Assembly (NCBI RefSeq): GCF_014195445.1
Contig: NZ_JACIBT010000003.1
Span: forward strand, 62,001-126,000
Reading direction: 5' to 3'
DNA length: 64,000 nt
Origin: Garicola koreensis
GTDB taxonomy: Bacteria; Actinomycetota; Actinomycetes; Actinomycetales; Micrococcaceae
Part shown: positions 1 to 64,000 of the stretch, piece after piece
How positions within the stretch are numbered: position 1 is the first letter of the stretch
Layout: each line of letters starts with the position of its first letter
Notes under the pieces: generated by a model
What the model was told of the DNA's origin: nothing
Seen by the model: only the letters and a program-made list of their open reading frames with translations
The model's database searches: none
Made by a program: the position numbers and the translations under genes

Positions 1-206
1 GCCTCCAAGAAGCCGTTGATAATGTCTTCGGGCCCAGCCCCGGGCTGCGGAGCGACCGGGTCACGCTGATACTCATACCCCTGAGCCGGCGGTGCTTCCG
101 CTCTGCCGACGGGCCCATCGGTGGGCAGGGCGGGAGTGCAGCCGATGACGGCCAGTGACACCGCGAGGACGGCGGCAAGGGTGGTCTTGGTGCGGGAACG
201 GCTCAT
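1..206 (-). CDS. lpqB: LpqB-type lipoprotein (N-terminal part, runs off the window)
   Basis: Only the first 68 or so codons lie in the window. The product begins MSRSRTK and has a hydrophobic signal stretch ending in the lipobox LAVIGC, so it should be a lipid-anchored extracytoplasmic protein. It starts at 206 and overlaps the mtrB stop by 4 bases (ATGA type), so the two are translationally coupled. mtrA-mtrB-lpqB is the usual actinobacterial order, and in that cassette LpqB is known to modulate the MtrB sensor. The visible part is mostly signal peptide and Pro/Ala-rich linker, so the call rests on position plus the lipobox. Confidence 0.85.
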   Translation of the reverse strand, partial: MSRSRTKTTLAAVLAVSLAVIGCTPALPTDGPVGRAEAPPAQGYEYQRDPVAPQPGAGPEDIINGFLE

Positions 207-1852
207 GCTTTGGGGTCCTGCTGGTAGAGAGACTGCTCGTGGACGCGATCATGGGGCACCTCGCCGCTGAGCGACACCGAGTCCACCGAGATTCGACGTC
301 GCTCAGACTCCTGATAGCTGGGCGGCAGCGCCAGTGGAGAGGCACGGTAAGGCTGGCCCTGGCGGCGCGGCAGCACCACACGGAAGCATGAACCCTGCCC
401 CATTTGGCCCCATGGGTCCAGACTGCCCTGATGCAGACGGGTATCCTCAGTGGCGATGGAGAGACCCAGACCCGATCCGCCGGTGGTGCGAGCCCGGGCC
501 GGATCAGCTCGCCAGAACCGGTCGAAGACATGGTCCACCTGATCCGGAGTCATCCCGATTCCGAAGTCTCGCACGGCGATGCCGACCGCTGTCGGGCTGG
601 ATGTGATCACCACATCCACCGGCTGGCCCTCAGAGTGCTCGATGGCGTTGTTGACCAGATTGCGCAGGATCCGATCAATCCGCCGTCGGTCAACCTCCGC
701 GATGAAGTCCTCCCCCTGGACCACAATATTCAGTTCACCCCCGGCCTGTTCCGCCAGCGGCAGCGCAGCGGTGAGCACCTCTTCGCAGAGTGCTCTGAGA
801 TCAACGTCGCTCAGCACCAGCTCTGCGGCCCCGGCGTCGAAGCGCGACATCTCCAGAAGGTCTGCAAGCAGCGCCTGGAAACGTTCCACCTGGTGATGCA
901 GCAGCTCGGCAGAGCGGCGGCTGACCGGGTCGAAGTCCTCACTGGAGTCGTGGAGGACATCTGCTGCGATGCTCACCGTCGTCAGCGGGGTGCGCAGCTC
1001 GTGGGAGACGTCGGAGACGAAGCGCTGCTGCATCTTCGACAGGTTGGCCAACTGCGTAATCTGCTCCTGCAGGGTGGAAGCCATACGGTTGAACGAAAGC
1101 CCCAGCCGGGCGATCTCATCCTCACCGACCACCGCCAGACGCTGGTCCAGCTGGCCATCGGCGATGCGCTCAGAGACTTCGGCGGCTTGGGAGACCGGTT
1201 TGACCACTGTGCGGGTGATCCATGCGGCGATGAGCATATTCATCAGCAGGATCACTGCGATAGCAGTGAGGAACACCTGAAAGACGAAGGTGACATTCTC
1301 ATCCACCGAGGAGAAGTCGTAGACGTAGAACAGGCCGTAGGGCTCCCCCGGCGGCAGGTGCACATAGATCCCGAAGGCCACCCCCGGGGCAGTGTTTCCG
1401 GCGTCATCCTCGATGCCCACCGGCTGCCACAGCTGGGTATCCTGACCGCTGGTGAGCACCGCCTCACGCAGCTCGTCGCTGATGATGTCTTCCGAAAATC
1501 CTTCGGAGTGCCGCGGCGCCACCTGCAGGTCCTCCGGCTGGCCCAGCGGAAGCAGCACAAAGTTGCGCGGCAGCGCAGCGGAGCCTCCGAGGTTCTCCAG
1601 GACCCCGGCCACCTGAGACTCAACCTCCGAGCTGTCCACCGGCTGCATTGCATCGAAGCCGTTGCGGGCCTGGATCAGTTCATCCGTGGCTTCGGCCTCC
1701 ACCTGGTCGAAGCGCTCCTGGTAGAAGCCGGTGGTGACCTGCTCCACCAAGAAGTAGGCGATCAGCCCAGTTCCGATCAGCGTCAGCAGACCAGTGAAGA
1801 ACACCGCGCGGACCATCAGCGAGCGCGCCCAGAACTTGGGCAGCCGCAGCAT
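203..1852 (-). CDS. mtrB: MtrB sensor histidine kinase
   Basis: Membrane sensor kinase of the MtrAB system that controls cell-wall and osmotic homeostasis. The sequence shows an N-terminal membrane helix (about residues 13-35), an extracytoplasmic domain, a second helix (about 195-218) and a HAMP linker. The H-box FVSDVSHELRTPL lies near residue 285, followed by N, G1 (DFGIGM) and G2 (GGSGLGLSIA) ATP-binding boxes. 549 aa is typical of MtrB. The frame stays open upstream of this ATG to the mtrA stop at 1973 without an ATG, GTG or TTG, so either this ATG is the start or a rare codon is used. It lies downstream of mtrA and overlaps lpqB. Confidence 0.95.
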   Translation of the reverse strand: MLRLPKFWARSLMVRAVFFTGLLTLIGTGLIAYFLVEQVTTGFYQERFDQVEAEATDELIQARNGFDAMQPVDSSEVESQVAGVLENLGGSAALPRNFVLLPLGQPEDLQVAPRHSEGFSEDIISDELREAVLTSGQDTQLWQPVGIEDDAGNTAPGVAFGIYVHLPPGEPYGLFYVYDFSSVDENVTFVFQVFLTAIAVILLMNMLIAAWITRTVVKPVSQAAEVSERIADGQLDQRLAVVGEDEIARLGLSFNRMASTLQEQITQLANLSKMQQRFVSDVSHELRTPLTTVSIAADVLHDSSEDFDPVSRRSAELLHHQVERFQALLADLLEMSRFDAGAAELVLSDVDLRALCEEVLTAALPLAEQAGGELNIVVQGEDFIAEVDRRRIDRILRNLVNNAIEHSEGQPVDVVITSSPTAVGIAVRDFGIGMTPDQVDHVFDRFWRADPARARTTGGSGLGLSIATEDTRLHQGSLDPWGQMGQGSCFRVVLPRRQGQPYRASPLALPPSYQESERRRISVDSVSLSGEVPHDRVHEQSLYQQDPKA

Positions 1853-1972
1853 GCGCTGGCGGAAGCTCAGCGGTGGGCGGGCGCGCTCGATCGCTGGCGA
1901 GTCGGGCTCGGTGCCAGAAGGGTTCGCTGGGGCTGCTGCGGTGTTCTGCTCAGTGATGGCTGCGGACGCTCC

Positions 1973-2659
1973 TTATCCGCCAGCTTTGTACCCGATGCCG
2001 CGCACGGTTTGGACGATCTCAGGGTGCTCCGGGTCCTTCTCCACTTTGGAGCGCAGCCGCTGCACGTGCACATTCACCAGCCGGGTGTCTGCCTGGTGCC
2101 GGTAGCCCCAGACCTCCTCCAGCAGCATCTCGCGGTTCCAGACCTGCCAGGGTTTCTTGGCCAGCGTGGAGAGCAGGTCGAACTCCAGCGGGGTCAGCGG
2201 AATCTTGGTGCTGCCGCGACGGACCTCGTGGCCGGCCACGTCGATGGACAGATCCCCGATGGTCAGCGTCTCCGCCTCGTGGTGATTGGCACTGCCCTCA
2301 GCAGGCCGCAGCCGAGCGCGGACCCGGGCGACCAGCTCGGCTGGTTTGAACGGTTTGGGCACGTAGTCGTCGGCGCCGGCCTCCAAGCCGCGCACCACAT
2401 CTGCAGTGTCGGACTTGGCGGTGAGCATAATGATCGGGGTATCGGCCTCTTCACGGATTTCGCGGCACACCTCGATGCCGTCTTTGCCCGGAAGCATCAG
2501 GTCAAGCAGCACCAGATCAGGGTCTGAGGCGCGGAAGACTTCCAGGGCGCCGTCGCCGGTTTCACAGAACGTCGGATCGAACCCGTCGTTTCGCAGCACG
2601 ATGCCGATCATCTCGGAAAGTGCCTCATCATCGTCGACCACCAGGATCCGGCCCTTCAT
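1973..2659 (-). CDS. mtrA: MtrA response regulator
   Basis: OmpR-family DNA-binding response regulator, partner of MtrB. It begins MKGRILVVDDDEALSEM. The receiver domain carries the acidic pair DDD, the phospho-acceptor Asp in LVLLDLMLPGKDG and the conserved Lys in VPKPFKP. A winged-helix domain ends VRGIGYKAGG. The length of 228 aa equals the usual MtrA length. The start at 2659 is chosen because AGGAAGG lies just upstream and the receiver fold begins there; a longer in-frame extension to 2851 has no family support. Confidence 0.96.
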   Translation of the reverse strand: MKGRILVVDDDEALSEMIGIVLRNDGFDPTFCETGDGALEVFRASDPDLVLLDLMLPGKDGIEVCREIREEADTPIIMLTAKSDTADVVRGLEAGADDYVPKPFKPAELVARVRARLRPAEGSANHHEAETLTIGDLSIDVAGHEVRRGSTKIPLTPLEFDLLSTLAKKPWQVWNREMLLEEVWGYRHQADTRLVNVHVQRLRSKVEKDPEHPEIVQTVRGIGYKAGG

Positions 2660-2822
2660 GACACATCCTTCCTCACAGCTGCTGCAGCGATTGAACCTTT
2701 TCCTCAGGATATATGCATTCCAGCCTGTCATCCTCATACACGCGCGCTGAACCCCGATTGCGATGCGCGCCTGCGGCCAACGGCGATAAGGTGGCGGAGA
2801 AAGTCTGACATGCGAGGAGGGT

Positions 2823-3941
2823 GTGGTGAGCGCAGTGCGCCGGCCGAACACGACGCCGTCTCCGAGCAGCCCAGCGCCCGGAAGTGCAGAGCCCCGCAGC
2901 CCAGAGCCGCAGGTGCGGCCCGGTGCGGTCTACCCGCTGCGTGCCATGGGTCAGGACGAGATGTTCTCCGGGGCGTTCAGCGTGATTCGGCGCAATCGGC
3001 GCGCCGTGCTGGGCCTGCCCCTTCTGGCCGGTGTGCTCAACTTCGCCACCGCCATTCTGCTGATGCTGCTCTTCCCCTCGCAGCAGTTCATGCGCATGCT
3101 CCTGGACCCGGCGGCCTTCGATGACCCGGAGATGGCCTGGGCGGTGATGGGTGATGGGGCCATGTGGCTGGTGCTGATGCTCACCGGCTTCATCGGCAAC
3201 CTGGTGCTGGCGCTGTCTGTGGGGCTGCTGGCCATCCCCGCGCTGCGTGCGGCCTACGGTCTGCCCACCACTCTGGGCCAGACCATCCGGCTGCGCGCCG
3301 GCACGCTGGGCTGGCTGGCGCTGCACTGTGTGGTGCTGGGGCTTCTGCTGGCAGTCGCTGGGGTCATCGTCCTGGTCCTCAGCGCGCTGCTGATCGGCGT
3401 GACGTTCTTCATCGCCGCCGTCGTGGTGCTGCCGGGGCTCTTCCTGCTGCTCTGCTGGGTGAGCGCGGCCTTCATGTTCGGCCCGATGGTCATTGTGGTG
3501 GAGCGCCGCAACGCCTTCAGCGCGCTGGCGCGTTCGTTCAGCCTCAACCGCGGCCTGTGGTGGCGCCACATCGGTGCGGTGGCCCTGGTTTATCTGATCG
3601 GCACCATCGCCCTGCTCATCGCCTCGCTGCCTGCCGGCATTGTGGCGGGATTCGGCACCGAGCTCGGCTGGCAGGCGCCGCAGGGTCAGGAAAGCTGGAT
3701 TTCGATTCTGCTGCTCGCCGTCGGGAACCTGTACGACGCCGTGCTGGCCGCACTGATGGTGGCACTGGCTGGCACCGTGATTGCGGTGATGTACCTCAAC
3801 GCGCGGTTCCGGCAGGAGGCCCTGGATGCGGTGCTGCTGGATGCCGCCGCAGACGTTGATGATCCGGCGACGCTGATCCCCGGCTCCCCGGAGCACCTGG
3901 GGGCGCACTTCTCCGCTGCCGGCAGTGGGAGGCCCGAGTAG
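2823..3941 (+). CDS. Multi-pass membrane protein (glycerophosphodiesterase-membrane-domain-like)
   Basis: A 372-aa protein with a Pro/Ser-rich N-terminal tail of about 40 residues, then the segment MGQDEMFSGAFSVIRRNRRAVLG, which leads into about six hydrophobic helices. This layout matches actinobacterial membrane proteins related to the GPDPase membrane domain, which carry no catalytic domain. The start is GTG at 2823, with GTG at 2826 equally possible; GGAGG lies just upstream. It is the first gene of a tightly packed plus-strand run with DUF4129, DUF4350, MoxR and DUF58 genes, directly abutting the next start. The role is unknown; a cell-envelope function is inferred from the neighbours. 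Confidence 0.75.
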   Translation: MVSAVRRPNTTPSPSSPAPGSAEPRSPEPQVRPGAVYPLRAMGQDEMFSGAFSVIRRNRRAVLGLPLLAGVLNFATAILLMLLFPSQQFMRMLLDPAAFDDPEMAWAVMGDGAMWLVLMLTGFIGNLVLALSVGLLAIPALRAAYGLPTTLGQTIRLRAGTLGWLALHCVVLGLLLAVAGVIVLVLSALLIGVTFFIAAVVVLPGLFLLLCWVSAAFMFGPMVIVVERRNAFSALARSFSLNRGLWWRHIGAVALVYLIGTIALLIASLPAGIVAGFGTELGWQAPQGQESWISILLLAVGNLYDAVLAALMVALAGTVIAVMYLNARFRQEALDAVLLDAAADVDDPATLIPGSPEHLGAHFSAAGSGRPE

Positions 3942-4574
3942 ATGTATGACCGGGATGAGGCGCGCCGGCTGCTGGAGGATGAGCTCTCCGGCCCTGAGTA
4001 CCAGCGGCAGTTCAGCGGACCGGTGCGCGAGGCCGTCGACCGGTTCCTGCAGTGGCTGCAGGAGGGTGCGGTGAACCTCGGCGTCGTCGATATTCCTGCC
4101 GGACCCCTGGTGGTTCTGCTTCTGCTGGCGGCGGCCGTCACGGTGGTTCTGCTGGTGGTCCGCCCGCGGCTTCAGCGTTCCGGCGATCCGGACCAGCAGG
4201 TCGATATCGAGGCGGGCATCACTGCCGCCGCGCTGCGTGATCGCGCTGACCGCAGCGCTGAGGCAGGCAACTACGACGACGCCGCCCGCGACCGTTTCCG
4301 AGCGCTGGTGCGCGGCGCGGAGGAGCGCGCCCTGCTGCCCAGGTCCACCGGCCGCACCGCCACCGAGATCGCTGAGCATCTGGCGGGACAGTTCAATGAG
4401 CATGGCCACCAGCTGCGCACCGCCGCCGAACTGTTCAACCTCTCCCGGTACGGCAGGCAGCGGCTGAGCGCCCAGCAGTACGGGCAGCTTCGCACCCTGG
4501 ATGCGACCCTGCGGGAGGCCCAACCCACCGGAAGCCTCGATGTTCAGGGACCCAGACTGGTGGCCCCGCGGTGA
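3942..4574 (+). CDS. DUF4129 domain protein
   Basis: A 210-aa protein with one membrane helix (about residues 55-78, PLVVLLLLAAAVTVVLLVV) and a cytoplasmic C-terminal region. The segment RDRFRALVRGAEERALLPRSTGRTATEIAEHL is the DUF4129 signature. It begins immediately after the preceding stop and overlaps the next gene by 4 bases (GTGA), so the run is almost certainly one operon. DUF4129 genes usually accompany MoxR ATPase and DUF58 genes, as here. The molecular function is not established. Confidence 0.88.
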   Translation: MYDRDEARRLLEDELSGPEYQRQFSGPVREAVDRFLQWLQEGAVNLGVVDIPAGPLVVLLLLAAAVTVVLLVVRPRLQRSGDPDQQVDIEAGITAAALRDRADRSAEAGNYDDAARDRFRALVRGAEERALLPRSTGRTATEIAEHLAGQFNEHGHQLRTAAELFNLSRYGRQRLSAQQYGQLRTLDATLREAQPTGSLDVQGPRLVAPR

Positions 4575-5797
4575 CCGCGACCGTCGCAGGTGCAGGCGCT
4601 GCCGCACGCTCAGCCCTGGCCAGGTGGCAGTTCTGGATCGTGCTGGTCCTCCTCGGCGCCATAGCTGCAGCGGCCATGCAGCTGCTGGACACTGAGGACG
4701 CTGAACCCTACGGCTTGGCCAACACAGACCTTGACGGGTACGCCGGGTTGGCCTCCGTTCTGGACGAGCAGGGCGTGGAAATCCACCGCGCGCACTCGGC
4801 CCAGGTGGCCGCGGACCTGATGGATGAGCACCCTGATGCCTCGGTGGTGGTCCTGACCCGCAGCTTCCCACCCGATGAGGGGTTCATCTCCGAGCTGGGC
4901 CAGCAGCACCAGGCCGGCCGCGAGGTGGTGTGGATGGCTGAGCGCTCCCACCTGCTGGCCAACGCACTGGGCGATGAGCTGCGGGCTGGGCCGCCGATTC
5001 CCACCGGAGCGGCCGGGACACCCGCCACGGTCGGCGCCTCAGAGGCGTGCACCGCTGAAGCAGCCCACAGCGCGGAGAACATTCAGGCCTCCGGCACGAG
5101 TCTGCAGGCCGACTCCGGGTGCTTCCGCCTGGAACCCCAAGCCGAGGGCGCGGCTGCGGGCTACGTGCTGGCCGAGACCAGCTTGGGCTGGGCGTTCACC
5201 GCCCCGGATGCGTTCACCAATCAGCGCATCACCGACGCGGGCAACGCAGCCCTGGCGCTGGGGATGCTGGGTGCCGATGGGGGCCCCAGCGGCGGCGACC
5301 TGATCTGGTACACGCCTGCGGGCGCAGATCTGGCCGGCTCTGAGCAGTGGTCCTCGCCGATGGATCATCTGCCGGACTGGTTCTGGCCGCTGGTGTGGTG
5401 GCTGCTGATCTGCGCGGCGGTGGCCATGCTGGTCGCCGGGCGGCGCTATGGCCCTGTGGTCTCCGAGCCGCTGCCGGTGAGCGTGCCCGCCAGCGAATCC
5501 GCCCACGGCCGGGGCCGGCTCTATCAGCGCTCCAATGAGGTGACCGCCACCGCGCGCACCCTGCGCAGCGCCCATCTGCTGCGACTGGGCAGGCTGCTGC
5601 GGCTGGGGCCCGCCCCTGAGGCTGAAGTTGTCGCTGCGGCCGCGGCGCGAGCCTCCGGCTGGGATGATCAGCGGGTGCCCCGGCTGCTCATCAGCGACGA
5701 GGTGCGAGGCAACAGTCAGCTCAGCAGCTATGCTCAACAGCTTGCGCGGCTGGAGAATGACGTCAGAGACCGAACACGAATGCGAAGGAGACCATAA
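4571..5797 (+). CDS. DUF4350 domain membrane protein
   Basis: A 408-aa protein with a GTG start overlapping the previous stop. It has an N-terminal membrane helix (about residues 17-38), then an extracytoplasmic domain beginning DLDGYAGLASVLDEQGVEIHRAHS, a DUF4350 feature. A second helix (WFWPLVWWLLICAAVAMLVAG) lies near residue 270 and a cytoplasmic tail follows. The stop abuts the GTG start of the MoxR gene. The context of DUF4129, MoxR and DUF58 suggests a membrane-anchored partner of the AAA ATPase. The function is otherwise unknown. Confidence 0.87.
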   Translation: MTATVAGAGAAARSALARWQFWIVLVLLGAIAAAAMQLLDTEDAEPYGLANTDLDGYAGLASVLDEQGVEIHRAHSAQVAADLMDEHPDASVVVLTRSFPPDEGFISELGQQHQAGREVVWMAERSHLLANALGDELRAGPPIPTGAAGTPATVGASEACTAEAAHSAENIQASGTSLQADSGCFRLEPQAEGAAAGYVLAETSLGWAFTAPDAFTNQRITDAGNAALALGMLGADGGPSGGDLIWYTPAGADLAGSEQWSSPMDHLPDWFWPLVWWLLICAAVAMLVAGRRYGPVVSEPLPVSVPASESAHGRGRLYQRSNEVTATARTLRSAHLLRLGRLLRLGPAPEAEVVAAAAARASGWDDQRVPRLLISDEVRGNSQLSSYAQQLARLENDVRDRTRMRRRP

Positions 5798-6853
5798 GTG
5801 AATGAGCCCGGGCCCTACGACGGCGCAGAGGCAGCGCCACAGACGCATGCGCCCAGCGCTGCACAACCCAGCGCTGACCAGCCCGGTGCTCCCGGTGCGT
5901 CCAACGACGAGCTGCGGGCGCGGCTGACCAGGGTCCGCGAAGAGGTGGCCAAGGCCGTCGTCGGCCAGGACGCGGCGGTCACCAGTGTGGTCATCGCCCT
6001 GCTGGTGCGCGGCCACGTGCTCCTGGAGGGCGTGCCCGGGGTGGCCAAGACCCTGCTGGTGCGCTCGATATCGGCCTCGCTGAGTCTGGACACCGCACGC
6101 GTGCAGTTCACCCCCGACCTGATGCCCGGTGACGTGACCGGCTCCCTGGTCTACGACTCCACCACCGGGGACTTCTCCTTCCGCCACGGACCGGTCTTCA
6201 CCAACCTGATGCTTGCCGATGAGATCAACCGCACTCCGCCGAAAACCCAGGCCTCCCTGCTGGAGGCCATGGAGGAGCGGCAGGTCTCGGTGGACGGACT
6301 GGGCCGGTCCCTGCCGGACCCGTTCCTGGTGGCGGCCACGCAGAACCCGGTGGAGTACGAAGGCACCTATGCGCTGCCCGAAGCGCAGTTGGACCGGTTT
6401 TTGCTGAAGGTGAATCTGGACCTGCCTGAACGCGAGCAGGAGGTGGAGATCATCCGCCGCCATGCTGCCGGCTTCAACCCGTCGGACCTGGCAGCGGCCG
6501 GAGTGGCACCGGTGGCTTCTGCGCACGATGTGCTGGCCGCCCGGCACGCAGTGGCTGGGGTGCAGATCGCCGCCGAGGTGATCGGCTACGTCGTCGAAAT
6601 TGCCCGCGCCACCCGCCAGGCGCCCAGCTTCCAACTGGGGGTCTCCCCCCGCGGGGCGACGGCGCTGATGAACGCCGCCAAGGCCTGGGCCTGGCTCTCC
6701 GGCCGGGACTACGTGACCCCCGACGACGTCAAGGCGCTGGCGCTGCCGACCCTGCGGCACCGCGTCTCGCTGACCCCGGAGGCCGCGATGGACGGCGCCG
6801 GTGCCGACAATGTGCTTCAGGGGATCCTCGCCTCCACGCCGGTGCCGCGCTAG
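5798..6853 (+). CDS. MoxR-family AAA+ ATPase
   Basis: A 351-aa AAA+ chaperone-like ATPase. After a low-complexity N-terminus come Walker A (GVPGVAKTLL), Walker B (MLADEINRTPPKTQ), sensor 1 (VAATQNPVEYEGTY) and the arginine-finger region (LPEAQLDRFLLK), in MoxR order. It starts at GTG directly after the DUF4350 stop and is followed 18 bases later by the DUF58 gene. MoxR proteins are thought to remodel or activate partners bearing DUF58/VWA-like domains. Confidence 0.95.
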   Translation: MNEPGPYDGAEAAPQTHAPSAAQPSADQPGAPGASNDELRARLTRVREEVAKAVVGQDAAVTSVVIALLVRGHVLLEGVPGVAKTLLVRSISASLSLDTARVQFTPDLMPGDVTGSLVYDSTTGDFSFRHGPVFTNLMLADEINRTPPKTQASLLEAMEERQVSVDGLGRSLPDPFLVAATQNPVEYEGTYALPEAQLDRFLLKVNLDLPEREQEVEIIRRHAAGFNPSDLAAAGVAPVASAHDVLAARHAVAGVQIAAEVIGYVVEIARATRQAPSFQLGVSPRGATALMNAAKAWAWLSGRDYVTPDDVKALALPTLRHRVSLTPEAAMDGAGADNVLQGILASTPVPR

Positions 6854-6871
6854 GTACCGGAGCGCTGCCAC

Positions 6872-8218
6872 GTGTTGACCTACCGGTTCCTGTGGACGGC
6901 GTTGGGCTTCGCCGTCGTCGTCGTCCTTGCCCCCCAGCACTTCTGGTGGTGGGTGGCGCTCCTTGCCGCGCTGGCGGTGACCGATCTGCTGCTGTGTGCT
7001 TCCCCGCGCCGCATTTCTGTGGAGCGTGAACCCACCCAGCCGGTGCGCCAAGGAGGCACCGGCTCCGCGTCGAGCCGACTGGTGAATCGTGGCCGGCGTC
7101 GGCTGCGAGGTTGGGCCAAGGACGGGTGGCAGCCCACCGCAGGAGCTGCCGACGCGCTGCAGCGCGTCAGCATCGGTGCCGGTGAGCAGACCGTGGTGCG
7201 TGTTCAGCTGGCGCCGACTCGCCGCGGCGAGCTGCGAAGCGAGCACCTCACGCTGCGCTCCGTGGGCCCGCTGGGGCTGGCGGGCCGCCAGGTGGTGCAC
7301 CGGAGTCCGCACAGTCTGCGGGTGCTCCCCCAATTCCGCTCCCGCAGACATCTGCCCTCCAGGCTGCAGCGGCTGCGCGAGCTCGACGGCGCCACCGCAG
7401 TGCAGCTGCGCGGTGCCGGCACGGAGTTCGACTCCCTGCGCGACTACGTGCGCGGCGATGACATCCGCTCCATCGACTGGCGCGCCACCGCACGTCGGCA
7501 GGACGCGGCGGGCCAACACCTGGTGGTGCGCACCTGGCGCCCCGAGCGGGACCGCCGGGTGATCCTCTGCTTGGACGCCTCCCGGACCTCTGCGGCGCGG
7601 GTCGGAGCGGTGGACGATGAGCAGGCAGCTCCGGGCGCCGCAGACCAGCCAACTGCCGAACCGCGGCTGGACGCGGGGGTCGAGGCCTCGCTGCTGCTGG
7701 GCGCCCTGGCCGCTCAGGCCGGCGACCGGGTCGACTTCCTCGCCTTCCACCGCCACACCGTGGCCCGGGCCTCCTCGGCTGAGCGCGGCCAGTTTCTGCA
7801 CGTGCTCAGCACGGCCGCCTCCACCGTGGAACCGGCACTGGTGGAGGCCGACTTCTCCCAGCTGCCAGCCGAGATCGCCGCGGTGAGCAGCCAGCAGGCC
7901 CTGGTGGTGGTGCTCACCGCAGCCGACTCGCCCTCGCTGCAGGAGGGACTGCTGCCGGTGCTGCCTGCGCTGACCGCCAAGCACCGTGTACTGGTGGCCT
8001 CGGTGCGCGACCCGCAGCTGCAGCGGGCGGCCCAGCGCCGCGAATCAACCTCCGATGTCTACCAGGCCGCGGCGGCCGAACGAGCCCTGATTGAAACCGA
8101 GGCCGTGGCCGCTGAGCTGGCCGGGATGGGCGTGGAGGTGCTGCAGGAAGTGCCGGATAAGCTCGCCCCGGCTCTGGCGGACGCCTATATCCGCCTGAAG
8201 GCCACCGGCAAACTCTGA
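6872..8218 (+). CDS. DUF58 domain protein
   Basis: A 448-aa protein with two N-terminal hydrophobic helices, a beta-rich middle, and the DUF58 core motif FDSLRDYVRGDDIRSIDWRATAR (about residues 188-210). A VWA-like C-terminal region begins RRVILCLDASRT. It ends the membrane protein-DUF4129-DUF4350-MoxR-DUF58 run. The start is GTG. Such proteins are the usual partners of MoxR ATPases; a role in envelope or complex assembly is inferred only. Confidence 0.92.
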   Translation: MLTYRFLWTALGFAVVVVLAPQHFWWWVALLAALAVTDLLLCASPRRISVEREPTQPVRQGGTGSASSRLVNRGRRRLRGWAKDGWQPTAGAADALQRVSIGAGEQTVVRVQLAPTRRGELRSEHLTLRSVGPLGLAGRQVVHRSPHSLRVLPQFRSRRHLPSRLQRLRELDGATAVQLRGAGTEFDSLRDYVRGDDIRSIDWRATARRQDAAGQHLVVRTWRPERDRRVILCLDASRTSAARVGAVDDEQAAPGAADQPTAEPRLDAGVEASLLLGALAAQAGDRVDFLAFHRHTVARASSAERGQFLHVLSTAASTVEPALVEADFSQLPAEIAAVSSQQALVVVLTAADSPSLQEGLLPVLPALTAKHRVLVASVRDPQLQRAAQRRESTSDVYQAAAAERALIETEAVAAELAGMGVEVLQEVPDKLAPALADAYIRLKATGKL

Positions 8219-8254
8219 TCCCTGCCGCCCCTCCCCTCCCTCCTGCCTCCTCCG

Positions 8255-8328
8255 CGTTCGGTCACGCACTATGACCCTTTCTTAGCCGTTCTTGGGCCCA
8301 AGGTGCTGTCAGACTGCGTGACCGAACG
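8255..8328. repeat. 14-bp perfect inverted repeat around a 12-bp palindrome
   Basis: CGTTCGGTCACGCA (8255-8268) recurs as its exact reverse complement at 8315-8328. Between the arms lies the perfect palindrome CTTGGGCCCAAG (8291-8302). It lies in the 206-base gap between the DUF58 gene and mnmA. There is no T-tract, so a classical terminator is unlikely. It could be an operator pair or a structured mnmA leader. Confidence 0.6.
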
Positions 8329-8424
8329 GCGAGGGTGGGGCGGTGGCGTGGCAGCGGGGGTGGCGGCAGGTGGGGCGGCGGCCGTGTTGGCGGCGGCACC
8401 GCAGATTCCGTACCGTAGATACCT

Positions 8425-9561
8425 ATGAAGGTCCTTGCAGCAATGTCCGGCGGTGTCGATTCCGCAGTAGCCGCCGCCCGCGCCGTCGACGCCGGTCACG
8501 AGGTGGTCGGGGTGCACCTGGCGCTCTCACGCATGCCCGGAACCCTGCGCACCGGTTCCCGGGGCTGCTGCACCATTGAGGACTCCTCCGACGCATGGCG
8601 CGCCTGCGAGAAGTTGGGCATCCCCTTCTACGTGTGGGACTTCTCTGAGCGGTTCAAGGCCGACGTCGTCGACGATTTCATCGCTGAGTACTCCGCCGGG
8701 CGCACGCCCAATCCGTGCATGCGCTGCAATGAGAAGATCAAGTTCGAAGCTCTGCTGGACAAGGCGATCGCGCTGGGCTTCGACGCCGTGGCCACCGGCC
8801 ACTACGCCAAGGTCACCGAGAACGACGACGGCACCCGCGAGCTGCACCGTGCGGCCACCTGGACCAAGGACCAGTCCTATGTGTTGGGCGTGCTCAACGC
8901 TGAGCAGATCGCCCACTGCATGTTCCCCCTGGGTGAGACGCCGTCCAAGGAGCTGGTGCGCGAAGAGGCGGCCGAACGGGGCATCTCAGTGGCAAAGAAG
9001 CCCGACTCCCATGACATCTGCTTCATCCCCGACGGCGACACCCGTGGGTGGCTGGCAGAGCAGATCGACATGGAGCCCGGCGCGATCGTCGACGCTGAAG
9101 GCACCCAGATCGGCGAGCACGAGGGCTCCCAGGCCTACACGGTGGGCCAGCGCCGCGGGCTCAAGCTGGGCCGTCCAGCACCTGATGGCAAACCGCGCTT
9201 CGTCCTGGAGATCCGGCCGAAGGAGAACACCGTGGTGGCCGGGCCCAAGGAGCTGCTGGACATCGACCTGATCACCGGGATCCGGCTGTCCTGGGCGGGA
9301 ACTCCGGTGCCGCAGGCCGAAACCGGCGAGTGGTTCCAAATCGAGCTGCAGATCCGCGCGCACGCCGACCCGGTGCCGGCTCAGGCTCGGGTGGAGTACG
9401 CGGACCAGGCCCCACGGCTGGTCGTGGAGCTGGCGGAGCCGCTGCAGGGTGTGGCCCCGGGCCAGACTGCGGTGATGTACCAGGGCACCCGCGTGCTGGG
9501 CCAGTCGACCATCGACACGGCCCGCTCCAGGCACCGCACCGACGTGCCCGCCGTCTCCTAG
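8425..9561 (+). CDS. mnmA: tRNA-specific 2-thiouridylase MnmA
   Basis: Thiolates U34 of tRNAs for Lys, Glu and Gln using sulfur from a cysteine desulfurase. The protein opens with the PP-loop SGGVDS (residues 8-13). It has the catalytic Cys in [14 protein letters not shown] and the second active Cys in [15 protein letters not shown]. The tRNA-binding segment [16 protein letters not shown] follows, and a C-terminal beta-barrel ends the protein. 378 aa is normal. The IscS-type desulfurase at 14247-15437 is the likely sulfur donor; the two genes are near neighbours in many actinobacteria. Confidence 0.97.
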
Positions 9562-9589
9562 TGGGGCGCGCAGCGGATAGGCTGGCACG

Positions 9590-9970
9590 ATGAGCACCGA
9601 TCCCCGGGCCGGCGAGGCCGGACAGTACGTGGACTCCGAGATCCTTCAGGACCTGCTGTCGATACGCTCCTCGATCGACAACATCGACGCCGCCCTGGTG
9701 CACCTGCTGGCCGAACGGTTCAAGGCCACCCAGCGGGTGGGCGTGCTCAAAGCCAAGCACCGGCTGCCCCCGGCGGATCCGGGCCGGGAGAAGGCCCAGA
9801 TTGCCCGCTTGAAGCAGCTGGCCCAGGACGCCCAGCTGGACCCGGACTTCGCCGAGAAGTTCCTGAACTTCATCATTGAGGAAGTCATCCGCCACCACCA
9901 GGCGATCTCTGAGACCTCCGGCGGCGAACCGGATCCGAACGCCCCCTTCGACTGGGCCGACCACCAGTGA
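9590..9970 (+). CDS. Chorismate mutase (AroQ type)
   Basis: A 126-aa all-helical chorismate mutase that converts chorismate to prephenate for Phe/Tyr synthesis. Visible AroQ features are LLSIRSSIDNIDAALVHLLAERF, KATQRVGVLKAKH (active-site Arg and Lys) and the C-terminal helix NFIIEEVIRHHQAI. It starts at ATG 29 bases after mnmA and probably shares its transcript. It has no fused domain. Confidence 0.93.
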   Translation: MSTDPRAGEAGQYVDSEILQDLLSIRSSIDNIDAALVHLLAERFKATQRVGVLKAKHRLPPADPGREKAQIARLKQLAQDAQLDPDFAEKFLNFIIEEVIRHHQAISETSGGEPDPNAPFDWADHQ

Positions 9971-10022
9971 GCGGTGCACCAGTGAGTGTTGTACGAGTGA
10001 GCGCTGCCCGAAAGGTCGGGCT

Positions 10023-11090
10023 GTGACGCTGCGATTCGCCGCGCCGGCGGTGATGGGCGGCGCCGATTACCGCCGCGCCACTGAGCTGACTAACGCCGAG
10101 CTGCACGCCCCACACCTGCAGCCCCTCCTTGAGCTGCCCCAGCGCGGCAACCACGCCTCGCTGCTGGGCCGCACCGTCGCCCACCTCACGGAGCTCTACG
10201 CCGAGCTGGCCTCCTACGGGTGGCGGCTGGTGCAACGTCCCGGAGCAGACCACAGCCGGGCGGTGAGCCTGCTGAACTCCGATGTGGACGCGCTTGCCGA
10301 TGTGCGCGGAGAACGTGCCGACACGCACCACGACGACGCCCCGCTGCCGCTGAACCTGGAGGTCCTGGGGCCGGTGAGCCTGGCCGCCCAACTGCATCTG
10401 CCCGGCGGAGAGAAGGCGCTCATCGACCATGGTGCCCGGCGCGATCTGGCAGACTCGCTGGCCACCGGGCTGATGGCCCATGTGGCCCACGTGCGCCGCG
10501 CCGCGGCCGCCGAGCAGGTCCACGTGGTGCTGCTGGAGCCCGACTATGCCCGGGTGCTCGCCGGCGATGTGCCCACCGCCAGCGGATACCGGACGCTGCG
10601 TTCGCTGCACCGCGATGAGACGCGGCAGCTGCTCGGCGTCGTGGTGCAGGCGCTGCGCGATGCTGGGGCCGCCAGTGTGATCCTGGACTTCGGCCAGCCG
10701 ATGACCGCTGAGCAGATAGAAGACTTTCGCAGCCGCAGCGGGAGCGCCGTGGACGGTTTCACGCTGCCGGTGCACCTGGCGCAGACCCAGGACTGGGAGC
10801 GGGCGGCAGCACTGGTGGAGGACGGCGCCAATCTGTGGGCCGCCCTGCTGGACCCGCAGGAGGCGGACCACTCCACCCGGTTGCCGCAGGTCAGTGCGCT
10901 TGCCGACCGGCTGGCTGCGCCCTGGCGTGGGCTGGGCATGCCGCTGACCGCGCTGGAGGCGTTCACAGTGACGGGCTGCGGCGCCGAGCACCGTGGGCGC
11001 CTGGCCCGGCTCAGTGAGGCCGGCTCCATGAGGACGCTCACCCGACTACGCGGTGCTGCAGAGGCGCTGACGGACCAGATCCGTCAGTAA
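10023..11090 (+). CDS. MetE-like / UROD-MetE barrel protein
   Basis: A 355-aa protein resembling the hypothetical annotated as vitamin-B12-independent methionine synthase that sits between mnmA and ligA in mycobacteria. Recognisable parts are the N-terminal block LRFAAPAVMGG, LPLNLEVLGPVSLAAQLHLPGG and the late ALEAFTVTGCG. I do not see the HxC zinc-ligand motif of true MetE, so catalysis as a methionine synthase is doubtful. The GTG start at 10023 fits where homology begins; the frame stays open further upstream but overlaps the chorismate mutase end. No ligA follows. Confidence 0.7.
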   Translation: MTLRFAAPAVMGGADYRRATELTNAELHAPHLQPLLELPQRGNHASLLGRTVAHLTELYAELASYGWRLVQRPGADHSRAVSLLNSDVDALADVRGERADTHHDDAPLPLNLEVLGPVSLAAQLHLPGGEKALIDHGARRDLADSLATGLMAHVAHVRRAAAAEQVHVVLLEPDYARVLAGDVPTASGYRTLRSLHRDETRQLLGVVVQALRDAGAASVILDFGQPMTAEQIEDFRSRSGSAVDGFTLPVHLAQTQDWERAAALVEDGANLWAALLDPQEADHSTRLPQVSALADRLAAPWRGLGMPLTALEAFTVTGCGAEHRGRLARLSEAGSMRTLTRLRGAAEALTDQIRQ

Positions 11091-11101
11091 CTGTGCTCCG
11101 C

Positions 11102-11683
11102 TCATACTGGTTCCCGCAGCAGCGATGCTGCCCCACGCAGAGCGGCCACATAGGAGGCCTGCGCCTCGTCCGCCTCTGAGGAGCCCGGCACCAGGCCCTC
11201 CAACTCCAGACTGACCAGCCCATGGACGTAGGCCCACACGCGCTGGGCTCGCAGCGCCGCCTCGGCGTCGTCGCAGTCGGCGGCGCGGCCGACCGCGTTC
11301 ACCAGCACGGCGAACGTCTCCTCGCCGCGGCCGGCGGACACAGCGCCGGAGGCCGGGCCGAACATCACACGGTAGAAGTGCGGATTCTTCAGCGCATTCT
11401 CCCGGTAGGCAACACCGAGCCCAATGAGGTCCTCAGCAGGCTGGGCGGTCTTCTCGACCGTGGCCAGATGGGCACCGAAGCGTCGGAACCCTTCCTCGAC
11501 CACAGCGGCGATGAGAGCTTCGCGGCTGCCGAAGAGCGCATAGACCGCAGCCGTCGTCGTCGAGGCGTCTCGGGCCGTCGCGCGCAGCGAAACTGCAGCT
11601 GCTCCCCCGGCCGCGATGGAGGCCGAGGCAGCCTCTAGGAGACGACGGCGCACGTGGTGGTCGTGGGTCCTGGGCCTGGCCAT
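11102..11683 (-). CDS. TetR-family transcriptional regulator
   Basis: A DNA-binding repressor of about 193 aa. The N-terminus carries the TetR helix-turn-helix (VRRRLLEAASASIAAGG ... TTTAAVYALFGSREALIAAVV). The C-terminal half (YRENALKNPHFYRVMFG) resembles the WHG-type ligand domain. The start MARPRTHDHH at 11683 is preferred; an ATG twelve bases upstream (MLNP) is possible. It is divergent from a four-helix membrane protein with a small palindrome in between, so it probably controls that gene and itself. Confidence 0.9.
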   Translation of the reverse strand: MARPRTHDHHVRRRLLEAASASIAAGGAAAVSLRATARDASTTTAAVYALFGSREALIAAVVEEGFRRFGAHLATVEKTAQPAEDLIGLGVAYRENALKNPHFYRVMFGPASGAVSAGRGEETFAVLVNAVGRAADCDDAEAALRAQRVWAYVHGLVSLELEGLVPGSSEADEAQASYVAALRGAASLLREPV

Positions 11684-11729
11684 GGGATTAAGCATAGGGG
11701 TTGCCAGAAGGTTTCCGCACATTGTTAGA

Positions 11730-11740
11730 TAACAGTGTTA
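11730..11740. promoter_or_regulatory. Candidate TetR operator
   Basis: The odd palindrome TAACAGTGTTA sits in the 84-base gap between the TetR gene and the divergent membrane protein gene. A/T-rich flanks add partial symmetry. Position and symmetry fit an autoregulatory TetR site; no experimental support is implied. Confidence 0.45.
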
Positions 11741-11767
11741 CTAAACCTTCGCCCAAGGAGTGCCCCC

Positions 11768-12178
11768 GTGTTTGAGATCACCGAAGCCGCCCAAACGACC
11801 GCCGGCATTGTGTTCCTGGCCGCCATCACCGTGACCAGCGGCGGCTGGTTCCTCACCCGCGTCAGCCTCGGCAGTGTCGAAGCCACCGAGTTCCAGAGGT
11901 CGTTCTTCCGCGCCGGCCACGCCCACGCCGGCACGCTGATCATTCTGGGGCTGCTGTGCCTGCTGTTCACCGAGGCCACCGCACTCACCGGGTTCTGGCA
12001 GTGGCTCAGCCGCACCGGCGTGCTGGTTGCTGCGATCCTGATGCCGGCAGGCTTCTTCCTCTCGGCCACCGGTCAGGGCCGGACCACGCCGAACCGCCTG
12101 ATCGGACTGCTGTGGCTCGGCGCCGGTTTTCTGATCGCGGGGCTGGGGACCTGTGGAATCGGGCTGCTGCTGGGTTGA
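11768..12178 (+). CDS. Four-helix integral membrane protein
   Basis: A 136-aa hydrophobic protein with about four membrane helices, starting at GTG with AAGGAG seven bases upstream. The first helix is TAGIVFLAAITVTSGGWFL. A short polar loop FQRSFFRAGHAHAGTLIILGLL carries two histidines (GHAHAG) at the membrane edge, a pattern also seen in small heme- or metal-associated membrane proteins. It is divergent from the TetR gene and probably regulated by it. No specific function can be assigned. Confidence 0.75.
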   Translation: MFEITEAAQTTAGIVFLAAITVTSGGWFLTRVSLGSVEATEFQRSFFRAGHAHAGTLIILGLLCLLFTEATALTGFWQWLSRTGVLVAAILMPAGFFLSATGQGRTTPNRLIGLLWLGAGFLIAGLGTCGIGLLLG

Positions 12179-12443
12179 GAACTGCAGCTGCGGCGAGAGT
12201 TGCCCCATACTGAGGGGTGTCTGATTCCGAGAACGTTCACTTCGACGAACCCCGCGCCGGCGTCGTCACCGTTTTACCCCGCCGGATAGGAATGACCGGC
12301 CTCTATAGGGCGGGGTAATTCCTGCAAAGCAGGGTAAAAAGCCGCTGAGACGGTGCTGGCCGCGCACCCCTTACCCCCACGATGCTTGGTGCGTAGACTC
12401 GCTGTCACAAGGTCTCAACTGAAGTCGCACCAGGAGGTATGGC
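12179..12443 (+). pseudogene. Gap with a duplicated N-terminal fragment of the flavin reductase
   Basis: The gap before the alcohol dehydrogenase contains a 33-codon reading frame (12217-12318, GTG to TAA). Its first half, SDSENVHFDEPRAG, nearly repeats the start of the flavin reductase encoded at 13584 (NVHFYEPRAG). The matching DNA is 12229-12260 against 13596-13627, 32 bases with two mismatches. After PRAG the similarity stops. It looks like the scar of a partial duplication. The rest of the gap holds the inverted repeat listed separately. Confidence 0.6.
12274..12318. repeat. 10-bp inverted repeat TTACCCCGCC
   Basis: TTACCCCGCC at 12274-12283 is matched by GGCGGGGTAA at 12309-12318, with a 25-base loop that itself contains CCGG repeats. 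It lies just downstream of the duplicated fragment and about 125 bases before the alcohol dehydrogenase start. It could be a transcriptional hairpin or an operator. Confidence 0.5.
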
Positions 12444-13493
12444 ATGCGCGCAGTAGTGTTCGAGGAGTACCAGACGTTCCCCTCGCTGAAAGATGTGGAG
12501 AGGCCGACGCCGGGCCCCGGAGAGGTGCTGCTGAAGGTCGCTGGCTCCGGCGCGTGCCACTCCGATGTGGCCATCTACAACGACTTCACCGCCGACTTCG
12601 GGCCACCGCAGATGGCCCCCAGCTTCATTCTGGGTCACGAGAATTCCGGCTGGGTCGAAGAGCTGGGCCAAGGCGTCACCGGCATCAGCAAGGGTGACGC
12701 CTACCTGGTCTACGGACCCATCGGCTGTCAGCAGTGCCGGGCCTGCAGCCGGGGTCAGGACACCTACTGTGAGAACGCCGCGTCCATGCGGTACCTGGGC
12801 TCCGGTCTGGGACGCGACGGCGGTATGGCCGAGTACCTCGCGGTACCGGCACGCAACCTGGTGGCGCTGGGCGACGCCGACCCGATCGCAGCAGCACCGC
12901 TCTCCGATGCTGGCCTGACCCCCTACCACGCCATCAAGAAGGCCATGCCGGTGCTCACCGGCGGCGGCAAGACCGCCCTGGTGATCGGCCTGGGCGGGCT
13001 GGGCCAGCTGGCGGTGCAGATGCTCACCGCTCTCACCGGCGCCAAAGTCATCGCCACCGACATGAAGGACTCCGCGATGCGGCGGGCCGAAGAAGCTGGC
13101 GCGGTCACCGTAGCCGGCGGGGACGATCAGGCTGCCCAGATCTGTGAACTCACCGAAGGCCGCGGCGTCGATGCGGTCTTCGACTTCGTCGGCGTCGCCC
13201 CCACGATCAAGGTCGCCATGAGTGTGGTGGCCCTGCAGGGCAAGGTCACGGTGCTGGGCATCGCGGGCGGGAAGTACGAATGGGACTTCTACTCCACCCC
13301 CTATGAGGCGCAGCTGACCAACACGTACTGGGGCACCATCGAGGAGCTTCACGAGGTGGTCGACCTCTATAAGGCCGGGCTGATAAGCCCTCTGGTGACG
13401 CGCTATAGCCTCCACGACGCGCTGAAGGCCTACCGAGCCCTCCAGGCCGGGGAACTCGATGGCCGCGCCGTCGTCGTCCCACACGGAAGCTGA
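12444..13493 (+). CDS. Zinc-dependent alcohol dehydrogenase (MDR family)
   Basis: A 349-aa NAD(P)-dependent medium-chain dehydrogenase. The catalytic-zinc ligands are in SGACHSDVAIYN and GHENSGWVEELG. The structural-zinc cysteines are in GCQQCRACSRGQDTYC, and the Rossmann motif is VIGLGGLGQLAVQ. ATG at 12444 follows an AGGAGG ribosome site. The closest general type is NAD-dependent ADH acting on small alcohols or aldehydes; the substrate cannot be read from sequence. The next gene encodes a flavin reductase. Confidence 0.93.
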   Translation: MRAVVFEEYQTFPSLKDVERPTPGPGEVLLKVAGSGACHSDVAIYNDFTADFGPPQMAPSFILGHENSGWVEELGQGVTGISKGDAYLVYGPIGCQQCRACSRGQDTYCENAASMRYLGSGLGRDGGMAEYLAVPARNLVALGDADPIAAAPLSDAGLTPYHAIKKAMPVLTGGGKTALVIGLGGLGQLAVQMLTALTGAKVIATDMKDSAMRRAEEAGAVTVAGGDDQAAQICELTEGRGVDAVFDFVGVAPTIKVAMSVVALQGKVTVLGIAGGKYEWDFYSTPYEAQLTNTYWGTIEELHEVVDLYKAGLISPLVTRYSLHDALKAYRALQAGELDGRAVVVPHGS

Positions 13494-13583
13494 GCACCAG
13501 CTGCTGGGGCTGCGCGTTTGGGGCTGAGCTCCCCGGGGCTCAGCTCTGCTGTGCCCAGGGATCTTCGCGCATACTGGAAGGCG

Positions 13584-14219
13584 ATGACCACTGCAGACAA
13601 CGTTCACTTCTACGAACCCCGCGCCGGCCACGGACTGCCGCATTCGCCGTTCAACGCGATCATCGCGCCGCGGCCCATCGGCTGGATCTCCACCCGCAGC
13701 ACCGCCGGGGTGCTGAACCTGGCTCCCTACAGCTTCTTCAACGCGTTCAACTACCTGCCCCCGATCATCGGCTTCGCCAGCAACGGCGACAAGGACAGTG
13801 TCACCAACGCAGAGGCCACCGGTCAGTTCTGCTGGAACCTGGTCAGCTCAGAGTTGGCCGAGGCGATGAACACCAGCTCAGCGCAGGCGCCGCCACAGGT
13901 CGACGAGTTTGATCTGGCCGGGCTGACCCCGGCTGCCTCACGAGTGGTCGGTGCGCCCCACGTCGCAGAGGCCCGGGTGGTCTTCGAATGCCGCACCACA
14001 CAGGTGGTGCCGCTGGTCACTGCCGCCGGCGAACCGACGGTGACCCGGATGGTGTTCGGCGAGGTGGTGGGAGTCCACATCGACCGCTCGCTGCTGCACG
14101 AGGGCATCTATCAGACGGCCTGGGCTGACCCGCTGCTGCGCGGCGGCGGGCCGAGCGCCTACTTCACCATCCGCGATGAGGACCGCACCGATATGCGCCG
14201 TCCCGTCTGGGACGGTTAG
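13584..14219 (+). CDS. Flavin reductase family protein (DIM6/NTAB type)
   Basis: A 211-aa FMN-binding split-barrel protein. Diagnostic segments are HSPFNAIIAPRPIGWISTRS, LNLAPYSFFNAFNYLPPIIGF and EATGQFCWNLVS. The ATG at 13584 has GGAAG upstream and matches the expected start. These proteins bind FMN and reduce it, or act in aromatic compound oxidation with a partner. It follows the alcohol dehydrogenase by 90 bases on the same strand. A nearly identical start fragment is duplicated at 12217. Confidence 0.9.
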   Translation: MTTADNVHFYEPRAGHGLPHSPFNAIIAPRPIGWISTRSTAGVLNLAPYSFFNAFNYLPPIIGFASNGDKDSVTNAEATGQFCWNLVSSELAEAMNTSSAQAPPQVDEFDLAGLTPAASRVVGAPHVAEARVVFECRTTQVVPLVTAAGEPTVTRMVFGEVVGVHIDRSLLHEGIYQTAWADPLLRGGGPSAYFTIRDEDRTDMRRPVWDG

Positions 14220-14246
14220 CACCACCAGCGGGCGTTGACGCAGGCC

Positions 14247-15437
14247 TCAGCGGCGGCTGGCGGCCAGGCCTGCGCTGCGCGACTGCGCAACGATGCCGGG
14301 CAGGGCATCGGCGAGCGCGGCGACGTCCTCCGCCGTGGTGGTCCACCCCAGTGTGAAGCGCTGGGCGCCGCGGGCTTGGGACTCGCTGAGACCCATCGCC
14401 AGCAGCACATGCGAAGGTCGCGGCACCCCGGCGGTGCAGGCCGAGCCGGTGGCCGTGTCGAAGCCGGCCATATCCAGCATGAACAGCAGCGAATCCCCCT
14501 CGGCGTCGTCGACGGTGATGTGCAGGTTATTGGGCAGCCGTCGCTCTGGAGCGCTGCGCGGATCGACGCCGCGCAGGGTGACCCCATCGAGCCCGACGAC
14601 GGCCTCCAGCAGCTGGTTGCGCAGGCCGGCCAGCCGCACCGCCTCCTGTTCGCGCTCGGCGACCACCTCCTGTGCCACGGCGGCGAATGCGCAGATACCT
14701 GGTGCGTCCAGGGTGCCGGAGCGGATGTCGCGCTCCTGGCCTCCTCCGTGCAGCACCGGGGTGAGCTTGGCGTCGCGGCGCACCAGCAGCGCACCGATGC
14801 CCACCGGAGCGCCGATCTTGTGGCCGCTGATGGCCATCGTGGTGGCGGCCGAATCGGTGAAGCTCACCGGAACCGCGCCGAAGGCCTGCACCGCATCGGT
14901 GTGGAAGGGAACTGCCTGCTCGGCGCACAGCCGCGCCAGCTCGGCGATGGGCTGGACGGTGCCGACCTCGCTGTTGGCCCACATCACGGTGGCCAGCGCG
15001 ATCGTCTCCGGGTCTTCGGCCAGCAGCGCTTCGAACGCTGCGACGTCGACTACTCCCTCAGCGTCGACGTCGATCATCACCAGTTCGGCGCCCTCGTGGG
15101 CCTCCAACCATTCGGCAGTGTCCAGCACGGCGTGGTGCTCGATGCCGGTCAGCAGCACCCGGCGTCGTCGTGGGTCCTCGGCGCGGCGCTGCCACCAGAG
15201 TCCCTTCAGGGCCAGGTTGTCCGCCTCGGTGCCGCCTGAGGTGAAGATCACCTCCGAGGAGTGGGCGCCGACTGCGGCGGCCAGCTGCTCCCGGGCAGAG
15301 TCCACCGCCAGCCGGGCCCGGCGTCCGGAGCCGTGCAGCGAGGAGGGGTTGGCCAGCTGCGGCATCAGCTCAGTGAGCACTGAGACAGCAGTCGGCTTCA
15401 CCGGTGTGGTGGAGGCGTGATCGAAGTAGCGGGTCAT
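14247..15437 (-). CDS. Cysteine desulfurase (NifS/IscS family)
   Basis: A 396-aa class V PLP enzyme that takes sulfur from cysteine for Fe-S clusters and tRNA thiolation. It starts MTRYFDHASTTPVKP and has FTSGGTEADNLALKG. The PLP Lys is in ISGHKIGAPVG and the catalytic Cys loop is in TGSACTAG. It probably donates sulfur to MnmA, encoded nearby at 8425-9561. It is divergent from the J-domain gene, with starts 42 bases apart. Confidence 0.95.
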   Translation of the reverse strand: MTRYFDHASTTPVKPTAVSVLTELMPQLANPSSLHGSGRRARLAVDSAREQLAAAVGAHSSEVIFTSGGTEADNLALKGLWWQRRAEDPRRRRVLLTGIEHHAVLDTAEWLEAHEGAELVMIDVDAEGVVDVAAFEALLAEDPETIALATVMWANSEVGTVQPIAELARLCAEQAVPFHTDAVQAFGAVPVSFTDSAATTMAISGHKIGAPVGIGALLVRRDAKLTPVLHGGGQERDIRSGTLDAPGICAFAAVAQEVVAEREQEAVRLAGLRNQLLEAVVGLDGVTLRGVDPRSAPERRLPNNLHITVDDAEGDSLLFMLDMAGFDTATGSACTAGVPRPSHVLLAMGLSESQARGAQRFTLGWTTTAEDVAALADALPGIVAQSRSAGLAASRR

Positions 15438-15478
15438 CGTCAGCCGATTCTACGCGGCAGCGGTAAGGTAGGCACCTG

Positions 15479-16516
15479 ATGAGAGAGCAGGACTTCTACG
15501 CCGTGCTGGGCCTGGACCCCGACGCTGATGAGCAGGCCGTCCGTGCCGCCTATCGGCGCGCCGCCCGTGAGCACCACCCTGACCGCGGCGGCTCTGCCGC
15601 ACAGTTCCACCGCATCCAGGAAGCCTGGGAGGTGCTGGGGTCCCCGCAGTCCCGGGCTGACTATGATCGCAGGCGGGGCACCTCGGCCGCCTCGGCAGAC
15701 TCACCGGCACCGACCGAAGAGGGCGCAGGCTTCACCTACTCGCGCACCAGTGCGGCTCGCAGCGGGCGTGAGCGGGCCGATGCCCGCACTCGTCGCGGAT
15801 CCCCGGCCCGCTCGGCCAGCGCCGACCGGGACCCGGTCTATGAACCGCCGCTCTCGGAGCCCGAACCGCTGCGCCTGCCGCTGACCAGCCAGCGGGTCCA
15901 CGGCCACTTCCCCACCCGGGGACTCTTCGGCGGCGGCAGAGTGGCGCGGCGGCACCGGCGCAGCGCCGAAATCCTGGAGAAGCACGTGCTCAGCGACCTC
16001 TCGGCCGCCCGGCTGTTCAACGACGTCTACGTCACCGCTCTCACCACGGACAAGAAGGGACGACGCCGGCCGCCGAAGAATGCCGAACGGGTGGACCATG
16101 TGCTGCTGTGCGGCCATACGCTGATGCTGGTCAGCTCCCTGGAGATCCCCGCCCACACCGCGTCCTGGAACGGGCGCAGCCTGCGGGCCGCGGGACGCAG
16201 CATCGCACTGGACGACCTGTCGGCACACGCCAAGCGGCTGCGCCACGTGCTCACCGCCCGGCTGCAGTCCGCCTACGGCCAGGACCCGTCGCTGAGCCTG
16301 GACTACCAGCACGTGCTGCTGGCTGCCGACGGCGACCTGTTCCACCCGGTGGTGGAGTCCCTGGGCCCGGGGCGGCACGGCTCGGCTCCGGCGGCTGCCG
16401 GGCGAGCCATCGGACACATCGCCAATGTGCTGGGATCCGCAGACCGGGCCAACCTGGTGGACCGCCGCCTGATGGCCGCGCTGCGGGACCAGCTGGTCAC
16501 CCCCGACACCGACTGA
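15479..16516 (+). CDS. J-domain protein with an actinobacterial C-terminal domain
   Basis: A 345-aa protein. The N-terminal J domain (residues 1-70) has the HPD tripeptide in REHHPDRGGS, so it can stimulate a DnaK-type chaperone. A disordered Ser/Arg-rich linker follows (about 75-125). The C-terminal domain begins around RRSAEILEKHVLSDLSAARLFNDVYVTAL and looks like a nuclease-related (NERD-like) fold by pattern only. It lacks the Gly/Phe region and the zinc centre of classical DnaJ. Confidence 0.83.
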   Translation: MREQDFYAVLGLDPDADEQAVRAAYRRAAREHHPDRGGSAAQFHRIQEAWEVLGSPQSRADYDRRRGTSAASADSPAPTEEGAGFTYSRTSAARSGRERADARTRRGSPARSASADRDPVYEPPLSEPEPLRLPLTSQRVHGHFPTRGLFGGGRVARRHRRSAEILEKHVLSDLSAARLFNDVYVTALTTDKKGRRRPPKNAERVDHVLLCGHTLMLVSSLEIPAHTASWNGRSLRAAGRSIALDDLSAHAKRLRHVLTARLQSAYGQDPSLSLDYQHVLLAADGDLFHPVVESLGPGRHGSAPAAAGRAIGHIANVLGSADRANLVDRRLMAALRDQLVTPDTD

Positions 16517-16563
16517 CGCCCACCGGCTGCCTCCGCTGGGCTGCCCCCGCTAGGCTGGCACCT

Positions 16564-17037
16564 ATGGCTCTTCCGCTGCGTGTGCTCCTTGATCAGCCCG
16601 AGATCCCCGGCAACACCGGCAACCTGATCCGGCTGGCCGCCGTGGTCGGCTTCGAGCTGCACATCGCTGGGCCCACGCTCTTCGACTTCTCCGACGCCCG
16701 GCTCAAGCGCGCCGGTCTGGACTACCACGACCTGGCGGTGATGACCGAGCACGCCGATTTGGAGGCGGCCTACGCACACTTGGCGCCGCAGCGGATCTTC
16801 GCGTTCACCGGCGGCGGCGACACCGCCCACACCGACATTGCCTACCGCGACTCCGACGTGCTGCTCTTCGGCCGCGAATCCACCGGCCTGGACCACCATG
16901 TCGCCCATGACCAGCGCGTCTCCGCCCGCGTCCGGATCCCGATGCTGCCGGGGCTGCGCAGCCTCAACCTGGCCAATTCGGTCACTGTGGCCGTCTATGA
17001 GGCGTGGCGGCAGCGCGGGTTCGCCGGCGCCGACTGA
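16564..17037 (+). CDS. trmL: tRNA (cytidine(34)-2'-O)-methyltransferase TrmL
   Basis: A 157-aa SPOUT methyltransferase that modifies the wobble base of tRNA-Leu species. The trefoil-knot motifs are visible: DQPEIPGNTGNLIRLAAVVG, LLFGRESTGL and IPMLPGLRSLNLANSVTVA. The ATG at 16564 gives a product of the usual length. It lies 47 bases after the J-domain gene on the same strand. Confidence 0.95.
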   Translation: MALPLRVLLDQPEIPGNTGNLIRLAAVVGFELHIAGPTLFDFSDARLKRAGLDYHDLAVMTEHADLEAAYAHLAPQRIFAFTGGGDTAHTDIAYRDSDVLLFGRESTGLDHHVAHDQRVSARVRIPMLPGLRSLNLANSVTVAVYEAWRQRGFAGAD

Positions 17038-17151
17038 TCCCGGGTTCGGGTGTTGGTCACCGCAGTGCTCAGCGGAGCTGACTAGAATCACCCACAGAGT
17101 GAGCCGGGGACCCGACGCAGCCCGATGCATGGGGCGGGAAGCGAGAGCACA

Positions 17152-18741
17152 ATGAGCCAGACGCCAGGGGACGACCCCCGCTGGGCGAGTTCCCCTGCCG
17201 ACCCGCAGCAGGATCCGGCCGGGCACGACGACGCCGGGCACCGTGACACTGGGCCCGACGGCGAGACAGTTGAGCAGGACTTTGCCCAGGAGGAGCCGAG
17301 TCTGGCGGACCTGCTGGCCGGCACCGCACGCGGGGAAACGGCGTCGTTCTCTGCGTTCTTCGAGTCCACGGCCGACGTCGTCTACGGCCTGGCCCTGCTG
17401 GTCCACGCCGATGCTGACGGAGCCCGCACCGCCACGGTGGCTGTCTACCAGCATCTGTGGGATCAGGCCGACGCCCGAGCCCGCGACCTGCGGCTGCAGA
17501 GCCAGACCTCGGTCACTCTGACCCATGAGTATGCCGGATTCAACGACGCCGAATCTGCCGCGGAGACTGACACCTACCGGCCCAATGAGTATGAGCTGGT
17601 TCTGGAGTGGCTGGTCCCGCTGACTCACCGGATCTTCGTGGAGCGCTTCCGTGAGGGCATTGCCACACCGATCCCGCTGGACCCGGTGCCCCAGGACCAG
17701 GGCGGGGTCGCCGGCCTGCCCGAGGAGGTCCTGGAGGATCTGCTGGCGCTGTCGGACTCGCAGGCGCAGTCGGTGGCGCTGACCTATTTGGCCGGCCTGA
17801 CCCACCAGCAGGTGGCTGAGCGGGTCGGGGCCGCCGTGCCCAGCGTCAAGTCCCGGCTGCGGGATGCGATGACCCGGATGCATGCACAGCGCAGCGAGCG
17901 CCGGGCCGACTCCGACCCGATTCTGCGTGCGGCGGTGACCCGTGAGGATGTGGCGCGCTCCGGTGCGGTCAACCGCAACTTCACCAATGCGATCGCCGCC
18001 GATCTGGACAAGGGCCTGCTGGTGGAGCTGGCCGAGCTCTATGCCCTGGACGGACTCGATGACCGGGAGCGCGCCCTGCTGGATGAGCGGGCGCTGACCG
18101 CCGAGCCCGGCGAGGCCCAGCAGTGGGAGACCCGCGTGCTGGCCGCCCGGCGCACCCTCTCCGAGATCTTCGCCGCCGATCCGGTGCCGCCGCCCAGTCA
18201 CCTGCTCGACGAGGTGCTGCACAGCGTCGGCGACCAGGAGGTCGGCGTCGGGCTGGTGGAGGAGTTCTCCAACCACACCGGCGAGGAGCCCCGCCGCAGA
18301 CCGGTGCTCAAGCGCTGGATGTTCATCGCCGGGTTCCTGCTGGTGCTGCTGGTGGGCGGACTGGTCATCTGGCAGGTCTCCGTTCCGCGCGACATTGAGG
18401 CGGTCGCAGAAGCTGACCCGCAGGCGCACCTGGTCCAGGGGTACGAGATGGCCGACGGCGGCCAGGTCGATGCAGTGTTCTCCCAGGAGGAGGACCTCGG
18501 CTATGTGGAGTTCAACGATGTGCCCGAACTGGACGAGGGCGCCACCTACCAGGTCTGGCTGCTGCCCACGGGCACCGGCTCCCCCTCATCGGTGGGCAAC
18601 TTCACCGCCGAGGAGCTGCAGAGCGAGAACCTGCAGGTCCAGCGGCTGGCGCAGTACCGCACGCTGATGATCACAGTGGAGTCGATCCGCGGCCTGGAGC
18701 GGCCCCAGGGGGACACGGTCGCCGAGTTCCAGCTGCGCTAG
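17152..18741 (+). CDS. Sigma factor-like / RskA-like anti-sigma fusion protein
   Basis: One 529-aa polypeptide that reads as SigK joined to its anti-sigma factor RskA. Residues about 50-104 (LADLLAGTARGETASFSAFFESTADVVYGLALL) resemble sigma region 2, but the following promoter-melting part is replaced by an acidic segment. Residues about 199-238 (LSDSQAQSVALTYLAGLTHQQVAERVG...VKSRLRDAMTRM) form a good region 4 helix-turn-helix. A linker similar to an anti-sigma ZAS domain follows (about 275-340). Then come one membrane helix (about 389-409) and an RskA C-terminal domain (YEMADGGQVDAVF ... YQVWLLPTG). There is no cysteine, so no zinc site. The chosen ATG lies after GGGAAGCGAG; an ATG nine codons upstream is possible. 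sigK and rskA are normally separate neighbours. Confidence 0.8.
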   Translation: MSQTPGDDPRWASSPADPQQDPAGHDDAGHRDTGPDGETVEQDFAQEEPSLADLLAGTARGETASFSAFFESTADVVYGLALLVHADADGARTATVAVYQHLWDQADARARDLRLQSQTSVTLTHEYAGFNDAESAAETDTYRPNEYELVLEWLVPLTHRIFVERFREGIATPIPLDPVPQDQGGVAGLPEEVLEDLLALSDSQAQSVALTYLAGLTHQQVAERVGAAVPSVKSRLRDAMTRMHAQRSERRADSDPILRAAVTREDVARSGAVNRNFTNAIAADLDKGLLVELAELYALDGLDDRERALLDERALTAEPGEAQQWETRVLAARRTLSEIFAADPVPPPSHLLDEVLHSVGDQEVGVGLVEEFSNHTGEEPRRRPVLKRWMFIAGFLLVLLVGGLVIWQVSVPRDIEAVAEADPQAHLVQGYEMADGGQVDAVFSQEEDLGYVEFNDVPELDEGATYQVWLLPTGTGSPSSVGNFTAEELQSENLQVQRLAQYRTLMITVESIRGLERPQGDTVAEFQLR

Positions 18742-18819
18742 AAGCCAGCCGGACTCCCCCGCACCGGACCACCGTCGGCGGTGGACGGGGCTCACCTGAA
18801 CGGGCTCGCGTGAACGGGC

Positions 18820-19599
18820 TCAGAAGCCGGAGATCGTCGCTTCGCTGTTGACCACCACGTGGTGGAACTCTTCGGCGCTGCCGCCGGCACCGTGCGCCTG
18901 GGCCAAACCGTCGGTGACGAACTTCACCATGGCCTCGGCGTCGCGGTGTTGGCTGAAGTGCCGGTTCAGCGCGGCGATCTTGCGGTCCTGGTACCCGGCG
19001 ACGTCGACTTTGGTCTGCGCCAAGTGCCGGGGTGCACCCATCATCAGCAGGTGGCGGATCTTGAAGGCCTCAAGCCCAGCCGCCGCCAGCTCCGGATAGG
19101 CGAAGGGGTTCTCCACCGCCGGGTAGCAGGCGCGCACCACGGCCTCGCCGCAGGCCAGATGGTCCGGATGGGACTTCTGCAGCCGGTCCCAGGACCGTTC
19201 GGGGTGCATGCTGAACACCGCATCGGGGCGCTGGGCGCGCATCACCTCCACAATTTTTCCGATCAGCTCGTCAGTGGGCCGTAGGAACCCGTCAGGCTCG
19301 TTGAGCTGGATGACCCGCTGAAACCCGACGACGGCGGCGGCCTCCTGCTGCTCCTTCTCTCGCAGCCGGGCAGTCTCCTGCGGGGAGCGTTCGGCGTCGA
19401 ACCCTCCGGCGTCACCGGCGGTGAGCAGGCAGAGGGTCGCTTCAACCCCGCGGTCGGTCAGCGCAGCCAGCGTGGCTGAGGCGCCGAAGTCGACGTCGTC
19501 GGGGTGGGCGGCGAAGGCCACCACCCGCCGCAGCCCCAGGCGCCGCACCAGCTCATCCGGGTCGATGAGGCCCTGCACCCCAGCATCAGCGGCAGTCAT
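18820..19599 (-). CDS. PIG-L family deacetylase
   Basis: A 259-aa zinc-dependent N-deacetylase of the LmbE/MshB type. The zinc motif AFAAHPDDVDFG is near residue 34, and the second ligand is in QKSHPDHLACGEAV. Family members deacetylate GlcNAc-linked small molecules, including mycothiol precursors. The exact substrate is not clear and MshB itself is usually longer. ATG at 19599 follows AGGAGGG. It lies 13 bases after the HtrA-type gene and probably shares its transcript. Confidence 0.9.
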   Translation of the reverse strand: MTAADAGVQGLIDPDELVRRLGLRRVVAFAAHPDDVDFGASATLAALTDRGVEATLCLLTAGDAGGFDAERSPQETARLREKEQQEAAAVVGFQRVIQLNEPDGFLRPTDELIGKIVEVMRAQRPDAVFSMHPERSWDRLQKSHPDHLACGEAVVRACYPAVENPFAYPELAAAGLEAFKIRHLLMMGAPRHLAQTKVDVAGYQDRKIAALNRHFSQHRDAEAMVKFVTDGLAQAHGAGGSAEEFHHVVVNSEATISGF

Positions 19600-19612
19600 C
19601 AGCGGATCCCTC

Positions 19613-21271
19613 CTACAGCGATGCGAGGGTGACGTCGATGTCCTGGCGCTCCCCGTCACGCAGCACGGTCAGGGTGATGGTCTCCCCATCGGCGTACTCA
19701 CGCACTGTGGCGGTCAGCGAGGTGCCGTCCTGGATCTGGCGGCCCTCGACTGCCTCGATGACATCGCCCTCCTGGATGCCTGCCTCGGAGGCAGGAGACT
19801 GCTCAGAGACTGCGGTGACCAGCCCGCCGGCGGGAAAGCCCATCGGCGGCAGCTGGTCGCCCTCTGCGGCGTCGAGCATCTGCTGGTTCACCTCCGCATC
19901 GGGGTGTGCTGGCAGCACTTGGACGCCCAGCAGCCCGTGTGAGGTCTCGCCGTTCTCAATCAGGTCGTTGGCAATGCGCTCGGCATAGTCGATGGGGATG
20001 GAGAAGCCCACCCCGATGCTGCCGGCGCCGCCTCCGCCCTGCATGCCTCCGCCTCCGGTGGAGGCAATGGCGACGTTGACTCCGATGACCCGGCCCTCAG
20101 CGTCCACCAGGGCACCGCCGGAGTTGCCCTGGTTGATGGCCGCGTCCGTCTGGATGACGTTGAGATAGATGCTGCCCTGGCTGGGCGACTGCTCCTGGTC
20201 GGGGAAGAAGAACTCGAAGCCTCCCTCGCCGTCGGGGCTCTGCTCCTGATCCTGCGACTCCAGGTCCTCGAACAGCTCGGGGGTCGGTTCAGTTTCGTCG
20301 GGCTCCACCGCGGCCGAGGCCACTTGGATGGTGCGGTCCAGGGTGGAGACGATTCCCGTGGTGACCGTTCCGGCCAGGCTCAGCGGGGCGCCGATGGCGA
20401 TGGTCTGATCCCCCACGTTGAGGTCGCCGGAGGAGCCGAGTTCGGCGGGGGTGAGATTCTCCGTGTCCTCCAGCTGGATGACGGCGAGATCGCTGAGCGG
20501 GTCGGTGCCGACGATCTCGGCAGTGGTGACCCGGCCGTCGTTGAGCTGGACCTGGATCTCGGGGTCGGCCGCGGAGCCGCCCAGGGTCACCACATGAGTG
20601 TTGGTGAGCACGTGTCCCTCGTTGTCCAGAATGATGCCGGATCCGGAGCCGGAGCCGCCCTGGCCGCCGACTGCGAGGGTGACCACCGAGGAAGAGGCCT
20701 GGTCGGCCGCCGCAGTGATCTGGGAGGCATCCTCCGGGTCGTTGATCTCGATGCCGGGTCCGGACTCGCCGACCTGAGGGGCCGGGTCGTCCAGGAGCGC
20801 CTGGCCGCCCAGCACCGCGACGCCGCCGCCGAGCAGCGCGGCCAAAAATATGCCCAGCGCGAACGCTCCGACACCGATGCCGCGACGCTTCTTCTTCGGC
20901 GCCGGTGCCGCCGCTGCCGACTGGTCCCAGGACCCGGGCTGCTGAGCGCCCCAGCCGGGAGTCTGCCCTGCCGCATTAGCATTAGCCGGTGCCTGCTGCT
21001 CCGGGTGCGCGGGTCGTTCCGCATAGACCCCCTGGCCGAAGTGCGGGGCAGGATCGGACTGCGCAGCAGAATCGGAGTGCGGCGCAGGAGGCGGCGTCGA
21101 ACCCTGGTCAGCGGCCGAGGACGGGTCCGGACGGGGGCCCTGCTGGCCTGATTCTTCGGGGTTCTCAGGCAGCCGCTGGGTCGGTTCGTCACCGCCGTTG
21201 GGGCTGGGCCGGTTCGCCCCGTCGTCGTGACCGTCCGGCGACTGGGAGGGGTCTTTCGGATCCTGTGACAT
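19613..21271 (-). CDS. HtrA/DegP-type membrane serine protease with PDZ domain
   Basis: A 552-aa protein with a long Pro/Gln/Ala-rich cytoplasmic N-terminus and one membrane anchor (about residues 130-155, after KKKRR). The trypsin-like domain has the triad His in LTNTHVV, Asp in PLSDLAVIQL and Ser in NQGNSGGALVD. A C-terminal PDZ domain follows (AGIQEGDVIEAVEGRQI). The protease acts outside the membrane in envelope protein quality control, as PepD/HtrA do in other actinobacteria. It is transcribed before the PIG-L gene. Confidence 0.93.
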   Translation of the reverse strand: MSQDPKDPSQSPDGHDDGANRPSPNGGDEPTQRLPENPEESGQQGPRPDPSSAADQGSTPPPAPHSDSAAQSDPAPHFGQGVYAERPAHPEQQAPANANAAGQTPGWGAQQPGSWDQSAAAAPAPKKKRRGIGVGAFALGIFLAALLGGGVAVLGGQALLDDPAPQVGESGPGIEINDPEDASQITAAADQASSSVVTLAVGGQGGSGSGSGIILDNEGHVLTNTHVVTLGGSAADPEIQVQLNDGRVTTAEIVGTDPLSDLAVIQLEDTENLTPAELGSSGDLNVGDQTIAIGAPLSLAGTVTTGIVSTLDRTIQVASAAVEPDETEPTPELFEDLESQDQEQSPDGEGGFEFFFPDQEQSPSQGSIYLNVIQTDAAINQGNSGGALVDAEGRVIGVNVAIASTGGGGMQGGGGAGSIGVGFSIPIDYAERIANDLIENGETSHGLLGVQVLPAHPDAEVNQQMLDAAEGDQLPPMGFPAGGLVTAVSEQSPASEAGIQEGDVIEAVEGRQIQDGTSLTATVREYADGETITLTVLRDGERQDIDVTLASL

Positions 21272-21326
21272 GCGCAGCTGCTGCTCCTACTCTGCGGTCT
21301 GGGTGGTGTCGGTCAGCTAATAGACC

Positions 21327-22916
21327 ATGACATACACGCCTTATAGACTCCTACACATGGTGCCAGAGACTCTCCTGACAATCCCGACGGTGACCGGCGC
21401 AATCATCGTGGGCCCGCTGATCATCGGCGCGGCGGTGCTCGCTCTGATCGGCGTGGGAGCAGTCTATCTCTCCGGCGGAAACAAACGCTCCAAACGCTTC
21501 GCCGCCTCCCGGCAGCGGGGCCAGGTCGAGCAGGGCGAACGCGACCCGCTTGATGAGCACAGCACGGAGGAGCTGCGTCTGAAGGCCGGTGAGCTGCTGG
21601 TCGCCGCCGACAACGCCGTGCAGTCCAGTGAGCAGGAGCTGCTGTTCGCCTCCGCCTCCTACGGCGATGAGAAGGTCGCCACCTTCGAGGAGGATCTCGC
21701 CTCCGCCAAAGCGCACCTGAGTGAGTCCTTCCGGCTGCAGCAGCAGGCTGACGCCGTGGACGAGGAGGACGACGCCCAGGCCCGGCACCTGCTGAAGCAG
21801 ATCATCGGCTCCGCGGAGAAGGTCAACGAGACCCTGCAGTCCCACCAGGAGGAGTTCGACGGCCTGCGTGACCTGGAGCGCAATCCGCAGCCAGCCGTGG
21901 AGGAGCTGCAGCAGCAGCTCGATGCGCTCACCCCGCGCCGTGCAGACTGCGAATCAGCTCTCCAACAGCTGCGCACCCAGTACAGCGACGACGCCCTCCA
22001 CCAGTACCGAGACAACCTCGAGCAGTCCAACCAGGTGCTGCAGTCGGCCCAGTCGGCCCAGTCAGAGGCTGCGGCGGCCACAGCCTCCGGCGATACGGCA
22101 GAGGCGGTGCTGGCGATCCATTCCGGCGAGCAGGCGGCCTCCGATGCGCGCAGCCTCATCGAATCCATGGAACAGACCCAGGAACGATTGGCGACCGCCC
22201 GGCGGAACTTGGACATCGGTGTGGCTCAGACCCATCAGGACATCGCTCAGGCGAAGGCCACCTACGATGCCGGTCAGGCTCCTGAGCTTGCCGGGCCGAT
22301 CGCTGCCGCCGAAACCACTGTGGCCCGCACTGAGCGCGCCCTGCAGTCCCAGGAGCGCATCGACCCGTTGGAGCTGCTGCACGCGTTGGAATTGGCTCAC
22401 CGTGAACTGGACACGCCGCTGAACGCAGTGCGCGACCGCCAGGCCCAGGACCGGCGGGCGCGGCAGATGCTTGATCATGAGCTGCTGACCGCCCGCAACC
22501 AGGTGCAGTCCTCCTTGGACTACCTGCGCTCACGCCGCTACGGGGTCTCCTCCACGGCCCGGACCCGGATGGCGGAGGCGCAGCGGTGCCTGACCGAGGC
22601 AGAGTCAACCGGCTCCTCCCAGCCCTCGCGGGCAGTGGAGCTGGCGCAGCAGGCCAAGGGGCTGGCCGTTCAGGCCGCTCAGATCGCTGAGCGTGAGGCC
22701 GCCACCGCAGGCATGCAGACCATGGGCGGCGGGGCGGGGCACCGCGGCTCCCTGGGTGGGGGCTACGGCACCGGCGGAGGATTCGGCGGGTTCGGCGGGC
22801 TTGGATATGGCACCGGGGTGCCGCAGCAGCGCGGCTACGGCTACGGCCGTCGTCGTTCTGCTTTGGGCATGGGGATGCGGATGGCCGCCCGGGCCAGCAG
22901 ACGCCGCCGGTGGTGA
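21327..22916 (+). CDS. Membrane-anchored coiled-coil protein (TPM-protein C-terminal half-like)
   Basis: A 529-aa protein with one N-terminal membrane helix (about residues 20-48), a long Glu/Gln/Ala-rich coiled-coil region (about 80-420) and a Gly/Tyr-rich tail with a basic end (ASRRRRW). The layout after the helix resembles the C-terminal two thirds of actinobacterial TPM-domain proteins, which often precede pspA as here, but the TPM domain itself is absent. The start is uncertain: ATG 21327 or ATG 21357, neither with a strong ribosome site. A role in envelope stress with PspA is inferred from position. Confidence 0.7.
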   Translation: MTYTPYRLLHMVPETLLTIPTVTGAIIVGPLIIGAAVLALIGVGAVYLSGGNKRSKRFAASRQRGQVEQGERDPLDEHSTEELRLKAGELLVAADNAVQSSEQELLFASASYGDEKVATFEEDLASAKAHLSESFRLQQQADAVDEEDDAQARHLLKQIIGSAEKVNETLQSHQEEFDGLRDLERNPQPAVEELQQQLDALTPRRADCESALQQLRTQYSDDALHQYRDNLEQSNQVLQSAQSAQSEAAAATASGDTAEAVLAIHSGEQAASDARSLIESMEQTQERLATARRNLDIGVAQTHQDIAQAKATYDAGQAPELAGPIAAAETTVARTERALQSQERIDPLELLHALELAHRELDTPLNAVRDRQAQDRRARQMLDHELLTARNQVQSSLDYLRSRRYGVSSTARTRMAEAQRCLTEAESTGSSQPSRAVELAQQAKGLAVQAAQIAEREAATAGMQTMGGGAGHRGSLGGGYGTGGGFGGFGGLGYGTGVPQQRGYGYGRRRSALGMGMRMAARASRRRRW

Positions 22917-23039
22917 GCGCGTCATGCCGGCGGCACAGAAAATTCATCCCCGGGGCTGATGCCGCCGCGGGCATGGCAGATAGTATCGATACGTGAGCAA
23001 CAGAAGCAGCCCGACGCCCTTCGAGGAAAGGTGATCAAT

Positions 23040-23843
23040 GTGAATAAGCAGTCCATTTTCGGACGGATGTCCCAATTGGTCCGCGCCAACGTGAACGCCA
23101 TGCTGGACCGTGCAGAGGACCCGGAGAAGATGCTGGACCAGATGGTTCGCGACTTCACCGACAACATCCGTGAAGCTGAGGAAGCTGTCGCCCAGACCAT
23201 CGGCAACCTGCGCATGATGGAGGACGACTACAAAGAGGACCTGGACACCGCCCGCTCCTGGGGGCAGAAGGCCCTGGCCGCCTCGAAGAAGTCCGATGAC
23301 TTCCGCGCCGACGACAACGACCAGAACGCAGCGAAGTTCGACAACCTGGCTAAGGTGGCGATCCAGCGGCAGATGGACGCAGAGGGTTCGGCGAAGAACG
23401 CCGAGCCGGCCATCCAGTCCCAGCGCGACGTGGTGGAGCAGCTGCGCACCGGCCTGGAGCAGATGAAGACCAAGCGCCAGCAGCTGATCTCCAAGCGCGA
23501 CGAGCTGGTGGCCCGTTCCAAGGCCGCTCACGCCCAGTCGCAGGTGCACGACGCGGTGCAGTCCATCGACATCATGGACCCCACCTCCGAGGTGGGCCGG
23601 TTCGAGGAAAAGATCCGCCGCGAAGAGGCGCGGGTGCGTGGGCAGAACGAACTGGCCGCCTCCAGCCTGGATTCGCAGTTCGAGCAGCTGGAGGATCTCG
23701 GTGAGCAGGCCGAGATCGATGCGCGCCTGGCGGCGCTGAAGGGTGGGGACTCCTCCCCCGCCGAAATCGGCGCCGGCACCTCAGGCACCGGTGTCACCGA
23801 AGACGATCTGGCCTCGTTGGACACTGAGCAGGGCAGGGCCTGA
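23040..23843 (+). CDS. pspA: PspA/IM30 family envelope-stress protein
   Basis: A 267-aa almost entirely helical protein. It begins VNKQSIFGRMSQLVRANVNAMLDRAEDPEKMLDQMVRD, the classic PspA/IM30 amphipathic start, and coiled coils occupy about residues 30-215. It binds and stabilises stressed cytoplasmic membrane. GTG at 23040 is chosen because GAGGAAAGG lies at suitable distance and homology starts there. The partner may be the upstream membrane coiled-coil protein. Confidence 0.93.
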   Translation: MNKQSIFGRMSQLVRANVNAMLDRAEDPEKMLDQMVRDFTDNIREAEEAVAQTIGNLRMMEDDYKEDLDTARSWGQKALAASKKSDDFRADDNDQNAAKFDNLAKVAIQRQMDAEGSAKNAEPAIQSQRDVVEQLRTGLEQMKTKRQQLISKRDELVARSKAAHAQSQVHDAVQSIDIMDPTSEVGRFEEKIRREEARVRGQNELAASSLDSQFEQLEDLGEQAEIDARLAALKGGDSSPAEIGAGTSGTGVTEDDLASLDTEQGRA

Positions 23844-23910
23844 CGTCCCGGCGTATTCCCAGGGCGAACCCGGCAGTCTCAATAGCGCCAATCCGGCGGG
23901 ACTCTGATGT

Positions 23911-23943
23911 AATGGGGAGTGGACTGACAGTTCACTCCCCATT
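23911..23943. promoter_or_regulatory. 11-bp hairpin between pspA and pdxS
   Basis: AATGGGGAGTG (23911-23921) pairs perfectly with CACTCCCCATT (23933-23943) around an 11-base loop. It ends 23 bases before the pdxS GTG start. A terminator for pspA is possible but no T-tract follows, so a leader hairpin for pdxST is an alternative. Confidence 0.6.
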
Positions 23944-23966
23944 TGCATGTCTGTAGGAGAAATCTC

Positions 23967-24893
23967 GTGACCGCTGACTCAACGACCAACGGCAACGCCA
24001 CTGATTCGGCAGCCCAGACCAGTGCCGGCTCAGTCAACACGGGCCTGGCACAGATGCTCAAGGGCGGCGTCATCATGGACGTGGTCACCCCTGAGCAGGC
24101 GAAGATCGCCGAGGACGCCGGTGCAGTGGCTGTGATGGCCCTGGAGCGGGTGCCCGCAGATATCCGCGCCACCGGCGGACTGGCCCGGATGTCTGATCCG
24201 GAGCTGATCACCGGCATCATCGACACCGTCTCGGTGCCGGTGATGGCCAAAGCCCGCATCGGCCACTTCGTGGAGGCCCAGATGCTGCAGCACCTGCAGG
24301 TGGACTACATCGATGAGTCCGAGGTCCTCTCCCCCGCTGACTACGTCCACCACATCAACAAGTCAAAGTTCACCGTGCCCTTCGTCTGCGGTGCCACCAA
24401 CTTGGGTGAGGCCCTGCGCCGGATCACCGAGGGCGCATCCATGATCCGTTCCAAGGGTGAGGCCGGCACCGGAGACGTCTCCGAGGCGATGAAGCACATC
24501 CGCACCATCAACTCGGAGATCGCGAACCTCACCGCCATGAGCGAGGATGAGCTCTTCGTCGCTGCCAAGGAGCTGCAGGCCCCCTACGACCTGGTGAAGC
24601 AGGTCGCCGCCGACGGTCGTCTGCCGGTGGTGCTGTTTGTGGCCGGCGGTGTGGCCACACCAGCCGATGCGGCCATGATGATGCAGCTTGGCGCAGACGG
24701 GGTGTTCGTCGGCTCCGGCATCTTCAAGTCGGGCAACCCACAGGAACGTGCCGCAGCAATCGTGAAGGCCACCACACACTACGACGACCCTGCGGTCATC
24801 ACCGAGGTCTCTCGTGGTCTGGGAGAAGCGATGGTCGGCCTCAACGTGGCAGACCTTCCGGCTCCGCACCGGCTGGCTGAACGCGGCTGGTGA
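23967..24893 (+). CDS. pdxS: Pyridoxal 5'-phosphate synthase lyase subunit PdxS
   Basis: A 308-aa (beta/alpha)8 synthase that makes PLP from ribose 5-phosphate, glyceraldehyde 3-phosphate and ammonia supplied by PdxT. Characteristic segments are [37 protein letters not shown] (active-site Lys), [12 protein letters not shown] and the phosphate loop [11 protein letters not shown] at 23967 follows GTAGGAG. It overlaps pdxT by 4 bases. A stable hairpin precedes the gene. Confidence 0.97.
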
Positions 24894-25516
24894 ACCCCGC
24901 CCCGGTGATCGGCGTCCTGGCCCTTCAGGGGGCCGTGGCTGAGCACCAACGCGCTCTGCACGCCGTCGGGGCCACGACCCGCCTGGTGCGTCGCCCCGCT
25001 GAGCTGGAGAACTTGGACGGGCTGGTCGTTCCTGGCGGCGAATCCACTGCCATGGCACGACTGGCGGCTTCCACGAATCTCATGCCTGCCATCCGGGAGC
25101 ACCACGAGCAAGGCATGGCCGTCTTCGGCACCTGCGCTGGGCTGATCCTCCTGGCCAATGACGTCGCAGACGAAGCTGGCCTGCAGGGGTTCGACCGGAT
25201 CGGAGGGCTGGACGTCGCAGTCCGGCGCAACGCCTACGGCGCCCAGCTGGATTCCTTTGAGGAGCAGCTGGAAGTCCGTGGTCTTGAGGCCCCGATGACG
25301 GCGGTGTTCATCCGGGCTCCGATCATTGAGCAGGTTCTCAGTGACGACGTCGAGGTCCTTGCTGAGGCTCGGGGAACTGCCGCCGCTGTGTGCCAGGGCA
25401 ACCTGGTGGCCACCAGCTTCCACCCGGAGCTGACCGAGGACACCGGCCTTCATCGGCTCTTTGCTGAGATCGCGGAGTCCCGCCGAAGCCGCCGGCGTCC
25501 GGCGCTCAGCCCATAG
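24890..25516 (+). CDS. pdxT: Pyridoxal 5'-phosphate synthase glutaminase subunit PdxT
   Basis: A 208-aa class I glutamine amidotransferase that delivers ammonia to PdxS. It begins [25 protein letters not shown] forms the oxyanion region, and the nucleophile Cys is in FGTCAGLIL. The His-Glu pair is in SFHPELTED near the end. It has a GTG start overlapping the pdxS stop (GTGA). Confidence 0.96.
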
Positions 25517-25659
25517 GGTCCTGGTCTCGCCCCTCCCTCAAAAATGCATGAGCAGTCCCTGGGCATTGCCTGCACACTAATGCGTGCTCTGCTCCCCTTT
25601 GGCATGATGTCTGTGGTCGGGCAATTTTCCCGGCGTGCGCCACAGCAACCAGGAGACCC

Positions 25660-26775
25660 ATGAGCCAAGATGCCCAGCGTGGGGGCGAATCGGACCCCGC
25701 ATCCAGAGCCGCGGACCCCAGCACATCGCAGGCTGAGCTGCATCAGCTCTGCGCAGCCCGTCCTGAGCTGCGGCCGGTGATCGCAGAGAACCCGAATGCC
25801 TACCCGCAGCTGTTGGAGTGGTTGGGCCGCCTGGGCGACCCTGAGGTGGATGCGGCACTGGCCCGCAGGGGTGAGGACGGCCAGACTCGGCCGCTGACTG
25901 ATGAAGGTCCCGGAGCGGCCGGGTCTGCCCAAGAGCAGACCCAAGAATTCGGTGCCGTTCAGCAGCCCCCCAGCACACCGGGGCACGCTGCGCCGCCGGA
26001 GCCCTCAGACTTCGACCAGCAGGTCTACGGTGCCCCGGCAGCGAGTGCGCACAGCGGGCAGGACTATACCCAGCCGCCGGTCTACGCCCATCAGCCCCAC
26101 CCCGGGTATCCGCCGCCGGGTTACGCCTACACGCCTGCGGTCTCCGCCGAACCTGACACCGAGCCGCGTCGTCGCCGAGGCGGGGCAGGGTGCGTCATCG
26201 TGTTCGTGCTGGCACTGATCACCGCAGCCGCACTGATCGCCAGCTATTTCCTGCTCTTCGGCAACCCTTTGGCCAATAATGACGACGCCGCTCCCGGCGC
26301 TGAGCAGCAGGAAGAGGTCTCCCCGGAAGATGAGCAGCAGGGCGGGGCAGCCTCCCCCGACGACTCTGCCTCCCCCACCGAGGACACCGGCGACGAGGAG
26401 GACACGGACGAGGACGCACAGGCCCGTCCGGCACCAGATGACGCCCTGGACATCACCGCCTTCTCTGCGCCCAGCGGCAATATCCACTGCACGCTCAGCG
26501 ACGATCAGACCCTCTGCACCATCGGTGAGCACTTCTTTGACACCCCCTCCGGCTGTGACGAGGCGGTGACGGTACGAATCGGCGCGGAGGGTGCGGCCGA
26601 AACGGCCTGCGATGAAAGCATCGGCTCGCAGGGCCAAGAGCTGAACTATGGTCAGGTCACCGGCAACGGCAACTTCGCTTGTGAGGCCACACAGACACAC
26701 TTCGAATGCTGGTCCCAACAAACGGGCAACGGGTTCCAATTGGCCCGTGAGTACTACGAGCTCTACGACTACTGA
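25660..26775 (+). CDS. Membrane protein with N-terminal vLRR-type repeat
   Basis: A 371-aa protein. Residues about 25-70 (ELHQLCAARPELRPVIAENPNAYPQLLEWLGRLGDPEVDAALARR) match the variant leucine-rich repeat found in actinobacterial membrane proteins. A Pro/Tyr-rich disordered stretch follows, then one membrane helix (about 178-205, preceded by RRRRGG) and an acidic linker. The extracytoplasmic C-terminal domain contains paired cysteines (NIHCTLSDDQTLCTI). The function is unknown. It is followed ten bases later by the antiporter gene. Confidence 0.75.
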   Translation: MSQDAQRGGESDPASRAADPSTSQAELHQLCAARPELRPVIAENPNAYPQLLEWLGRLGDPEVDAALARRGEDGQTRPLTDEGPGAAGSAQEQTQEFGAVQQPPSTPGHAAPPEPSDFDQQVYGAPAASAHSGQDYTQPPVYAHQPHPGYPPPGYAYTPAVSAEPDTEPRRRRGGAGCVIVFVLALITAAALIASYFLLFGNPLANNDDAAPGAEQQEEVSPEDEQQGGAASPDDSASPTEDTGDEEDTDEDAQARPAPDDALDITAFSAPSGNIHCTLSDDQTLCTIGEHFFDTPSGCDEAVTVRIGAEGAAETACDESIGSQGQELNYGQVTGNGNFACEATQTHFECWSQQTGNGFQLAREYYELYDY

Positions 26776-26784
26776 GGGGTCACG

Positions 26785-28023
26785 GTGGACATCAACGTCG
26801 TGCTGACGCTGGTCACCAGCGTCGTCATCGTCTTCTGCCTGTTCTCCGTCCTGCTTCAGCGCCTGTCGCTGCCGGGGCCGACCATATGCCTGGCCTTTGG
26901 TGTACTGGTCGGCCCCTTTGCCCTGGATCTGATCCGGTTGGAAGATTTCGGGCTGCCGCCCAGCACCCTGCTGGAGCAGGCCGCGCGCATCACCCTGGCG
27001 ATGAGTCTTGCCGGGATCGCGCTGCGGCTTCCCCACGGGTACTGGCGGCGCAATATCCGCTGGGTTGCCGTCATCATCGGACTGGGCATGGCCGCCATGC
27101 TCCTAGCAGCTGCCGGGGTGCTCTGGGCAGGCCTGCAGGTGCCGCTGCTGGTGGCGCTGCTCTTCGCCGCAATCATCACCCCTACTGACCCTGTGGTCAC
27201 CACACCGATCGTCACCGGACCAGTCGCCGAGGAGCGAATTCCCCAACGGCTGCGGCACAACCTCTCAGCGGAGAGCGGCATCAATGACGGACTGGGCCAC
27301 TTATTCGTGATGCCGATGGTGCTGTTGCTGACCAGCCCGGCCACCGCTGGCGGTGATTTCGCGGCCGTTCTGCTGTGGGAAGTGATCGGCGGTTCGGTCT
27401 TCGGCATGATTCTTGGGTTCCTGATGGGCCACCTGTTCATCCACGTGAAGAAGCGGGGGCTGATGGATGAGTCGTCCTACCTGGTCTTCCTCGTGCCGTT
27501 CAGCCTCTTTCTGCTGGGCTCAGCAACCCTGTTGAACACTGAGGGGCTCTTGGCCGTATTCCTGGGCTCGGCGGTGTTCGGCCAGGTGATCCCGCAGCGG
27601 GACGAGGATGAGGAGGACAAGATCGATGACGCGGTGAATCAGCTCCTGCTGCTTCCGGTGTTCGTGCTGCTGGGCGCCGCGCTGCCCCTGGGGAGGTGGG
27701 CCCAGGAGGGGTGGGTCGTGGCCGCAGTGATCGTGGTGGCAGTGTTCGCCCGGCGGCTGGTCGCACTGTGGGTGCTGCGCCCGCTGCTGAAGCCGCTGCA
27801 CGATCGGTCTGAGACGCTGTTCCTCAGCTGGTTCGGCCCCATCGGGATCTCCGCGCTGTACTACACCATGGTGGCCCAGGACCACACCGGCAACCAGGAC
27901 CTCTTTGTCTGGGCCACTGTGGCGATCACCGCCTCTGTGCTAATCCATGGGGCTTCCACTGCACCGCTGAGTCGCTGGCTGAAGCTCCATGAGCGCCGGG
28001 GGAAGACCTCAGGAACCCCTTAA
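26785..28023 (+). CDS. Cation/proton antiporter (NhaP/CPA1 type)
   Basis: A 412-aa protein with about twelve membrane helices. Conserved CPA features are ITPTDPVVTTPIV (the TDP motif) and the NDG motif in LSAESGINDGLGHLF with its ion-binding Asp. It exchanges Na+ or K+ for protons across the cytoplasmic membrane. GTG start. It overlaps the end of the convergent MarR gene by 4 bases. Confidence 0.92.
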   Translation: MDINVVLTLVTSVVIVFCLFSVLLQRLSLPGPTICLAFGVLVGPFALDLIRLEDFGLPPSTLLEQAARITLAMSLAGIALRLPHGYWRRNIRWVAVIIGLGMAAMLLAAAGVLWAGLQVPLLVALLFAAIITPTDPVVTTPIVTGPVAEERIPQRLRHNLSAESGINDGLGHLFVMPMVLLLTSPATAGGDFAAVLLWEVIGGSVFGMILGFLMGHLFIHVKKRGLMDESSYLVFLVPFSLFLLGSATLLNTEGLLAVFLGSAVFGQVIPQRDEDEEDKIDDAVNQLLLLPVFVLLGAALPLGRWAQEGWVVAAVIVVAVFARRLVALWVLRPLLKPLHDRSETLFLSWFGPIGISALYYTMVAQDHTGNQDLFVWATVAITASVLIHGASTAPLSRWLKLHERRGKTSGTP

Positions 28024-28499
28024 GCCGGTGAGCTGCGGGGATGGGCCTCAATCAGCAGCTCCAGCAATCGGGAAAGCTCCGCTCGGTCGGCTGCACCGAG
28101 CACCGCGAAGAAGTCCTCGGCCTGTTTGAGCCGTTCGCTGCGAATGAGCCCGAAGAGCCGCTGGCCCTGCTCGGTGACGTTGACCCGGGTGGCCCGTCGA
28201 TCTGCAGGGTCCGGATCGCGGCGCACCAGATGTTTGGCCTCCAGCAGGTCAATGACTTCAGTGGCTGATCGAGGGGCGATGCGCAGGCGGTCAGCGATCT
28301 CGCTGAGCCGCATACCTTCCGGATGCTCGCCGGCTTCCGCGCCGTTGTGCATCGTCGAACGCGCCAGGGCCGCCAGCGCCCGGTATTGGTGCGGACTGAG
28401 ATCGAACGGGGTCAATTGGTCCATCCACCCCCGGCGCAGCCTTCGGTTGACGGCGTGAAGCTGGTCGGAGAGCTCTGGTTGCTGCGTTCTATAGGTCAC
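28020..28499 (-). CDS. MarR-family transcriptional regulator
   Basis: A 159-aa winged-helix repressor. It shows LTPFDLSPHQYRALAALAR, the recognition region MRLSEIADRLRIAPRSATEVIDLLEAKHLV and the wing RRDPDPADRRATRVNVTEQG. It is divergent from an ABC exporter gene with a clear palindrome between them, so it most likely represses that exporter and itself in response to a small ligand. Confidence 0.94.
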   Translation of the reverse strand: MTYRTQQPELSDQLHAVNRRLRRGWMDQLTPFDLSPHQYRALAALARSTMHNGAEAGEHPEGMRLSEIADRLRIAPRSATEVIDLLEAKHLVRRDPDPADRRATRVNVTEQGQRLFGLIRSERLKQAEDFFAVLGAADRAELSRLLELLIEAHPRSSPA

Positions 28500-28526
28500 T
28501 GCGACATACTACCTCTATTGCCTGGA

Positions 28527-28543
28527 TACCTCTTAGTGAGGTA
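28527..28543. promoter_or_regulatory. Candidate MarR operator
   Basis: TACCTC-TTAGT-GAGGTA is a perfect 6-bp inverted repeat with a 5-base spacer. It lies between the marR start (28499) and the exporter start (28557). A related TACCTC half-site occurs at 28510-28515 and AACCTC at 28543-28548. This is the typical layout for MarR self-regulation. Confidence 0.6.
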
Positions 28544-28556
28544 ACCTCTTTACATA

Positions 28557-30455
28557 ATGACTGTGACAGCTCAGCCGCGCGGGCAGGCCCACCTCAGCGG
28601 CACCAAGATTGCTCCGGAGGACCGCCAACAGCTGAACCAGCATCCGGTCTCACTGCGGCGCATTGCCCAGCTCTTCGCACCCCATCGAGGGGCCATCACA
28701 CTCGTGGTCGCCCTGATCACGGCATCCTCGGCCATCACCATCGCCCAGCCCTTCCTGGTGCGCGAGGTGATCGACAACGCGCTGCCGAATCAGAACCTGG
28801 CCCTGTTGGCATGGCTGACCGCAGCAATGATCGTCATCGCGGCACTGACGGCTGTGATCGGCGTGGTGCAGACCTGGATGTCGACGCTGATGGGCCAACG
28901 GGTGATGCACGGGCTGCGGGTCAGTCTCTTCACCCATCTGCAAGCTCAGTCCCTGCGGTTCTTCACCCGTACCCGTTCCGGTGAGGTCCAGTCCCGGCTG
29001 ATGAATGACATCTCCGGTATGCAGCAGGTCGTGACAACCACCGCCACCGGCGTCGCGGCGAACATCACCACCGTGGTGGCCACGTTCGTGGCCATGCTTG
29101 CCCTGTCGCCGAGCCTGACGATGATCTCAGTGATCGTGCTGCCTCCGGCCATCTGGCTCTCGCGGCAGGTCGCGAGGCTTCGTCGGCAGTTCACCGATGA
29201 GCGCCAACAGGCTCTTGCTGGCCTCCACACCCAGGTCGAGGAGGGGCTCAGCGTCTCCGGTGCCCGGCTGGCCAAGACTCTGGGCACCACCGAGCGCGAT
29301 GCTGAAAAGTTCACGCTGCGATCACGTGACCTGATCGGCTTGGAAGTCCGCAGCCAGCTGGCCGGCCGCTGGCGCATGGCCACGATGCAGATCGTCTTCG
29401 CGGCTATCCCCGCCGTCATCTACTTCGCGGCAGGGCTGCCCTTCGCCGCAGAGACCATGACCATCGGCACCGTCGTCGCCTTCACCGCGCTGCAGTCCCA
29501 GGTCTTCCGGCCCATGATGGGGCTGCTCAACATTGGGGTGCAGTGGTACACCGCCTTGGCGTTCTTCTCCCGCATCTTCGAGTATCTGGACCTGGTTCCG
29601 GAACTGACACCCGCTGCCAACCCGGTTCGTATGAAACCGGCGCACCTGACTGGCGAGGTGCGCATCTGCGGTGTGGACTTCTCCTACGGCTCGGGCGTCG
29701 CCAACCGCTCGGGCTCCTCCAACGACGCTGAATCCCCCAGCAACACTGACCCCGCCAGTAACCCTGAGTCCCCCAGCACGAATGTGCTGCACGGCGTCGA
29801 CCTGCACATCCCGGCCGGTCGGACCGTCGCTGTCGTGGGACCCACCGGATCCGGAAAATCGACGCTGGCGGCCCTGCTGCCCCGGTTGTACGACCCCACC
29901 GCCGGCACAGTCACCATTGACGGCGTCTCGGTGGATCAGATTCATCCCCAGGATCTGGCCCAGCTTGTCGGCGTCGTCTCCCAGGAGACCTACCTGATCC
30001 ATGCCACCATCCGGGAGAACCTGCTGCTGGCGCGGCCCGAATCATCCGACGCCGACCTGTGGTCAGCCTTGGAGAACGCGGCCCTGGCAGAGACCGTCCG
30101 CCGGCTGCCGGAGGGTCTGGACAGCCTCGTCGGTGCTCGCGGGCACCGATTCTCCGGCGGCGAGCAGCAGCGGTTGGCGATCGCCCGCACGATCCTGCGC
30201 AACCCACCGATCCTGGTGCTGGACGAGGCGACCTCCGCTCTGGACAACACCACCGAAGCCCAGGTCCAGCACGCTCTGAACAAGCTGGCCCAGCAGCGGA
30301 CGACCCTGCTGATCGCCCATCGGCTCGACACGGTCCTGGAGGCCGACAAGGTCGTGGTGCTGGACTCTGGAAGGATCGTCGAATCCGGCGCACCGAGTGC
30401 CCTGCTGAACGGCGACGGCGCCTTCGCCGCCTTAGCGGCGCGCCGCGTGACCTAG
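28557..30455 (+). CDS. ABC exporter, fused permease and ATPase
   Basis: A 632-aa half-transporter. The N-terminal six-helix exporter domain spans about residues 45-330. The C-terminal nucleotide-binding domain has Walker A GPTGSGKSTL, signature FSGGEQQRLAIARTI, Walker B ILVLDEATSAL and the switch His in LLIAHRLDTV. Between the A-loop (VDFSYG) and the second strand (VLHGVDLHIP) is a 30-residue Ser/Asn/Pro-rich insert not usual in this position. It probably works as a homodimer exporting a lipophilic or drug-like compound, under MarR control. Confidence 0.94.
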   Translation: MTVTAQPRGQAHLSGTKIAPEDRQQLNQHPVSLRRIAQLFAPHRGAITLVVALITASSAITIAQPFLVREVIDNALPNQNLALLAWLTAAMIVIAALTAVIGVVQTWMSTLMGQRVMHGLRVSLFTHLQAQSLRFFTRTRSGEVQSRLMNDISGMQQVVTTTATGVAANITTVVATFVAMLALSPSLTMISVIVLPPAIWLSRQVARLRRQFTDERQQALAGLHTQVEEGLSVSGARLAKTLGTTERDAEKFTLRSRDLIGLEVRSQLAGRWRMATMQIVFAAIPAVIYFAAGLPFAAETMTIGTVVAFTALQSQVFRPMMGLLNIGVQWYTALAFFSRIFEYLDLVPELTPAANPVRMKPAHLTGEVRICGVDFSYGSGVANRSGSSNDAESPSNTDPASNPESPSTNVLHGVDLHIPAGRTVAVVGPTGSGKSTLAALLPRLYDPTAGTVTIDGVSVDQIHPQDLAQLVGVVSQETYLIHATIRENLLLARPESSDADLWSALENAALAETVRRLPEGLDSLVGARGHRFSGGEQQRLAIARTILRNPPILVLDEATSALDNTTEAQVQHALNKLAQQRTTLLIAHRLDTVLEADKVVVLDSGRIVESGAPSALLNGDGAFAALAARRVT

Positions 30456-30798
30456 GGACCGCTTTGCCGGATGACCGCGCCCAAACGTGCAGGTGGCTCT
30501 CCGACGCACAGCGCCGCCCGGCGCCCCTCGGAGGCCTGCGCCTACCCTGAAGTAGTGGACATCTGAGATAGGTAGCAGCTGGCGGATGGCCTTAGTTGGA
30601 AGCGGTAGTCTGCGTAGTTGGTGTGTAATCTCGCATCATCGTGGACACTGAATCTCAGTATTTCATGCACACCGGGTCTCAAAGCTTCGTGTGTCCTGTC
30701 TCAGCACATCGAGGACACACGATCTCATGACATCGTGGACAGGGTGTCTCACCACATCGAAGACAGTTGCCCTGCTGGATTCCTGCCACGCTCAACGG
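30456..30798. repeat. IS-end region with 24-base periodic repeats
   Basis: No gene is seen between the ABC exporter stop and the transposase start. From 30637 to 30766 six imperfect direct repeats occur, with unit type CATCGnGGACA then TCTCA. They begin at 30637, 30664, 30687, 30707, 30731 and 30755, the last three exactly 24 bases apart. A related GTGGACA...GAGAT element lies near 30554. They immediately precede the IS481-like transposase, so they are probably transposase-binding sites at the element's left end. Confidence 0.65.
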
Positions 30799-31575
30799 AT
30801 GGCTAATTCTCTTTCACCTCGTGTCCGGGCCGCGATCATCAACTACGACCCCACCCGGCCCAATGCGCTCACAGTCACCGAGTTCTGCCGGTCAGTGAAG
30901 ATCTCTCGCAGCGTGTTCTACAAGATCCGCCGGCGGCGGGGCTCAGGAGTCCACAGCAGCACTGCACCCGCGTTCCCGGGCCCCGAGGACCCCGGCCAGG
31001 CGGTACGGCCCAGAGGTCATCAACGAACTGGTCCGGATCCGTAAGCAGCTCAAAGCTGACGGGTGGGACTATGGGCCACGGTCGATCTACTATGGGGCCA
31101 CCATCCAGGATGCCTTCCCCGGGGAGAAGATTCCGTCGGTGGCGACCATCGCCCGGCTGCTGGCCAGCGTGGGCCAGGTCGAGGCCTCGCCGAAGAAGCG
31201 TCCGAAGTCCTCCTACATCCCCTTCGCTCGCTCGACTGCGATGTCGCTGTGGCAACTCGATGCCTTCGAGTACCGGCTCATCAGTGGGACCACCGCGACG
31301 ATCTATCAGCTGCTCGATGATGCCACCAGATTCGATATGGGCACCAGCGCCTATACCCGCCATGAGAACAGTGCTGATGCCAAAGAGGTGCTCCAACACG
31401 CCATCGCCGCCCACGGGGCTCCACGTGAGCTGCTTTCGGATAACTCCTCGGCCTTCAACCAGCAGCGCCCGGGCGCCATCGGCTCGGTGGAGATCTTCCT
31501 GGCGTCCAAGGGCACCATGCCGATCAGCGGACTGCCCGGTAGGCCCACGACCCAGGGCAAGAATGAGAGATCGCA
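30799..31575 (+). pseudogene. IS481-like transposase, frameshifted and 3'-truncated
   Basis: The reading frame opens MANSLSPRVRAAIINYDPTRP with a helix-turn-helix ending SRSVFYKIRRRRG. Near 30930-30945, in a CGGCGGCGG run, the coding frame shifts by one and continues as AQESTAALHPRSRAP...RRYGPEVINELVRIRKQ. The DDE residues follow in WQLDAFEYRL, LLSDNSSAFN and QGKNERSH. The C-terminus is missing: near 31575 the sequence changes to the end of a RES toxin gene on the other strand. One frameshift plus loss of the right end make it inactive. Confidence 0.85.
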
Positions 31576-32094
31576 TCAGATTTCAATGACGCCTGAATAA
31601 TGAGCACCGGCAATGGCTCTGGTCAACAATCGATTTCGACCTCGGACACTGGCTACATCAATGATTCCTTCACCTAGGTCGACCAGCTCAGCAGCCATCG
31701 CAGAGCTGAGGACCTCATGAGTGTGTGCGCTCTCCACATCGAGGAAAGGCAGTGGGTCATTGAAAACAGCTTCGGCGACTGTGCGCTTGTCTCTCCAGTC
31801 GCGCGGCACTCCTCCGACCATCAAGAAATGAGGGCCCTGCTCTGCCACGTGCTTCCTTATCGCAGGCGCTGGTCGAAACCGCGCCAGCGTCTCCGCGTAG
31901 GCACCCTCTAGATCGCTGGCAAAGTACAGGACCCCGTGACCAGGGACGTCAAAGCGATTGCCGGCGTGTTTGCGTGGACTGTCTTCCGCAGAGATCTCAG
32001 ACCAATGAAAGGGATTATCAGCGCGGGCGACACGATAGAGCCGCTTACCGTTGAGGTCCCTGGTGTCCGGGGCCTCAAGGTGTTCAGGCAGCAT
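31576..32094 (-). CDS. RES-domain toxin, probably C-terminally truncated
   Basis: About 172 aa of a RES-family NAD+-consuming toxin: KRLYRVARADNPFHW, GVLYFASDLEGAYAETLARF and DVASVRGRNRLLTRAIAGAHY. The usual C-terminal strand with the final Ser/Arg pair is missing. The frame ends GVIEI and a stop where the IS481 relic begins, so the IS event cut the gene. The start at 32094 (ATGCTGCC) overlaps the antitoxin stop by 11 bases, giving the usual antitoxin-first coupled order. A longer in-frame start at 32169 lies inside the antitoxin. Confidence 0.8.
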   Translation of the reverse strand: MLPEHLEAPDTRDLNGKRLYRVARADNPFHWSEISAEDSPRKHAGNRFDVPGHGVLYFASDLEGAYAETLARFRPAPAIRKHVAEQGPHFLMVGGVPRDWRDKRTVAEAVFNDPLPFLDVESAHTHEVLSSAMAAELVDLGEGIIDVASVRGRNRLLTRAIAGAHYSGVIEI

Positions 32095-32446
32095 TGAGAT
32101 ACGCGCGAGCTGCGGCCATGACATCCCGGGCAGACCCGTCTCGGATCGCTTCAGCTGGTGAGGCGTCATCCAGCTGGGGGTTCATCCCCATGAACCACGC
32201 CCTGATCGTGGCCGGTTCTTCTTTCTGGCGCAGCAGGGTGTACACGGCGTCGAGATCTCTGACTCTTTTCTCTGAGTCGTAGCGGATGCCGTGGCCGACG
32301 GCCCAGCGCTGAAGGGACCGGTTGTCGACTTCCATGATGAATGACAGTAACGAGGACCCGAAGGCCCCTGTGAGCTCCCCAATGATCTCCGAGACATCTC
32401 TGACCGGGAACTCCGCGGCCGAATGCGTGCGAATAGCTTCGCTCAT
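32084..32446 (-). CDS. RES-partner antitoxin (Xre/MbcA/ParS type)
   Basis: A 120-aa protein beginning MSEAIRTHSAAEFPVRDVSEIIGELTGAFGSSLLSFIMEVDNRSLQRWAVGHGI. A helix-turn-helix-like part is followed by a DUF2384-like C-terminal half (AWFMGMNPQLDDASPAEAIRDGSARDVMAAARAYL). These antitoxins cap the RES active site and repress their own promoter. ATG at 32446 has AGGAGG eight bases upstream. The toxin gene overlaps its end. Confidence 0.85.
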   Translation of the reverse strand: MSEAIRTHSAAEFPVRDVSEIIGELTGAFGSSLLSFIMEVDNRSLQRWAVGHGIRYDSEKRVRDLDAVYTLLRQKEEPATIRAWFMGMNPQLDDASPAEAIRDGSARDVMAAARAYLNAA

Positions 32447-32468
32447 CGAGACCACCTCCTGGCATGTA

Positions 32469-32490
32469 TAGTGCCTCTATTGTCGCACTA
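32469..32490. promoter_or_regulatory. Candidate operator of the RES toxin-antitoxin pair
   Basis: TAGTGC (32469-32474) and GCACTA (32485-32490) form a 6-bp inverted repeat with a 10-base spacer. It lies 23 bases upstream of the antitoxin ATG, over the likely minus-strand promoter (TATACAT). Autoregulation is usual for such pairs. Confidence 0.45.
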
Positions 32491-32497
32491 ACGTCGC

Positions 32498-32700
32498 CTA
32501 AGTGTCACCAAGCTCGATTCTGGAGACCTGCCGCTGTCCGGCTCCGATGCGCTCGGCCAGCTCATCTACATCGGTAGACCGTAGTTCACCGGATAAGACG
32601 TCAACTCGATTTCCGTTCTCGTTCCCGCACGTAGTCCCGCACGCCGGCGACCAGCTCAGCCACACCCTGATCGACGGCCTCCGTCTGGTCATCGATATCT
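32498..32700 (-). pseudogene. Degenerate HTH antitoxin remnant
   Basis: Two fragments in different frames look like parts of one small regulator. DIDDQTEAVDQGVAELVAGVRDYVRERERKSS comes first and then, in another frame, VDELAERIGAGQRQVSRIELGDT, an XRE helix-turn-helix. No intact frame links them and the toxin partner is absent. It is best read as a decayed XRE-type antitoxin gene. Confidence is low because the pieces are short. Confidence 0.35.
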
Positions 32701-32768
32701 AAGCGTGCTCCCAATTGCAACCGGAAGCTCCTGCCGAGTATCGTACATTAGGTGTTACACTATGTCAT

Positions 32769-32999
32769 ATGGCTACACTTACAATACGCACTGATCCAGA
32801 GGTGGAGCGCGCCTTGGAGTCGCTGACCTACGGTGGACTGTCGCGCTCTGAAGCAGCCAGGACTGCGATTCTCGAGGCTGAACGGGCACACCGTCGGGCG
32901 GCGCTTCGGGCTGAGGCCGAGTCGCTGCGCAATGATCCTGAAGACGTCGCGGCCTCGCGTGAGCTGGCTGCGAAGATGGATGCCGTTCGTGCGTGGTGA
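32769..32999 (+). CDS. Ribbon-helix-helix antitoxin (MazE-like)
   Basis: A 76-aa protein, MATLTIRTDPEVERALESLTYGGLSRSEAARTAILEAERAHRR, with an N-terminal RHH DNA-binding strand and helices and a charged C-terminal tail for toxin capture. It overlaps the downstream toxin start by 11 bases. There is no ribosome site before the ATG, but TACACT lies at 32756-32761, so a leaderless message is plausible. The palindrome GTGTTACAC (32752-32760) may be the operator. Confidence 0.85.
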   Translation: MATLTIRTDPEVERALESLTYGGLSRSEAARTAILEAERAHRRAALRAEAESLRNDPEDVAASRELAAKMDAVRAW

Positions 33000-33306
33000 T
33001 CTCTACCGGCTCCGAGCACCTAAGGACGTTCGCGGACACGAGCAGGCCGGAGCACGGTTCGCGGTGGTGCTGCAGTCCGACGACCTCCCGCTGTCCACGT
33101 GGGTCGTTGCACCTACTTCCACCGGGCGGCGCGAGGCATCCTTCCGACCCCAGATCGAGATCGAAGGCACGATGACCCGCGTGATGGTCGAGCAGCTCAC
33201 CGTGGTGGATCCAGAGGCCCGGCTGGGAGACTTCGCCGGCCGCCTGGACGCCGCGGAGTTGCGTGCCGTGGACGCTGCTCTCTTGGTCGTGCTGGGCCTG
33301 GATTGA
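32989..33306 (+). CDS. MazF/PemK-type mRNA interferase toxin
   Basis: A 105-aa protein starting at GTG: VRGDLYRLRAPKDVRGHEQAGARFAVVLQSDDL, with the later VEQLTVVDPEARLGDFAGRLDAAELRAVDAAL. These are the N-terminal RGD strand and the EQ/R segments of the PemK/MazF fold, an endoribonuclease that cuts mRNA. It overlaps its antitoxin and appears complete. Confidence 0.9.
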   Translation: MRGDLYRLRAPKDVRGHEQAGARFAVVLQSDDLPLSTWVVAPTSTGRREASFRPQIEIEGTMTRVMVEQLTVVDPEARLGDFAGRLDAAELRAVDAALLVVLGLD

Positions 33307-33346
33307 AGAACAGCAGGGTCGTCTTCGCACTCATCGCTCAGAGGAC

Positions 33347-33586
33347 TCACGCGGCCCCGGCCTCCCAGACCCGATCGCGCAACCGATCGAAGTACTCCTC
33401 GTTCATCTCCGAGCCGGACCCAGAGCTCATACCGTCCACCAACAAGGTGTGCAGCTGGGAGCGTTGCTGCTGTCGCCGGAGCAGCTGGCGGATGAACTCG
33501 CTGCCGGTGTCATAGCCACGCTCATGGACCTGCTCCTCGTGAGGCTCCTTGATCCCTTCGGGCAATGAGATATTCATTCTCGCCAT
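33347..33586 (-). CDS. ParD-type antitoxin without a visible toxin
   Basis: A 79-aa ribbon-helix-helix protein: MARMNISLPEGIKEPHEEQVHERGYDTGSEFIRQLLRRQQQRSQLHTLLVDG. This is a typical CC2985/ParD pattern, with the conserved GYDTGSEFIRQLLR. A ParE gene normally follows directly, but the 40 bases after this stop lead into the end of the convergent mazF-like gene. It is therefore an orphan, probably after deletion of parE. Confidence 0.8.
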   Translation of the reverse strand: MARMNISLPEGIKEPHEEQVHERGYDTGSEFIRQLLRRQQQRSQLHTLLVDGMSSGSGSEMNEEYFDRLRDRVWEAGAA

Positions 33587-33672
33587 GGAGCTAGCGTAAT
33601 CCTTAGGGCAGTCAGGTTCTTCTCACGGCACTCGGTTACCAACGGTGCTATACCCTGGTTGCCATCGTGCTT

Positions 33673-33927
33673 CCAGACTTTCAGAGGCCGTTGCGGATGG
33701 AGTTGGTGGGAGTCCCTGGGATCGAACCCTTGCTGCCGTTGCTGGACCTGGAGCACCATGAGTTCGAAGCCGTTCTGGGACAGCCGGTGAGGCTGAGCAG
33801 AGTCAGTCCTGCTGATGAGCACGTGTGGCACGTGGTCATCGACCCCCACGCCCCTGCCGCAGAGCTGCGGGCAGAACCGGACAGATGCCGTCTAAGCAGC
33901 GTAGTTCCTACGGCAGAGGACTTTGTG
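33673..33927 (+). pseudogene. Hypothetical gene fragment cut by the ISL3 element
   Basis: A plus-strand frame with strong third-position GC reads MELVGVPGIEPLLPLLDLEHHEFEAVLGQPVRL and HVWHVVIDPHAPAAEL. It runs into the ISL3 inverted repeat at 33928 and ends shortly inside it. The codon bias says it was a real gene; I do not recognise the family. The start is uncertain. The gap from 33587 to about 33672 holds nothing else that I can see. Confidence 0.45.
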
Positions 33928-34057
33928 GGCTCTTCACAATTGAGGGTGTAGTTGGGTTCTGAATCCTCCGGATTCTAGCAGCGACCGGGCGATGTAGTTG
34001 GTGAGGTTCCGGAAGCCCAGGGCTGAGCCGCGCAGGTGTTCCAGTCGGCCATTGATT

Positions 34058-34141
34058 GCTTATGCCGATGTTTGGATTATGCCGACCTTTTCGGGTTGCC
34101 CCTGGTGAGGGCCGTAGGGCGTTGACTCTTGTCGGCATAAT
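34058..34141 (+). repeat. RIT left inverted repeat, 84 bp
   Basis: It begins GCTTATGCCGATGTTTGG and contains TTATGCCGA twice (34060 and 34078) plus the inverted TCGGCATAA near its inner end. It matches the right repeat except for one base in GCCGTAGGG. It ends exactly at the stop codon of the third recombinase gene. Confidence 0.92.
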
Positions 34142-35130
34142 CATAGATTCTCCAGCCAGGTGAGTACGTCGGGTGACGGCGTGTAGGTGCCGGCCTCGAT
34201 TTCGGGGTGGCGGGTCTTGTCGAGGATGTTTTTCTTGGTTTCCATGTCTGCCTGCAGATACATGTCAGTCGTTGAGGTTTGCTCATGGCCCAGCCATAGG
34301 GCGATGAGGCTGACGTCGACTCCGGCGTGAAGCAGATTCATCGCCGTAGTGTGACGCAGCGAATGCATGGTGATGTGCTTACCTCTTAAGGACGGGCAGG
34401 ATGTGCTGGCAGTGCCCAAGTGAATGGCGAGGCGGCGTTCGATGGCGTCGCGTGAAAGGGCCCTGCCGTGCGGCCCGGGAAATAGGGCCTCTCCTGTGCG
34501 GTTTGCGCGTTCTGTGAGGTAACGGTGCATCTGCTCTGCCAGTGGAGTGCTGATGGGTATGGCCCGGTGTTTTCGGCCCTTGCCTTCGCATTCGACATGT
34601 GGGCTGGTGCCGACGTGGATGCTGGGGATGGTCAGTGTGATCAGTTCGCTGACTCTTAACCCGGTGTGGATGACCAGAGCGAGCATCGCCTGGTCGCGCC
34701 GGCCGACCCAGCTGCCCAGATTCGGTGCTGCCAGCAGTGCAGCGCTCTCTGCCTCGTTGAGGTAGCCGATCTGAGGTTTGGAGGTTTTCGCTGGTGGGAT
34801 GGCCAGGATCTGGCGGAGACTCTCAGCGTGTTCTGGGTGATCGGGCAGGGCGTGTGTGAACACAGCACAGATCGCAGTAAGCCGCCCATTGCGTGTCGCG
34901 GCGCTGTTTTCCCGCTCGGTGGCCAGATGCTCCAGAAAGCCGGTGACCACCGACCGGTCAATATCTTCCAGGCGGATGTGATCTGCCGGGGTCGCAGTCG
35001 TGGCGCAGATGTGCTTGATCAGCAGCCGCCAGGCGTCACGGTAGGAGGCGACCGTGTTGGCCGAGAGGTTGCGCTGGGCATGGACGTAGTCGGTGAAGAA
35101 TGCTTGTAGCACTGTGGTGAGGTAGGTCAT
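34141..35130 (-). CDS. Tyrosine recombinase, third gene of the RIT element (RitC-like)
   Basis: A 329-aa phage-type integrase. The N-terminal SAM-like core-binding domain (FFTDYVHAQRNLSANTVASYRDAWR) is followed by the catalytic domain: Arg in HTGLRVSELITL, HSLRHTTAMNLL and LGHEQTSTTDMYLQAD with the nucleophile Tyr. The catalytic set appears complete. It starts seven bases after the second gene's stop and its own stop lies at the inner edge of the left repeat. Confidence 0.92.
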   Translation of the reverse strand: MTYLTTVLQAFFTDYVHAQRNLSANTVASYRDAWRLLIKHICATTATPADHIRLEDIDRSVVTGFLEHLATERENSAATRNGRLTAICAVFTHALPDHPEHAESLRQILAIPPAKTSKPQIGYLNEAESAALLAAPNLGSWVGRRDQAMLALVIHTGLRVSELITLTIPSIHVGTSPHVECEGKGRKHRAIPISTPLAEQMHRYLTERANRTGEALFPGPHGRALSRDAIERRLAIHLGTASTSCPSLRGKHITMHSLRHTTAMNLLHAGVDVSLIALWLGHEQTSTTDMYLQADMETKKNILDKTRHPEIEAGTYTPSPDVLTWLENL

Positions 35131-35136
35131 GGTGAT

Positions 35137-36087
35137 TCACTCCGTGGTGGTGATGGCATCGACCCGGCCTGCGGCCAGGGCCAGCAGTTCGGGGACGGCT
35201 TCGATGTACCAGTAGGTGTGGGCGGGATCTGAGTGGCCCAGCCAAGTGGCCAGCAGACTCAACGTCGCGGCCGGGTCAGTTGCCTCGGTGGTGTAGGCCC
35301 GGATCATCTGCCGGGTAGCGAAGGTGTGGCGCAGGTCTGATAAACGTGGAGCTGGACCTTCCCAAGTGAAGTCAGCCGCGGCACGGATTCGCTGGAAGTG
35401 AGCGCCCACGCTTTGTCGCTGATAGGCGCTGCCTGTGATCGTGACAAAGATCGGGCCATCAGGCTGAGGACCGGCCGCCTGCCGGGAGGGATCGGCCTGG
35501 TAGCTGGTCAGGGCATTGATGGTGGTGGGACCCAGCGGAATAACCCGATCGGGACCGTGTTTGTTCGCCTGGATCAGCATGGTTGCGGCACCGACATCGA
35601 GATCGCCAGCTCGTAGGCGTAGAGCCTCTCCGGGCCTGATTCCGGTCACCGCCAGCAAACCAATCAGATGGGCCATCGTCGTCTGAACCAACGGGTGACT
35701 GAAAACCCGGTAGCAAGCGCCGATGAGCGCGTCGACTTCGGCTTGGGAGTAGATGTGAGGCCTGCGCCGGTCCCTACCGGCGTTTAACGCTCTAGTGGTG
35801 GGCACTTGCACATCCATTGCCAGTGCCTGGCAGTAGCGGGTAAAACAGCGCACTGCACTGAGGCGCTGGTGCTGATAGCCGCTGGTAAAGTCGCCCTCGC
35901 CGCGAACCCAGGCGGCGGCTTGGGCAGCTGTGAAGCTGGCACCAGTATTTCCACTGGCCCAGAGCCATTGAAGGAAATTCCGCATGTGGCGTTCTTCCAT
36001 CAGCAGCTTGAAGCCCAGAGCCCGCCGTTTGGCCAGATAGTCCTCCAGTGCGGTGACCAGCTCGACGTTGACCAGCTCGGCACTCAT
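35137..36087 (-). CDS. Tyrosine recombinase, second gene of the RIT element (RitB-like)
   Basis: A 316-aa integrase-family protein. The catalytic motifs are TGIRPGEALRLRAGDLD, RLSDLRHTFATRQM and LGHSDPAHTYWYIE with the Tyr. The ATG at 36087 overlaps the first gene's stop (ATGA); a longer start at 36102 would overlap more. It acts together with the flanking recombinases, probably as a complex on the 84-bp ends. Confidence 0.92.
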   Translation of the reverse strand: MSAELVNVELVTALEDYLAKRRALGFKLLMEERHMRNFLQWLWASGNTGASFTAAQAAAWVRGEGDFTSGYQHQRLSAVRCFTRYCQALAMDVQVPTTRALNAGRDRRRPHIYSQAEVDALIGACYRVFSHPLVQTTMAHLIGLLAVTGIRPGEALRLRAGDLDVGAATMLIQANKHGPDRVIPLGPTTINALTSYQADPSRQAAGPQPDGPIFVTITGSAYQRQSVGAHFQRIRAAADFTWEGPAPRLSDLRHTFATRQMIRAYTTEATDPAATLSLLATWLGHSDPAHTYWYIEAVPELLALAAGRVDAITTTE

Positions 36088-37406
36088 GGCAACCTGCCCC
36101 ACGGTGGGGCCATTCCGCGTAACGGGGCCATGTCCACTCGCGCGTAGCTCATGGCCGAGGCGGGGTCTGTGTGCCCGAGGAGCTCACTTACCTGCCTGAT
36201 GGTCCCGCCTGCGCTGAGCACCTGGGAAGCCAGCGTATGCCGAAGCCGGTGAGCATAGACTCCTTCAAGACCGGCCAGACGAGCGTATTTGGTCACCACA
36301 TTGCTGATGCCGGTGCGACTCAACGCGGTCAATGGCGGCATCGAGCGGATAAAGACACCGCGTTCACCGGGGTCGGCCCGACGCACGCGCAAGTAATCAA
36401 CCAGGACCTGGCCAAGATCGGCCGGCATCGGAAGCACCAGCACTCGACCGCCCTTGCCGGTCACTTGCAGAGACGATCTTCTCCAGTCGATGTCATCAAG
36501 ACTCAGGTCAGCAACTTCGCCGGCACGTATCCCTAATCGAGAAAGCATCGCGATGATCGCTGCATCTCGTAATCCCGTGGGGTTGGTCAGATCGACTGCG
36601 CGCTTTAGCGCGGCGAGTTCAGCACTGCGCATCGCCACCGGCAGATCAGGCCGAACTCGTCGAGCAGAGAGAACCCCACTGGCAATGGTGTCGCTGATCC
36701 ATCCCTGGGCTGCCGCCCAGGTGAGCAGTCCACGCAACAGCGCGGCCATCGACTGAGCCGTTGAGGAGGAATAGCCGGCCACGGCACGGGCCAAGAACTC
36801 GTTGGCCATCGCGGCATCAACCTGGCCCCATGCCAGCTGGCCCTGCTCGTCCTCGATCAGCCTCAGAAAGCCTTCCCCGAAACTACGGGCCTTCCCGATC
36901 CAGCTTGGTCCTTGTTCCTGTTCTTGTGCTAAGAAACGCGCCCAGGCTGCAAGACACACCTGCACTGGCCCAGTCGGCACCTCAACAGTCGCAGCGGCCG
37001 GAACTCTGCCTGTCTGTTGCAGGAAGCGCATCACCGCCGAGATATTCTCATTGGCCGACCGGTGCTTGGGGTGGCGTTGATTATCCTGAGCCACCATGAG
37101 CCTGACACGGTCTGGGTCAAGGCCATCGAGTCCGACACCAGCCTCGGTCATCCATGAGCCCAGCCGCGCTGCTGCACGCACATGATTACGCTGGGTCAAG
37201 GGAGCATAACCTTGTACCAGCAGCCAATCTATGAACTCGGCCATCACTGCAGTCATAGGCCCCGCACAGCGGCGAGGCCAAATTTTCTGCCTCCACTGAT
37301 CCGCGGAAAAGACCTGGTCACCTACGGTGATCTCAGTCCCTATAAACCCCGGGTCATCCACAGCGGCGATCGACGCGTATTCGGCACACATCGAGTTATT
37401 CATCAC
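36084..37406 (-). CDS. Tyrosine recombinase, first gene of the RIT element (RitA-like)
   Basis: A 440-aa recombinase, longer than its two partners, with an extra N-terminal segment of about 60 residues. The core-binding domain is around MAEFIDWLLVQGYAPLTQRNH. The catalytic motifs are LGIRAGEVADLSLDDIDW, YAHRLRHTLASQVL and LGHTDPASAMSYARV with the Tyr. It is the first gene of a coupled three-gene unit; its start lies 40 bases inside the right repeat. Confidence 0.92.
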   Translation of the reverse strand: MMNNSMCAEYASIAAVDDPGFIGTEITVGDQVFSADQWRQKIWPRRCAGPMTAVMAEFIDWLLVQGYAPLTQRNHVRAAARLGSWMTEAGVGLDGLDPDRVRLMVAQDNQRHPKHRSANENISAVMRFLQQTGRVPAAATVEVPTGPVQVCLAAWARFLAQEQEQGPSWIGKARSFGEGFLRLIEDEQGQLAWGQVDAAMANEFLARAVAGYSSSTAQSMAALLRGLLTWAAAQGWISDTIASGVLSARRVRPDLPVAMRSAELAALKRAVDLTNPTGLRDAAIIAMLSRLGIRAGEVADLSLDDIDWRRSSLQVTGKGGRVLVLPMPADLGQVLVDYLRVRRADPGERGVFIRSMPPLTALSRTGISNVVTKYARLAGLEGVYAHRLRHTLASQVLSAGGTIRQVSELLGHTDPASAMSYARVDMAPLRGMAPPWGRLP

Positions 37407-37446
37407 CTGCTCCTTCCTTCAGGAGCAGGCAGACTCTCATCCCAAA

Positions 37447-37530
37447 ATTATGCCGACAAGAGTCAACGCCCTTCGGCCCTCACCAGGGGCAACCCGAAAA
37501 GGTCGGCATAATCCAAACATCGGCATAAGC
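37447..37530 (-). repeat. RIT right inverted repeat, 84 bp
   Basis: This is the reverse complement of 34058-34141 with one mismatch. Beyond it (37531-37558) lies an asymmetric tail carrying the 20-base palindrome at 37535-37554, whose arms share the ATGCCGA motif found in the repeats. The tail is absent from the left end. Confidence 0.92.
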
Positions 37531-38868
37531 GATAGAATGCCGACATCGGCATTCCAGCGCTTCAGTGGGACCGTTCGAGGTGCCGGGTCGGTCGAAGTAG
37601 GCCAGGATGTCCTCCGCCCGGTTCTTCAGGGTGCGCCCGAGTGTGGTCAGCTCGGTGAGTGCTTTGGGTACGGCGCGGGAGAGCTTGGTGATCACCTTCT
37701 GCATGATCTGCTTTCCCTGGGCCCGGTCGGGTTCGCGGTAGGCGGCGACCATGTGCTGGTAGAAGGCCCAGGTGGCTTCGACTTCGACGTGGGCGTCACC
37801 GTCGAAGACGTCCTGGATCCGACCGTACTGCTTATCGGTGAGCAGGTCGGCCCCGGTCAGCAGGGTCCGACGGGCCTTGTACAACGGATCCTGTTTGCGG
37901 CCCCGGTGGCCGAGGGTCTTCAACTGGATCCGGCGGCGGCATTTTTCCACCGCGTCGCCGGCGAGCCGGATAACGTGGAAGGGGTCCATCACGGCGGTGG
38001 CCTGGGGCAGTTCTTCTTCGGCGGCGGTCTTGAAGCCAGTGAACCCGTCCATGGCTACTACTTCGACTTGTCCCGCCAGGATTGGTCGCGGTCGGCCAGC
38101 CACGTCTTGAAAGCCTGTTTGGAGCGGCCCTCGACCATGTCCAACAGCCTGGCGGGCCCGGTGCCGGCGCGTAGCGGGGTGAGGTCGATGATCACGGTGA
38201 CGTATTTGTCCCCGCCCCGGGTGTGGCGCCATACGTGCTCATCGACCCCGATCGTGGTCACGTTATCGAACCGGTGGGGGTCGTTGATCAGCAGCCGCCG
38301 GCCCTCGGCCAGAACGGCGTCGTTGGCGGTGTTCCACCGCACCGCCAACGATTCGGCCACCCGAGCCACAGTCAGGTGCTGGATCACCAGCGCTTCCAGG
38401 GCCCACCGCAGGCCCCTGCGGGAGAGCTTGGCCCGCGGCTGGGCTGCTTTCGTGGTGTCTTGCCGCCATACGTGGGCACATTCGGCGCACCGGTAGCGAC
38501 GGACCGTGACATGCAGCGTGGTGGGCCGCCACCCCAACGGTTCATGCCCCAGCCGGCGGATCACCGTGCCCCGCGGGGAGCCTGGGGCTCCGCAGCGGCG
38601 GCACCAGTCATCGGATTCGACCACGCGGCAGGCAAGCACCGCACGCCGCGGTTCAATGCGTTGGCCAGTGGCTTCCAGGCCGAGCTCATCAAGGCGGGCG
38701 AATCTCGTCAGGTCAGGGTCATTGAAGGTAGCGTCAACCACGTCGAGGTCTTCCAGATAGGCAGTGTGAGAACTTCCATCATCGGAAGGCCTCGACCCCT
38801 ATCCGGCCACCGACGCGCCCATCCGCCCACAGTCCGGGACTACACCCTCAATTGTGAAGAGCCGGCAA

Positions 38869-39143
38869 TGGCTGCCGAGTCCCGCCGCACCGGACAACCC
38901 CTCGACACCCGCGACCTCGAGGCACGCCTACTCGCCGACGACGCAGAAGAGACCACCCAGGTCGTCGGCACCTGGACCTACGTCGGCACCGGCTGGCGCG
39001 ACAACCTCGAACAAGCCCTGGCCCTGGCGGTCGCAGCCCGCAGCCGCGAGTACGACCTGTGGAAAGCCGAACGCCGCAAAGCGCGATCTGGGCTAGAGAG
39101 AGGAGATGGCCATGCAGGAGCAGGACATCAGGGAGGTGCCGAC
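38869..39143 (+). pseudogene. Unrecognised gene fragment between ISL3 and the integrase
   Basis: Beyond the ISL3 end the plus strand reads MAAESRRTGQPLDTRDLEARLLADD and TWTYVGTGWRDNLEQALALAVAARSREYDLWKAERRKA. Codon bias indicates coding DNA, and it looks like the C-terminal end of a larger protein whose front was lost to the IS. The same frame stays open into the integrase. A 13-codon frame with its own AGAGAGG site (ATG 39106, stop overlapping the integrase GTG) lies at the end. The family is not recognised. Confidence 0.45.
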
Positions 39144-40217
39144 GTGATCGAGCGTCGAGTCCTGGACTCGGGGCGGGTGCGCTGGCGGGTCCGGTACCGG
39201 ACACCGGAGCACCGCCAGCGGTCCCGGACGTTCGACCGGCGTGCGGATGCCGAGGCATTCGAGGACGAGCTGCGGGGTCGGATGCGCCGTGGGGAGTTCG
39301 TCGACCCTCGACGTGGACTGGTGACGCTAACGGCCCTGTGGTCCGAGTACGAGCAGGGCGGGATGACCCATCTACGGGTGACGACGCAGCAGAACTACCG
39401 CATGGCGTTTCGCCATGTGCTGAACCACTTCGGCACGTGGCCGGTCGCGAAGATCGAGCACGCCGACGTCGCGGAGTGGGTGACCTCGCTCGGGAAGACC
39501 AAGGGCCCGGAGACCGTGCGCTACGCCCACCGAGTCTTCTGTCTCGTCCTCGACTTCGGCATGCGGACCCGGCGCCTGAGCCACAACGTCGCTCGTGGCG
39601 TCCGGTTGCCAGCGAGGCCTCCATCGCGCGAGCGGATCCTGACCATGGCCCAGGTCGAGGCCCTGGCGGCACGCCTCGGTCGTGAGGGCGACCTGGTGCT
39701 GGCGATGGCCCTGCTCGGTCTGCGGTGGTCGGAGCTGGCCGCCCTCAGGGTCTCGGACGTCGACCTCGAGCGGGGCAGGGTCCGGGTGGTCGAGCGGGCT
39801 ACCGAGGTCGGCGGTCGGATGGATGTCTCTGCTCCGAAGTCGCGGACCTCTGCACGCTCGATCGGGATCCCGCCCTCGATGCGGGAGGTGCTCGAGGCCA
39901 GGACCGCGGGTCGGTCTGCGGATGCGTTGGTCTTCCCCGCTCCGGACGGCGGCTACCTGCGCAACGGGAACTGGCGGCACCGGTCAGGGTGGAGCGCTGC
40001 GCTGAAGTCGACGGGGCTCGAGGGGGTGACGCCGCACGACCTGCGACGCACCTTCGGCAGTCTGGCGAGGAAGGCCGGCGCCGACCTGCGCTATATCCAA
40101 CGAGCGATGGGCCACGAGTCGATCACCACCACGGCGCGCATCTACGCGCACCTCTACGACGACGAGCTGGACGAGATCGCAGCCGCGCTGGACGGCCTGC
40201 GGGGAGCCCAGCCATGA
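39144..40217 (+). CDS. Tyrosine-type site-specific integrase
   Basis: A 357-aa phage/ICE integrase. It has an N-terminal arm-binding AP2-like part (VIERRVLDSGRVRWRVRYRTPEHRQRSRTFDRRADAEAF) and a SAM-like domain (TTQQNYRMAFRHVLNHFG). The catalytic residues are Arg in GLRWSELAALRVSD, TPHDLRRTFGSLARKAG and MGHESITTTARIYAHLY with Tyr. The HxxR box is HDLRR, as is common. GTG at 39144 follows GGGAGG. It faces a tRNA-Thr 3' fragment 160 bases downstream, its probable attachment site. Confidence 0.92.
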   Translation: MIERRVLDSGRVRWRVRYRTPEHRQRSRTFDRRADAEAFEDELRGRMRRGEFVDPRRGLVTLTALWSEYEQGGMTHLRVTTQQNYRMAFRHVLNHFGTWPVAKIEHADVAEWVTSLGKTKGPETVRYAHRVFCLVLDFGMRTRRLSHNVARGVRLPARPPSRERILTMAQVEALAARLGREGDLVLAMALLGLRWSELAALRVSDVDLERGRVRVVERATEVGGRMDVSAPKSRTSARSIGIPPSMREVLEARTAGRSADALVFPAPDGGYLRNGNWRHRSGWSAALKSTGLEGVTPHDLRRTFGSLARKAGADLRYIQRAMGHESITTTARIYAHLYDDELDEIAAALDGLRGAQP

Positions 40218-40340
40218 GCCCCCTTCGCCACCTGATGTGCCCAAAGTGTGCCCATTTCGGCCCCGCCGAACTGCTCTTGGCGGCGCTTGCAGGTCTGGTC
40301 GCCGTCCTTGCCGGCTCGGCTAAAACCGCCCCTGACCAGC

Positions 40341-40372
40341 AAAAACGCCCCCGACCGTGTCGAGGGCGTTCC
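40341..40372 (-). terminator. Terminator downstream of the tRNA-Thr fragment
   Basis: On the minus strand the stem AACGCCCTCGA / TCGGGGGCGTT is followed by a run of T. It lies directly after the tRNA-Thr 3' fragment and 120 bases beyond the convergent integrase stop. It looks like the original tRNA terminator carried with the attachment site. Confidence 0.7.
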
Positions 40373-40375
40373 GCT

Positions 40376-40419
40376 GAGCCGCCTATCGGAATCGAACCGA
40401 TGACCTATTCATTACGAGT
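40376..40419 (-). other. tRNA-Thr(CGT) 3' fragment, probable att site
   Basis: On the minus strand this 44-base piece holds the anticodon loop CTCGTAATG, variable loop, T-arm GGTTCGATTCC and acceptor strand AGGCGGCTC. This is the 3' half of a tRNA-Thr(CGT). No 5' half precedes it, because 40420-40460 does not fold as the D-arm side. Such 3' pieces are left where integrases of the adjacent type recombine within tRNA genes. The remaining gap 40420-40577 shows nothing else. Confidence 0.75.
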
Positions 40420-40577
40420 CGGGCCCGGCGCCTGCCCGTGATGAACTTCCCGCTCAACCATGCGGGTTCTGGTGTTGGGTCGTGTGGGCGTGGTTGGTCG
40501 TTCTCGGAGTGACGGGGGCACTATGGGGGCATTTGAAGGCCTCGCTCCCCAGCGCTCCGGCGGGGCCACGGTCGCCC

Positions 40578-41144
40578 TCAGGTGGCCGAGCTGAAAGGCC
40601 GTCGTTGGCACTCGGCTGCGAAGCGAGGAACACCAGCACGGCTGAGCCTTTGAAGCAGGTCGGCCATCGTCAGTGTTGGGCGAGTGGCCTCGTCTACTTG
40701 TCGGATCATGGAACGGGCCACCTTCTCCGGGTGCAGGTCGAGCTGGTCGAGCAGGAAGTCGTCCGGGTGCACCGCCGTGATCTCGAAGCCGGCGAGCGAA
40801 CTGGTGGGGAAGTCGTCGAGGTTGAACGTGACCAGTACCTGACTGTCGCTGTGGACGGCGGCAGCCAGGACGTGACGATCCTTTGGATCACAGGTCATGA
40901 TCGGGATCAGCGGTTCATAGCCCTCGACCATTGCTTCGGGGAACGCGTCTGTCATGGCTTTGACGCGACGGTCGGCTGCACCCGCCGGAAGGTTGGGGAT
41001 CATGCTGAGGTTGCGGCGAAGTTCCTCGACGACGTCCGGGGACCATTGCGGACTGAAGGCGTCCTCCTCAGCGATCCGGAGCAGGGTGTCGTTGAGGTTT
41101 GCTCCATAGAGGACGCAGGTGTCGAGGAAGGCTGGGAACGCCAT
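40578..41144 (-). CDS. PIN-domain ribonuclease toxin
   Basis: A 188-aa PIN-domain protein with the four acidic positions visible: FLDTCVLYG, PDVVEELRRN, CDPKDRHVLAAAV and TFNLDDFP. The extra C-terminal helices (MADLLQRLSRAGVPRF) are common in larger PIN toxins. It follows its HTH-type antitoxin by six bases on the same strand. RNA cleavage is the family activity; the target is unknown. Confidence 0.9.
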   Translation of the reverse strand: MAFPAFLDTCVLYGANLNDTLLRIAEEDAFSPQWSPDVVEELRRNLSMIPNLPAGAADRRVKAMTDAFPEAMVEGYEPLIPIMTCDPKDRHVLAAAVHSDSQVLVTFNLDDFPTSSLAGFEITAVHPDDFLLDQLDLHPEKVARSMIRQVDEATRPTLTMADLLQRLSRAGVPRFAAECQRRPFSSAT

Positions 41145-41150
41145 CTGGTG

Positions 41151-41624
41151 TCAGCGAGTGCGCCGGGGCGGACCGTCGGTGGCTTCGTAGAGTCCATCGC
41201 GTTCGCTTTCGAGGGCCATGCGTTCGAGCGCTTCGCGTCGCTGGTTCCTCTGGTGCTGTTGGTAGTCGACGAGGTCTGCCAGCCGAACGAACCGGTGACG
41301 CCCTGGCTTCTCCATGGGGATCTCGCCTCTTTCGAGCATGCGGACGAGGGTAGGTCGCGAGATGCCGAGAAAGTCGGCCGCCTCCTGGGTGGTCAGGCGG
41401 GCGTTCTTCGGCGCGACGGTGACCCCCATGCCCTTGTCGAGGGCTTCTGCGACCTGCCGGAGCACGTCGTACATCGCTTCGGGCAGCAGGAGGCGCTCGC
41501 CATTAGCGCCAACGAGTTCTGGTCGTTGTGTACTGCCCTCGCCCAGGATGGCCTTCAGGGCCGGATCGACCGCCCCCTCGGGCACGTAGGTTCGGACGTC
41601 GGGGCCAGCTGCTGTCTTGGTCAT
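41151..41624 (-). CDS. Excisionase-type HTH antitoxin of the PIN pair
   Basis: A 157-aa protein whose middle has a MerR/excisionase-like helix-turn-helix: ARLTTQEAADFLGISRPTLVRMLERGEIPMEKPGRHRFVRLADLVDYQ. This helix-turn-helix directly ahead of a PIN gene is a standard antitoxin arrangement. Two overlapping copies of AAACGAACAA lie upstream of its start and may be its operator. Confidence 0.85.
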   Translation of the reverse strand: MTKTAAGPDVRTYVPEGAVDPALKAILGEGSTQRPELVGANGERLLLPEAMYDVLRQVAEALDKGMGVTVAPKNARLTTQEAADFLGISRPTLVRMLERGEIPMEKPGRHRFVRLADLVDYQQHQRNQRREALERMALESERDGLYEATDGPPRRTR

Positions 41625-41657
41625 GTCGTCGCCGTCCTCTCATCCACAAGGATACTC

Positions 41658-41676
41658 AAACGAACAAAACGAACAA
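41658..41676. promoter_or_regulatory. Tandem AAACGAACAA repeats upstream of the PIN antitoxin
   Basis: AAACGAACAA occurs at 41658-41667 and 41667-41676, a 9-base period, about 35 bases upstream of the antitoxin start. MerR/excisionase-type helix-turn-helix proteins often bind short direct repeats, so this is a candidate autoregulatory site. Confidence 0.45.
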
Positions 41677-41739
41677 CCACCACGGTGGGGGCGTCGCAAA
41701 GATCTGGGGCCGGCCGGAGTGGGGCCACCGACCCGATAA

Positions 41740-41955
41740 CTAGCCCTCCTCCGCGTCGCGGACCAGGGTCAGGGGTGGCCGGAGGCCATCGCGTAGCGAC
41801 GCGTAGCGCCCTTGATGCTGGTGCGCGGCGTGGAGACTCTCTAACCGCGGGTCGGTGGCCTCGCGGTAAGCAGGATGGCGCCCGATGTAGTTCGGGCAGT
41901 CGCGTACCAGGCAAGGGCCGAAGGTCTCGTCGGCTTCCAGGTGTGCGGTGTCCAC
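41740..41955 (-). CDS. Small hypothetical protein (doubtful)
   Basis: A 71-aa frame from a GTG, VDTAHLEADETFGPCLVRDCPNYIGRHPAYREATDPRLESLHAAHQHQGRYASL, with a CxxxxC pair. Composition is plausible for a small plasmid or phage protein, but there is no ribosome site and no family is recognised. The frame is open much further upstream, but that part is low-complexity Arg/Pro/Ala and does not look like protein. Confidence 0.25.
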   Translation of the reverse strand: MDTAHLEADETFGPCLVRDCPNYIGRHPAYREATDPRLESLHAAHQHQGRYASLRDGLRPPLTLVRDAEEG

Positions 41956-42426
41956 CGGGTCATCGTGCCTGAGACGAGCTGATCGGAACAGGCCAGCGGG
42001 GCATCCGTCCAGACGGGCGGGTGCCTCGTTGTTGTGCCCGGAGTGCGGAGCGGGCGGGGGTGCGCGGAGCGAGCGAAGCGAGCGCAGCGCGGGGGTCCCC
42101 GCGGAGCGGAGCACGACGGGCACTCGCGCCGAAGGCGCGCTTGAACCAGTAAGGAAAGTCCTCACGCGGGTACTTGGCATATGCTCCGTTTGCCGAACAT
42201 CACACCGAACAGCACAGTGCGGCCACAAAGTCGCTCGGCCTAGAGGTCGGGCCCGCAAGAGTGGCGGCGCACATGCGGACCAACCGCCTACATGGACAAC
42301 GCGCTGTGTCGGGCCGGGCCCCGGTTGCGACACCTGCGGGGGCATGGGTCTGCTCATCGATGGTCGCTAAATGCAACTCACCCGGCGACGTCCACTGGAA
42401 TCTGCCCCCTTTATTGCCTGCGGCGA
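41956..42426. other. Gene-poor stretch with GCGAGCG-rich repeats
   Basis: No convincing gene is seen. At about 42056-42115 there is a run of short GCGGAGCGAGCGAAGCGAGCG-type repeats around GGGGGTCCCCG, of the kind seen in intergenic parts of actinobacterial plasmids. The rest shows a mixed composition without a sustained coding pattern. It separates the PIN pair from the DMT transporter. Confidence 0.4.
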
Positions 42427-43341
42427 TTAGACGCGTTGGCATGGGTGCACGGCTTGGTTCTCTCGGCCCCGCGACATCTCGCGGGTCAGCCAGAAGCCGG
42501 CGGCGAGCAGCAAGGCGCCACCATAGATGATGCCTCGTCCGGGCACCTCTGCGAAGATCAGATATCCGAATATGGAGGCTATAACCGGCGAGACGATGAC
42601 GTCGACCAGGGCATAGACATTGGCATCGATCGACTTCAAGACGATGGAGATGCCGAAGTAGGCGAAACCTGTGGAGACGATGCCCAGGCCCGCGGCCCAG
42701 AGCATCACCGGCAGTTCCACGCCGAGTGCCGGATGCGCGATCGTCGTCGCCACTTGGCCGGGGCCGACGATCAGGAGGAACGGCGAAAGCGAAAGTGCGG
42801 CGACCAGCAGTGACCAGGCGATGTCGTTCCCGGTCTCGGTTTTACCCTCGTAGCGCATGTAGGTGACCATCGCGGCGTAGATCGCCCCGGTGGCCAGCGC
42901 CACGAAATTTCCCAGCATATGGCCGCCACCGAGCGGGTTGGCCAGCGCAATGCCGGCCAGGGCGATAGCGAATATCAGGATGTAGCTTTTTCGCGCCTTC
43001 TCGCCGAGGAAAATCGCCGAAAAGATGAACACAAAGAACGGCGCGATGCTCCAGAAGATCACCGCGTTGGCGATAGGTACAAGCGACATCGCGAAATTGA
43101 ATGCGCTGCCCTGGGCCGCGATCAGCACGCCGATGATAGCGGTGTCCTTGACGTTGCCCGCGGGAAAGCGGGGCCATTGCCGAGTTGCCAGGGCTCGCGC
43201 TATGAACAGGAAAGTCGCTGCGAAGGCCATGGCATAGAAGGTCAGCGTCTGGATTGGGATCCGCCCGTCGGTGAGCTTGACGAACACACCGATGGTCGCC
43301 TCGGAGAACGTGATCAAGGCAAGCAGAAGGAGGGTTCTCAC
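42427..43341 (-). CDS. DMT-family (EamA) transporter
   Basis: A 304-aa protein of ten predicted membrane helices in two EamA repeats: LLLALITFSEATIGVFVKL opens the first, GNFVALATGAIYAAMVTYMR the second, and VDVIVSPVIASIFGYLIFAEVPG is typical of the late part. It overlaps the CDF gene by 4 bases (ATGA), so the two are co-expressed and probably act on related substrates. It is the last gene of the metal module. The substrate is unknown. Confidence 0.9.
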   Translation of the reverse strand: MRTLLLLALITFSEATIGVFVKLTDGRIPIQTLTFYAMAFAATFLFIARALATRQWPRFPAGNVKDTAIIGVLIAAQGSAFNFAMSLVPIANAVIFWSIAPFFVFIFSAIFLGEKARKSYILIFAIALAGIALANPLGGGHMLGNFVALATGAIYAAMVTYMRYEGKTETGNDIAWSLLVAALSLSPFLLIVGPGQVATTIAHPALGVELPVMLWAAGLGIVSTGFAYFGISIVLKSIDANVYALVDVIVSPVIASIFGYLIFAEVPGRGIIYGGALLLAAGFWLTREMSRGRENQAVHPCQRV

Positions 43342-44279
43342 GCCTGTCCCTTCTTGCGCGTCTCACGCATGACATCGATCGCTTCGGCGTCGGACTCGTC
43401 GAGGTAGGCGGCCTCCACCTGCAGTGTGGCGAAGAAGAAGCCGTACTGATCCTTGAGCATGCTGGAGGCGGCTTGGAGCACAGCCTGTGGATCGGCCCCG
43501 TCGGCGATGCGCAGGTGACCGGAGAACACGTAACGTCCACTGGTCAGTGCCCAAGCGTGCACGTGATGGGCGCCTTCAACGCCGTCGAGCGCTTCCAGTG
43601 CTTCGGTCACCTCACCCAGGCGAATCTCAGCGGGCGTGCCCTCCATCAGCAAATGGGTGGAGTCGCGCAGGATGCCCCAACTTGCCCATACCAGGACGAA
43701 GCCGAAGGCCATTCCGAGCAGCGGATCGATCAGCAAGAACCCGGTGAAGCGGATCACCAGCGCGGTGACGATGATGAGCAGGCTGCCGACGAAAGTCTGA
43801 AGAATGTGCCACAGCGCGCCTCTGACGTTCAGGTCGCTGCGGCTTTGCTTCCAGATCAATCCCAACGAGATGAACTCGGTGAGCAAGCCACCGGCCGCCG
43901 CCCACAGCATGGGTGTAGTGGGCAAGTCAACGGGGTCGGTCATGCGCATGCCGGCCATCACAATCACGACCAGCGCCATGCCCAGCAAGAAGCCGCCGTT
44001 GACCAGGGCGCCCACGATCTCGGCGCGATACCAACCGAAGCTGCGGTCCTTATCGGCCGGGCGGCGGGCCAGTCGGGCGGCGATGATGGCCACCAGCACG
44101 CCACCCACCGCCGAGAAGGTGTGGGCGGCGTCCGAAATCACCGCCACCGATCCCGTCCACAGGCCGATGCCCAACTCGATGACGAAGTAGATCCCCGTCA
44201 GCCACGCCGAAATCGCCAGGGCGGCGCCGCTGGAGGGCAGGTGCCCCGCGTGGCTGCGACCGCCGTTACCGTGAGCCAT
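43338..44279 (-). CDS. Cation diffusion facilitator with altered metal site A
   Basis: A 313-aa six-helix CDF protein close to the ZitB/CzcD layout. In TM2 the usual HxxxD is SDAAHTFSAVGG (H53, A57) and in TM5 it is LWHILQTFVGS (H158, T162). Both site-A aspartates are therefore missing while both histidines remain. The FGWYR segment, the IDPLLGMAFG stretch before TM6 and the C-terminal domain (GVEGAHHVHAWALTSG) are otherwise normal. The metal handled may not be zinc. It lies downstream of cueP and overlaps the DMT gene. A tandem operator-like site lies at 44402-44422. Confidence 0.9.
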   Translation of the reverse strand: MAHGNGGRSHAGHLPSSGAALAISAWLTGIYFVIELGIGLWTGSVAVISDAAHTFSAVGGVLVAIIAARLARRPADKDRSFGWYRAEIVGALVNGGFLLGMALVVIVMAGMRMTDPVDLPTTPMLWAAAGGLLTEFISLGLIWKQSRSDLNVRGALWHILQTFVGSLLIIVTALVIRFTGFLLIDPLLGMAFGFVLVWASWGILRDSTHLLMEGTPAEIRLGEVTEALEALDGVEGAHHVHAWALTSGRYVFSGHLRIADGADPQAVLQAASSMLKDQYGFFFATLQVEAAYLDESDAEAIDVMRETRKKGQA

Positions 44280-44401
44280 CGCCTTCCTTCCTCCGTTTCG
44301 TCATCGCTGTACTCCTTCATCTTTTTACCAAGTGCCGGAGAACCCCGGACCATTTCGACGCTACTGGGCAGTTGCGACAGGGACAACAGTTCGGAGCCGA
44401 A

Positions 44402-44422
44402 CTTCACCGAATCTTCATGTCG
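44402..44422 (-). promoter_or_regulatory. CopR-like tandem site upstream of the CDF gene
   Basis: On the minus strand it reads TGAAGATTC-gg-TGAAGTTCG, two half-sites 11 bases apart. This is close to the tandem CopR box I recall for corynebacteria (TGAAGATTT repeated at an 11-base step). It lies about 125 bases upstream of the CDF start. Related sites precede the DUF305 and DUF418 genes. Confidence 0.55.
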
Positions 44423-44520
44423 GCGCGCACACGGGAAACTGTGCGGGATAGATAGAGCGAAGAACCCTGGCCCAGGGCTCACCAGAGCAGCGACGGTTGA
44501 GTCAACGACTCTGGCAGCAG

Positions 44521-44545
44521 GTGCCTCGTTGTGAAGGCGAGGCAC
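44521..44545 (-). terminator. Hairpin after cueP
   Basis: GTGCCTCG and CGAGGCAC form a perfect 8-bp stem with a 9-base loop, starting 13 bases beyond the cueP stop. No T-run follows, so it is at best a weak intrinsic terminator. Confidence 0.45.
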
Positions 44546-44557
44546 GAGACACCGGAC

Positions 44558-45151
44558 TCACGCGAGCTGCGAGGTGGTGAGGCACGTCGGATCACCTTCT
44601 CCGGTCGAGATCGGCGCGGTCGAGGTCAGACCCTCGTGTTCAATGCTGAGTTCGGCATCTATGTCTCGTGGCAGCCACAGCCCGAAGAACCCGTTGTCGT
44701 GTGTTTGCACGGTCTCGTCGACCAAGACCTCGCCGGTGTCCCCCTTAACGACAGTCACCTCCAGTTCTTCATTGCCCATCTCTCCGACACACGTCGTCAA
44801 GCTGTGAAAGAAACACTCGTGCGTCTGGTCAACGTAGGGTGCCACCGAGAGGTAGAACTCATCCTCGGGCAGGGGCACTGTTGATTCGTTGCCCTCATCA
44901 TCGATCATCACAACTGCTTCTGTTTCAACGGATGCGACAAAATCTGTAGGCCGCTCCGCCAGCGGCAGCTTTTCCAGTTCCTCGACAAGCTCCCGTCCGG
45001 AGGCGTCCTCCAACCCGGAGACTGACAGCGCAGTGGCACTGCCCCCGGAAGGGGCTGAGGGGTCTTCAGATGAACATGCTGCAACAAACACCATCGCTGC
45101 TAGAGCCGCAGCGGTTGTGCTGAAGCGTCTGGTTCGGCTGGCCTGCGTCAT
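44558..45151 (-). CDS. cueP: CueP-family copper-binding lipoprotein
   Basis: A 197-aa exported lipoprotein with the lipobox VFVAACSS. Strong CueP signatures follow: YVDQTHECFFHSLTTCVGEMGNEE, DTGEVLVDETVQTHDNGFFGLWLPRDI and the end ISTGEGDPTCLTTSQL. The Cys/His set (ECFFH, TTC, PTC) is the copper site. In Salmonella CueP buffers periplasmic copper and supplies SodC; here it should sit on the outer face of the membrane. It lies downstream of a DUF305 gene and a two-component system. Confidence 0.95.
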   Translation of the reverse strand: MTQASRTRRFSTTAAALAAMVFVAACSSEDPSAPSGGSATALSVSGLEDASGRELVEELEKLPLAERPTDFVASVETEAVVMIDDEGNESTVPLPEDEFYLSVAPYVDQTHECFFHSLTTCVGEMGNEELEVTVVKGDTGEVLVDETVQTHDNGFFGLWLPRDIDAELSIEHEGLTSTAPISTGEGDPTCLTTSQLA

Positions 45152-45211
45152 GGTGGGGTCCTCCTAGGTACTGAGTAGTTCGACAGGTTGTTGGGAAACA
45201 CCGCTGATGAC

Positions 45212-45832
45212 TCAGAGGCTGTCGCGCATTTCTTCCATCTCGTCGATCTCTGCAGACTGGTCGGAGATGACGTTTTCTGAGAGTTCAAGGGCCTCCGGGT
45301 TCTGTCCCGTTTCGAGGTGCTCTTCTGCCATGCTTACGGCACCTTCGTGGTGGATGATCATCTGGTCTAGGAACAGGCGGGAGGCTTCGTCCCCCTCGGC
45401 AGACTCCAGGTTTTCGAGGTCATCTTCACTCATCATGCCCTCGTGGCCACCATCGTCCATCATGCCACCGTGGTCTCCGTGATCGCCGTCGGGTTCATGG
45501 CCCCAAGTATCAAGCCATGATTCCATCTGCTCAATCTCGGGCTGCTGCGCGGCTCGGATGTCTTCCGCTAAAGCCGAGACCTCGGGATCGGCATCATCGG
45601 TCTGCAGCAAGATGTCTGACATTTCCACCGCCTGCTCGTGATGAAGAATCATCCCGGAGGCATACTCGGCGTCGGCATCGTTGTAATCGGCATTCGCGGT
45701 CTCAGTTTGTTCGTCCTGTGCAGCAGGATCGTCGGTAGGGTCCTCGGTGTCCTGAGCGGGATCTCCACAAGCGGTGAGTGCGACAGATGCCGCAAACACA
45801 CTGACCGCCACTGCCCTGAGTCTAGTCTTCAT
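45212..45832 (-). CDS. DUF305 His/Met-rich lipoprotein
   Basis: A 206-aa protein with a lipobox (ALTACGD) and two DUF305 helical repeats, EYASGMILHHEQAVEMSDILL and LFLDQMIIHHEGAVSMAEEHL. Between them lies a His/Met/Asp-rich insert (GDHGDHGGMMDDGGHEGMM) that can bind copper or silver. DUF305 proteins often occur in copper and silver resistance loci. A candidate tandem regulatory site lies at 45908-45928. Confidence 0.93.
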   Translation of the reverse strand: MKTRLRAVAVSVFAASVALTACGDPAQDTEDPTDDPAAQDEQTETANADYNDADAEYASGMILHHEQAVEMSDILLQTDDADPEVSALAEDIRAAQQPEIEQMESWLDTWGHEPDGDHGDHGGMMDDGGHEGMMSEDDLENLESAEGDEASRLFLDQMIIHHEGAVSMAEEHLETGQNPEALELSENVISDQSAEIDEMEEMRDSL

Positions 45833-45907
45833 GCCTTGATCTCCTTAAAGTTGATTCCTGCTGAGTAAACCCGAGGCGGAGGCCGCCAGTCTTGCCGGAA
45901 GTGGGTT

Positions 45908-45928
45908 CTTCAGAGGATCTTTAGGAAA
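45908..45928 (-). promoter_or_regulatory. CopR-like tandem site upstream of the DUF305 gene
   Basis: On the minus strand it reads TAAAGATCC-tc-TGAAGAACC, half-sites 11 bases apart, about 80 bases upstream of the DUF305 start. The pattern is the same as at 44402 and 47164. Confidence 0.5.
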
Positions 45929-45962
45929 GTTAAACTCCCGCTTGATGCGGTTGTGTCGGGGC

Positions 45963-47057
45963 TCACTCGCCTGATGGCCGCACCCGTGGCGGCCTCAGGA
46001 GCATCTCCAGCGGCCCGCGGTTGGCCAGCCGACGCCAGATGAGCGAAAAAGCTGTGAGCACGGCAAGGATCAGGGCGCTGATCACAAGCCCTTCTGGAAC
46101 GTTAGCGGGCCCAGGTCGCACCGCGAGGGCAAGAATCAGCAGATGACCCACGTAGCCGGTGAAGGCCAACTGACCTAGCTTCACCAGCGGCTGCAGCCAG
46201 CTTTGGGTGCCGCGGTCAGCAATCTTCAGGCATAGTCCCAACACAAAGATGGCCACCCCGGTACTTTCGACCAGCCATAGCGGCATTTGGGAATGAGCCA
46301 CAGAGCTGATCAACCGTTGCCACACCTGATGACTGGTGGGCTCACCCATGTAGGTGATGAGTGCGAAGGAGGTGGCCCTTGCTCCGAGGGCGCTGACCGC
46401 GCCCCACATGATGAGTCGGGTGCTCAGGAGCTGACTGGTCAGGTCCCGCCTCCCAAGCCACATCCCGAGGAGGAACGGGGCCACCCAGACTGCGACGGGG
46501 TATGGGCCTATGATCAGAGTGCCAGTCAGCAAGTCCCAGGGAGAGTCGGTAGCAGCCAGCGGTTCTCGATCGAACCGCTTGTCGGTCTGTTCTTGAACCG
46601 CGAGCCACAATATGGGCCCGAGCGAGGCACTGAATCCGGCAAGAACAAGCAGCACGCCCCCGGCGGCTCGAGTGAGGGGCAACGCCACGATGAACAGGAC
46701 AGCGTAAATCACTAGAATCACCGAGACGCCGTGGTCCAGGGCTTGAAGGAGCAGTCCGCCCACGAACAGCACCAATGCCCGCCACAGGATAGAGCCCGCC
46801 GGTATGGAAGTTTCTCTGCTCCGGGCGCGCCGGGACAAGAGGGAGAACCCGATTCCGCCTAAGAGCATGAACAACAACGAAGCCCGCCCGTAAGGGAGGC
46901 GGTAGAGCATCTCGGCCAAGCTGTCTCCGCCGCGCGGCCCGACATTGACGACCACCATGCCCGCCACGGCGAGGCCGCGAGCCGCGTCCAGCGCCACGAG
47001 ACGCCCCGCGCCTGGCCTGTCGCTCTGCTTGAGGGAGGACGTGCTAGGAGGTGGCAA
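45963..47057 (-). CDS. DUF418 family membrane protein
   Basis: A 364-aa protein of about nine to ten helices. It has the N-terminal signature LDAARGLAVAGMVVVNVGP and FMLLGGIGFSLLSRR, and the DUF418 C-terminal block KLGQLAFTGYVGHLLIL ... FSLIWRRLANRGPLEMLLR. It starts at TTG after GGGGGAG. The family is related to membrane acyltransferases but its function is not established. It sits between the kinase gene and the DUF305 gene, on the same strand, and has its own likely operator upstream. Confidence 0.87.
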   Translation of the reverse strand: MPPPSTSSLKQSDRPGAGRLVALDAARGLAVAGMVVVNVGPRGGDSLAEMLYRLPYGRASLLFMLLGGIGFSLLSRRARSRETSIPAGSILWRALVLFVGGLLLQALDHGVSVILVIYAVLFIVALPLTRAAGGVLLVLAGFSASLGPILWLAVQEQTDKRFDREPLAATDSPWDLLTGTLIIGPYPVAVWVAPFLLGMWLGRRDLTSQLLSTRLIMWGAVSALGARATSFALITYMGEPTSHQVWQRLISSVAHSQMPLWLVESTGVAIFVLGLCLKIADRGTQSWLQPLVKLGQLAFTGYVGHLLILALAVRPGPANVPEGLVISALILAVLTAFSLIWRRLANRGPLEMLLRPPRVRPSGE

Positions 47058-47163
47058 TCTCGCTCCCCCTGAGTCAAAATGTGGTCTTCGGTGTGCGCGA
47101 TCACTTCCCGCGACCCTCTAGGCTAGCCAACCGCCGTGGCTGACAGGCTCAAATGCAGGGTCC

Positions 47164-47184
47164 CTTGACTGAATCTTGATTGAA
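47164..47184 (-). promoter_or_regulatory. Tandem direct-repeat operator upstream of the DUF418 gene
   Basis: CTTGACTGAA-t-CTTGATTGAA on the plus strand (TTCAATCAAG-a-TTCAGTCAAG on the minus) is a pair of 10-base direct repeats at an 11-base step, the usual format for OmpR-family regulators. It lies 107 bases upstream of the DUF418 start, just beyond the kinase stop. It is probably bound by the adjacent response regulator. Confidence 0.6.
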
Positions 47185-47223
47185 CCTTCGCCAGATGCCG
47201 GGATTGCTGACGACGGCTGTGCG

Positions 47224-48342
47224 TCAGCCGTGGCGCGGCAACTCCACTGTAAAAAGAGTTCCATGCCCGGGGCCGCGACTTTCGGCCCTTACATCGCCGT
47301 CATGAGCCTCAACGATGGAGCGTACGATCGTCAGCCCGATACCGGAACCGCCGTGGGCGCGATCACGGGCGGTGTCCACCCGGTAAAACCTTTCGAACAG
47401 GTGGGGAAGGTGCTCTGGGGCTACCCCGTGACCAGTGTCTTCGACGCTCAAGAAAACCGTCGCTGAGTCGCTGCCGGCTCGAAGGGTGACCTGATCACCC
47501 GGTCCCGTATGCCGCAAGGCATTGTCGAGCAGGTTCGTCAGAACTTGTGAAAGGCGATCCCGGTCCCCGAGGAGCACGGCGCCCCCGGAATCTTCGGCAA
47601 TCTGCAGAGTGACCTCTTTTGCTGCGTAGGAGCTGTGGGCTTGTCCCTGCGCGACGCCGATGAGCTCGGCGACCGAGATAACGTGGGTCTCCATGCTTAA
47701 TCGGTGTTCTTCGGCAAAGCTCACCAGGGAAACGTCTTCCGCAAGGCGCTTCAGGCGATCGGTCTGCTCACGAAGCATGGTCAGTGTTTCTGGGTCGGCT
47801 CCTGCCACCCCGTCGAGCATTGCCTCCAGATAGCCATCGACGGTGGCTACAGGTGTTCGCATCTCGTGAGCCAAGTCAGACAGAAGCCGCTTTCGAGTGT
47901 GTTCTGTCTCGTCGAGTTCCGAAGCCATTCGGTTAAACGCCGAGATCATTTCGGTGAACTCTGCGCCCATGGCGCCCTCTGGTACCCGTGCCCCGTAATC
48001 GCCGTGTGCCACCCGAATCGCAGCGCTGCGCACCTTATTCAGAATGCCTGCTATGCGGCGTGCGAGAAAGGCACCGACCAAGACGGACGCTAGGCAGGCC
48101 GCAATCAGTGCCAATAGGAGGGAGAGCTGCCAAGATGCGTCGAAGGCCTCCTCAGCGTGCCTCACCACCTCTGGGCCCGGATTGGGAGTCTCAACCATGA
48201 GCATGTGCTCGTGGAAAATCGCTGGTCCGGTGGCAAGGGCCACGACCCAAGCTGTCAGCGCCCCTACGCCAAGGACGAGAACTGCAGCCAGGAGTATCCG
48301 GACCCCAAGCCTGGCACCCCAGGGTTGCCGCGCAGGCATCAT
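47224..48342 (-). CDS. Sensor histidine kinase of the metal module (CopS/CusS-like)
   Basis: A 372-aa membrane kinase with two helices (about residues 10-35 and 72-95). The very short outer loop contains HEHMLM and a later His, a plausible Cu/Ag-sensing site. HAMP, the H-box LLSDLAHEMRTPVATV, N box, DTGHGV and GGSGIGLTIV ATP motifs follow. It overlaps the response regulator gene by 4 bases. The match to metal sensors is inferred from neighbours and the loop. Confidence 0.92.
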   Translation of the reverse strand: MMPARQPWGARLGVRILLAAVLVLGVGALTAWVVALATGPAIFHEHMLMVETPNPGPEVVRHAEEAFDASWQLSLLLALIAACLASVLVGAFLARRIAGILNKVRSAAIRVAHGDYGARVPEGAMGAEFTEMISAFNRMASELDETEHTRKRLLSDLAHEMRTPVATVDGYLEAMLDGVAGADPETLTMLREQTDRLKRLAEDVSLVSFAEEHRLSMETHVISVAELIGVAQGQAHSSYAAKEVTLQIAEDSGGAVLLGDRDRLSQVLTNLLDNALRHTGPGDQVTLRAGSDSATVFLSVEDTGHGVAPEHLPHLFERFYRVDTARDRAHGGSGIGLTIVRSIVEAHDGDVRAESRGPGHGTLFTVELPRHG

Positions 48343-49049
48343 TCGCCCGTCCGCAACTTATATCCCACGCCACGCACGGTATGAACGAAGCGAGGCCAAG
48401 CGGGGTCGTCATGTATCTTTCGCCGGAGATTGCCGATGTGCACGTCGACCAAATGCTCATCTCCTATCCACTCTCCACCCCAGACTTGGGTAATCAGTTC
48501 GCGGCGGGACTTTGCGGTCCCGGGTTCAGTGATCAGCGCTGACAGCAGCTCAAACTCGGTCCGGGTCAACTCCACTTGACTGTCGTCAAGCCACACTTCG
48601 CGCGCATTCGTGTCCACCACCAGGGCTCCCACCCTGTGCCGGTGCCTTTCTGCTGCCGACCCAGGACGCGACCGCCGCAACATAGCCCGGACCCTCAGCA
48701 CCAATTCACGCGGGCTGAAGGGCTTTGTCACGTAATCATCGGCCCCCACCGACAGGCCAATAAGACGATCCACCTCATCAGCGCGTGCCGTCAGCATGAT
48801 CACGTAGCAATCTGAAAACGTTCTGACCTGTCGGCACACTTCCACCCCGTCCACCCCAGGCAGCCCCAGGTCCAGGATGACCACCGCGGGCTGAAGATCG
48901 CGCACCATCTGGATCGCTTTACGACCCTCATCAGTGGCCTCCACCGAGTACCCCTCTCGCTGGAGGTACTCACCTATCAGGCGCACCAGCGGCGCTTCAT
49001 CGTCTACTACGAGGACAGTGGGCCGGTCGGTTACTGTTTTGGACGTCAT
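48339..49049 (-). CDS. OmpR-family response regulator of the metal module (CopR/CusR-like)
   Basis: A 236-aa regulator. The receiver domain (TVLVVDDEAPLVRLIGEYL, phospho-Asp in VVILDLGLPGVDG, Lys in YVTKPFSPRE) is followed by a winged helix ending VHTVRGVGYKLRTGE. The start MTSKTVTD at 49049 is chosen because the domain begins there; the open frame upstream has no ribosome site. It is first of a seven-gene minus-strand series and is the best candidate to bind the three tandem sites described. Confidence 0.93.
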   Translation of the reverse strand: MTSKTVTDRPTVLVVDDEAPLVRLIGEYLQREGYSVEATDEGRKAIQMVRDLQPAVVILDLGLPGVDGVEVCRQVRTFSDCYVIMLTARADEVDRLIGLSVGADDYVTKPFSPRELVLRVRAMLRRSRPGSAAERHRHRVGALVVDTNAREVWLDDSQVELTRTEFELLSALITEPGTAKSRRELITQVWGGEWIGDEHLVDVHIGNLRRKIHDDPAWPRFVHTVRGVGYKLRTGE

Positions 49050-49328
49050 TTTTCGATCGTAGAGGACGCTAGCTTTTCCGTACGGCTCCCTTGTTCGTCC
49101 CGCGCGGAAGGGCAGTGCATTTCGAGCCCGCCAGGATGCCCCGGGGCCAGCGACCACGAGTCCTGTCGTTACCTGATCGTGACAACTATATAGATCTGTT
49201 ATACAGTCGGCTGAGTGCTCGGGGCAGGAGTCCGAAACTGTCCCAAATCCCCATCCCGGTTCAGCCCCCTGCAAACCGGCACGGGCACGTTCGCTGAACT
49301 ACCGCAACAGCAGGGAAAGGTTCCAGAA
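49050..49328. other. Divergent promoter region between the response regulator and NlpC/P60 gene
   Basis: This 279-base gap separates the response regulator from a plus-strand wall hydrolase gene. The A/T-rich patch around 49187-49205 (ACTATATAGATCTGTTATAC) is the only AT island and probably holds a promoter. I looked for a c-di-AMP riboswitch, common ahead of such hydrolases, and could not fit its conserved core. GGGAAAGG at 49313-49320 is the ribosome site of the next gene. Confidence 0.5.
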
Positions 49329-50372
49329 GTGACAGACACAATCATCTATGGCTCGCGACGTGATCGCCGCCGCGCAGCCCGTAAGAGCTTGGCCGCCGCA
49401 AACGCAGCCTCAGCCGGCCGTGCGACCGCAGCTGTGCTGGCCGCATCCGGCCTAGTCATCAGCAGCACTGCAGCCGCAAACGCCACCGAGGAATCCGACG
49501 AGGGCCGCGAGTCGGCCACCGTTGAGCTCAACACCTCGGCGCTCAACGTAGAGCGCGCCTCCACCGTTGCTGCTGAGGCCGTCAGCGCCGACCCCGACGT
49601 CGAGCTGAGCTTTGACCGGCCCGCCGTGAGTTCCGAGGCCGCCCCGGAGCCAATCCCAGAGTCAGCACCGGAGCCGGTTGTAGAGGCGACACCCGCTTCC
49701 CACCAGGTCGAGCAGCCGGCGCAGACTCAGCCCGATCCGCAGCACAGCGAGTCCTCTCAGCAGACCCATCAGCACAGCCACCAGGCCGAGCAGCCCGCGC
49801 AGACCGAGCCGCCTCAGCAGCGTGAGACACAGCAGGCGCCCCAGACCGGTCAGCAGACCCATCAGCACAGCCACCAGGCCGAGCAGCCCGCGCAGACCGA
49901 GCCGCCTCAGCAGCGTGAGACACAGCAGGCGCCCCAGACTCGCCAGCAGGGCTCCCAGCAGCAGAGCCAGTCCAGTAATGGGGCCTCCGCTGCAAGCGGG
50001 AATCAAGAGCGGCCCGCCAACAGCGGAGGCAGCAGTTCTGTGGTCAGCGCCGCATACGCTGCCGTCGGGACCCCCTACAAGTGGGGCGGGAACACGACCT
50101 CTGGCTTCGACTGCTCCGGGCTCATCAACTGGGCCTACAACCAGGCCGGCCGCGGCGGCCTTCCCCGCACTACTTACGGGATGGACGCTTCCCTTCCACG
50201 AGTCTCCAGCCCCCAGCCCGGGGACATTGTGCTCGCCAACAACAACGGCCACGGCGGTATCTACGTGGGCAACGGCCAGGTAATCTCGGCCACCAGCTCC
50301 GGCGGGGTGCGCTTGCACGGGATGAACGAATCATGGCACCAGGTCAACGCCATTCTCCGACCAGGTGCCTGA
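49329..50372 (+). CDS. NlpC/P60 cell-wall hydrolase with a 31-residue tandem repeat
   Basis: A 347-aa secreted protein. The N-terminal signal has a twin-Arg-rich start (RRDRRRAARK) and a hydrophobic core ending in STAAANATEE. A long Gln/His/Pro/Glu-rich region contains two nearly identical 31-residue units (QQTHQHSHQAEQPAQTEPPQ...). The C-terminal NlpC/P60 domain (about 240-347) has catalytic Cys in GFDCSGLINWAY and His in GHGGIYVGNGQ. It should cut peptidoglycan stem peptides. GTG start after GGGAAAGG. A hairpin terminator follows. Confidence 0.92.
   Translation: MTDTIIYGSRRDRRRAARKSLAAANAASAGRATAAVLAASGLVISSTAAANATEESDEGRESATVELNTSALNVERASTVAAEAVSADPDVELSFDRPAVSSEAAPEPIPESAPEPVVEATPASHQVEQPAQTQPDPQHSESSQQTHQHSHQAEQPAQTEPPQQRETQQAPQTGQQTHQHSHQAEQPAQTEPPQQRETQQAPQTRQQGSQQQSQSSNGASAASGNQERPANSGGSSSVVSAAYAAVGTPYKWGGNTTSGFDCSGLINWAYNQAGRGGLPRTTYGMDASLPRVSSPQPGDIVLANNNGHGGIYVGNGQVISATSSGGVRLHGMNESWHQVNAILRPGA
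49758..49943 (+). repeat. 93-bp tandem repeat, two copies
   Basis: The units 49758-49850 and 49851-49943 are almost identical and encode the 31-residue His/Gln repeat of the hydrolase. An exact multiple of three keeps the frame, so copy number can change without harm to the protein. Confidence 0.9.
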
Positions 50373-50397
50373 CCTGAGTCAACAGAAGCTTTTACAG

Positions 50398-50431
50398 CGT
50401 GGGGCGTGATCCGCAAGGGTCACGCCCCACG
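50398..50431 (+). terminator. Terminator hairpin after the NlpC/P60 gene
   Basis: CGTGGGGCGTGA and TCACGCCCCACG form a perfect 12-bp stem with a 10-base loop, 26 bases after the stop, followed by TCTTTGG. The short T-run is weak but the stem is strong. Confidence 0.7.
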
Positions 50432-50594
50432 TCTTTGGCCACCCCAGGCAAGGGCCGAACTCTCGCCCACTCCAGAGGTCCGGCTGGGTCCGTCCGTCTA
50501 CACATTCTCCGTCGTGTCGTGGGCAAAGCCCACATTCTCCCCAACCGGCCCCACACACTCAGCTCAACTGCCCGTCGCCGATCTGGTAACGGAT

Positions 50595-50625
50595 GATGCC
50601 CCCGGTGTCCGAAACCGGGGGCATC
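50595..50625 (-). terminator. Terminator hairpin for the minus-strand NlpC/P60 gene
   Basis: GATGCCCCCGGT and ACCGGGGGCATC form a 12-bp stem with a 7-base loop, 67 bases beyond the stop of the convergent gene. No clear T-run is present. Nothing else is seen between 50432 and 50691. Confidence 0.6.
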
Positions 50626-50691
50626 AATCAGTGAGTTATTCAGTTGTTCAGGCCTGTTCCCTACCGCTGGAGCGTGGCCTATGGTTCAGAT

Positions 50692-52398
50692 TCAGGTCAC
50701 CCGGCGCACGGTGGTGGGCGAACCGAAGACGCTGCGCACGGTCACGCCCGAGGAGGGGGAGCCGGCATCGACGATCTGCCCGTTGCCCAGGTAGATGGCC
50801 ATGTGATAGTCGCCCCAGAAGATGAGGTCGCCGGGCTGACGCTCGTCCCAAGAAACCTGGCGTCCCTGGGTTATCTGATCATAAGTCGTCCGACCGAGGC
50901 TGATCCCGGCTTGAGCGTATGCTGCCTGCGTAAAGCTGGAGCAGTCCCAGGCGTCGGGGCCATTGGCGCCCAACCGGTAGTAGGTGTTGGAGCGGTTGGC
51001 GGTGTTGACTGCCCAGTTCATGGCGATCTGAGCGGCGTTGCCGCCGCCGCTGCTGGCCTCCTGGACGTTGGATGACTGAGTCTGGGTCGCCGTGGGGGTC
51101 GGTGTCGACGTCTGAGTCGGTGTCGGTGTCGGCGTTGGGCTCGCGGACTGGGTCCGGCTCGGTGACGGGGTGGAGCTGGCGCGGTCCTGGCGTTCCAGGT
51201 AGTCCACGTGCCACTGGAGGGCATTCTGCGAGACTCGCCCGTCAGCGGTGGTCAGGTCAGGGTTGTTCAGCACCGCGCGGTAGTAGTCACCGCCGCTGCC
51301 GCTGAAGCCTGACTCCAGCCGTGCGCCGGTGCTGAGCAAGCTCTGCATGGAGCTGGGGAGATCACCCCAGGAGGGGATCGACGGTGTCGAGTTCGTGGTG
51401 GCCCGCTGTGCCGGGGCGGATGTCGAGGGCGACGGCGAGGGGGTAGACGTTGCTGTCTGGCTCGGCGTCGGAGTGGGGGTGGCGCTGGGGCTCGGTGTGC
51501 TTGATGGGGTGGCTGAGCGCGTCGGGGAGGGGCTGGGGGCGGCCTCTTCCTCCTCTTCCTCCTCCTGGGCCTGCAGGTAGGACCGGTGGCCCTCCAGCAC
51601 GGTCCAGTTCACTGTCCCGCCGCTGGTGGTGAAGTTGGAATTGTCCAGCACCATCCGGTAGTAGTCCCGGGCACTGCTGCCGTTCTCCAGTTCACCGGTC
51701 TCAGCCAGCAGTTCCCGCTGGTCCGAGCTGAGGGAGTCGAAGCTTGCCGGCGAGCTCTCATTCGAAGCTGTGCTGACGCTTGCGTTATCCGTGGCCGAAG
51801 AGCTCGGGCTTGGGGTATCGCTGGGGCTTGGTGTGGCGCTCGGGCTTGGGGCAGCGCTGGGGCTGGGTGTGGCGGAGGGGCTCGGGGACGGTGCCTCGCT
51901 GGCCGATTCTTCGGCCTCCTCCTGGGATTCGAGGTAGTCGACGTGCGCTGCCACCGCTTCCCAGTTCACACCGCCAGAAGCGCGGGTGAAGTTGCTGTTC
52001 TCCAGCACCGAGTTGCTGTAGTAGGACCGTGCGTCGCCTGCATCTTCCAGCTCGGCGCCCAAAGCCAGCAGCTCCTGCTGCTCGGAGGTCAGTGAGTCGA
52101 AGCCGGATGGCTCTTCGGAGGTTTCTTCAGATGCGGCTTCCCCGCCCTCATCTGAAGAAGCCGCAGCAGGCTCCTCGGCTTCCTCTTCCTCGCTGAGGGC
52201 TTCTTCATCTTCGACCTCGGCATCGGCGGCTGCGGCGCTCACCTGAGTCTGCTCGGCATCTGCGCGCAGCTGCTGGATCCGGTAGGTCAGCTGCTGTTCG
52301 TCAATCTCGCCGTTCTCATCGAGGAAATCGGCATTGCCCAGGAAGTTATTCAGAAAGCTTGCGAAGTCGCCGTCCCAGTCCTCAAGGTGGCTCTTCAC
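50692..52398 (-). CDS. Modular NlpC/P60 protein, N-terminus removed by an IS
   Basis: An open frame of 568 codons whose first three or four fall inside the ISL3 inverted repeat, so the native start and signal peptide are missing. Three related modules are visible, each with an LL-S/T-x-A-x-LE and YY-x-x-VL-x-N-x-x-x-T pattern, near residues 105, 220 and 345. They are separated by SPSPSATP-type linkers. The C-terminal NlpC/P60 domain has Cys in AWDCSSFTQAAY and His in GDYHMAIYLGNG. It probably encoded a secreted, repeat-anchored wall hydrolase; the remaining frame lacks an export signal. Confidence 0.8.
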   Translation of the reverse strand: MKSHLEDWDGDFASFLNNFLGNADFLDENGEIDEQQLTYRIQQLRADAEQTQVSAAAADAEVEDEEALSEEEEAEEPAAASSDEGGEAASEETSEEPSGFDSLTSEQQELLALGAELEDAGDARSYYSNSVLENSNFTRASGGVNWEAVAAHVDYLESQEEAEESASEAPSPSPSATPSPSAAPSPSATPSPSDTPSPSSSATDNASVSTASNESSPASFDSLSSDQRELLAETGELENGSSARDYYRMVLDNSNFTTSGGTVNWTVLEGHRSYLQAQEEEEEEEAAPSPSPTRSATPSSTPSPSATPTPTPSQTATSTPSPSPSTSAPAQRATTNSTPSIPSWGDLPSSMQSLLSTGARLESGFSGSGGDYYRAVLNNPDLTTADGRVSQNALQWHVDYLERQDRASSTPSPSRTQSASPTPTPTPTQTSTPTPTATQTQSSNVQEASSGGGNAAQIAMNWAVNTANRSNTYYRLGANGPDAWDCSSFTQAAYAQAGISLGRTTYDQITQGRQVSWDERQPGDLIFWGDYHMAIYLGNGQIVDAGSPSSGVTVRSVFGSPTTVRRVT

Positions 52399-52593
52399 AA
52401 TTGAGGGTGTAGTCCCGGACTGTGGGCGGATGGGCGCGTCGGTGGCCGGATAGGGGTCGAGGCCTTCCGATGATGGAAGTTCTCACACTGCCTATCTGGA
52501 AGACCTCGACGTGGCTGACGCTACCTTCAATGACCCTGACCTGACGAGATTCGCCCGCCTTGATGAGCTCGGCCTGGAAGCCACTGGCCAACG
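52389..52593 (+). mobile_element. Truncated second ISL3 copy (5' end only)
   Basis: It begins with the same 25-bp repeat GGCTCTTCACAATTGAGG and continues as the ISL3 leader and first transposase codons (VADATFNDPDLTRFARLDELGLEATGQR). It stops matching after GGCCAACG at 52593. It is inverted relative to the copy ending at 38863, so the two outer ends face each other across 38864-52388. Confidence 0.9.
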
Positions 52594-52739
52594 TCCTCGT
52601 ACCCAAGTGCGATCCAAATTTTTCCCTTGAACGCTTGAGCAATTTTGCCTTGGAGGATCACATAGTCGAGCTTCAGATCATCGGTGAACTCTCGTGCCTC
52701 ATCGGCTGTGAAGTCGGTAGGTGAGAGCGGTGCGCTCAT
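52594..52739 (-). pseudogene. Small phage/plasmid-type gene cut by ISL3
   Basis: It reads MSAPLSPTDFTADEAREFTDDLKLDYVILQGKIAQAFKGKIWIALGYED, then enters the IS remnant and loses its own sequence. It overlaps the upstream regulator gene by 4 bases (ATGA), so both formed one transcript. The family is not recognised; the context is a small helix-turn-helix operon. Confidence 0.6.
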
Positions 52740-52993
52740 GCTGCCACCACCTTAGGATCATCATTCGGCTCGAATGGATTGTTATCCGCGCCGGCGAGGA
52801 TGGTCGCGAGTGGTAGATCCCAAGTTTCAGCAAGCTTGAGGAGTTCCCCGAGTTTCCAATCGACATCCCCATGAAGACGGCGTGAAACGTTCTTCTGCGA
52901 TGTGTCCAGGACCAGCGCCACATCGGATTGACGCAGTTCTCGTCTCCCCATCTCCGCCAGGACATTCGCTCGTACTTGTTTCGAATACCTCAT
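52736..52993 (-). CDS. Small XRE-type regulator
   Basis: An 85-aa helix-turn-helix protein: NVLAEMGRRELRQSDVALVLDTSQKNVSRRLHGDVDWKLGELLKLAETWDLPLATIL. The recognition helix QKNVSRRL is shared with the divergent regulator at 53106. It is probably a phage-like or plasmid-like repressor. Shared direct repeats lie between the two genes. Confidence 0.85.
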   Translation of the reverse strand: MRYSKQVRANVLAEMGRRELRQSDVALVLDTSQKNVSRRLHGDVDWKLGELLKLAETWDLPLATILAGADNNPFEPNDDPKVVAA

Positions 52994-53004
52994 GCTGCCT
53001 ACCG

Positions 53005-53092
53005 TAGGCGCTCACAATCTACGACACAATGCCTGACACGGCATTTTCGGGTCTTTCTAGGCGCTCATCGTTTACAGCCGACCTTCTACGAC
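53005..53092. promoter_or_regulatory. Shared repeats between the two XRE genes
   Basis: TAGGCGCTCA occurs at 53005-53014 and 53058-53067. CTACGAC occurs at 53019-53025 and 53086-53092. AATGCC-TGACAC-GGCATT (53028-53045) is an inverted repeat. The arrangement suggests that both small regulators bind here and form a switch. Confidence 0.5.
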
Positions 53093-53105
53093 GTAACCTA
53101 GACAC

Positions 53106-53444
53106 ATGACAATCCCGACCGCTGAAATCACAGAAAATGAACGTGTGGGCCGAGAGATCAAAGCTTGGCTGGCTCGCCATAGCTTGAAACAGACCGATCT
53201 AGCAGACGTAATCGGTGTCGCTCAGAAGAACGTGTCTCGTCGCTTGCGTGGCGAAATTCCCTTTCGCATTGACGAGCTTCTGGCTATCACGCAAGCACTG
53301 GACATCACATTGGGCCAGCTCTTGGGGAATGACCTGGTTAACGAGAAGAACCCCCACCTGGTGTCAGGTGAGGGTTCTCGTGGCCAAACTTCGGGCCATT
53401 TCGTTGCGGGGGATGGATTTGAACCATCGACCTCCGGGTTATGA
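53106..53444 (+). CDS. Small XRE-type regulator overlapping tRNA-fMet
   Basis: A 112-aa frame. The first 77 residues form an XRE protein: NERVGREIKAWLARHSLKQTDLADVIGVAQKNVSRRLRGEIPFRIDELLAITQALDITLGQLLG. The last 35 codons run through the tRNA terminator and 41 bases into the tRNA-fMet gene on the other strand. The C-terminus is therefore probably a product of insertion at the tRNA rather than ancestral sequence. It is divergent from the other XRE gene. Confidence 0.7.
   Translation: MTIPTAEITENERVGREIKAWLARHSLKQTDLADVIGVAQKNVSRRLRGEIPFRIDELLAITQALDITLGQLLGNDLVNEKNPHLVSGEGSRGQTSGHFVAGDGFEPSTSGL
53347..53379 (-). terminator. Terminator after tRNA-fMet
   Basis: On the minus strand AGAACCCTCACCTG and CAGGTGGGGGTTCT form a long stem with a GT pair, followed by TCTCGTT. 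It lies 25 bases downstream of the tRNA 3' end and inside the plus-strand XRE frame. Confidence 0.7.
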
Positions 53445-53477
53445 GCCCGGCGAGCTACCGAACTGCTCCACCCCGCG
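53404..53477 (-). tRNA. Initiator tRNA-fMet (CAT)
   Basis: 74 bases without encoded CCA. The acceptor CGCGGGG pairs with CCCCGC with the C1-A72 mismatch that marks initiator tRNA. The anticodon arm CCGGGCTCATAACCCGG has three consecutive G-C pairs below the CAU loop. The T-arm is GGTTCAAATCC. Its 3' end faces the accessory island, so it may be the integration site. Confidence 0.93.
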
Positions 53478-53570
53478 TTGGGACTTAGCCAGTTTACACC
53501 GGCATGAGCACGACACAAAATCGTGGGAATCGGGGCCCGGCTGTTCGGCCGGGCCCCGATTCCTCAGCGA

Positions 53571-56500
53571 TCACTGGGACTGCGCATCCTGATTCTCCAG
53601 GAGCTGCTCGAGCACCTGGTCCAATTCGATCTCCGCGTCATAGTACTCGGCGCGGTCACCGGATTCCCAGGCCTCGTTCTTCTCGTTGAGCAGCTGGCCT
53701 GCCCGGTCGAGGAGCTCCTGGGAGTCGGCATCATCCAGGACCGGACCGGGGGCAGGCGAGGTGGTGTCCTCCTCGGGCTCCTGGGTGGCCCCGGCATCCT
53801 GGGTGGCCTCGTCCTCCGGGGCGGGGCTCTCCTGGCCGTCGTCGGGAGCGGCTGTTTCCCCCTCAGCGCCAGGATCCACACCAACTTCCTGCTCCACGGC
53901 GTCGGGATCGACACCGGCACCCTCGGCCGCCTCGACCCCGGCGTCGCCGTCGAAGATCATGTCCAGGGCTTCCTGCAGGTTGTCGCCGTGGCCGACTTCC
54001 TCGCCGAAGGCGACCAGCACCATCCGCAGTGCGGGATAGGCCGCATCGGTGCCGGAGGACTGCACGTAGACCGGCTGTACGTTGAGAATGCCGTCACCGG
54101 CCGGGATGGAGAGCATGTTGCCGCGGATCACGTCTGAACCGCCGATCTCCAGCACATTGAGCTGCTGAGCCACGGCCGAGTTCGAGTCGAAGTTGGCCTG
54201 GGTCTGTCCCGGGCCGGGAATCGCGGTGTCGCGCGGCAGCTCCAAGAGCTGCATAGTGCCGTAGTTCTCGTTCTTCACTCCGTCTTCGCCGGTGCCGGCG
54301 TCCCCGGAGGCACCGAGGAACCCGTAGAGCACGTTGCGCTGGGTGCCGTCGGCTTCAGCGGCTGGCAGGAACGTAGAGGTCAGCTGGAAGCTTGCCTCAT
54401 CCTGGCCCGGCAGCTGCAGGGTCATGTAGTAGGGCGGCTGATCCACGTCTTCGCCGCTGGTGGGGTCACCGGGAATCGACCAGGCGTCGTTGCCCTCATA
54501 GAAGGTGCCTGGGTCGGTGACGTGGTACTCGGTGAGCAGCTCGCGCTGGACCCGGAACATGTCCTCCGGGTAGCGGACGTGGTCCATCAGTTCCGCACTC
54601 ATCTCGGAGTAGGGCTTCAGCGAGTTGGGGAAGACCTTCTGCCAAGCCTGCAGGATTGGGTCCTCATCGTCCCAGGCGTAGAGCTCCACCGAACCGTCGT
54701 AAGCGTCCACAGTGGCCTTGACCGAGTTGCGCAGGTAGTTGACCTGCCCGGTCAGAGCCGGAGCACCCTGGGTCAGCGCGTCCGTGGTGGCCGACTCCAG
54801 CTGCTGCTGCGTGGAGTAGGGGAAGTCGCTGGAGGTGGTGTAGCCCTCAAGGATCCATTTGACGCTGCCGTCAACGATGGCCGGATACATGTTCTGGTCC
54901 AGCTCCAGGTAGGGAGCGACCTGCTCCACGCGCTCACGGGGGTGGCGGTCATAGAGGATCTGTGACTCTTCGGTCATGTCGTCGGCTAGGAGAATCTCCG
55001 GGGCCTGGAACTGCAGAGCGTAGACCAGGCGGTTGAAGACGTTGCCCACTGCGGGTCCACCATCTCCCTGGAAGGTGTACTGCGCATCGCGGCCCTCGTC
55101 AGCTTCTGCCTCTTCCGCCTCCTCCTCAGTGAGCTGGGTGGCCGGGCGATCCAGCTCCATGGGAGAGACGCCCTCGGGTGCGCCGACGATCGAGTACTGC
55201 GGCGAGTTCTCACCGAAGTAGATGCGCGGCTCGTAGTCCTCATCCGAGGCGAGCTCCCCGGTGGTCGGGATGCCCTCCAGGGTGAACTCCGGGCGTCCCT
55301 CGGCGGTGACGGTGTTCGCGTTGGCGGCCACCAGGCCGTAGCCGTGGGTGTAGATGAGGTGCTGGTTGACCCAGGAGCCCTCGGAGGGGGCGTTGACCTC
55401 GCGGGCGGTGATGACGGTGTCGCGAGTTTCGCCGTCGATCTCATAACGGTCGAAGCTCAGCGTGTCCGGGAAGCTGTAGTAGGGGCGGAACTGCTGGAAC
55501 TGCCGAAACGCCGGGGAGACGATGTTCGGGTCCAGCAGGCGGATGTTCTCAACATTGAACTCATCGCCGGCCAGCGCCCCCTCCTCGGCCATCGGCTGCG
55601 CGTCGTAGAACTCCTGATTCATGTCGTCCAGGTCGTAGGCGTAGCGGGTCAGCTCCATGTTCCGCTCGATGAACTCGGTCTCCAGGGTCTGCTCTGACGG
55701 GTTGACCTGGTATTCCTGGACCAAGAAGGGGTAGACGCCGCCTCCGATGATCGCAGTGAGGATCAGCATGGCGGTGCCGATGATGGCCAGCCGCCAGCGC
55801 TTGGTGATCGCAGTGATGATGAAGATCACCGCGACCAGCCCGGCAGCCACTGCCAGGATGGTTTGGGCCGGGATGACGGCGTTGACGTCGGTGTACATGG
55901 CGCCAGCCCAATTGCCACTCTGGTCCTGCATCGTCGCATAGCGGTCCAGCCACCAGTTGACCCCCTGCAGGGCCAGGACGACGGCGGCAGTGACAGCCAG
56001 GTGCCAGCGGGCGGCCTTCTCGATGACGAACTTGCCGGACTGCTCGATGCGGATCGCGCCGAACAGGTAGTGGCACAGCAGGCCGGCGATTCCGGCCACC
56101 AGCACAGCAGAGATCAGAAAGCCGTTGATGAAGCCCAGGAAGGGCAGGGTGAAGACGTAGAACGCGTAGTCCAGGCCGAACTCAGGATCGGTCTGGCCGA
56201 AGGGCTCCTGGTTGAAGAACAGCAGGATGTTCTGCCAGTTGGCCTGCGCGGCGCTTCCGGCGAATACGCCCATGAGCACCGGAAGGCCGAACATCAGCAG
56301 CCTGCGCATGGAGGTCAGCATGGACTGGTAGCGGGCCACCGAGTCGTTGACGTTCTGGGCCGCCCCCGTGGGTCGGGTGCGGAAGGCCAGGAAGAGGCTG
56401 AGCCACACCAGCAGGCCCATGACCAGGAAGGCCGCTGCGAAGACGAGCACCCGCGAGAGCCGTTCGGTCCAGAACACCTCGGAGTAGCCCACTTGGTTGA

Positions 56501-56741
56501 ACCACAGCACATCGGTGTAGAAGCCGGATGCGGCGACGAAGATGCCCACCAGCACGGCGATGATGATGATTGTGATGATCAGCGCCGATGGGCGGCGTGA
56601 CCTGCCCTCCCCGGAACCGGATCCGCCCGACCTGTTGCCGCCGGACCCGCCTGACCGGGGGCTGTCGCTGTTACCCGATCCGGAGCCGAAAATGCCCCCG
56701 GAGAAGGGGTTCGAATTGCCGAATCCCTGAGAGAAGCTCAC
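53571..56741 (-). CDS. UPF0182 family large membrane protein
   Basis: A 1056-aa protein. A Gly/Ser-rich N-terminus is followed by seven membrane helices (about residues 52-320). Then comes a large extracytoplasmic domain with NPSEQTLETEFIERNMELTRYAYDL, NVENIRLLDPN and ILYDRHPRERVEQVAPYL, all UPF0182 hallmarks. An acidic, disordered C-terminus ends the protein. The function is unknown. It follows the YlbL-type gene on the same strand after 57 bases. Confidence 0.95.
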   Translation of the reverse strand: MSFSQGFGNSNPFSGGIFGSGSGNSDSPRSGGSGGNRSGGSGSGEGRSRRPSALIITIIIIAVLVGIFVAASGFYTDVLWFNQVGYSEVFWTERLSRVLVFAAAFLVMGLLVWLSLFLAFRTRPTGAAQNVNDSVARYQSMLTSMRRLLMFGLPVLMGVFAGSAAQANWQNILLFFNQEPFGQTDPEFGLDYAFYVFTLPFLGFINGFLISAVLVAGIAGLLCHYLFGAIRIEQSGKFVIEKAARWHLAVTAAVVLALQGVNWWLDRYATMQDQSGNWAGAMYTDVNAVIPAQTILAVAAGLVAVIFIITAITKRWRLAIIGTAMLILTAIIGGGVYPFLVQEYQVNPSEQTLETEFIERNMELTRYAYDLDDMNQEFYDAQPMAEEGALAGDEFNVENIRLLDPNIVSPAFRQFQQFRPYYSFPDTLSFDRYEIDGETRDTVITAREVNAPSEGSWVNQHLIYTHGYGLVAANANTVTAEGRPEFTLEGIPTTGELASDEDYEPRIYFGENSPQYSIVGAPEGVSPMELDRPATQLTEEEAEEAEADEGRDAQYTFQGDGGPAVGNVFNRLVYALQFQAPEILLADDMTEESQILYDRHPRERVEQVAPYLELDQNMYPAIVDGSVKWILEGYTTSSDFPYSTQQQLESATTDALTQGAPALTGQVNYLRNSVKATVDAYDGSVELYAWDDEDPILQAWQKVFPNSLKPYSEMSAELMDHVRYPEDMFRVQRELLTEYHVTDPGTFYEGNDAWSIPGDPTSGEDVDQPPYYMTLQLPGQDEASFQLTSTFLPAAEADGTQRNVLYGFLGASGDAGTGEDGVKNENYGTMQLLELPRDTAIPGPGQTQANFDSNSAVAQQLNVLEIGGSDVIRGNMLSIPAGDGILNVQPVYVQSSGTDAAYPALRMVLVAFGEEVGHGDNLQEALDMIFDGDAGVEAAEGAGVDPDAVEQEVGVDPGAEGETAAPDDGQESPAPEDEATQDAGATQEPEEDTTSPAPGPVLDDADSQELLDRAGQLLNEKNEAWESGDRAEYYDAEIELDQVLEQLLENQDAQSQ

Positions 56742-56798
56742 CCTTGTGTCCTAGTCTCTAGTGCTGTCACTGTGTGCGTGCGATTCTGCTGACCGTAA

Positions 56799-57866
56799 TC
56801 AGCGTCCGCAGGGCTCTACCCCTGCGAGAAAGTCCTCATCGCCGTCTCTGACGGCTTCGACAACTGCGACGGCTTCGTCAACATCTTCGACGCCGTAGAC
56901 ATCGAGTCCCTGCGGAAGCCTACCCTCCAGCTCATCACAGTTGTCCCGCGGCGCCAAGAAATGCTCAGCGCCCTGCTCCTGAGCACCGACCAGCTTCAGC
57001 GGCGCCCCGCCGATGGGTCCGACGGTGCCGTCCGGGTCCACTGTTCCGGTGCCGGCCCAGTCCTGGCCCCCGGTCATCGACTCCTGCGTCATGGTGTCGA
57101 TGAGCCCGAGGGAGAACATCAGTCCGGCCGAGGGCCCCCCGACGTCCTCCAGCTGAATCTCGGCCTCGACCGGGAACTCGAACTCATTGCCCAACAGAAT
57201 GCCGACATAGTACTCACCGTCGGCCTCCTGATAAGTCGGAACCTCGACGTTGACCTGGCCCCCGTCACGGGCCACGGTCAATTCTATCGGTTCTCCGGAG
57301 GCTTCGTTGACTGCGGACCGCAGCCCTTCCAGTCCGGTGACCGACTCTCCGGCGGCCCGCAGGATGCGGTCGCCGGCAGTCAGCAGCTCATCAGTGCCGG
57401 CCTCGACCGCATCGGGGGTGAAGTCGGCGACGAACAGCTCCACCTCAAAGTCGATCTCAAGGTGGTCAAGCGCTGCCGCCAGGGAGAGCTGCTGGGAGGA
57501 GGCCATCGCCTCGGTGTTGCGCTGCCGGACCTCCTCCGCTGTGGTGCCGCTGGGGTATACCAGCTCATCCGGGGTCATATCGGTGTCCCCCGAAGCCCAT
57601 CCGCGCACCGCCTGCGGCACCCGAACTGTTTGGGTGGGCGCACCGGTGACGTAGATCGTGGTCAGCGCCAGGGTGCCTTCGGCGTCGAAGGTCTCAGCAC
57701 CGGTGACACTGGTGACCGGCTGATCCTCAATCTCTCCAGTGGTGTTGAAGGTCGGGCCGGGCGACTCCAGCATGTAGGGGCTGGGCATCGCCAGGGAGGC
57801 CGCAGCCAACAGCAGGGCACCGGTGCCCGAGGCGAGTTGGACCGTGCGCCGCAGCGGCAGGGTCAA
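56799..57866 (-). CDS. YlbL-type PDZ/Lon-like membrane protease
   Basis: A 355-aa protein with an N-terminal membrane anchor (about residues 10-30), a PDZ domain (ELLTAGDRILRAAGESV) and a Lon-type domain. The catalytic Ser is in DVGGPSAGLMFSLGLID and the Lys in GPIGGAPLKLVGAQEQG. This class acts on the outer side of the membrane. It overlaps the upstream zinc metalloprotease-like gene by 4 bases. Confidence 0.93.
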   Translation of the reverse strand: MTLPLRRTVQLASGTGALLLAAASLAMPSPYMLESPGPTFNTTGEIEDQPVTSVTGAETFDAEGTLALTTIYVTGAPTQTVRVPQAVRGWASGDTDMTPDELVYPSGTTAEEVRQRNTEAMASSQQLSLAAALDHLEIDFEVELFVADFTPDAVEAGTDELLTAGDRILRAAGESVTGLEGLRSAVNEASGEPIELTVARDGGQVNVEVPTYQEADGEYYVGILLGNEFEFPVEAEIQLEDVGGPSAGLMFSLGLIDTMTQESMTGGQDWAGTGTVDPDGTVGPIGGAPLKLVGAQEQGAEHFLAPRDNCDELEGRLPQGLDVYGVEDVDEAVAVVEAVRDGDEDFLAGVEPCGR

Positions 57867-59434
57867 GAGTCCTCTCCCCGGGGGTCCTCAGTGCTGCCGT
57901 AGCCGCCGTCGAGGAGCTTCTTCAGCTCGTCATCGATCTTGGCTGACTCTTCTTCGCGCTCGGCACGGCGGGTGAAGAAGCCCTCCGGGTCATCCAGATC
58001 CTGTTCGTCGGGCTGGACGTCGGGGTGGCTCCACACCTCATCGCGGCCCTCGATTCCGGAGGTTTCGCGCAGGTGGGCCCACAGCGCGGCCGCATCGCGC
58101 AGCCGACGCGGGCGCAGCTCCAGTCCCACCAGCGCGGCGAAGGCGTCCTCAGCGGGGCCGCCGGTGGCACGACGACGGTTCATCGTCTCGCGCAGCTTCT
58201 CCAACGAGGGCAGGTGGGCACCGGCCTGGGCGACGACGTCGTCGACCCATCCTTCCACCAGCGCCAGGGTGGTCTCGATCCGGCGCAGCGCGGCCTCCTG
58301 CATGGGGGTCCGGTCAGCCTGGAAGAGCCCGTCGCCGAAGAGGTCCTCGATCTCCTGCGGGTTGCTGGGGTCGATCTGGCTGGCGGCCTCCTCGATGCGC
58401 TCCATGTTGATGTGGATGCCAGCGGCGTACTGGGAGACGGCGTTGAACAGGTCATCCTCCAGCCAGGGCGCCCGGACGAAGAGCCGCATCCGGGCCGCCT
58501 CACGCAGCCCGAGGTAGAGCATGACCTCCTCGTCCTCGACCTGCAGGCCCTTGCCGAACTCAGTGATGTTCTGCGGCACCAGGGCCATGGTCTGCCCGGC
58601 CATGGGAAGCCCGATGTCTGAGCCGGAGTGCACCTCTGCGGCGAGTTCGCCGACGGCCTGGCCGATCTGGGCGCCGAAAGAGATTCCGCCCATGCGCTCC
58701 ATCATCGACGCCACCTGGTCGCCGGCGCCGGCGGGCAACATGCCCTTGAGTTCCTCGGGGATGCCTGCGCCTTCGCCGTCCTCCAGCTGTTGGCGCACGA
58801 CCTGGCCCATGGCCCGGCCGACTGACTCGGCGACCGGTTCGGTCAGCCGCTTCCACGATTCGAATGTGCGCTCCACCCACTGTTTGCGGCTGAACCCCTG
58901 GCCGATCTGACCCAGCGATTCGAACGTGGTCGCCTCGTTGAGCCACATCTGGGCCAGGCGCAGGGCGTCGTCGATGGTTTTGGACTCTGCGGGGGTCACG
59001 GCTGCGTCGTCGTTGTCGATGGAGCTCAGCGCGGCCTTCTTGGTGATGTCCCAGTTGACCACCTCGTCGGAGTCCTGATTCTGCATCGCGGAGAACATCG
59101 CCTGGACCTGCCCCATGATCTGCTGCATCATCTGCGGGTCAGCGCCGAGGCCACCGGGCAGCTGCGAGGGGTCGAATCCGGGCGGGAAACCGGGGAAGCC
59201 GCTCTGCTCGCCGCCTCCGGAGCCGGAGGACCCCGGGTTGCCGGTGAAGCCCATCGACGGCCCGGACTGGTCAGATTTTCCGGATTTGTCAGCGTCTCCG
59301 GACTTCTCGTCGTCGTTCTGGTCCTTCTGGCCGAAGGCCTCGCCGAAGAGCTTGCGCAGGAACTCCTCGTCGGGGCCCTGGTCTCCGGAACCTTGGCCGC
59401 CGGAACCCTGGTCGCGGTCTTCGCTGTTGCTCAT
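57863..59434 (-). CDS. Zinc-dependent metalloprotease-like hydrolase (TIGR03624 type)
   Basis: A 523-aa protein with a long Gly/Ser/Asp-rich N-terminus, then the family core: IGQAVGELAAEVHSGSDIGLPM, MLYLGLREAARMRLFVRAPWL, GWVDDVVAQAGAHLPSLEKLRETMNRRRA and LRPRRLRDAAALWAHL. At the usual ligand position this protein reads REAARMRLF, where relatives often have REAAHQRLF, so metal binding may differ. It overlaps the YlbL gene and is co-transcribed with it. Confidence 0.85.
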   Translation of the reverse strand: MSNSEDRDQGSGGQGSGDQGPDEEFLRKLFGEAFGQKDQNDDEKSGDADKSGKSDQSGPSMGFTGNPGSSGSGGGEQSGFPGFPPGFDPSQLPGGLGADPQMMQQIMGQVQAMFSAMQNQDSDEVVNWDITKKAALSSIDNDDAAVTPAESKTIDDALRLAQMWLNEATTFESLGQIGQGFSRKQWVERTFESWKRLTEPVAESVGRAMGQVVRQQLEDGEGAGIPEELKGMLPAGAGDQVASMMERMGGISFGAQIGQAVGELAAEVHSGSDIGLPMAGQTMALVPQNITEFGKGLQVEDEEVMLYLGLREAARMRLFVRAPWLEDDLFNAVSQYAAGIHINMERIEEAASQIDPSNPQEIEDLFGDGLFQADRTPMQEAALRRIETTLALVEGWVDDVVAQAGAHLPSLEKLRETMNRRRATGGPAEDAFAALVGLELRPRRLRDAAALWAHLRETSGIEGRDEVWSHPDVQPDEQDLDDPEGFFTRRAEREEESAKIDDELKKLLDGGYGSTEDPRGEDS

Positions 59435-59566
59435 GGCCTTACGCTCCCTGCCTCAGGTCTGCCTGCCGGTGGTGGTTGAAGTCGGTAGGACTGCAAGGGT
59501 AACGCTGCGGCCTGGGATTGTCCGCCTGTCAGCGCACGCGTTCGCCGCGGGATGACACGATTTTGA

Positions 59567-60361
59567 TCAGCTGCCGGTGACCAGCGCCTCGCCGCTGGTG
59601 ATGTGAGGACGCTGACGACGACGCCGCACCCCGGCCCGGCTGCGGTCTGCACGCAGATAGGTCAGGCACCGGCATTCCGGGTGCGGGCTCACACTGCGGT
59701 GGTCGATGCGTCCGGTGGCGGTGCGGCCGATCAGTGCCCCGGATTGGACTGCTGCGGCGCTGTCGCCGTCGATCAGCACCTGCACCTGGTGGGCGGCGAT
59801 CCCTGCTGCGATGGTGCTGGTCGTCGCCGGCGCGATTGCCCTGCTGCCGCGCTCATCGCCAGCCTCGGGATCCTCGGCGAGCCCGTGCAGCACTAAGCAC
59901 TGGGGGCAGAGTCCGCTGCCGGCGGCGAGCATCGGCCCGATGCAGAATCCGGATGCGGACAGCTCCACCGGCAGCACGGCAGTCTCGCCCTGATCTGCAG
60001 CCCGCAGCCTGGCCCAGGCCGGCTCGCCGTCAGCGACCACCAGGCGCAGGTCCAGGCCGATGAGCGCTGAGTCTTCGGGAGCTTCCAGGACTGCGCTGCG
60101 CGAGTCCGGGCGCTGAAGCATCCGGCAGGCGACGTCGGCGCGCGGCCGGCCGCGGTCTGCACGTCGGTAGGCAGGGTCGGAGGCGGTGATGGGGCGCTCA
60201 TCACGCAGCAGCACTGTTCCGATGCCCAATTCGATGAGCTGCTCAGCGATGCGGATACCAGTGGTCCCCAGGCCTTCGACCAGCACCGTGGCGAGCCGGC
60301 GGCGGGCGGTTCGGACAGCGTCAGGATGGTCAGCGGCAGGATGGTCAGCGCGGCAAGTCAT
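59567..60361 (-). CDS. ThiF/MoeB-like Rossmann protein
   Basis: A 264-aa protein related to E1-like adenylyltransferases. The nucleotide-binding loop is VEGLGTTGIRIAEQLIELG. A zinc-type pair of CPQC (GSGLCPQCLVLHG) and CRC (HPECRCLTYL) is present, as is a helix rich in Ala (APATTSTIAAGIAAHQVQVLIDG). It is shorter than typical ThiF and I do not see a clear adenylation arginine pair. Such genes commonly sit beside uvrD2 in Micrococcaceae. The substrate is unknown. Confidence 0.75.
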   Translation of the reverse strand: MTCRADHPAADHPDAVRTARRRLATVLVEGLGTTGIRIAEQLIELGIGTVLLRDERPITASDPAYRRADRGRPRADVACRMLQRPDSRSAVLEAPEDSALIGLDLRLVVADGEPAWARLRAADQGETAVLPVELSASGFCIGPMLAAGSGLCPQCLVLHGLAEDPEAGDERGSRAIAPATTSTIAAGIAAHQVQVLIDGDSAAAVQSGALIGRTATGRIDHRSVSPHPECRCLTYLRADRSRAGVRRRRQRPHITSGEALVTGS

Positions 60362-60479
60362 TGGACACCTTTTGATGTGGTTTGAACGTATTAAGTGCTG
60401 ATCATTCTTCCTGAAAATCGGCGGCGCTGCTGCGGTTATGCACAGCCGCGGCGTCCGTGCCGCCGATTAGAGTGGAGTT

Positions 60480-61025
60480 GTGAGTGGGCAGATTGAAGAT
60501 TCAGTGGTGGTCGACGATGAGGCCGTGATCGTCATCCGTTCGGCCAAACGCAGACGCACGGTCACCGGGGATCTGGTGGCGGGCCAACTGCGCCTGCGCG
60601 TGCCGATGCGTTTGGGCCGCGCCGACGTGGAGGCTCATGCCCGCGCCTTCCGGAAACGACTGGTGGGTCGCTCGGGGCACTCGGCAGCAAGCGACGAGCA
60701 GCTGCTGACGCGGGCCCAGGAGCTGGCTGTGCAGTACTTCGAGGGCTCGGTGCAGCCCCGTTCGGTCAGCTGGTCCTCGCGGCAGCTGAAGCGTTGGGGT
60801 TCCACCACCTCGACCACCGGCAGCATCAGGCTCTCCGCCCGGCTGCAGAATATGCCGGGTTGGGTGGTGGACTCGGTGCTGGTCCACGAACTGGCACACC
60901 TGATCGAACCAGACCACGGTGAGCGTTTCCAACAGCTGGTGGCACGGTATCGGCGCACTGCCGAGGCCGACGCGTTCCTCGCCGGGGTCAGCTGGGCCGA
61001 ACAGCATCTGGTCGCCGGCGACTAA
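60480..61025 (+). CDS. YgjP-type M48 metallopeptidase
   Basis: A 181-aa protein with the zinc motif LVHELAHLIEPDHGERF near residue 140 and the third-ligand region in HGERFQQLVARY. The N-terminal strand part and WSSRQLKRWGSTTSTTGSIRL are typical of YgjP/WLM-like peptidases. GTG start. It ends three bases before the convergent uvrD2 stop. The cellular role is unknown. Confidence 0.9.
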   Translation: MSGQIEDSVVVDDEAVIVIRSAKRRRTVTGDLVAGQLRLRVPMRLGRADVEAHARAFRKRLVGRSGHSAASDEQLLTRAQELAVQYFEGSVQPRSVSWSSRQLKRWGSTTSTTGSIRLSARLQNMPGWVVDSVLVHELAHLIEPDHGERFQQLVARYRRTAEADAFLAGVSWAEQHLVAGD

Positions 61026-61028
61026 GCC

Positions 61029-63143
61029 TCACCCGGCCTCGACATAGCTGAAGATGGCGGCTTTGAGCCGTTCCCCGTGCTGCTGCAGCTTGCGCTCACC
61101 GATGCCTGGAATCTTCAGCAGCTCCTCATCGGTGGTGGGTTTGTGCTCGGCCAGCAGCTCCAGGGTGGCATCGCCGAGAATCATGAAGGCCTTCATCTGC
61201 AGCTCCTTGGCGTAGGAGAGCCTCCAGGAGCGCAGCTGCTCGAAGAGCTGCTCGTCGTAACGGACGGGGCAGTCCTGGCAGCGGCGGCGCTTGATCTGGG
61301 TTCCGACGGTGAGGACGTCTCCGCATCCGGCGCAGGTGATCGGCCGGCGTCGACGAGCCGCGGCGTTGGGACTGAGCGTGCCGCCGCCGGGGGCGATGCG
61401 GCGCGCCTGCGGTTCGAGTCCGAGCGTTCTGCGCAGCGGGATGAGGAACCGGGAGGGTCGGCGTCGTCCCCTGCCCCCGGCGTGGCGGGCGGAGGCGGAG
61501 CTCAGCGACAGGTGGGTGCGTGCCCTGGTGATGCCCACGTAGAGCAGCCGGCGCTCCTCGTCGATCTTCAGCTGGGAGTCGGCGAAGGAGATCGGCATCA
61601 GCCCTTCGTTGAGTCCGGCCAGGAAGACCGCGTCCCACTCCAGCCCCTTGGCGGAGTGCAGGGAGGCCAGCGTGACGCCTTCGACCGTGGGTGCGTGCTG
61701 GGACGCCGAGCGCTCATCCAGTTCTGCGATGAAGTCACGCAGCGTCATGCCGTGGCGCTCGGAGGCGAGCTGGTCGGCCAGGGCCACCAGTGCGGCCAGG
61801 GACTCCCAGCGTTCCCGCACCGCTCCGGCACTGGTGGGTGCCTGGGCCTTCCACCCGTGGGAGGAGAGCACGGCACGCACCTGGTGGCCCAGCTCCTCGG
61901 AGCCGTCATCGGCCGTCACAGAGGAGGTCCGCAGCGCGGCCAGCGCCTCCCTCACCTCGGGGCGGGAGAAGAAGCGTTCGGACCCGCGAAGCTGGTAGGA
62001 GACTCCGGCGGAGGCCAGGGCCTGTTCGAAGGTCTGGGACTGGCCGTTGGTGCGGTAGAGCACAGCGATCTCGCTCAGCGGTGTCCCTGCATCACGCAGC
62101 TGCACGATCTGCTCGGCGACCCAGGATGCTTCGGCGTCGTCGTCGGCGTGCTCGGTGAGCGTCGGCGTGGGCCCGGCCTCCCGCTGGGAGATCAGCTGCA
62201 GCGGCTCAGGCCACGGAGCCGCTGAGCTGCTGCGCCGGTCCGCGAGCAGCTGATTGGCCAAGGAGACCACCTGGGGTGTGGACCGGTAGTCGCGGACCAG
62301 CTTGACCATCTCGGCGTTGGGATAGCGGCGCCGGAACTTCAGCAGATAATCGGGGGTGGCGCCGGTGAACGAGTAGATGGTCTGAGCGGCGTCGCCGACG
62401 ACGCAGAGATCGTCGCGGCCGCCCAGCCAGAGGTCCAGCAGCCGCTGCTGCAGCGGTGAGACGTCCTGATACTCATCCACCACGAAGTGCCGGTACTGCC
62501 GGCGGACCTGGGCTGCGACGCGCTCCTCGTTCTCCAGCATCCCGGCGGTGAACAGCAGCACGTCTTCGAAGTCCATCAGCTGCCGGTCGGCTTTGATGTC
62601 CTCGTACGCCTGGTACAGCTTCGCGAAGCTCTGGTGGTCGGCCCCGCCGGGCTCCGGACGGTCAGCGGCCTGGGCAAGGTACCCCTCGGGGGTCAGCGTG
62701 GAGACCTTGGACCACTCGATCTCGGAGGCGAAGTCACGCAGGCTGGCCCGGTCGGTGGTGATGCGCAGCCGTTTGGCCGCCTCGGCCAGCAGACGCACCT
62801 TGTAGTCGAGGATCTGCGGCAGCGGCCCTCCTACAGCCACCGGCCAGAAGTACTGCAGCTGGCGCAGCGCGGCCGCGTGGAAGGTGCGCGCCTGTACGCC
62901 CGGGGCTCCCAAACCAGTCAGCCGCGAGCGCATCTCGGCCGCCGCCCGGGCGGTGAACGTCACCGCCAGCACCCGATGGGGATCATAGGTTCCGGTGCGC
63001 ACACCGTAGGCGATGCGGTGGGTGATCGCGCGCGTCTTTCCGGTTCCGGCACCTGCCAGGATGCACAGCGGCCCGGTCAGCGTGGCGGCGGCCACGCGCT
63101 GTTCTTCATCGAGTCCGGCCAGGACCCCCTCAGCGTCGGTCAT
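61029..63143 (-). CDS. uvrD2: ATP-dependent DNA helicase UvrD2
   Basis: A 704-aa superfamily 1 helicase with Q-motif LDEEQRVAA, Walker A GAGTGKTRAI, motif II VDEYQDVSPLQQR, motif III GDAAQTIYSF, motif V SLHSAKGLEWDAVFL and motif VI VGITRARTHLSL. A four-cysteine cluster (CAGCGDVL...CQDC) and a C-terminal HRDC domain (LRSWRLSYAKELQMKAFMILGD) identify UvrD2 rather than UvrD1. The start at 63143 (MTDAEGVL) is chosen because the helicase begins there. It functions in DNA repair. Confidence 0.96.
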   Translation of the reverse strand: MTDAEGVLAGLDEEQRVAAATLTGPLCILAGAGTGKTRAITHRIAYGVRTGTYDPHRVLAVTFTARAAAEMRSRLTGLGAPGVQARTFHAAALRQLQYFWPVAVGGPLPQILDYKVRLLAEAAKRLRITTDRASLRDFASEIEWSKVSTLTPEGYLAQAADRPEPGGADHQSFAKLYQAYEDIKADRQLMDFEDVLLFTAGMLENEERVAAQVRRQYRHFVVDEYQDVSPLQQRLLDLWLGGRDDLCVVGDAAQTIYSFTGATPDYLLKFRRRYPNAEMVKLVRDYRSTPQVVSLANQLLADRRSSSAAPWPEPLQLISQREAGPTPTLTEHADDDAEASWVAEQIVQLRDAGTPLSEIAVLYRTNGQSQTFEQALASAGVSYQLRGSERFFSRPEVREALAALRTSSVTADDGSEELGHQVRAVLSSHGWKAQAPTSAGAVRERWESLAALVALADQLASERHGMTLRDFIAELDERSASQHAPTVEGVTLASLHSAKGLEWDAVFLAGLNEGLMPISFADSQLKIDEERRLLYVGITRARTHLSLSSASARHAGGRGRRRPSRFLIPLRRTLGLEPQARRIAPGGGTLSPNAAARRRRPITCAGCGDVLTVGTQIKRRRCQDCPVRYDEQLFEQLRSWRLSYAKELQMKAFMILGDATLELLAEHKPTTDEELLKIPGIGERKLQQHGERLKAAIFSYVEAG

Positions 63144-63245
63144 GGCATCTACGGTATCCCCGCAGGCGGACTCTCCGCGCCGAGTTTCCACAGGTTCCCG
63201 CGTTGCACCCGTGAACTCGGCCCACGGGTGGCTAGGCTGACCTGC

Positions 63246-64000
63246 GTGCGATGGACTTCGATGGAACTGGCCGCCCTGGCCACGCGTGCCGTTCCAGGGC
63301 TCTCCCCGACCGGGGTGGCAGATGCCCCCGATGATGCGCGCGACTTTATGGCCGCCGTCGTCGTCGACACCTCCGGGAATCGATGGCGGGTCCGTGGCCC
63401 CCAGCACGCTCAGGCCGCGATGCGCCTGGAGACTGAGGTCCAGGTGCTGCGCGGATTCTCTACCGCGATCCGCGCGGAGCTCCCGTTCCGGGTGCCCTCG
63501 GTGGCCGGGGCCACCCGGGTGGACGATATGCGGGTCTTCGTCTACAACCACCTGCCCGGTGCCACCAGAGATCTGGAGCAGCTCACGGCCTCCGGGGCTG
63601 AGCTGACTGAGGACCTGGGCCGGACCATGGCCGCGATCCATGACCTCTCCGAAACGGTGGTCGACCATGCCGATCTGCCGCGGCACACCGCCGAACGGCT
63701 GCGGCAGCGGCGGCTGAACGAACTGGACTCCGCCGCCGCCACGGGTCAGGTGCCGCCCGCGCTGCTGCGGCGCTGGGAACACGCCATGGAGGACAAGGAC
63801 CTCTGGAACTTCACGCCTGCTGTGGTGCACGGCGACCTGCACGAGGACAATCTGCTCGTCGAGGGTGAGCGCGTGGTGGCGGTCACCGGGTGGACCGATC
63901 TGCACATCGGCGATCCTGCCGATGACCTGGCCTGGCTGATCGCCTCACCGGAGCGGCAATTCTCTGACGCCGTCGTCGCCGCCTACCGGGCTCAGCGCAG
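63246..64000 (+). CDS. Phosphotransferase of the APH family (runs off the window)
   Basis: 251 codons are visible. The kinase-like fold shows the small lobe (MRLETEVQVLRGFS) and a hinge near MRVFVYNHLPG. The catalytic loop is VVHGDLHEDNLLV and the metal-binding region VTGWTDLHIGDPADDLAWLI. It resembles the macrolide-phosphotransferase-like proteins common next to uvrD2 in actinobacteria, so drug resistance should not be assumed. It starts at GTG 63246 or ATG 63261; neither has a clear ribosome site. It is divergent from uvrD2. Confidence 0.85.
   Translation, partial: MRWTSMELAALATRAVPGLSPTGVADAPDDARDFMAAVVVDTSGNRWRVRGPQHAQAAMRLETEVQVLRGFSTAIRAELPFRVPSVAGATRVDDMRVFVYNHLPGATRDLEQLTASGAELTEDLGRTMAAIHDLSETVVDHADLPRHTAERLRQRRLNELDSAAATGQVPPALLRRWEHAMEDKDLWNFTPAVVHGDLHEDNLLVEGERVVAVTGWTDLHIGDPADDLAWLIASPERQFSDAVVAAYRAQR

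Follow-up and report, generated by a model that had tools for sequence, protein, structure and literature searches.

The window, a stretch of 64,000 nucleotides, contains one open frame in which a sigma-like half is joined to an RskA-type anti-sigma half (Table 1). As far as comparison of related genes can tell, the fusion, the orthology of the gene at this locus, the loss of the core-binding triad and the promoter-melting loop, and selective constraint on the protein are all well established. Since the switch half lacks the parts that drive RNA polymerase and is nevertheless conserved, it probably now serves another job. It is called here a pseudo-sigma because the core RNA polymerase-binding residues and the melting loop are lost. 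The reading favoured, tentatively, is that of a pseudo-sigma that is anchored in the membrane and clamped by the anti-sigma domain of the same chain, a one-component receptor with DNA as its likeliest target and without formation of a holoenzyme.

Table 1. Features of the fused gene and its neighbours, in window coordinates
Feature	Position	Strand	Remarks
TrmL-type tRNA methyltransferase	16564..17037	+	syntenic neighbour
-10-like TAGAAT	17083..17088	+	upstream of the frame; resemblance only
Fused pseudo-sigma/RskA protein	17152..18741	+	529 aa, open frame, no cysteine
Sigma2-like domain	17299..17655	+	residues 50-168; T93/V96/A97 at the D/Q/E positions of SigK region 2.2
Variable acidic segment	17536..17586	+	residues 129-145; replaces the promoter-melting loop before the 2.4 helix
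Region 2.4-like helix	17587..17655	+	residues 146-168; minimum nonsynonymous difference among 11 regions compared (genus)
Sigma4 domain	17722..17895	+	residues 191-248; recognition helix K233 S234 R235 L236 R237 D238, invariant (26 genus proteins)
Linker DPILRAAVT...RNF	17896..18003	+	residues 249-284; at the junction; position of the SigK C-terminus (CLGV) and of the sigma stop/rskA start in split pairs
Anti-sigma domain RskA_N	18004..18177	+	residues 285-342
Juxtamembrane motif EVGVGLVE	18238..18261	+	residues 363-370; common to most truncated sister genes, absent from split RskAs
Membrane helix, single	18307..18381	+	residues 386-410 (about)
Extracytoplasmic RskA_C beta domain	18409..18738	+	residues 420-529
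PIG-L-type deacetylase	18820..19659	-	syntenic neighbour

Both partners of a SigK-RskA pair in one frame

The first-pass annotation of this DNA had described a single open frame with a sigma-like half, a region-4 helix-turn-helix, one membrane helix, an RskA C-terminal domain and no cysteine, all of which is confirmed. An in-frame ATG at 17125 is a possible earlier start that would add 9 residues; by eye, TANNNT hexamers lie near the start whether the locus is fused or split. Pfam places Sigma70_r4 at residues 199-243 (9e-8), RskA_N at 290-336 (2.4e-9) and RskA_C at 395-519 (1.5e-14), each above its curated cut-off, and Sigma70_r4_2 matches as well (7.2e-7). The NCBIfam anti-sigma model covers residues 293-519 with 94 bits, under its cut-off of 100. 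The protein had been portrayed as a sigma factor with an RskA-like anchor, and both are there, but the anti-sigma domain RskA_N had been overlooked; its presence means that sigma-like parts are combined with complete anti-sigma parts, rather than with an anchor only.

The region-2-like segment is less easily recognised. Pfam Sigma70_r2, the profile proposed earlier as a check on an N-terminal sigma region, has no match in the window protein up to E 10; elsewhere it gave 61.3 bits in one split SigK and no more than 20.2 in any of seven fused proteins. Alignment and fold do find sigma2: residues 51-107 align with SigK of Mycobacterium tuberculosis, a match that is weak taken alone (13.7 bits), two NCBIfam sigma models match, starting at residue 52 and far under their cut-offs (the best, SigK, with 82 bits against 226), and the structure model superposes. 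The top two sequence matches among solved structures are both chains of the SigK-RskA complex 4nqw.

In the AlphaFold model, sigma2 and sigma4 are placed as in RskA-bound SigK (4nqw; 144/148 residues, 2.7 A), and the other sigma/anti-sigma complexes compared do not fit both domains at once (9.7-12.8 A). When Foldseek aligns the model to 4nqw_A, the fit is less close (8.7 A; TM 0.76, normalised by target; E 7.8e-4), and 4nqw_B has an E-value of 0.26. AlphaFold may itself have reproduced the arrangement from 4nqw. The anti-sigma domain is predicted by the model to inhibit the sigma half, intramolecularly only. The protein thus has the sigma2 and sigma4 fold of an ECF sigma factor and the RskA_N, membrane helix and RskA_C of an RskA-type class I anti-sigma factor; the cognate sigma of such an anti-sigma factor is a separate adjacent gene, but here the neighbours are genes of the TrmL, PIG-L, DnaJ and HtrA types and the sigma half lies in the same frame. 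Sigma-like, anti-sigma and membrane parts share one chain, as in proteins of the IutY/ECF52 type.

The locus across the Micrococcaceae

Within the window's genus, Nesterenkonia (g1, Micrococcaceae), all 30 genomes searched, its own included, carry a near full-length match in a single frame with no internal stop, and the stop or frameshift between the halves that had been named as a check is found in none of them. The fused frame is not an assembly artefact, because besides these 30 genomes, in five further genera of the family the orthologue in this position is fused too.

A profile of the fused proteins (E<=1e-20) matched 90 of 395 genomes and 13 of 32 genera of the family, fused in some and split in others. 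Twenty loci were read around these matches and 19 more, mostly one per further genus, around PIG-L, which was found in 24 of the 35 genomes searched for it. In the first 20 loci, a DnaJ-type gene and the gene which we take to be TrmL-type precede the locus gene in every case, and the gene presumed to be PIG-L-type follows it, with an HtrA-type gene beyond, in 19. The HtrA protease had been offered as the releasing enzyme, but the link is not specific, since its gene adjoins fused and split loci alike.

The state of the locus was resolved in 25 of the 32 genera, mostly from one genome each, with g3, g5, g6, g15, g24, g28 and g29 outside this count. It is fused in six genera (g1, g2, g4, g14, g16, g21), a canonical adjacent sigma/anti-sigma pair in five (g10, g18, g25, g26, g31) and truncated in nine (g8, g11, g12, g17, g20, g22, g23, g27, g30); in the remaining five (g7, g9, g13, g19, g32) the gene is missing or replaced. 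Truncated genes, with stop-to-stop frames of 186-266 aa, retain the membrane helix and RskA_C and have neither a sigma nor an anti-sigma domain. Nine short RskA_C membrane proteins read between TrmL and PIG-L (L118, L119, L122, L124, L130, L131, L132, L134 and L135) have no sigma or anti-sigma domain, and eight of them carry a GLDLVDEV-like juxtamembrane motif. The TrmL-PIG-L gap of g32 and g13 (L133, L129) holds an unrelated frame, SAM methyltransferase-like by eye. One g14 genome (listed contamination 6%) has a short frame of 380 aa (L176).

In six split loci the sigma stop adjoins the rskA frame or lies within it, and three of the six have both genes in the same frame, so that few changes would suffice to fuse such pairs. 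A neighbour tree of the DnaJ, TrmL and PIG-L proteins (684 columns, 44 taxa, midpoint root) sets the six fused genera apart from the others with support 88, deep nodes among the others having 63-69. In the tree of the membrane helix and RskA_C, fused genes (96) and truncated genes of eight genera (98) group together (100), with the split genes and the truncated gene of g8 as their sister group (78), and the locus genes stand apart from second RskA copies of the genus and RskAs of other loci (node 99). The locus gene is therefore one orthologous line in which the truncated genes are the nearest kin of the fused. As far as seen in these trees, the fusion appears to have happened once; the g8 gene looks as if it had been truncated independently, from a gene of the split type, and the truncated RskA_C genes that are sister to the fused ones are probably a family of their own.

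What the sigma half has lost and kept

Sigma residues were compared between 51 fused proteins, nine split SigKs and 37 control ORFs, among which five loci are included twice, leaving 32 distinct ones, and L144 duplicates the gene of split row L117. Four of the 30 genus proteins (L014, L019, L020, L025) were left out of two alignments as close relatives of others; the second alignment is also without L175, whose start and E-value equal those of L116, and without the short L176.

The D/Q/E triad of region 2.2, which we take to correspond to D403, Q406 and E407 of sigma70, binding the beta' clamp, is complete in 9/9 split SigKs and in 0/51 fused proteins, the window protein included; singly, D occurs in 6/51, Q in 2/51 and E in 1/51, and in the controls [DE], Q and [ED] are each present in 37/37. 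Ahead of the 2.4 helix, the G of GSP is present in 9/9 split SigKs and in 0/51 fused proteins, all 51 having E or R. An acidic replacement of the melting part, claimed earlier, is borne out: the net charge of 2.3-2.4 is -8 to -1 in 26 genus proteins and -8 to +1 over the fused set, against +1 to +4 in the nine split SigKs. Both conserved SigK cysteines (9/9 split) are replaced in 51/51 fused proteins. A redox role of these cysteines is described in the available parts of PMC8103513 and PMC7509140; the latter also reports natural SigKs without them, so that their replacement alone does not prove lost function.

These losses bear on the idea that the frame encodes a working, self-inhibited ECF sigma which, as with IutY, would be freed in active form by regulated intramembrane proteolysis upon a signal, a reading we consider improbable. 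The domain order is that of proteolysis-regulated fusions as summarised in part of PMC8999054, the helix-turn-helix is kept, and one M50 protease gene was found in the window's genome, which is about 80% complete; moreover, a protein called RskA in Nesterenkonia sp. Act20 falls under UV and recovers, according to an excerpt of PMC8965627, which does not state which RskA is meant. Yet the core-binding triad and the G of GSP are gone from the fused proteins of all six genera, which is why the self-tethered transcription factor freed by proteolysis suggested earlier, if taken as a working sigma, is disfavoured. The shifted 2.3-2.4 charge also speaks against it, as does the silence of Sigma70_r2 in the window protein, though three other places in the genome match that profile. 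The M50 gene lies about 2.7 kb from one of these three matches (G000:C2:43382-47601; L192, L195). The sigma2 W is retained in 51/51 fused proteins along with other core residues, so altered core contacts are possible as far as sequence tells.

The -35 recognition helix has fared differently. Its [KR]xR motif is kept in 44/51 fused proteins, the window protein included, and in 34/37 controls. The misses are all seven g14 proteins, which still keep the fusion; basic charge in this helix is kept in g1, g2, g4 and g16, and g21 has little net charge. DNA binding is therefore not general among the fused proteins, and what preserves the helix may be its contact with the anti-sigma domain, not with DNA. 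That sigma4 is kept without sigma2 function would suit an antagonist that sits on -35 elements or on the beta flap, thereby repressing genes that depend on other ECF sigmas; such rivalry gains some interest from a second, canonical SigK-RskA pair encoded by separate genes elsewhere in the six genus genomes read (L178-L183). The membrane tether argues against it, and we rate it very improbable. Nor is such a partner seen in the window's genome (about 80% complete), since only one RskA_C gene was found there. In another genome (G052) a SigK-like match runs across two frames, as if frameshifted (L190).

Selective constraint was assessed in the genus over 284 of 325 pairs (dS under 1). dN/dS is 0.06-0.22 in the 20 closest pairs (dN up to 0.11) and reaches 0.64 over all 284. 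Pooled nonsynonymous difference per site, which can be read as relative only because dS is near saturation, is lowest in the 2.4-like helix (0.061). The recognition helix (0.115) comes next, then the anti-sigma domain (0.159), whereas the maximum is in RskA_C (0.304), and the membrane helix (0.294) and the loop preceding the 2.4-like helix (0.272) likewise vary freely. The cytosolic domains are under stronger constraint than the outer domain; the sigma-like and anti-sigma domains are therefore the most conserved parts, not decayed ones. The first-pass annotation had also considered a decayed pair turned into a membrane-bound regulator: conversion fits, but "decayed" does not, given purifying selection on the cytosolic domains. 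A decaying pseudogene or an assembly error, to which the loss of canonical motifs and the truncation in sister genera might point, is hardly credible in view of these dN/dS values and of the fused state in six genera, and for the genus it is refuted by open frames in 30/30 genomes.

Possible roles and known relatives

Ahead of the membrane, a motif G[VMLI]x[LMF][VILM][EDG] occurs in 48/51 fused and 8/10 truncated proteins and in 0/9 split and 0/14 other RskAs, counts that describe rather than blindly test it because the pattern was written after inspection of the sequences. The segment has low confidence in both structure models, as disorder would give. The motif lends some weight to a reading of the cytosolic half as a protein-binding scaffold that does not bind DNA, the conserved output being the juxtamembrane motif and RskA_C. 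Sister genes retain just the membrane helix, RskA_C and usually the motif, the recognition-helix motif is lost in g14, and the 2.4-like helix is under tighter constraint than the helix-turn-helix. We nevertheless regard a scaffold as unlikely, as K-S-R-L-R-D is invariant in 26 genus proteins and basic charge is kept in four of the fused genera.

The membrane-anchored pseudo-sigma remains the preferred reading, although a sister lineage without the entire cytosolic module weighs against it. Under this scheme, an ancestral sigK-rskA pair at the locus would have lost its boundary and become a single protein, whose sigma half would have retained its fold, the helix-turn-helix for -35 elements and its hold over the anti-sigma domain while losing the core RNA polymerase-binding residues and the melting loop. 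Anchored in the membrane by RskA, the pseudo-sigma would be held closed by its own anti-sigma domain, as the predicted fold suggests. The clamp would be opened by a change that RskA_C senses or by intramembrane cutting, perhaps involving the M50 protease of the genome. This would alter the binding of the sigma4 helix-turn-helix and of the juxtamembrane motif, most likely to DNA through sigma4 or else to a partner through the motif, with no holoenzyme formed.

SigK-RskA of M. tuberculosis (4nqw) resembles the fused protein in sequence, fold and domain order of the partners, and split pairs of this type occupy the same locus in related genera. Unlike them, the fused protein is one polypeptide, with both SigK cysteines replaced, the region 2.2 triad and GSP loop lost, and the linker and juxtamembrane motif new. 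Sigma/anti-sigma fusion as such is already known, and the earlier statement that no example had been described was too strong: fusions that have been reported or predicted comprise IutY (ECF243), SCO4117 (ECF52), ECF48, ECF53 and part of ECF36 (PMC8999054, PMC5411451). IutY of Pseudomonas putida likewise unites sigma and anti-sigma in one membrane protein; there, as an excerpt of PMC5411451 describes, cutting by Prc and RseP frees an active sigma, and the periplasmic anti-sigma domain is of the cell-surface-signalling type. The fused protein differs in its RskA-type anti-sigma part and in a sigma half that lacks the residues for core binding. SCO4117 and other ECF52, ECF48 and ECF53 proteins of Actinobacteria share a C-terminal anti-sigma-like domain and membrane helices, but in the account given by part of PMC8999054 their anti-sigma part is a zinc finger (ZAS-type), their outer domains are others, and the sigma is expected to be active after processing. 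Neither an RskA-type fusion nor an RNAP-blind sigma fused to an anti-sigma was found among the literature matches listed, which comprise titles and abstract openings, mostly of literature open without subscription. Set beside the known fusions, three features look unusual at the level of sequence: a sigma half that looks RNAP-blind, the new motif next to the membrane, and a sister lineage left with a remnant only.

A wider claim, possible but doubtful, is that these proteins form a family of membrane pseudo-sigma receptors, in which the sigma would have given up RNA polymerase after the fusion, sigma4 would bind -35-like DNA alone, and the juxtamembrane motif would be a new docking site; in the headless sister lineage, motif, membrane helix and RskA_C would persist. 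The synteny-anchored series of separate pair, fused pseudo-sigma and membrane remnant offers a route by which a sigma/anti-sigma pair may be repurposed, and would test whether regulation by a sigma fold can do without RNA polymerase. In these genera, proteins encoded at the locus and labelled sigma factor or anti-sigma factor may not be either one as the terms are normally understood.
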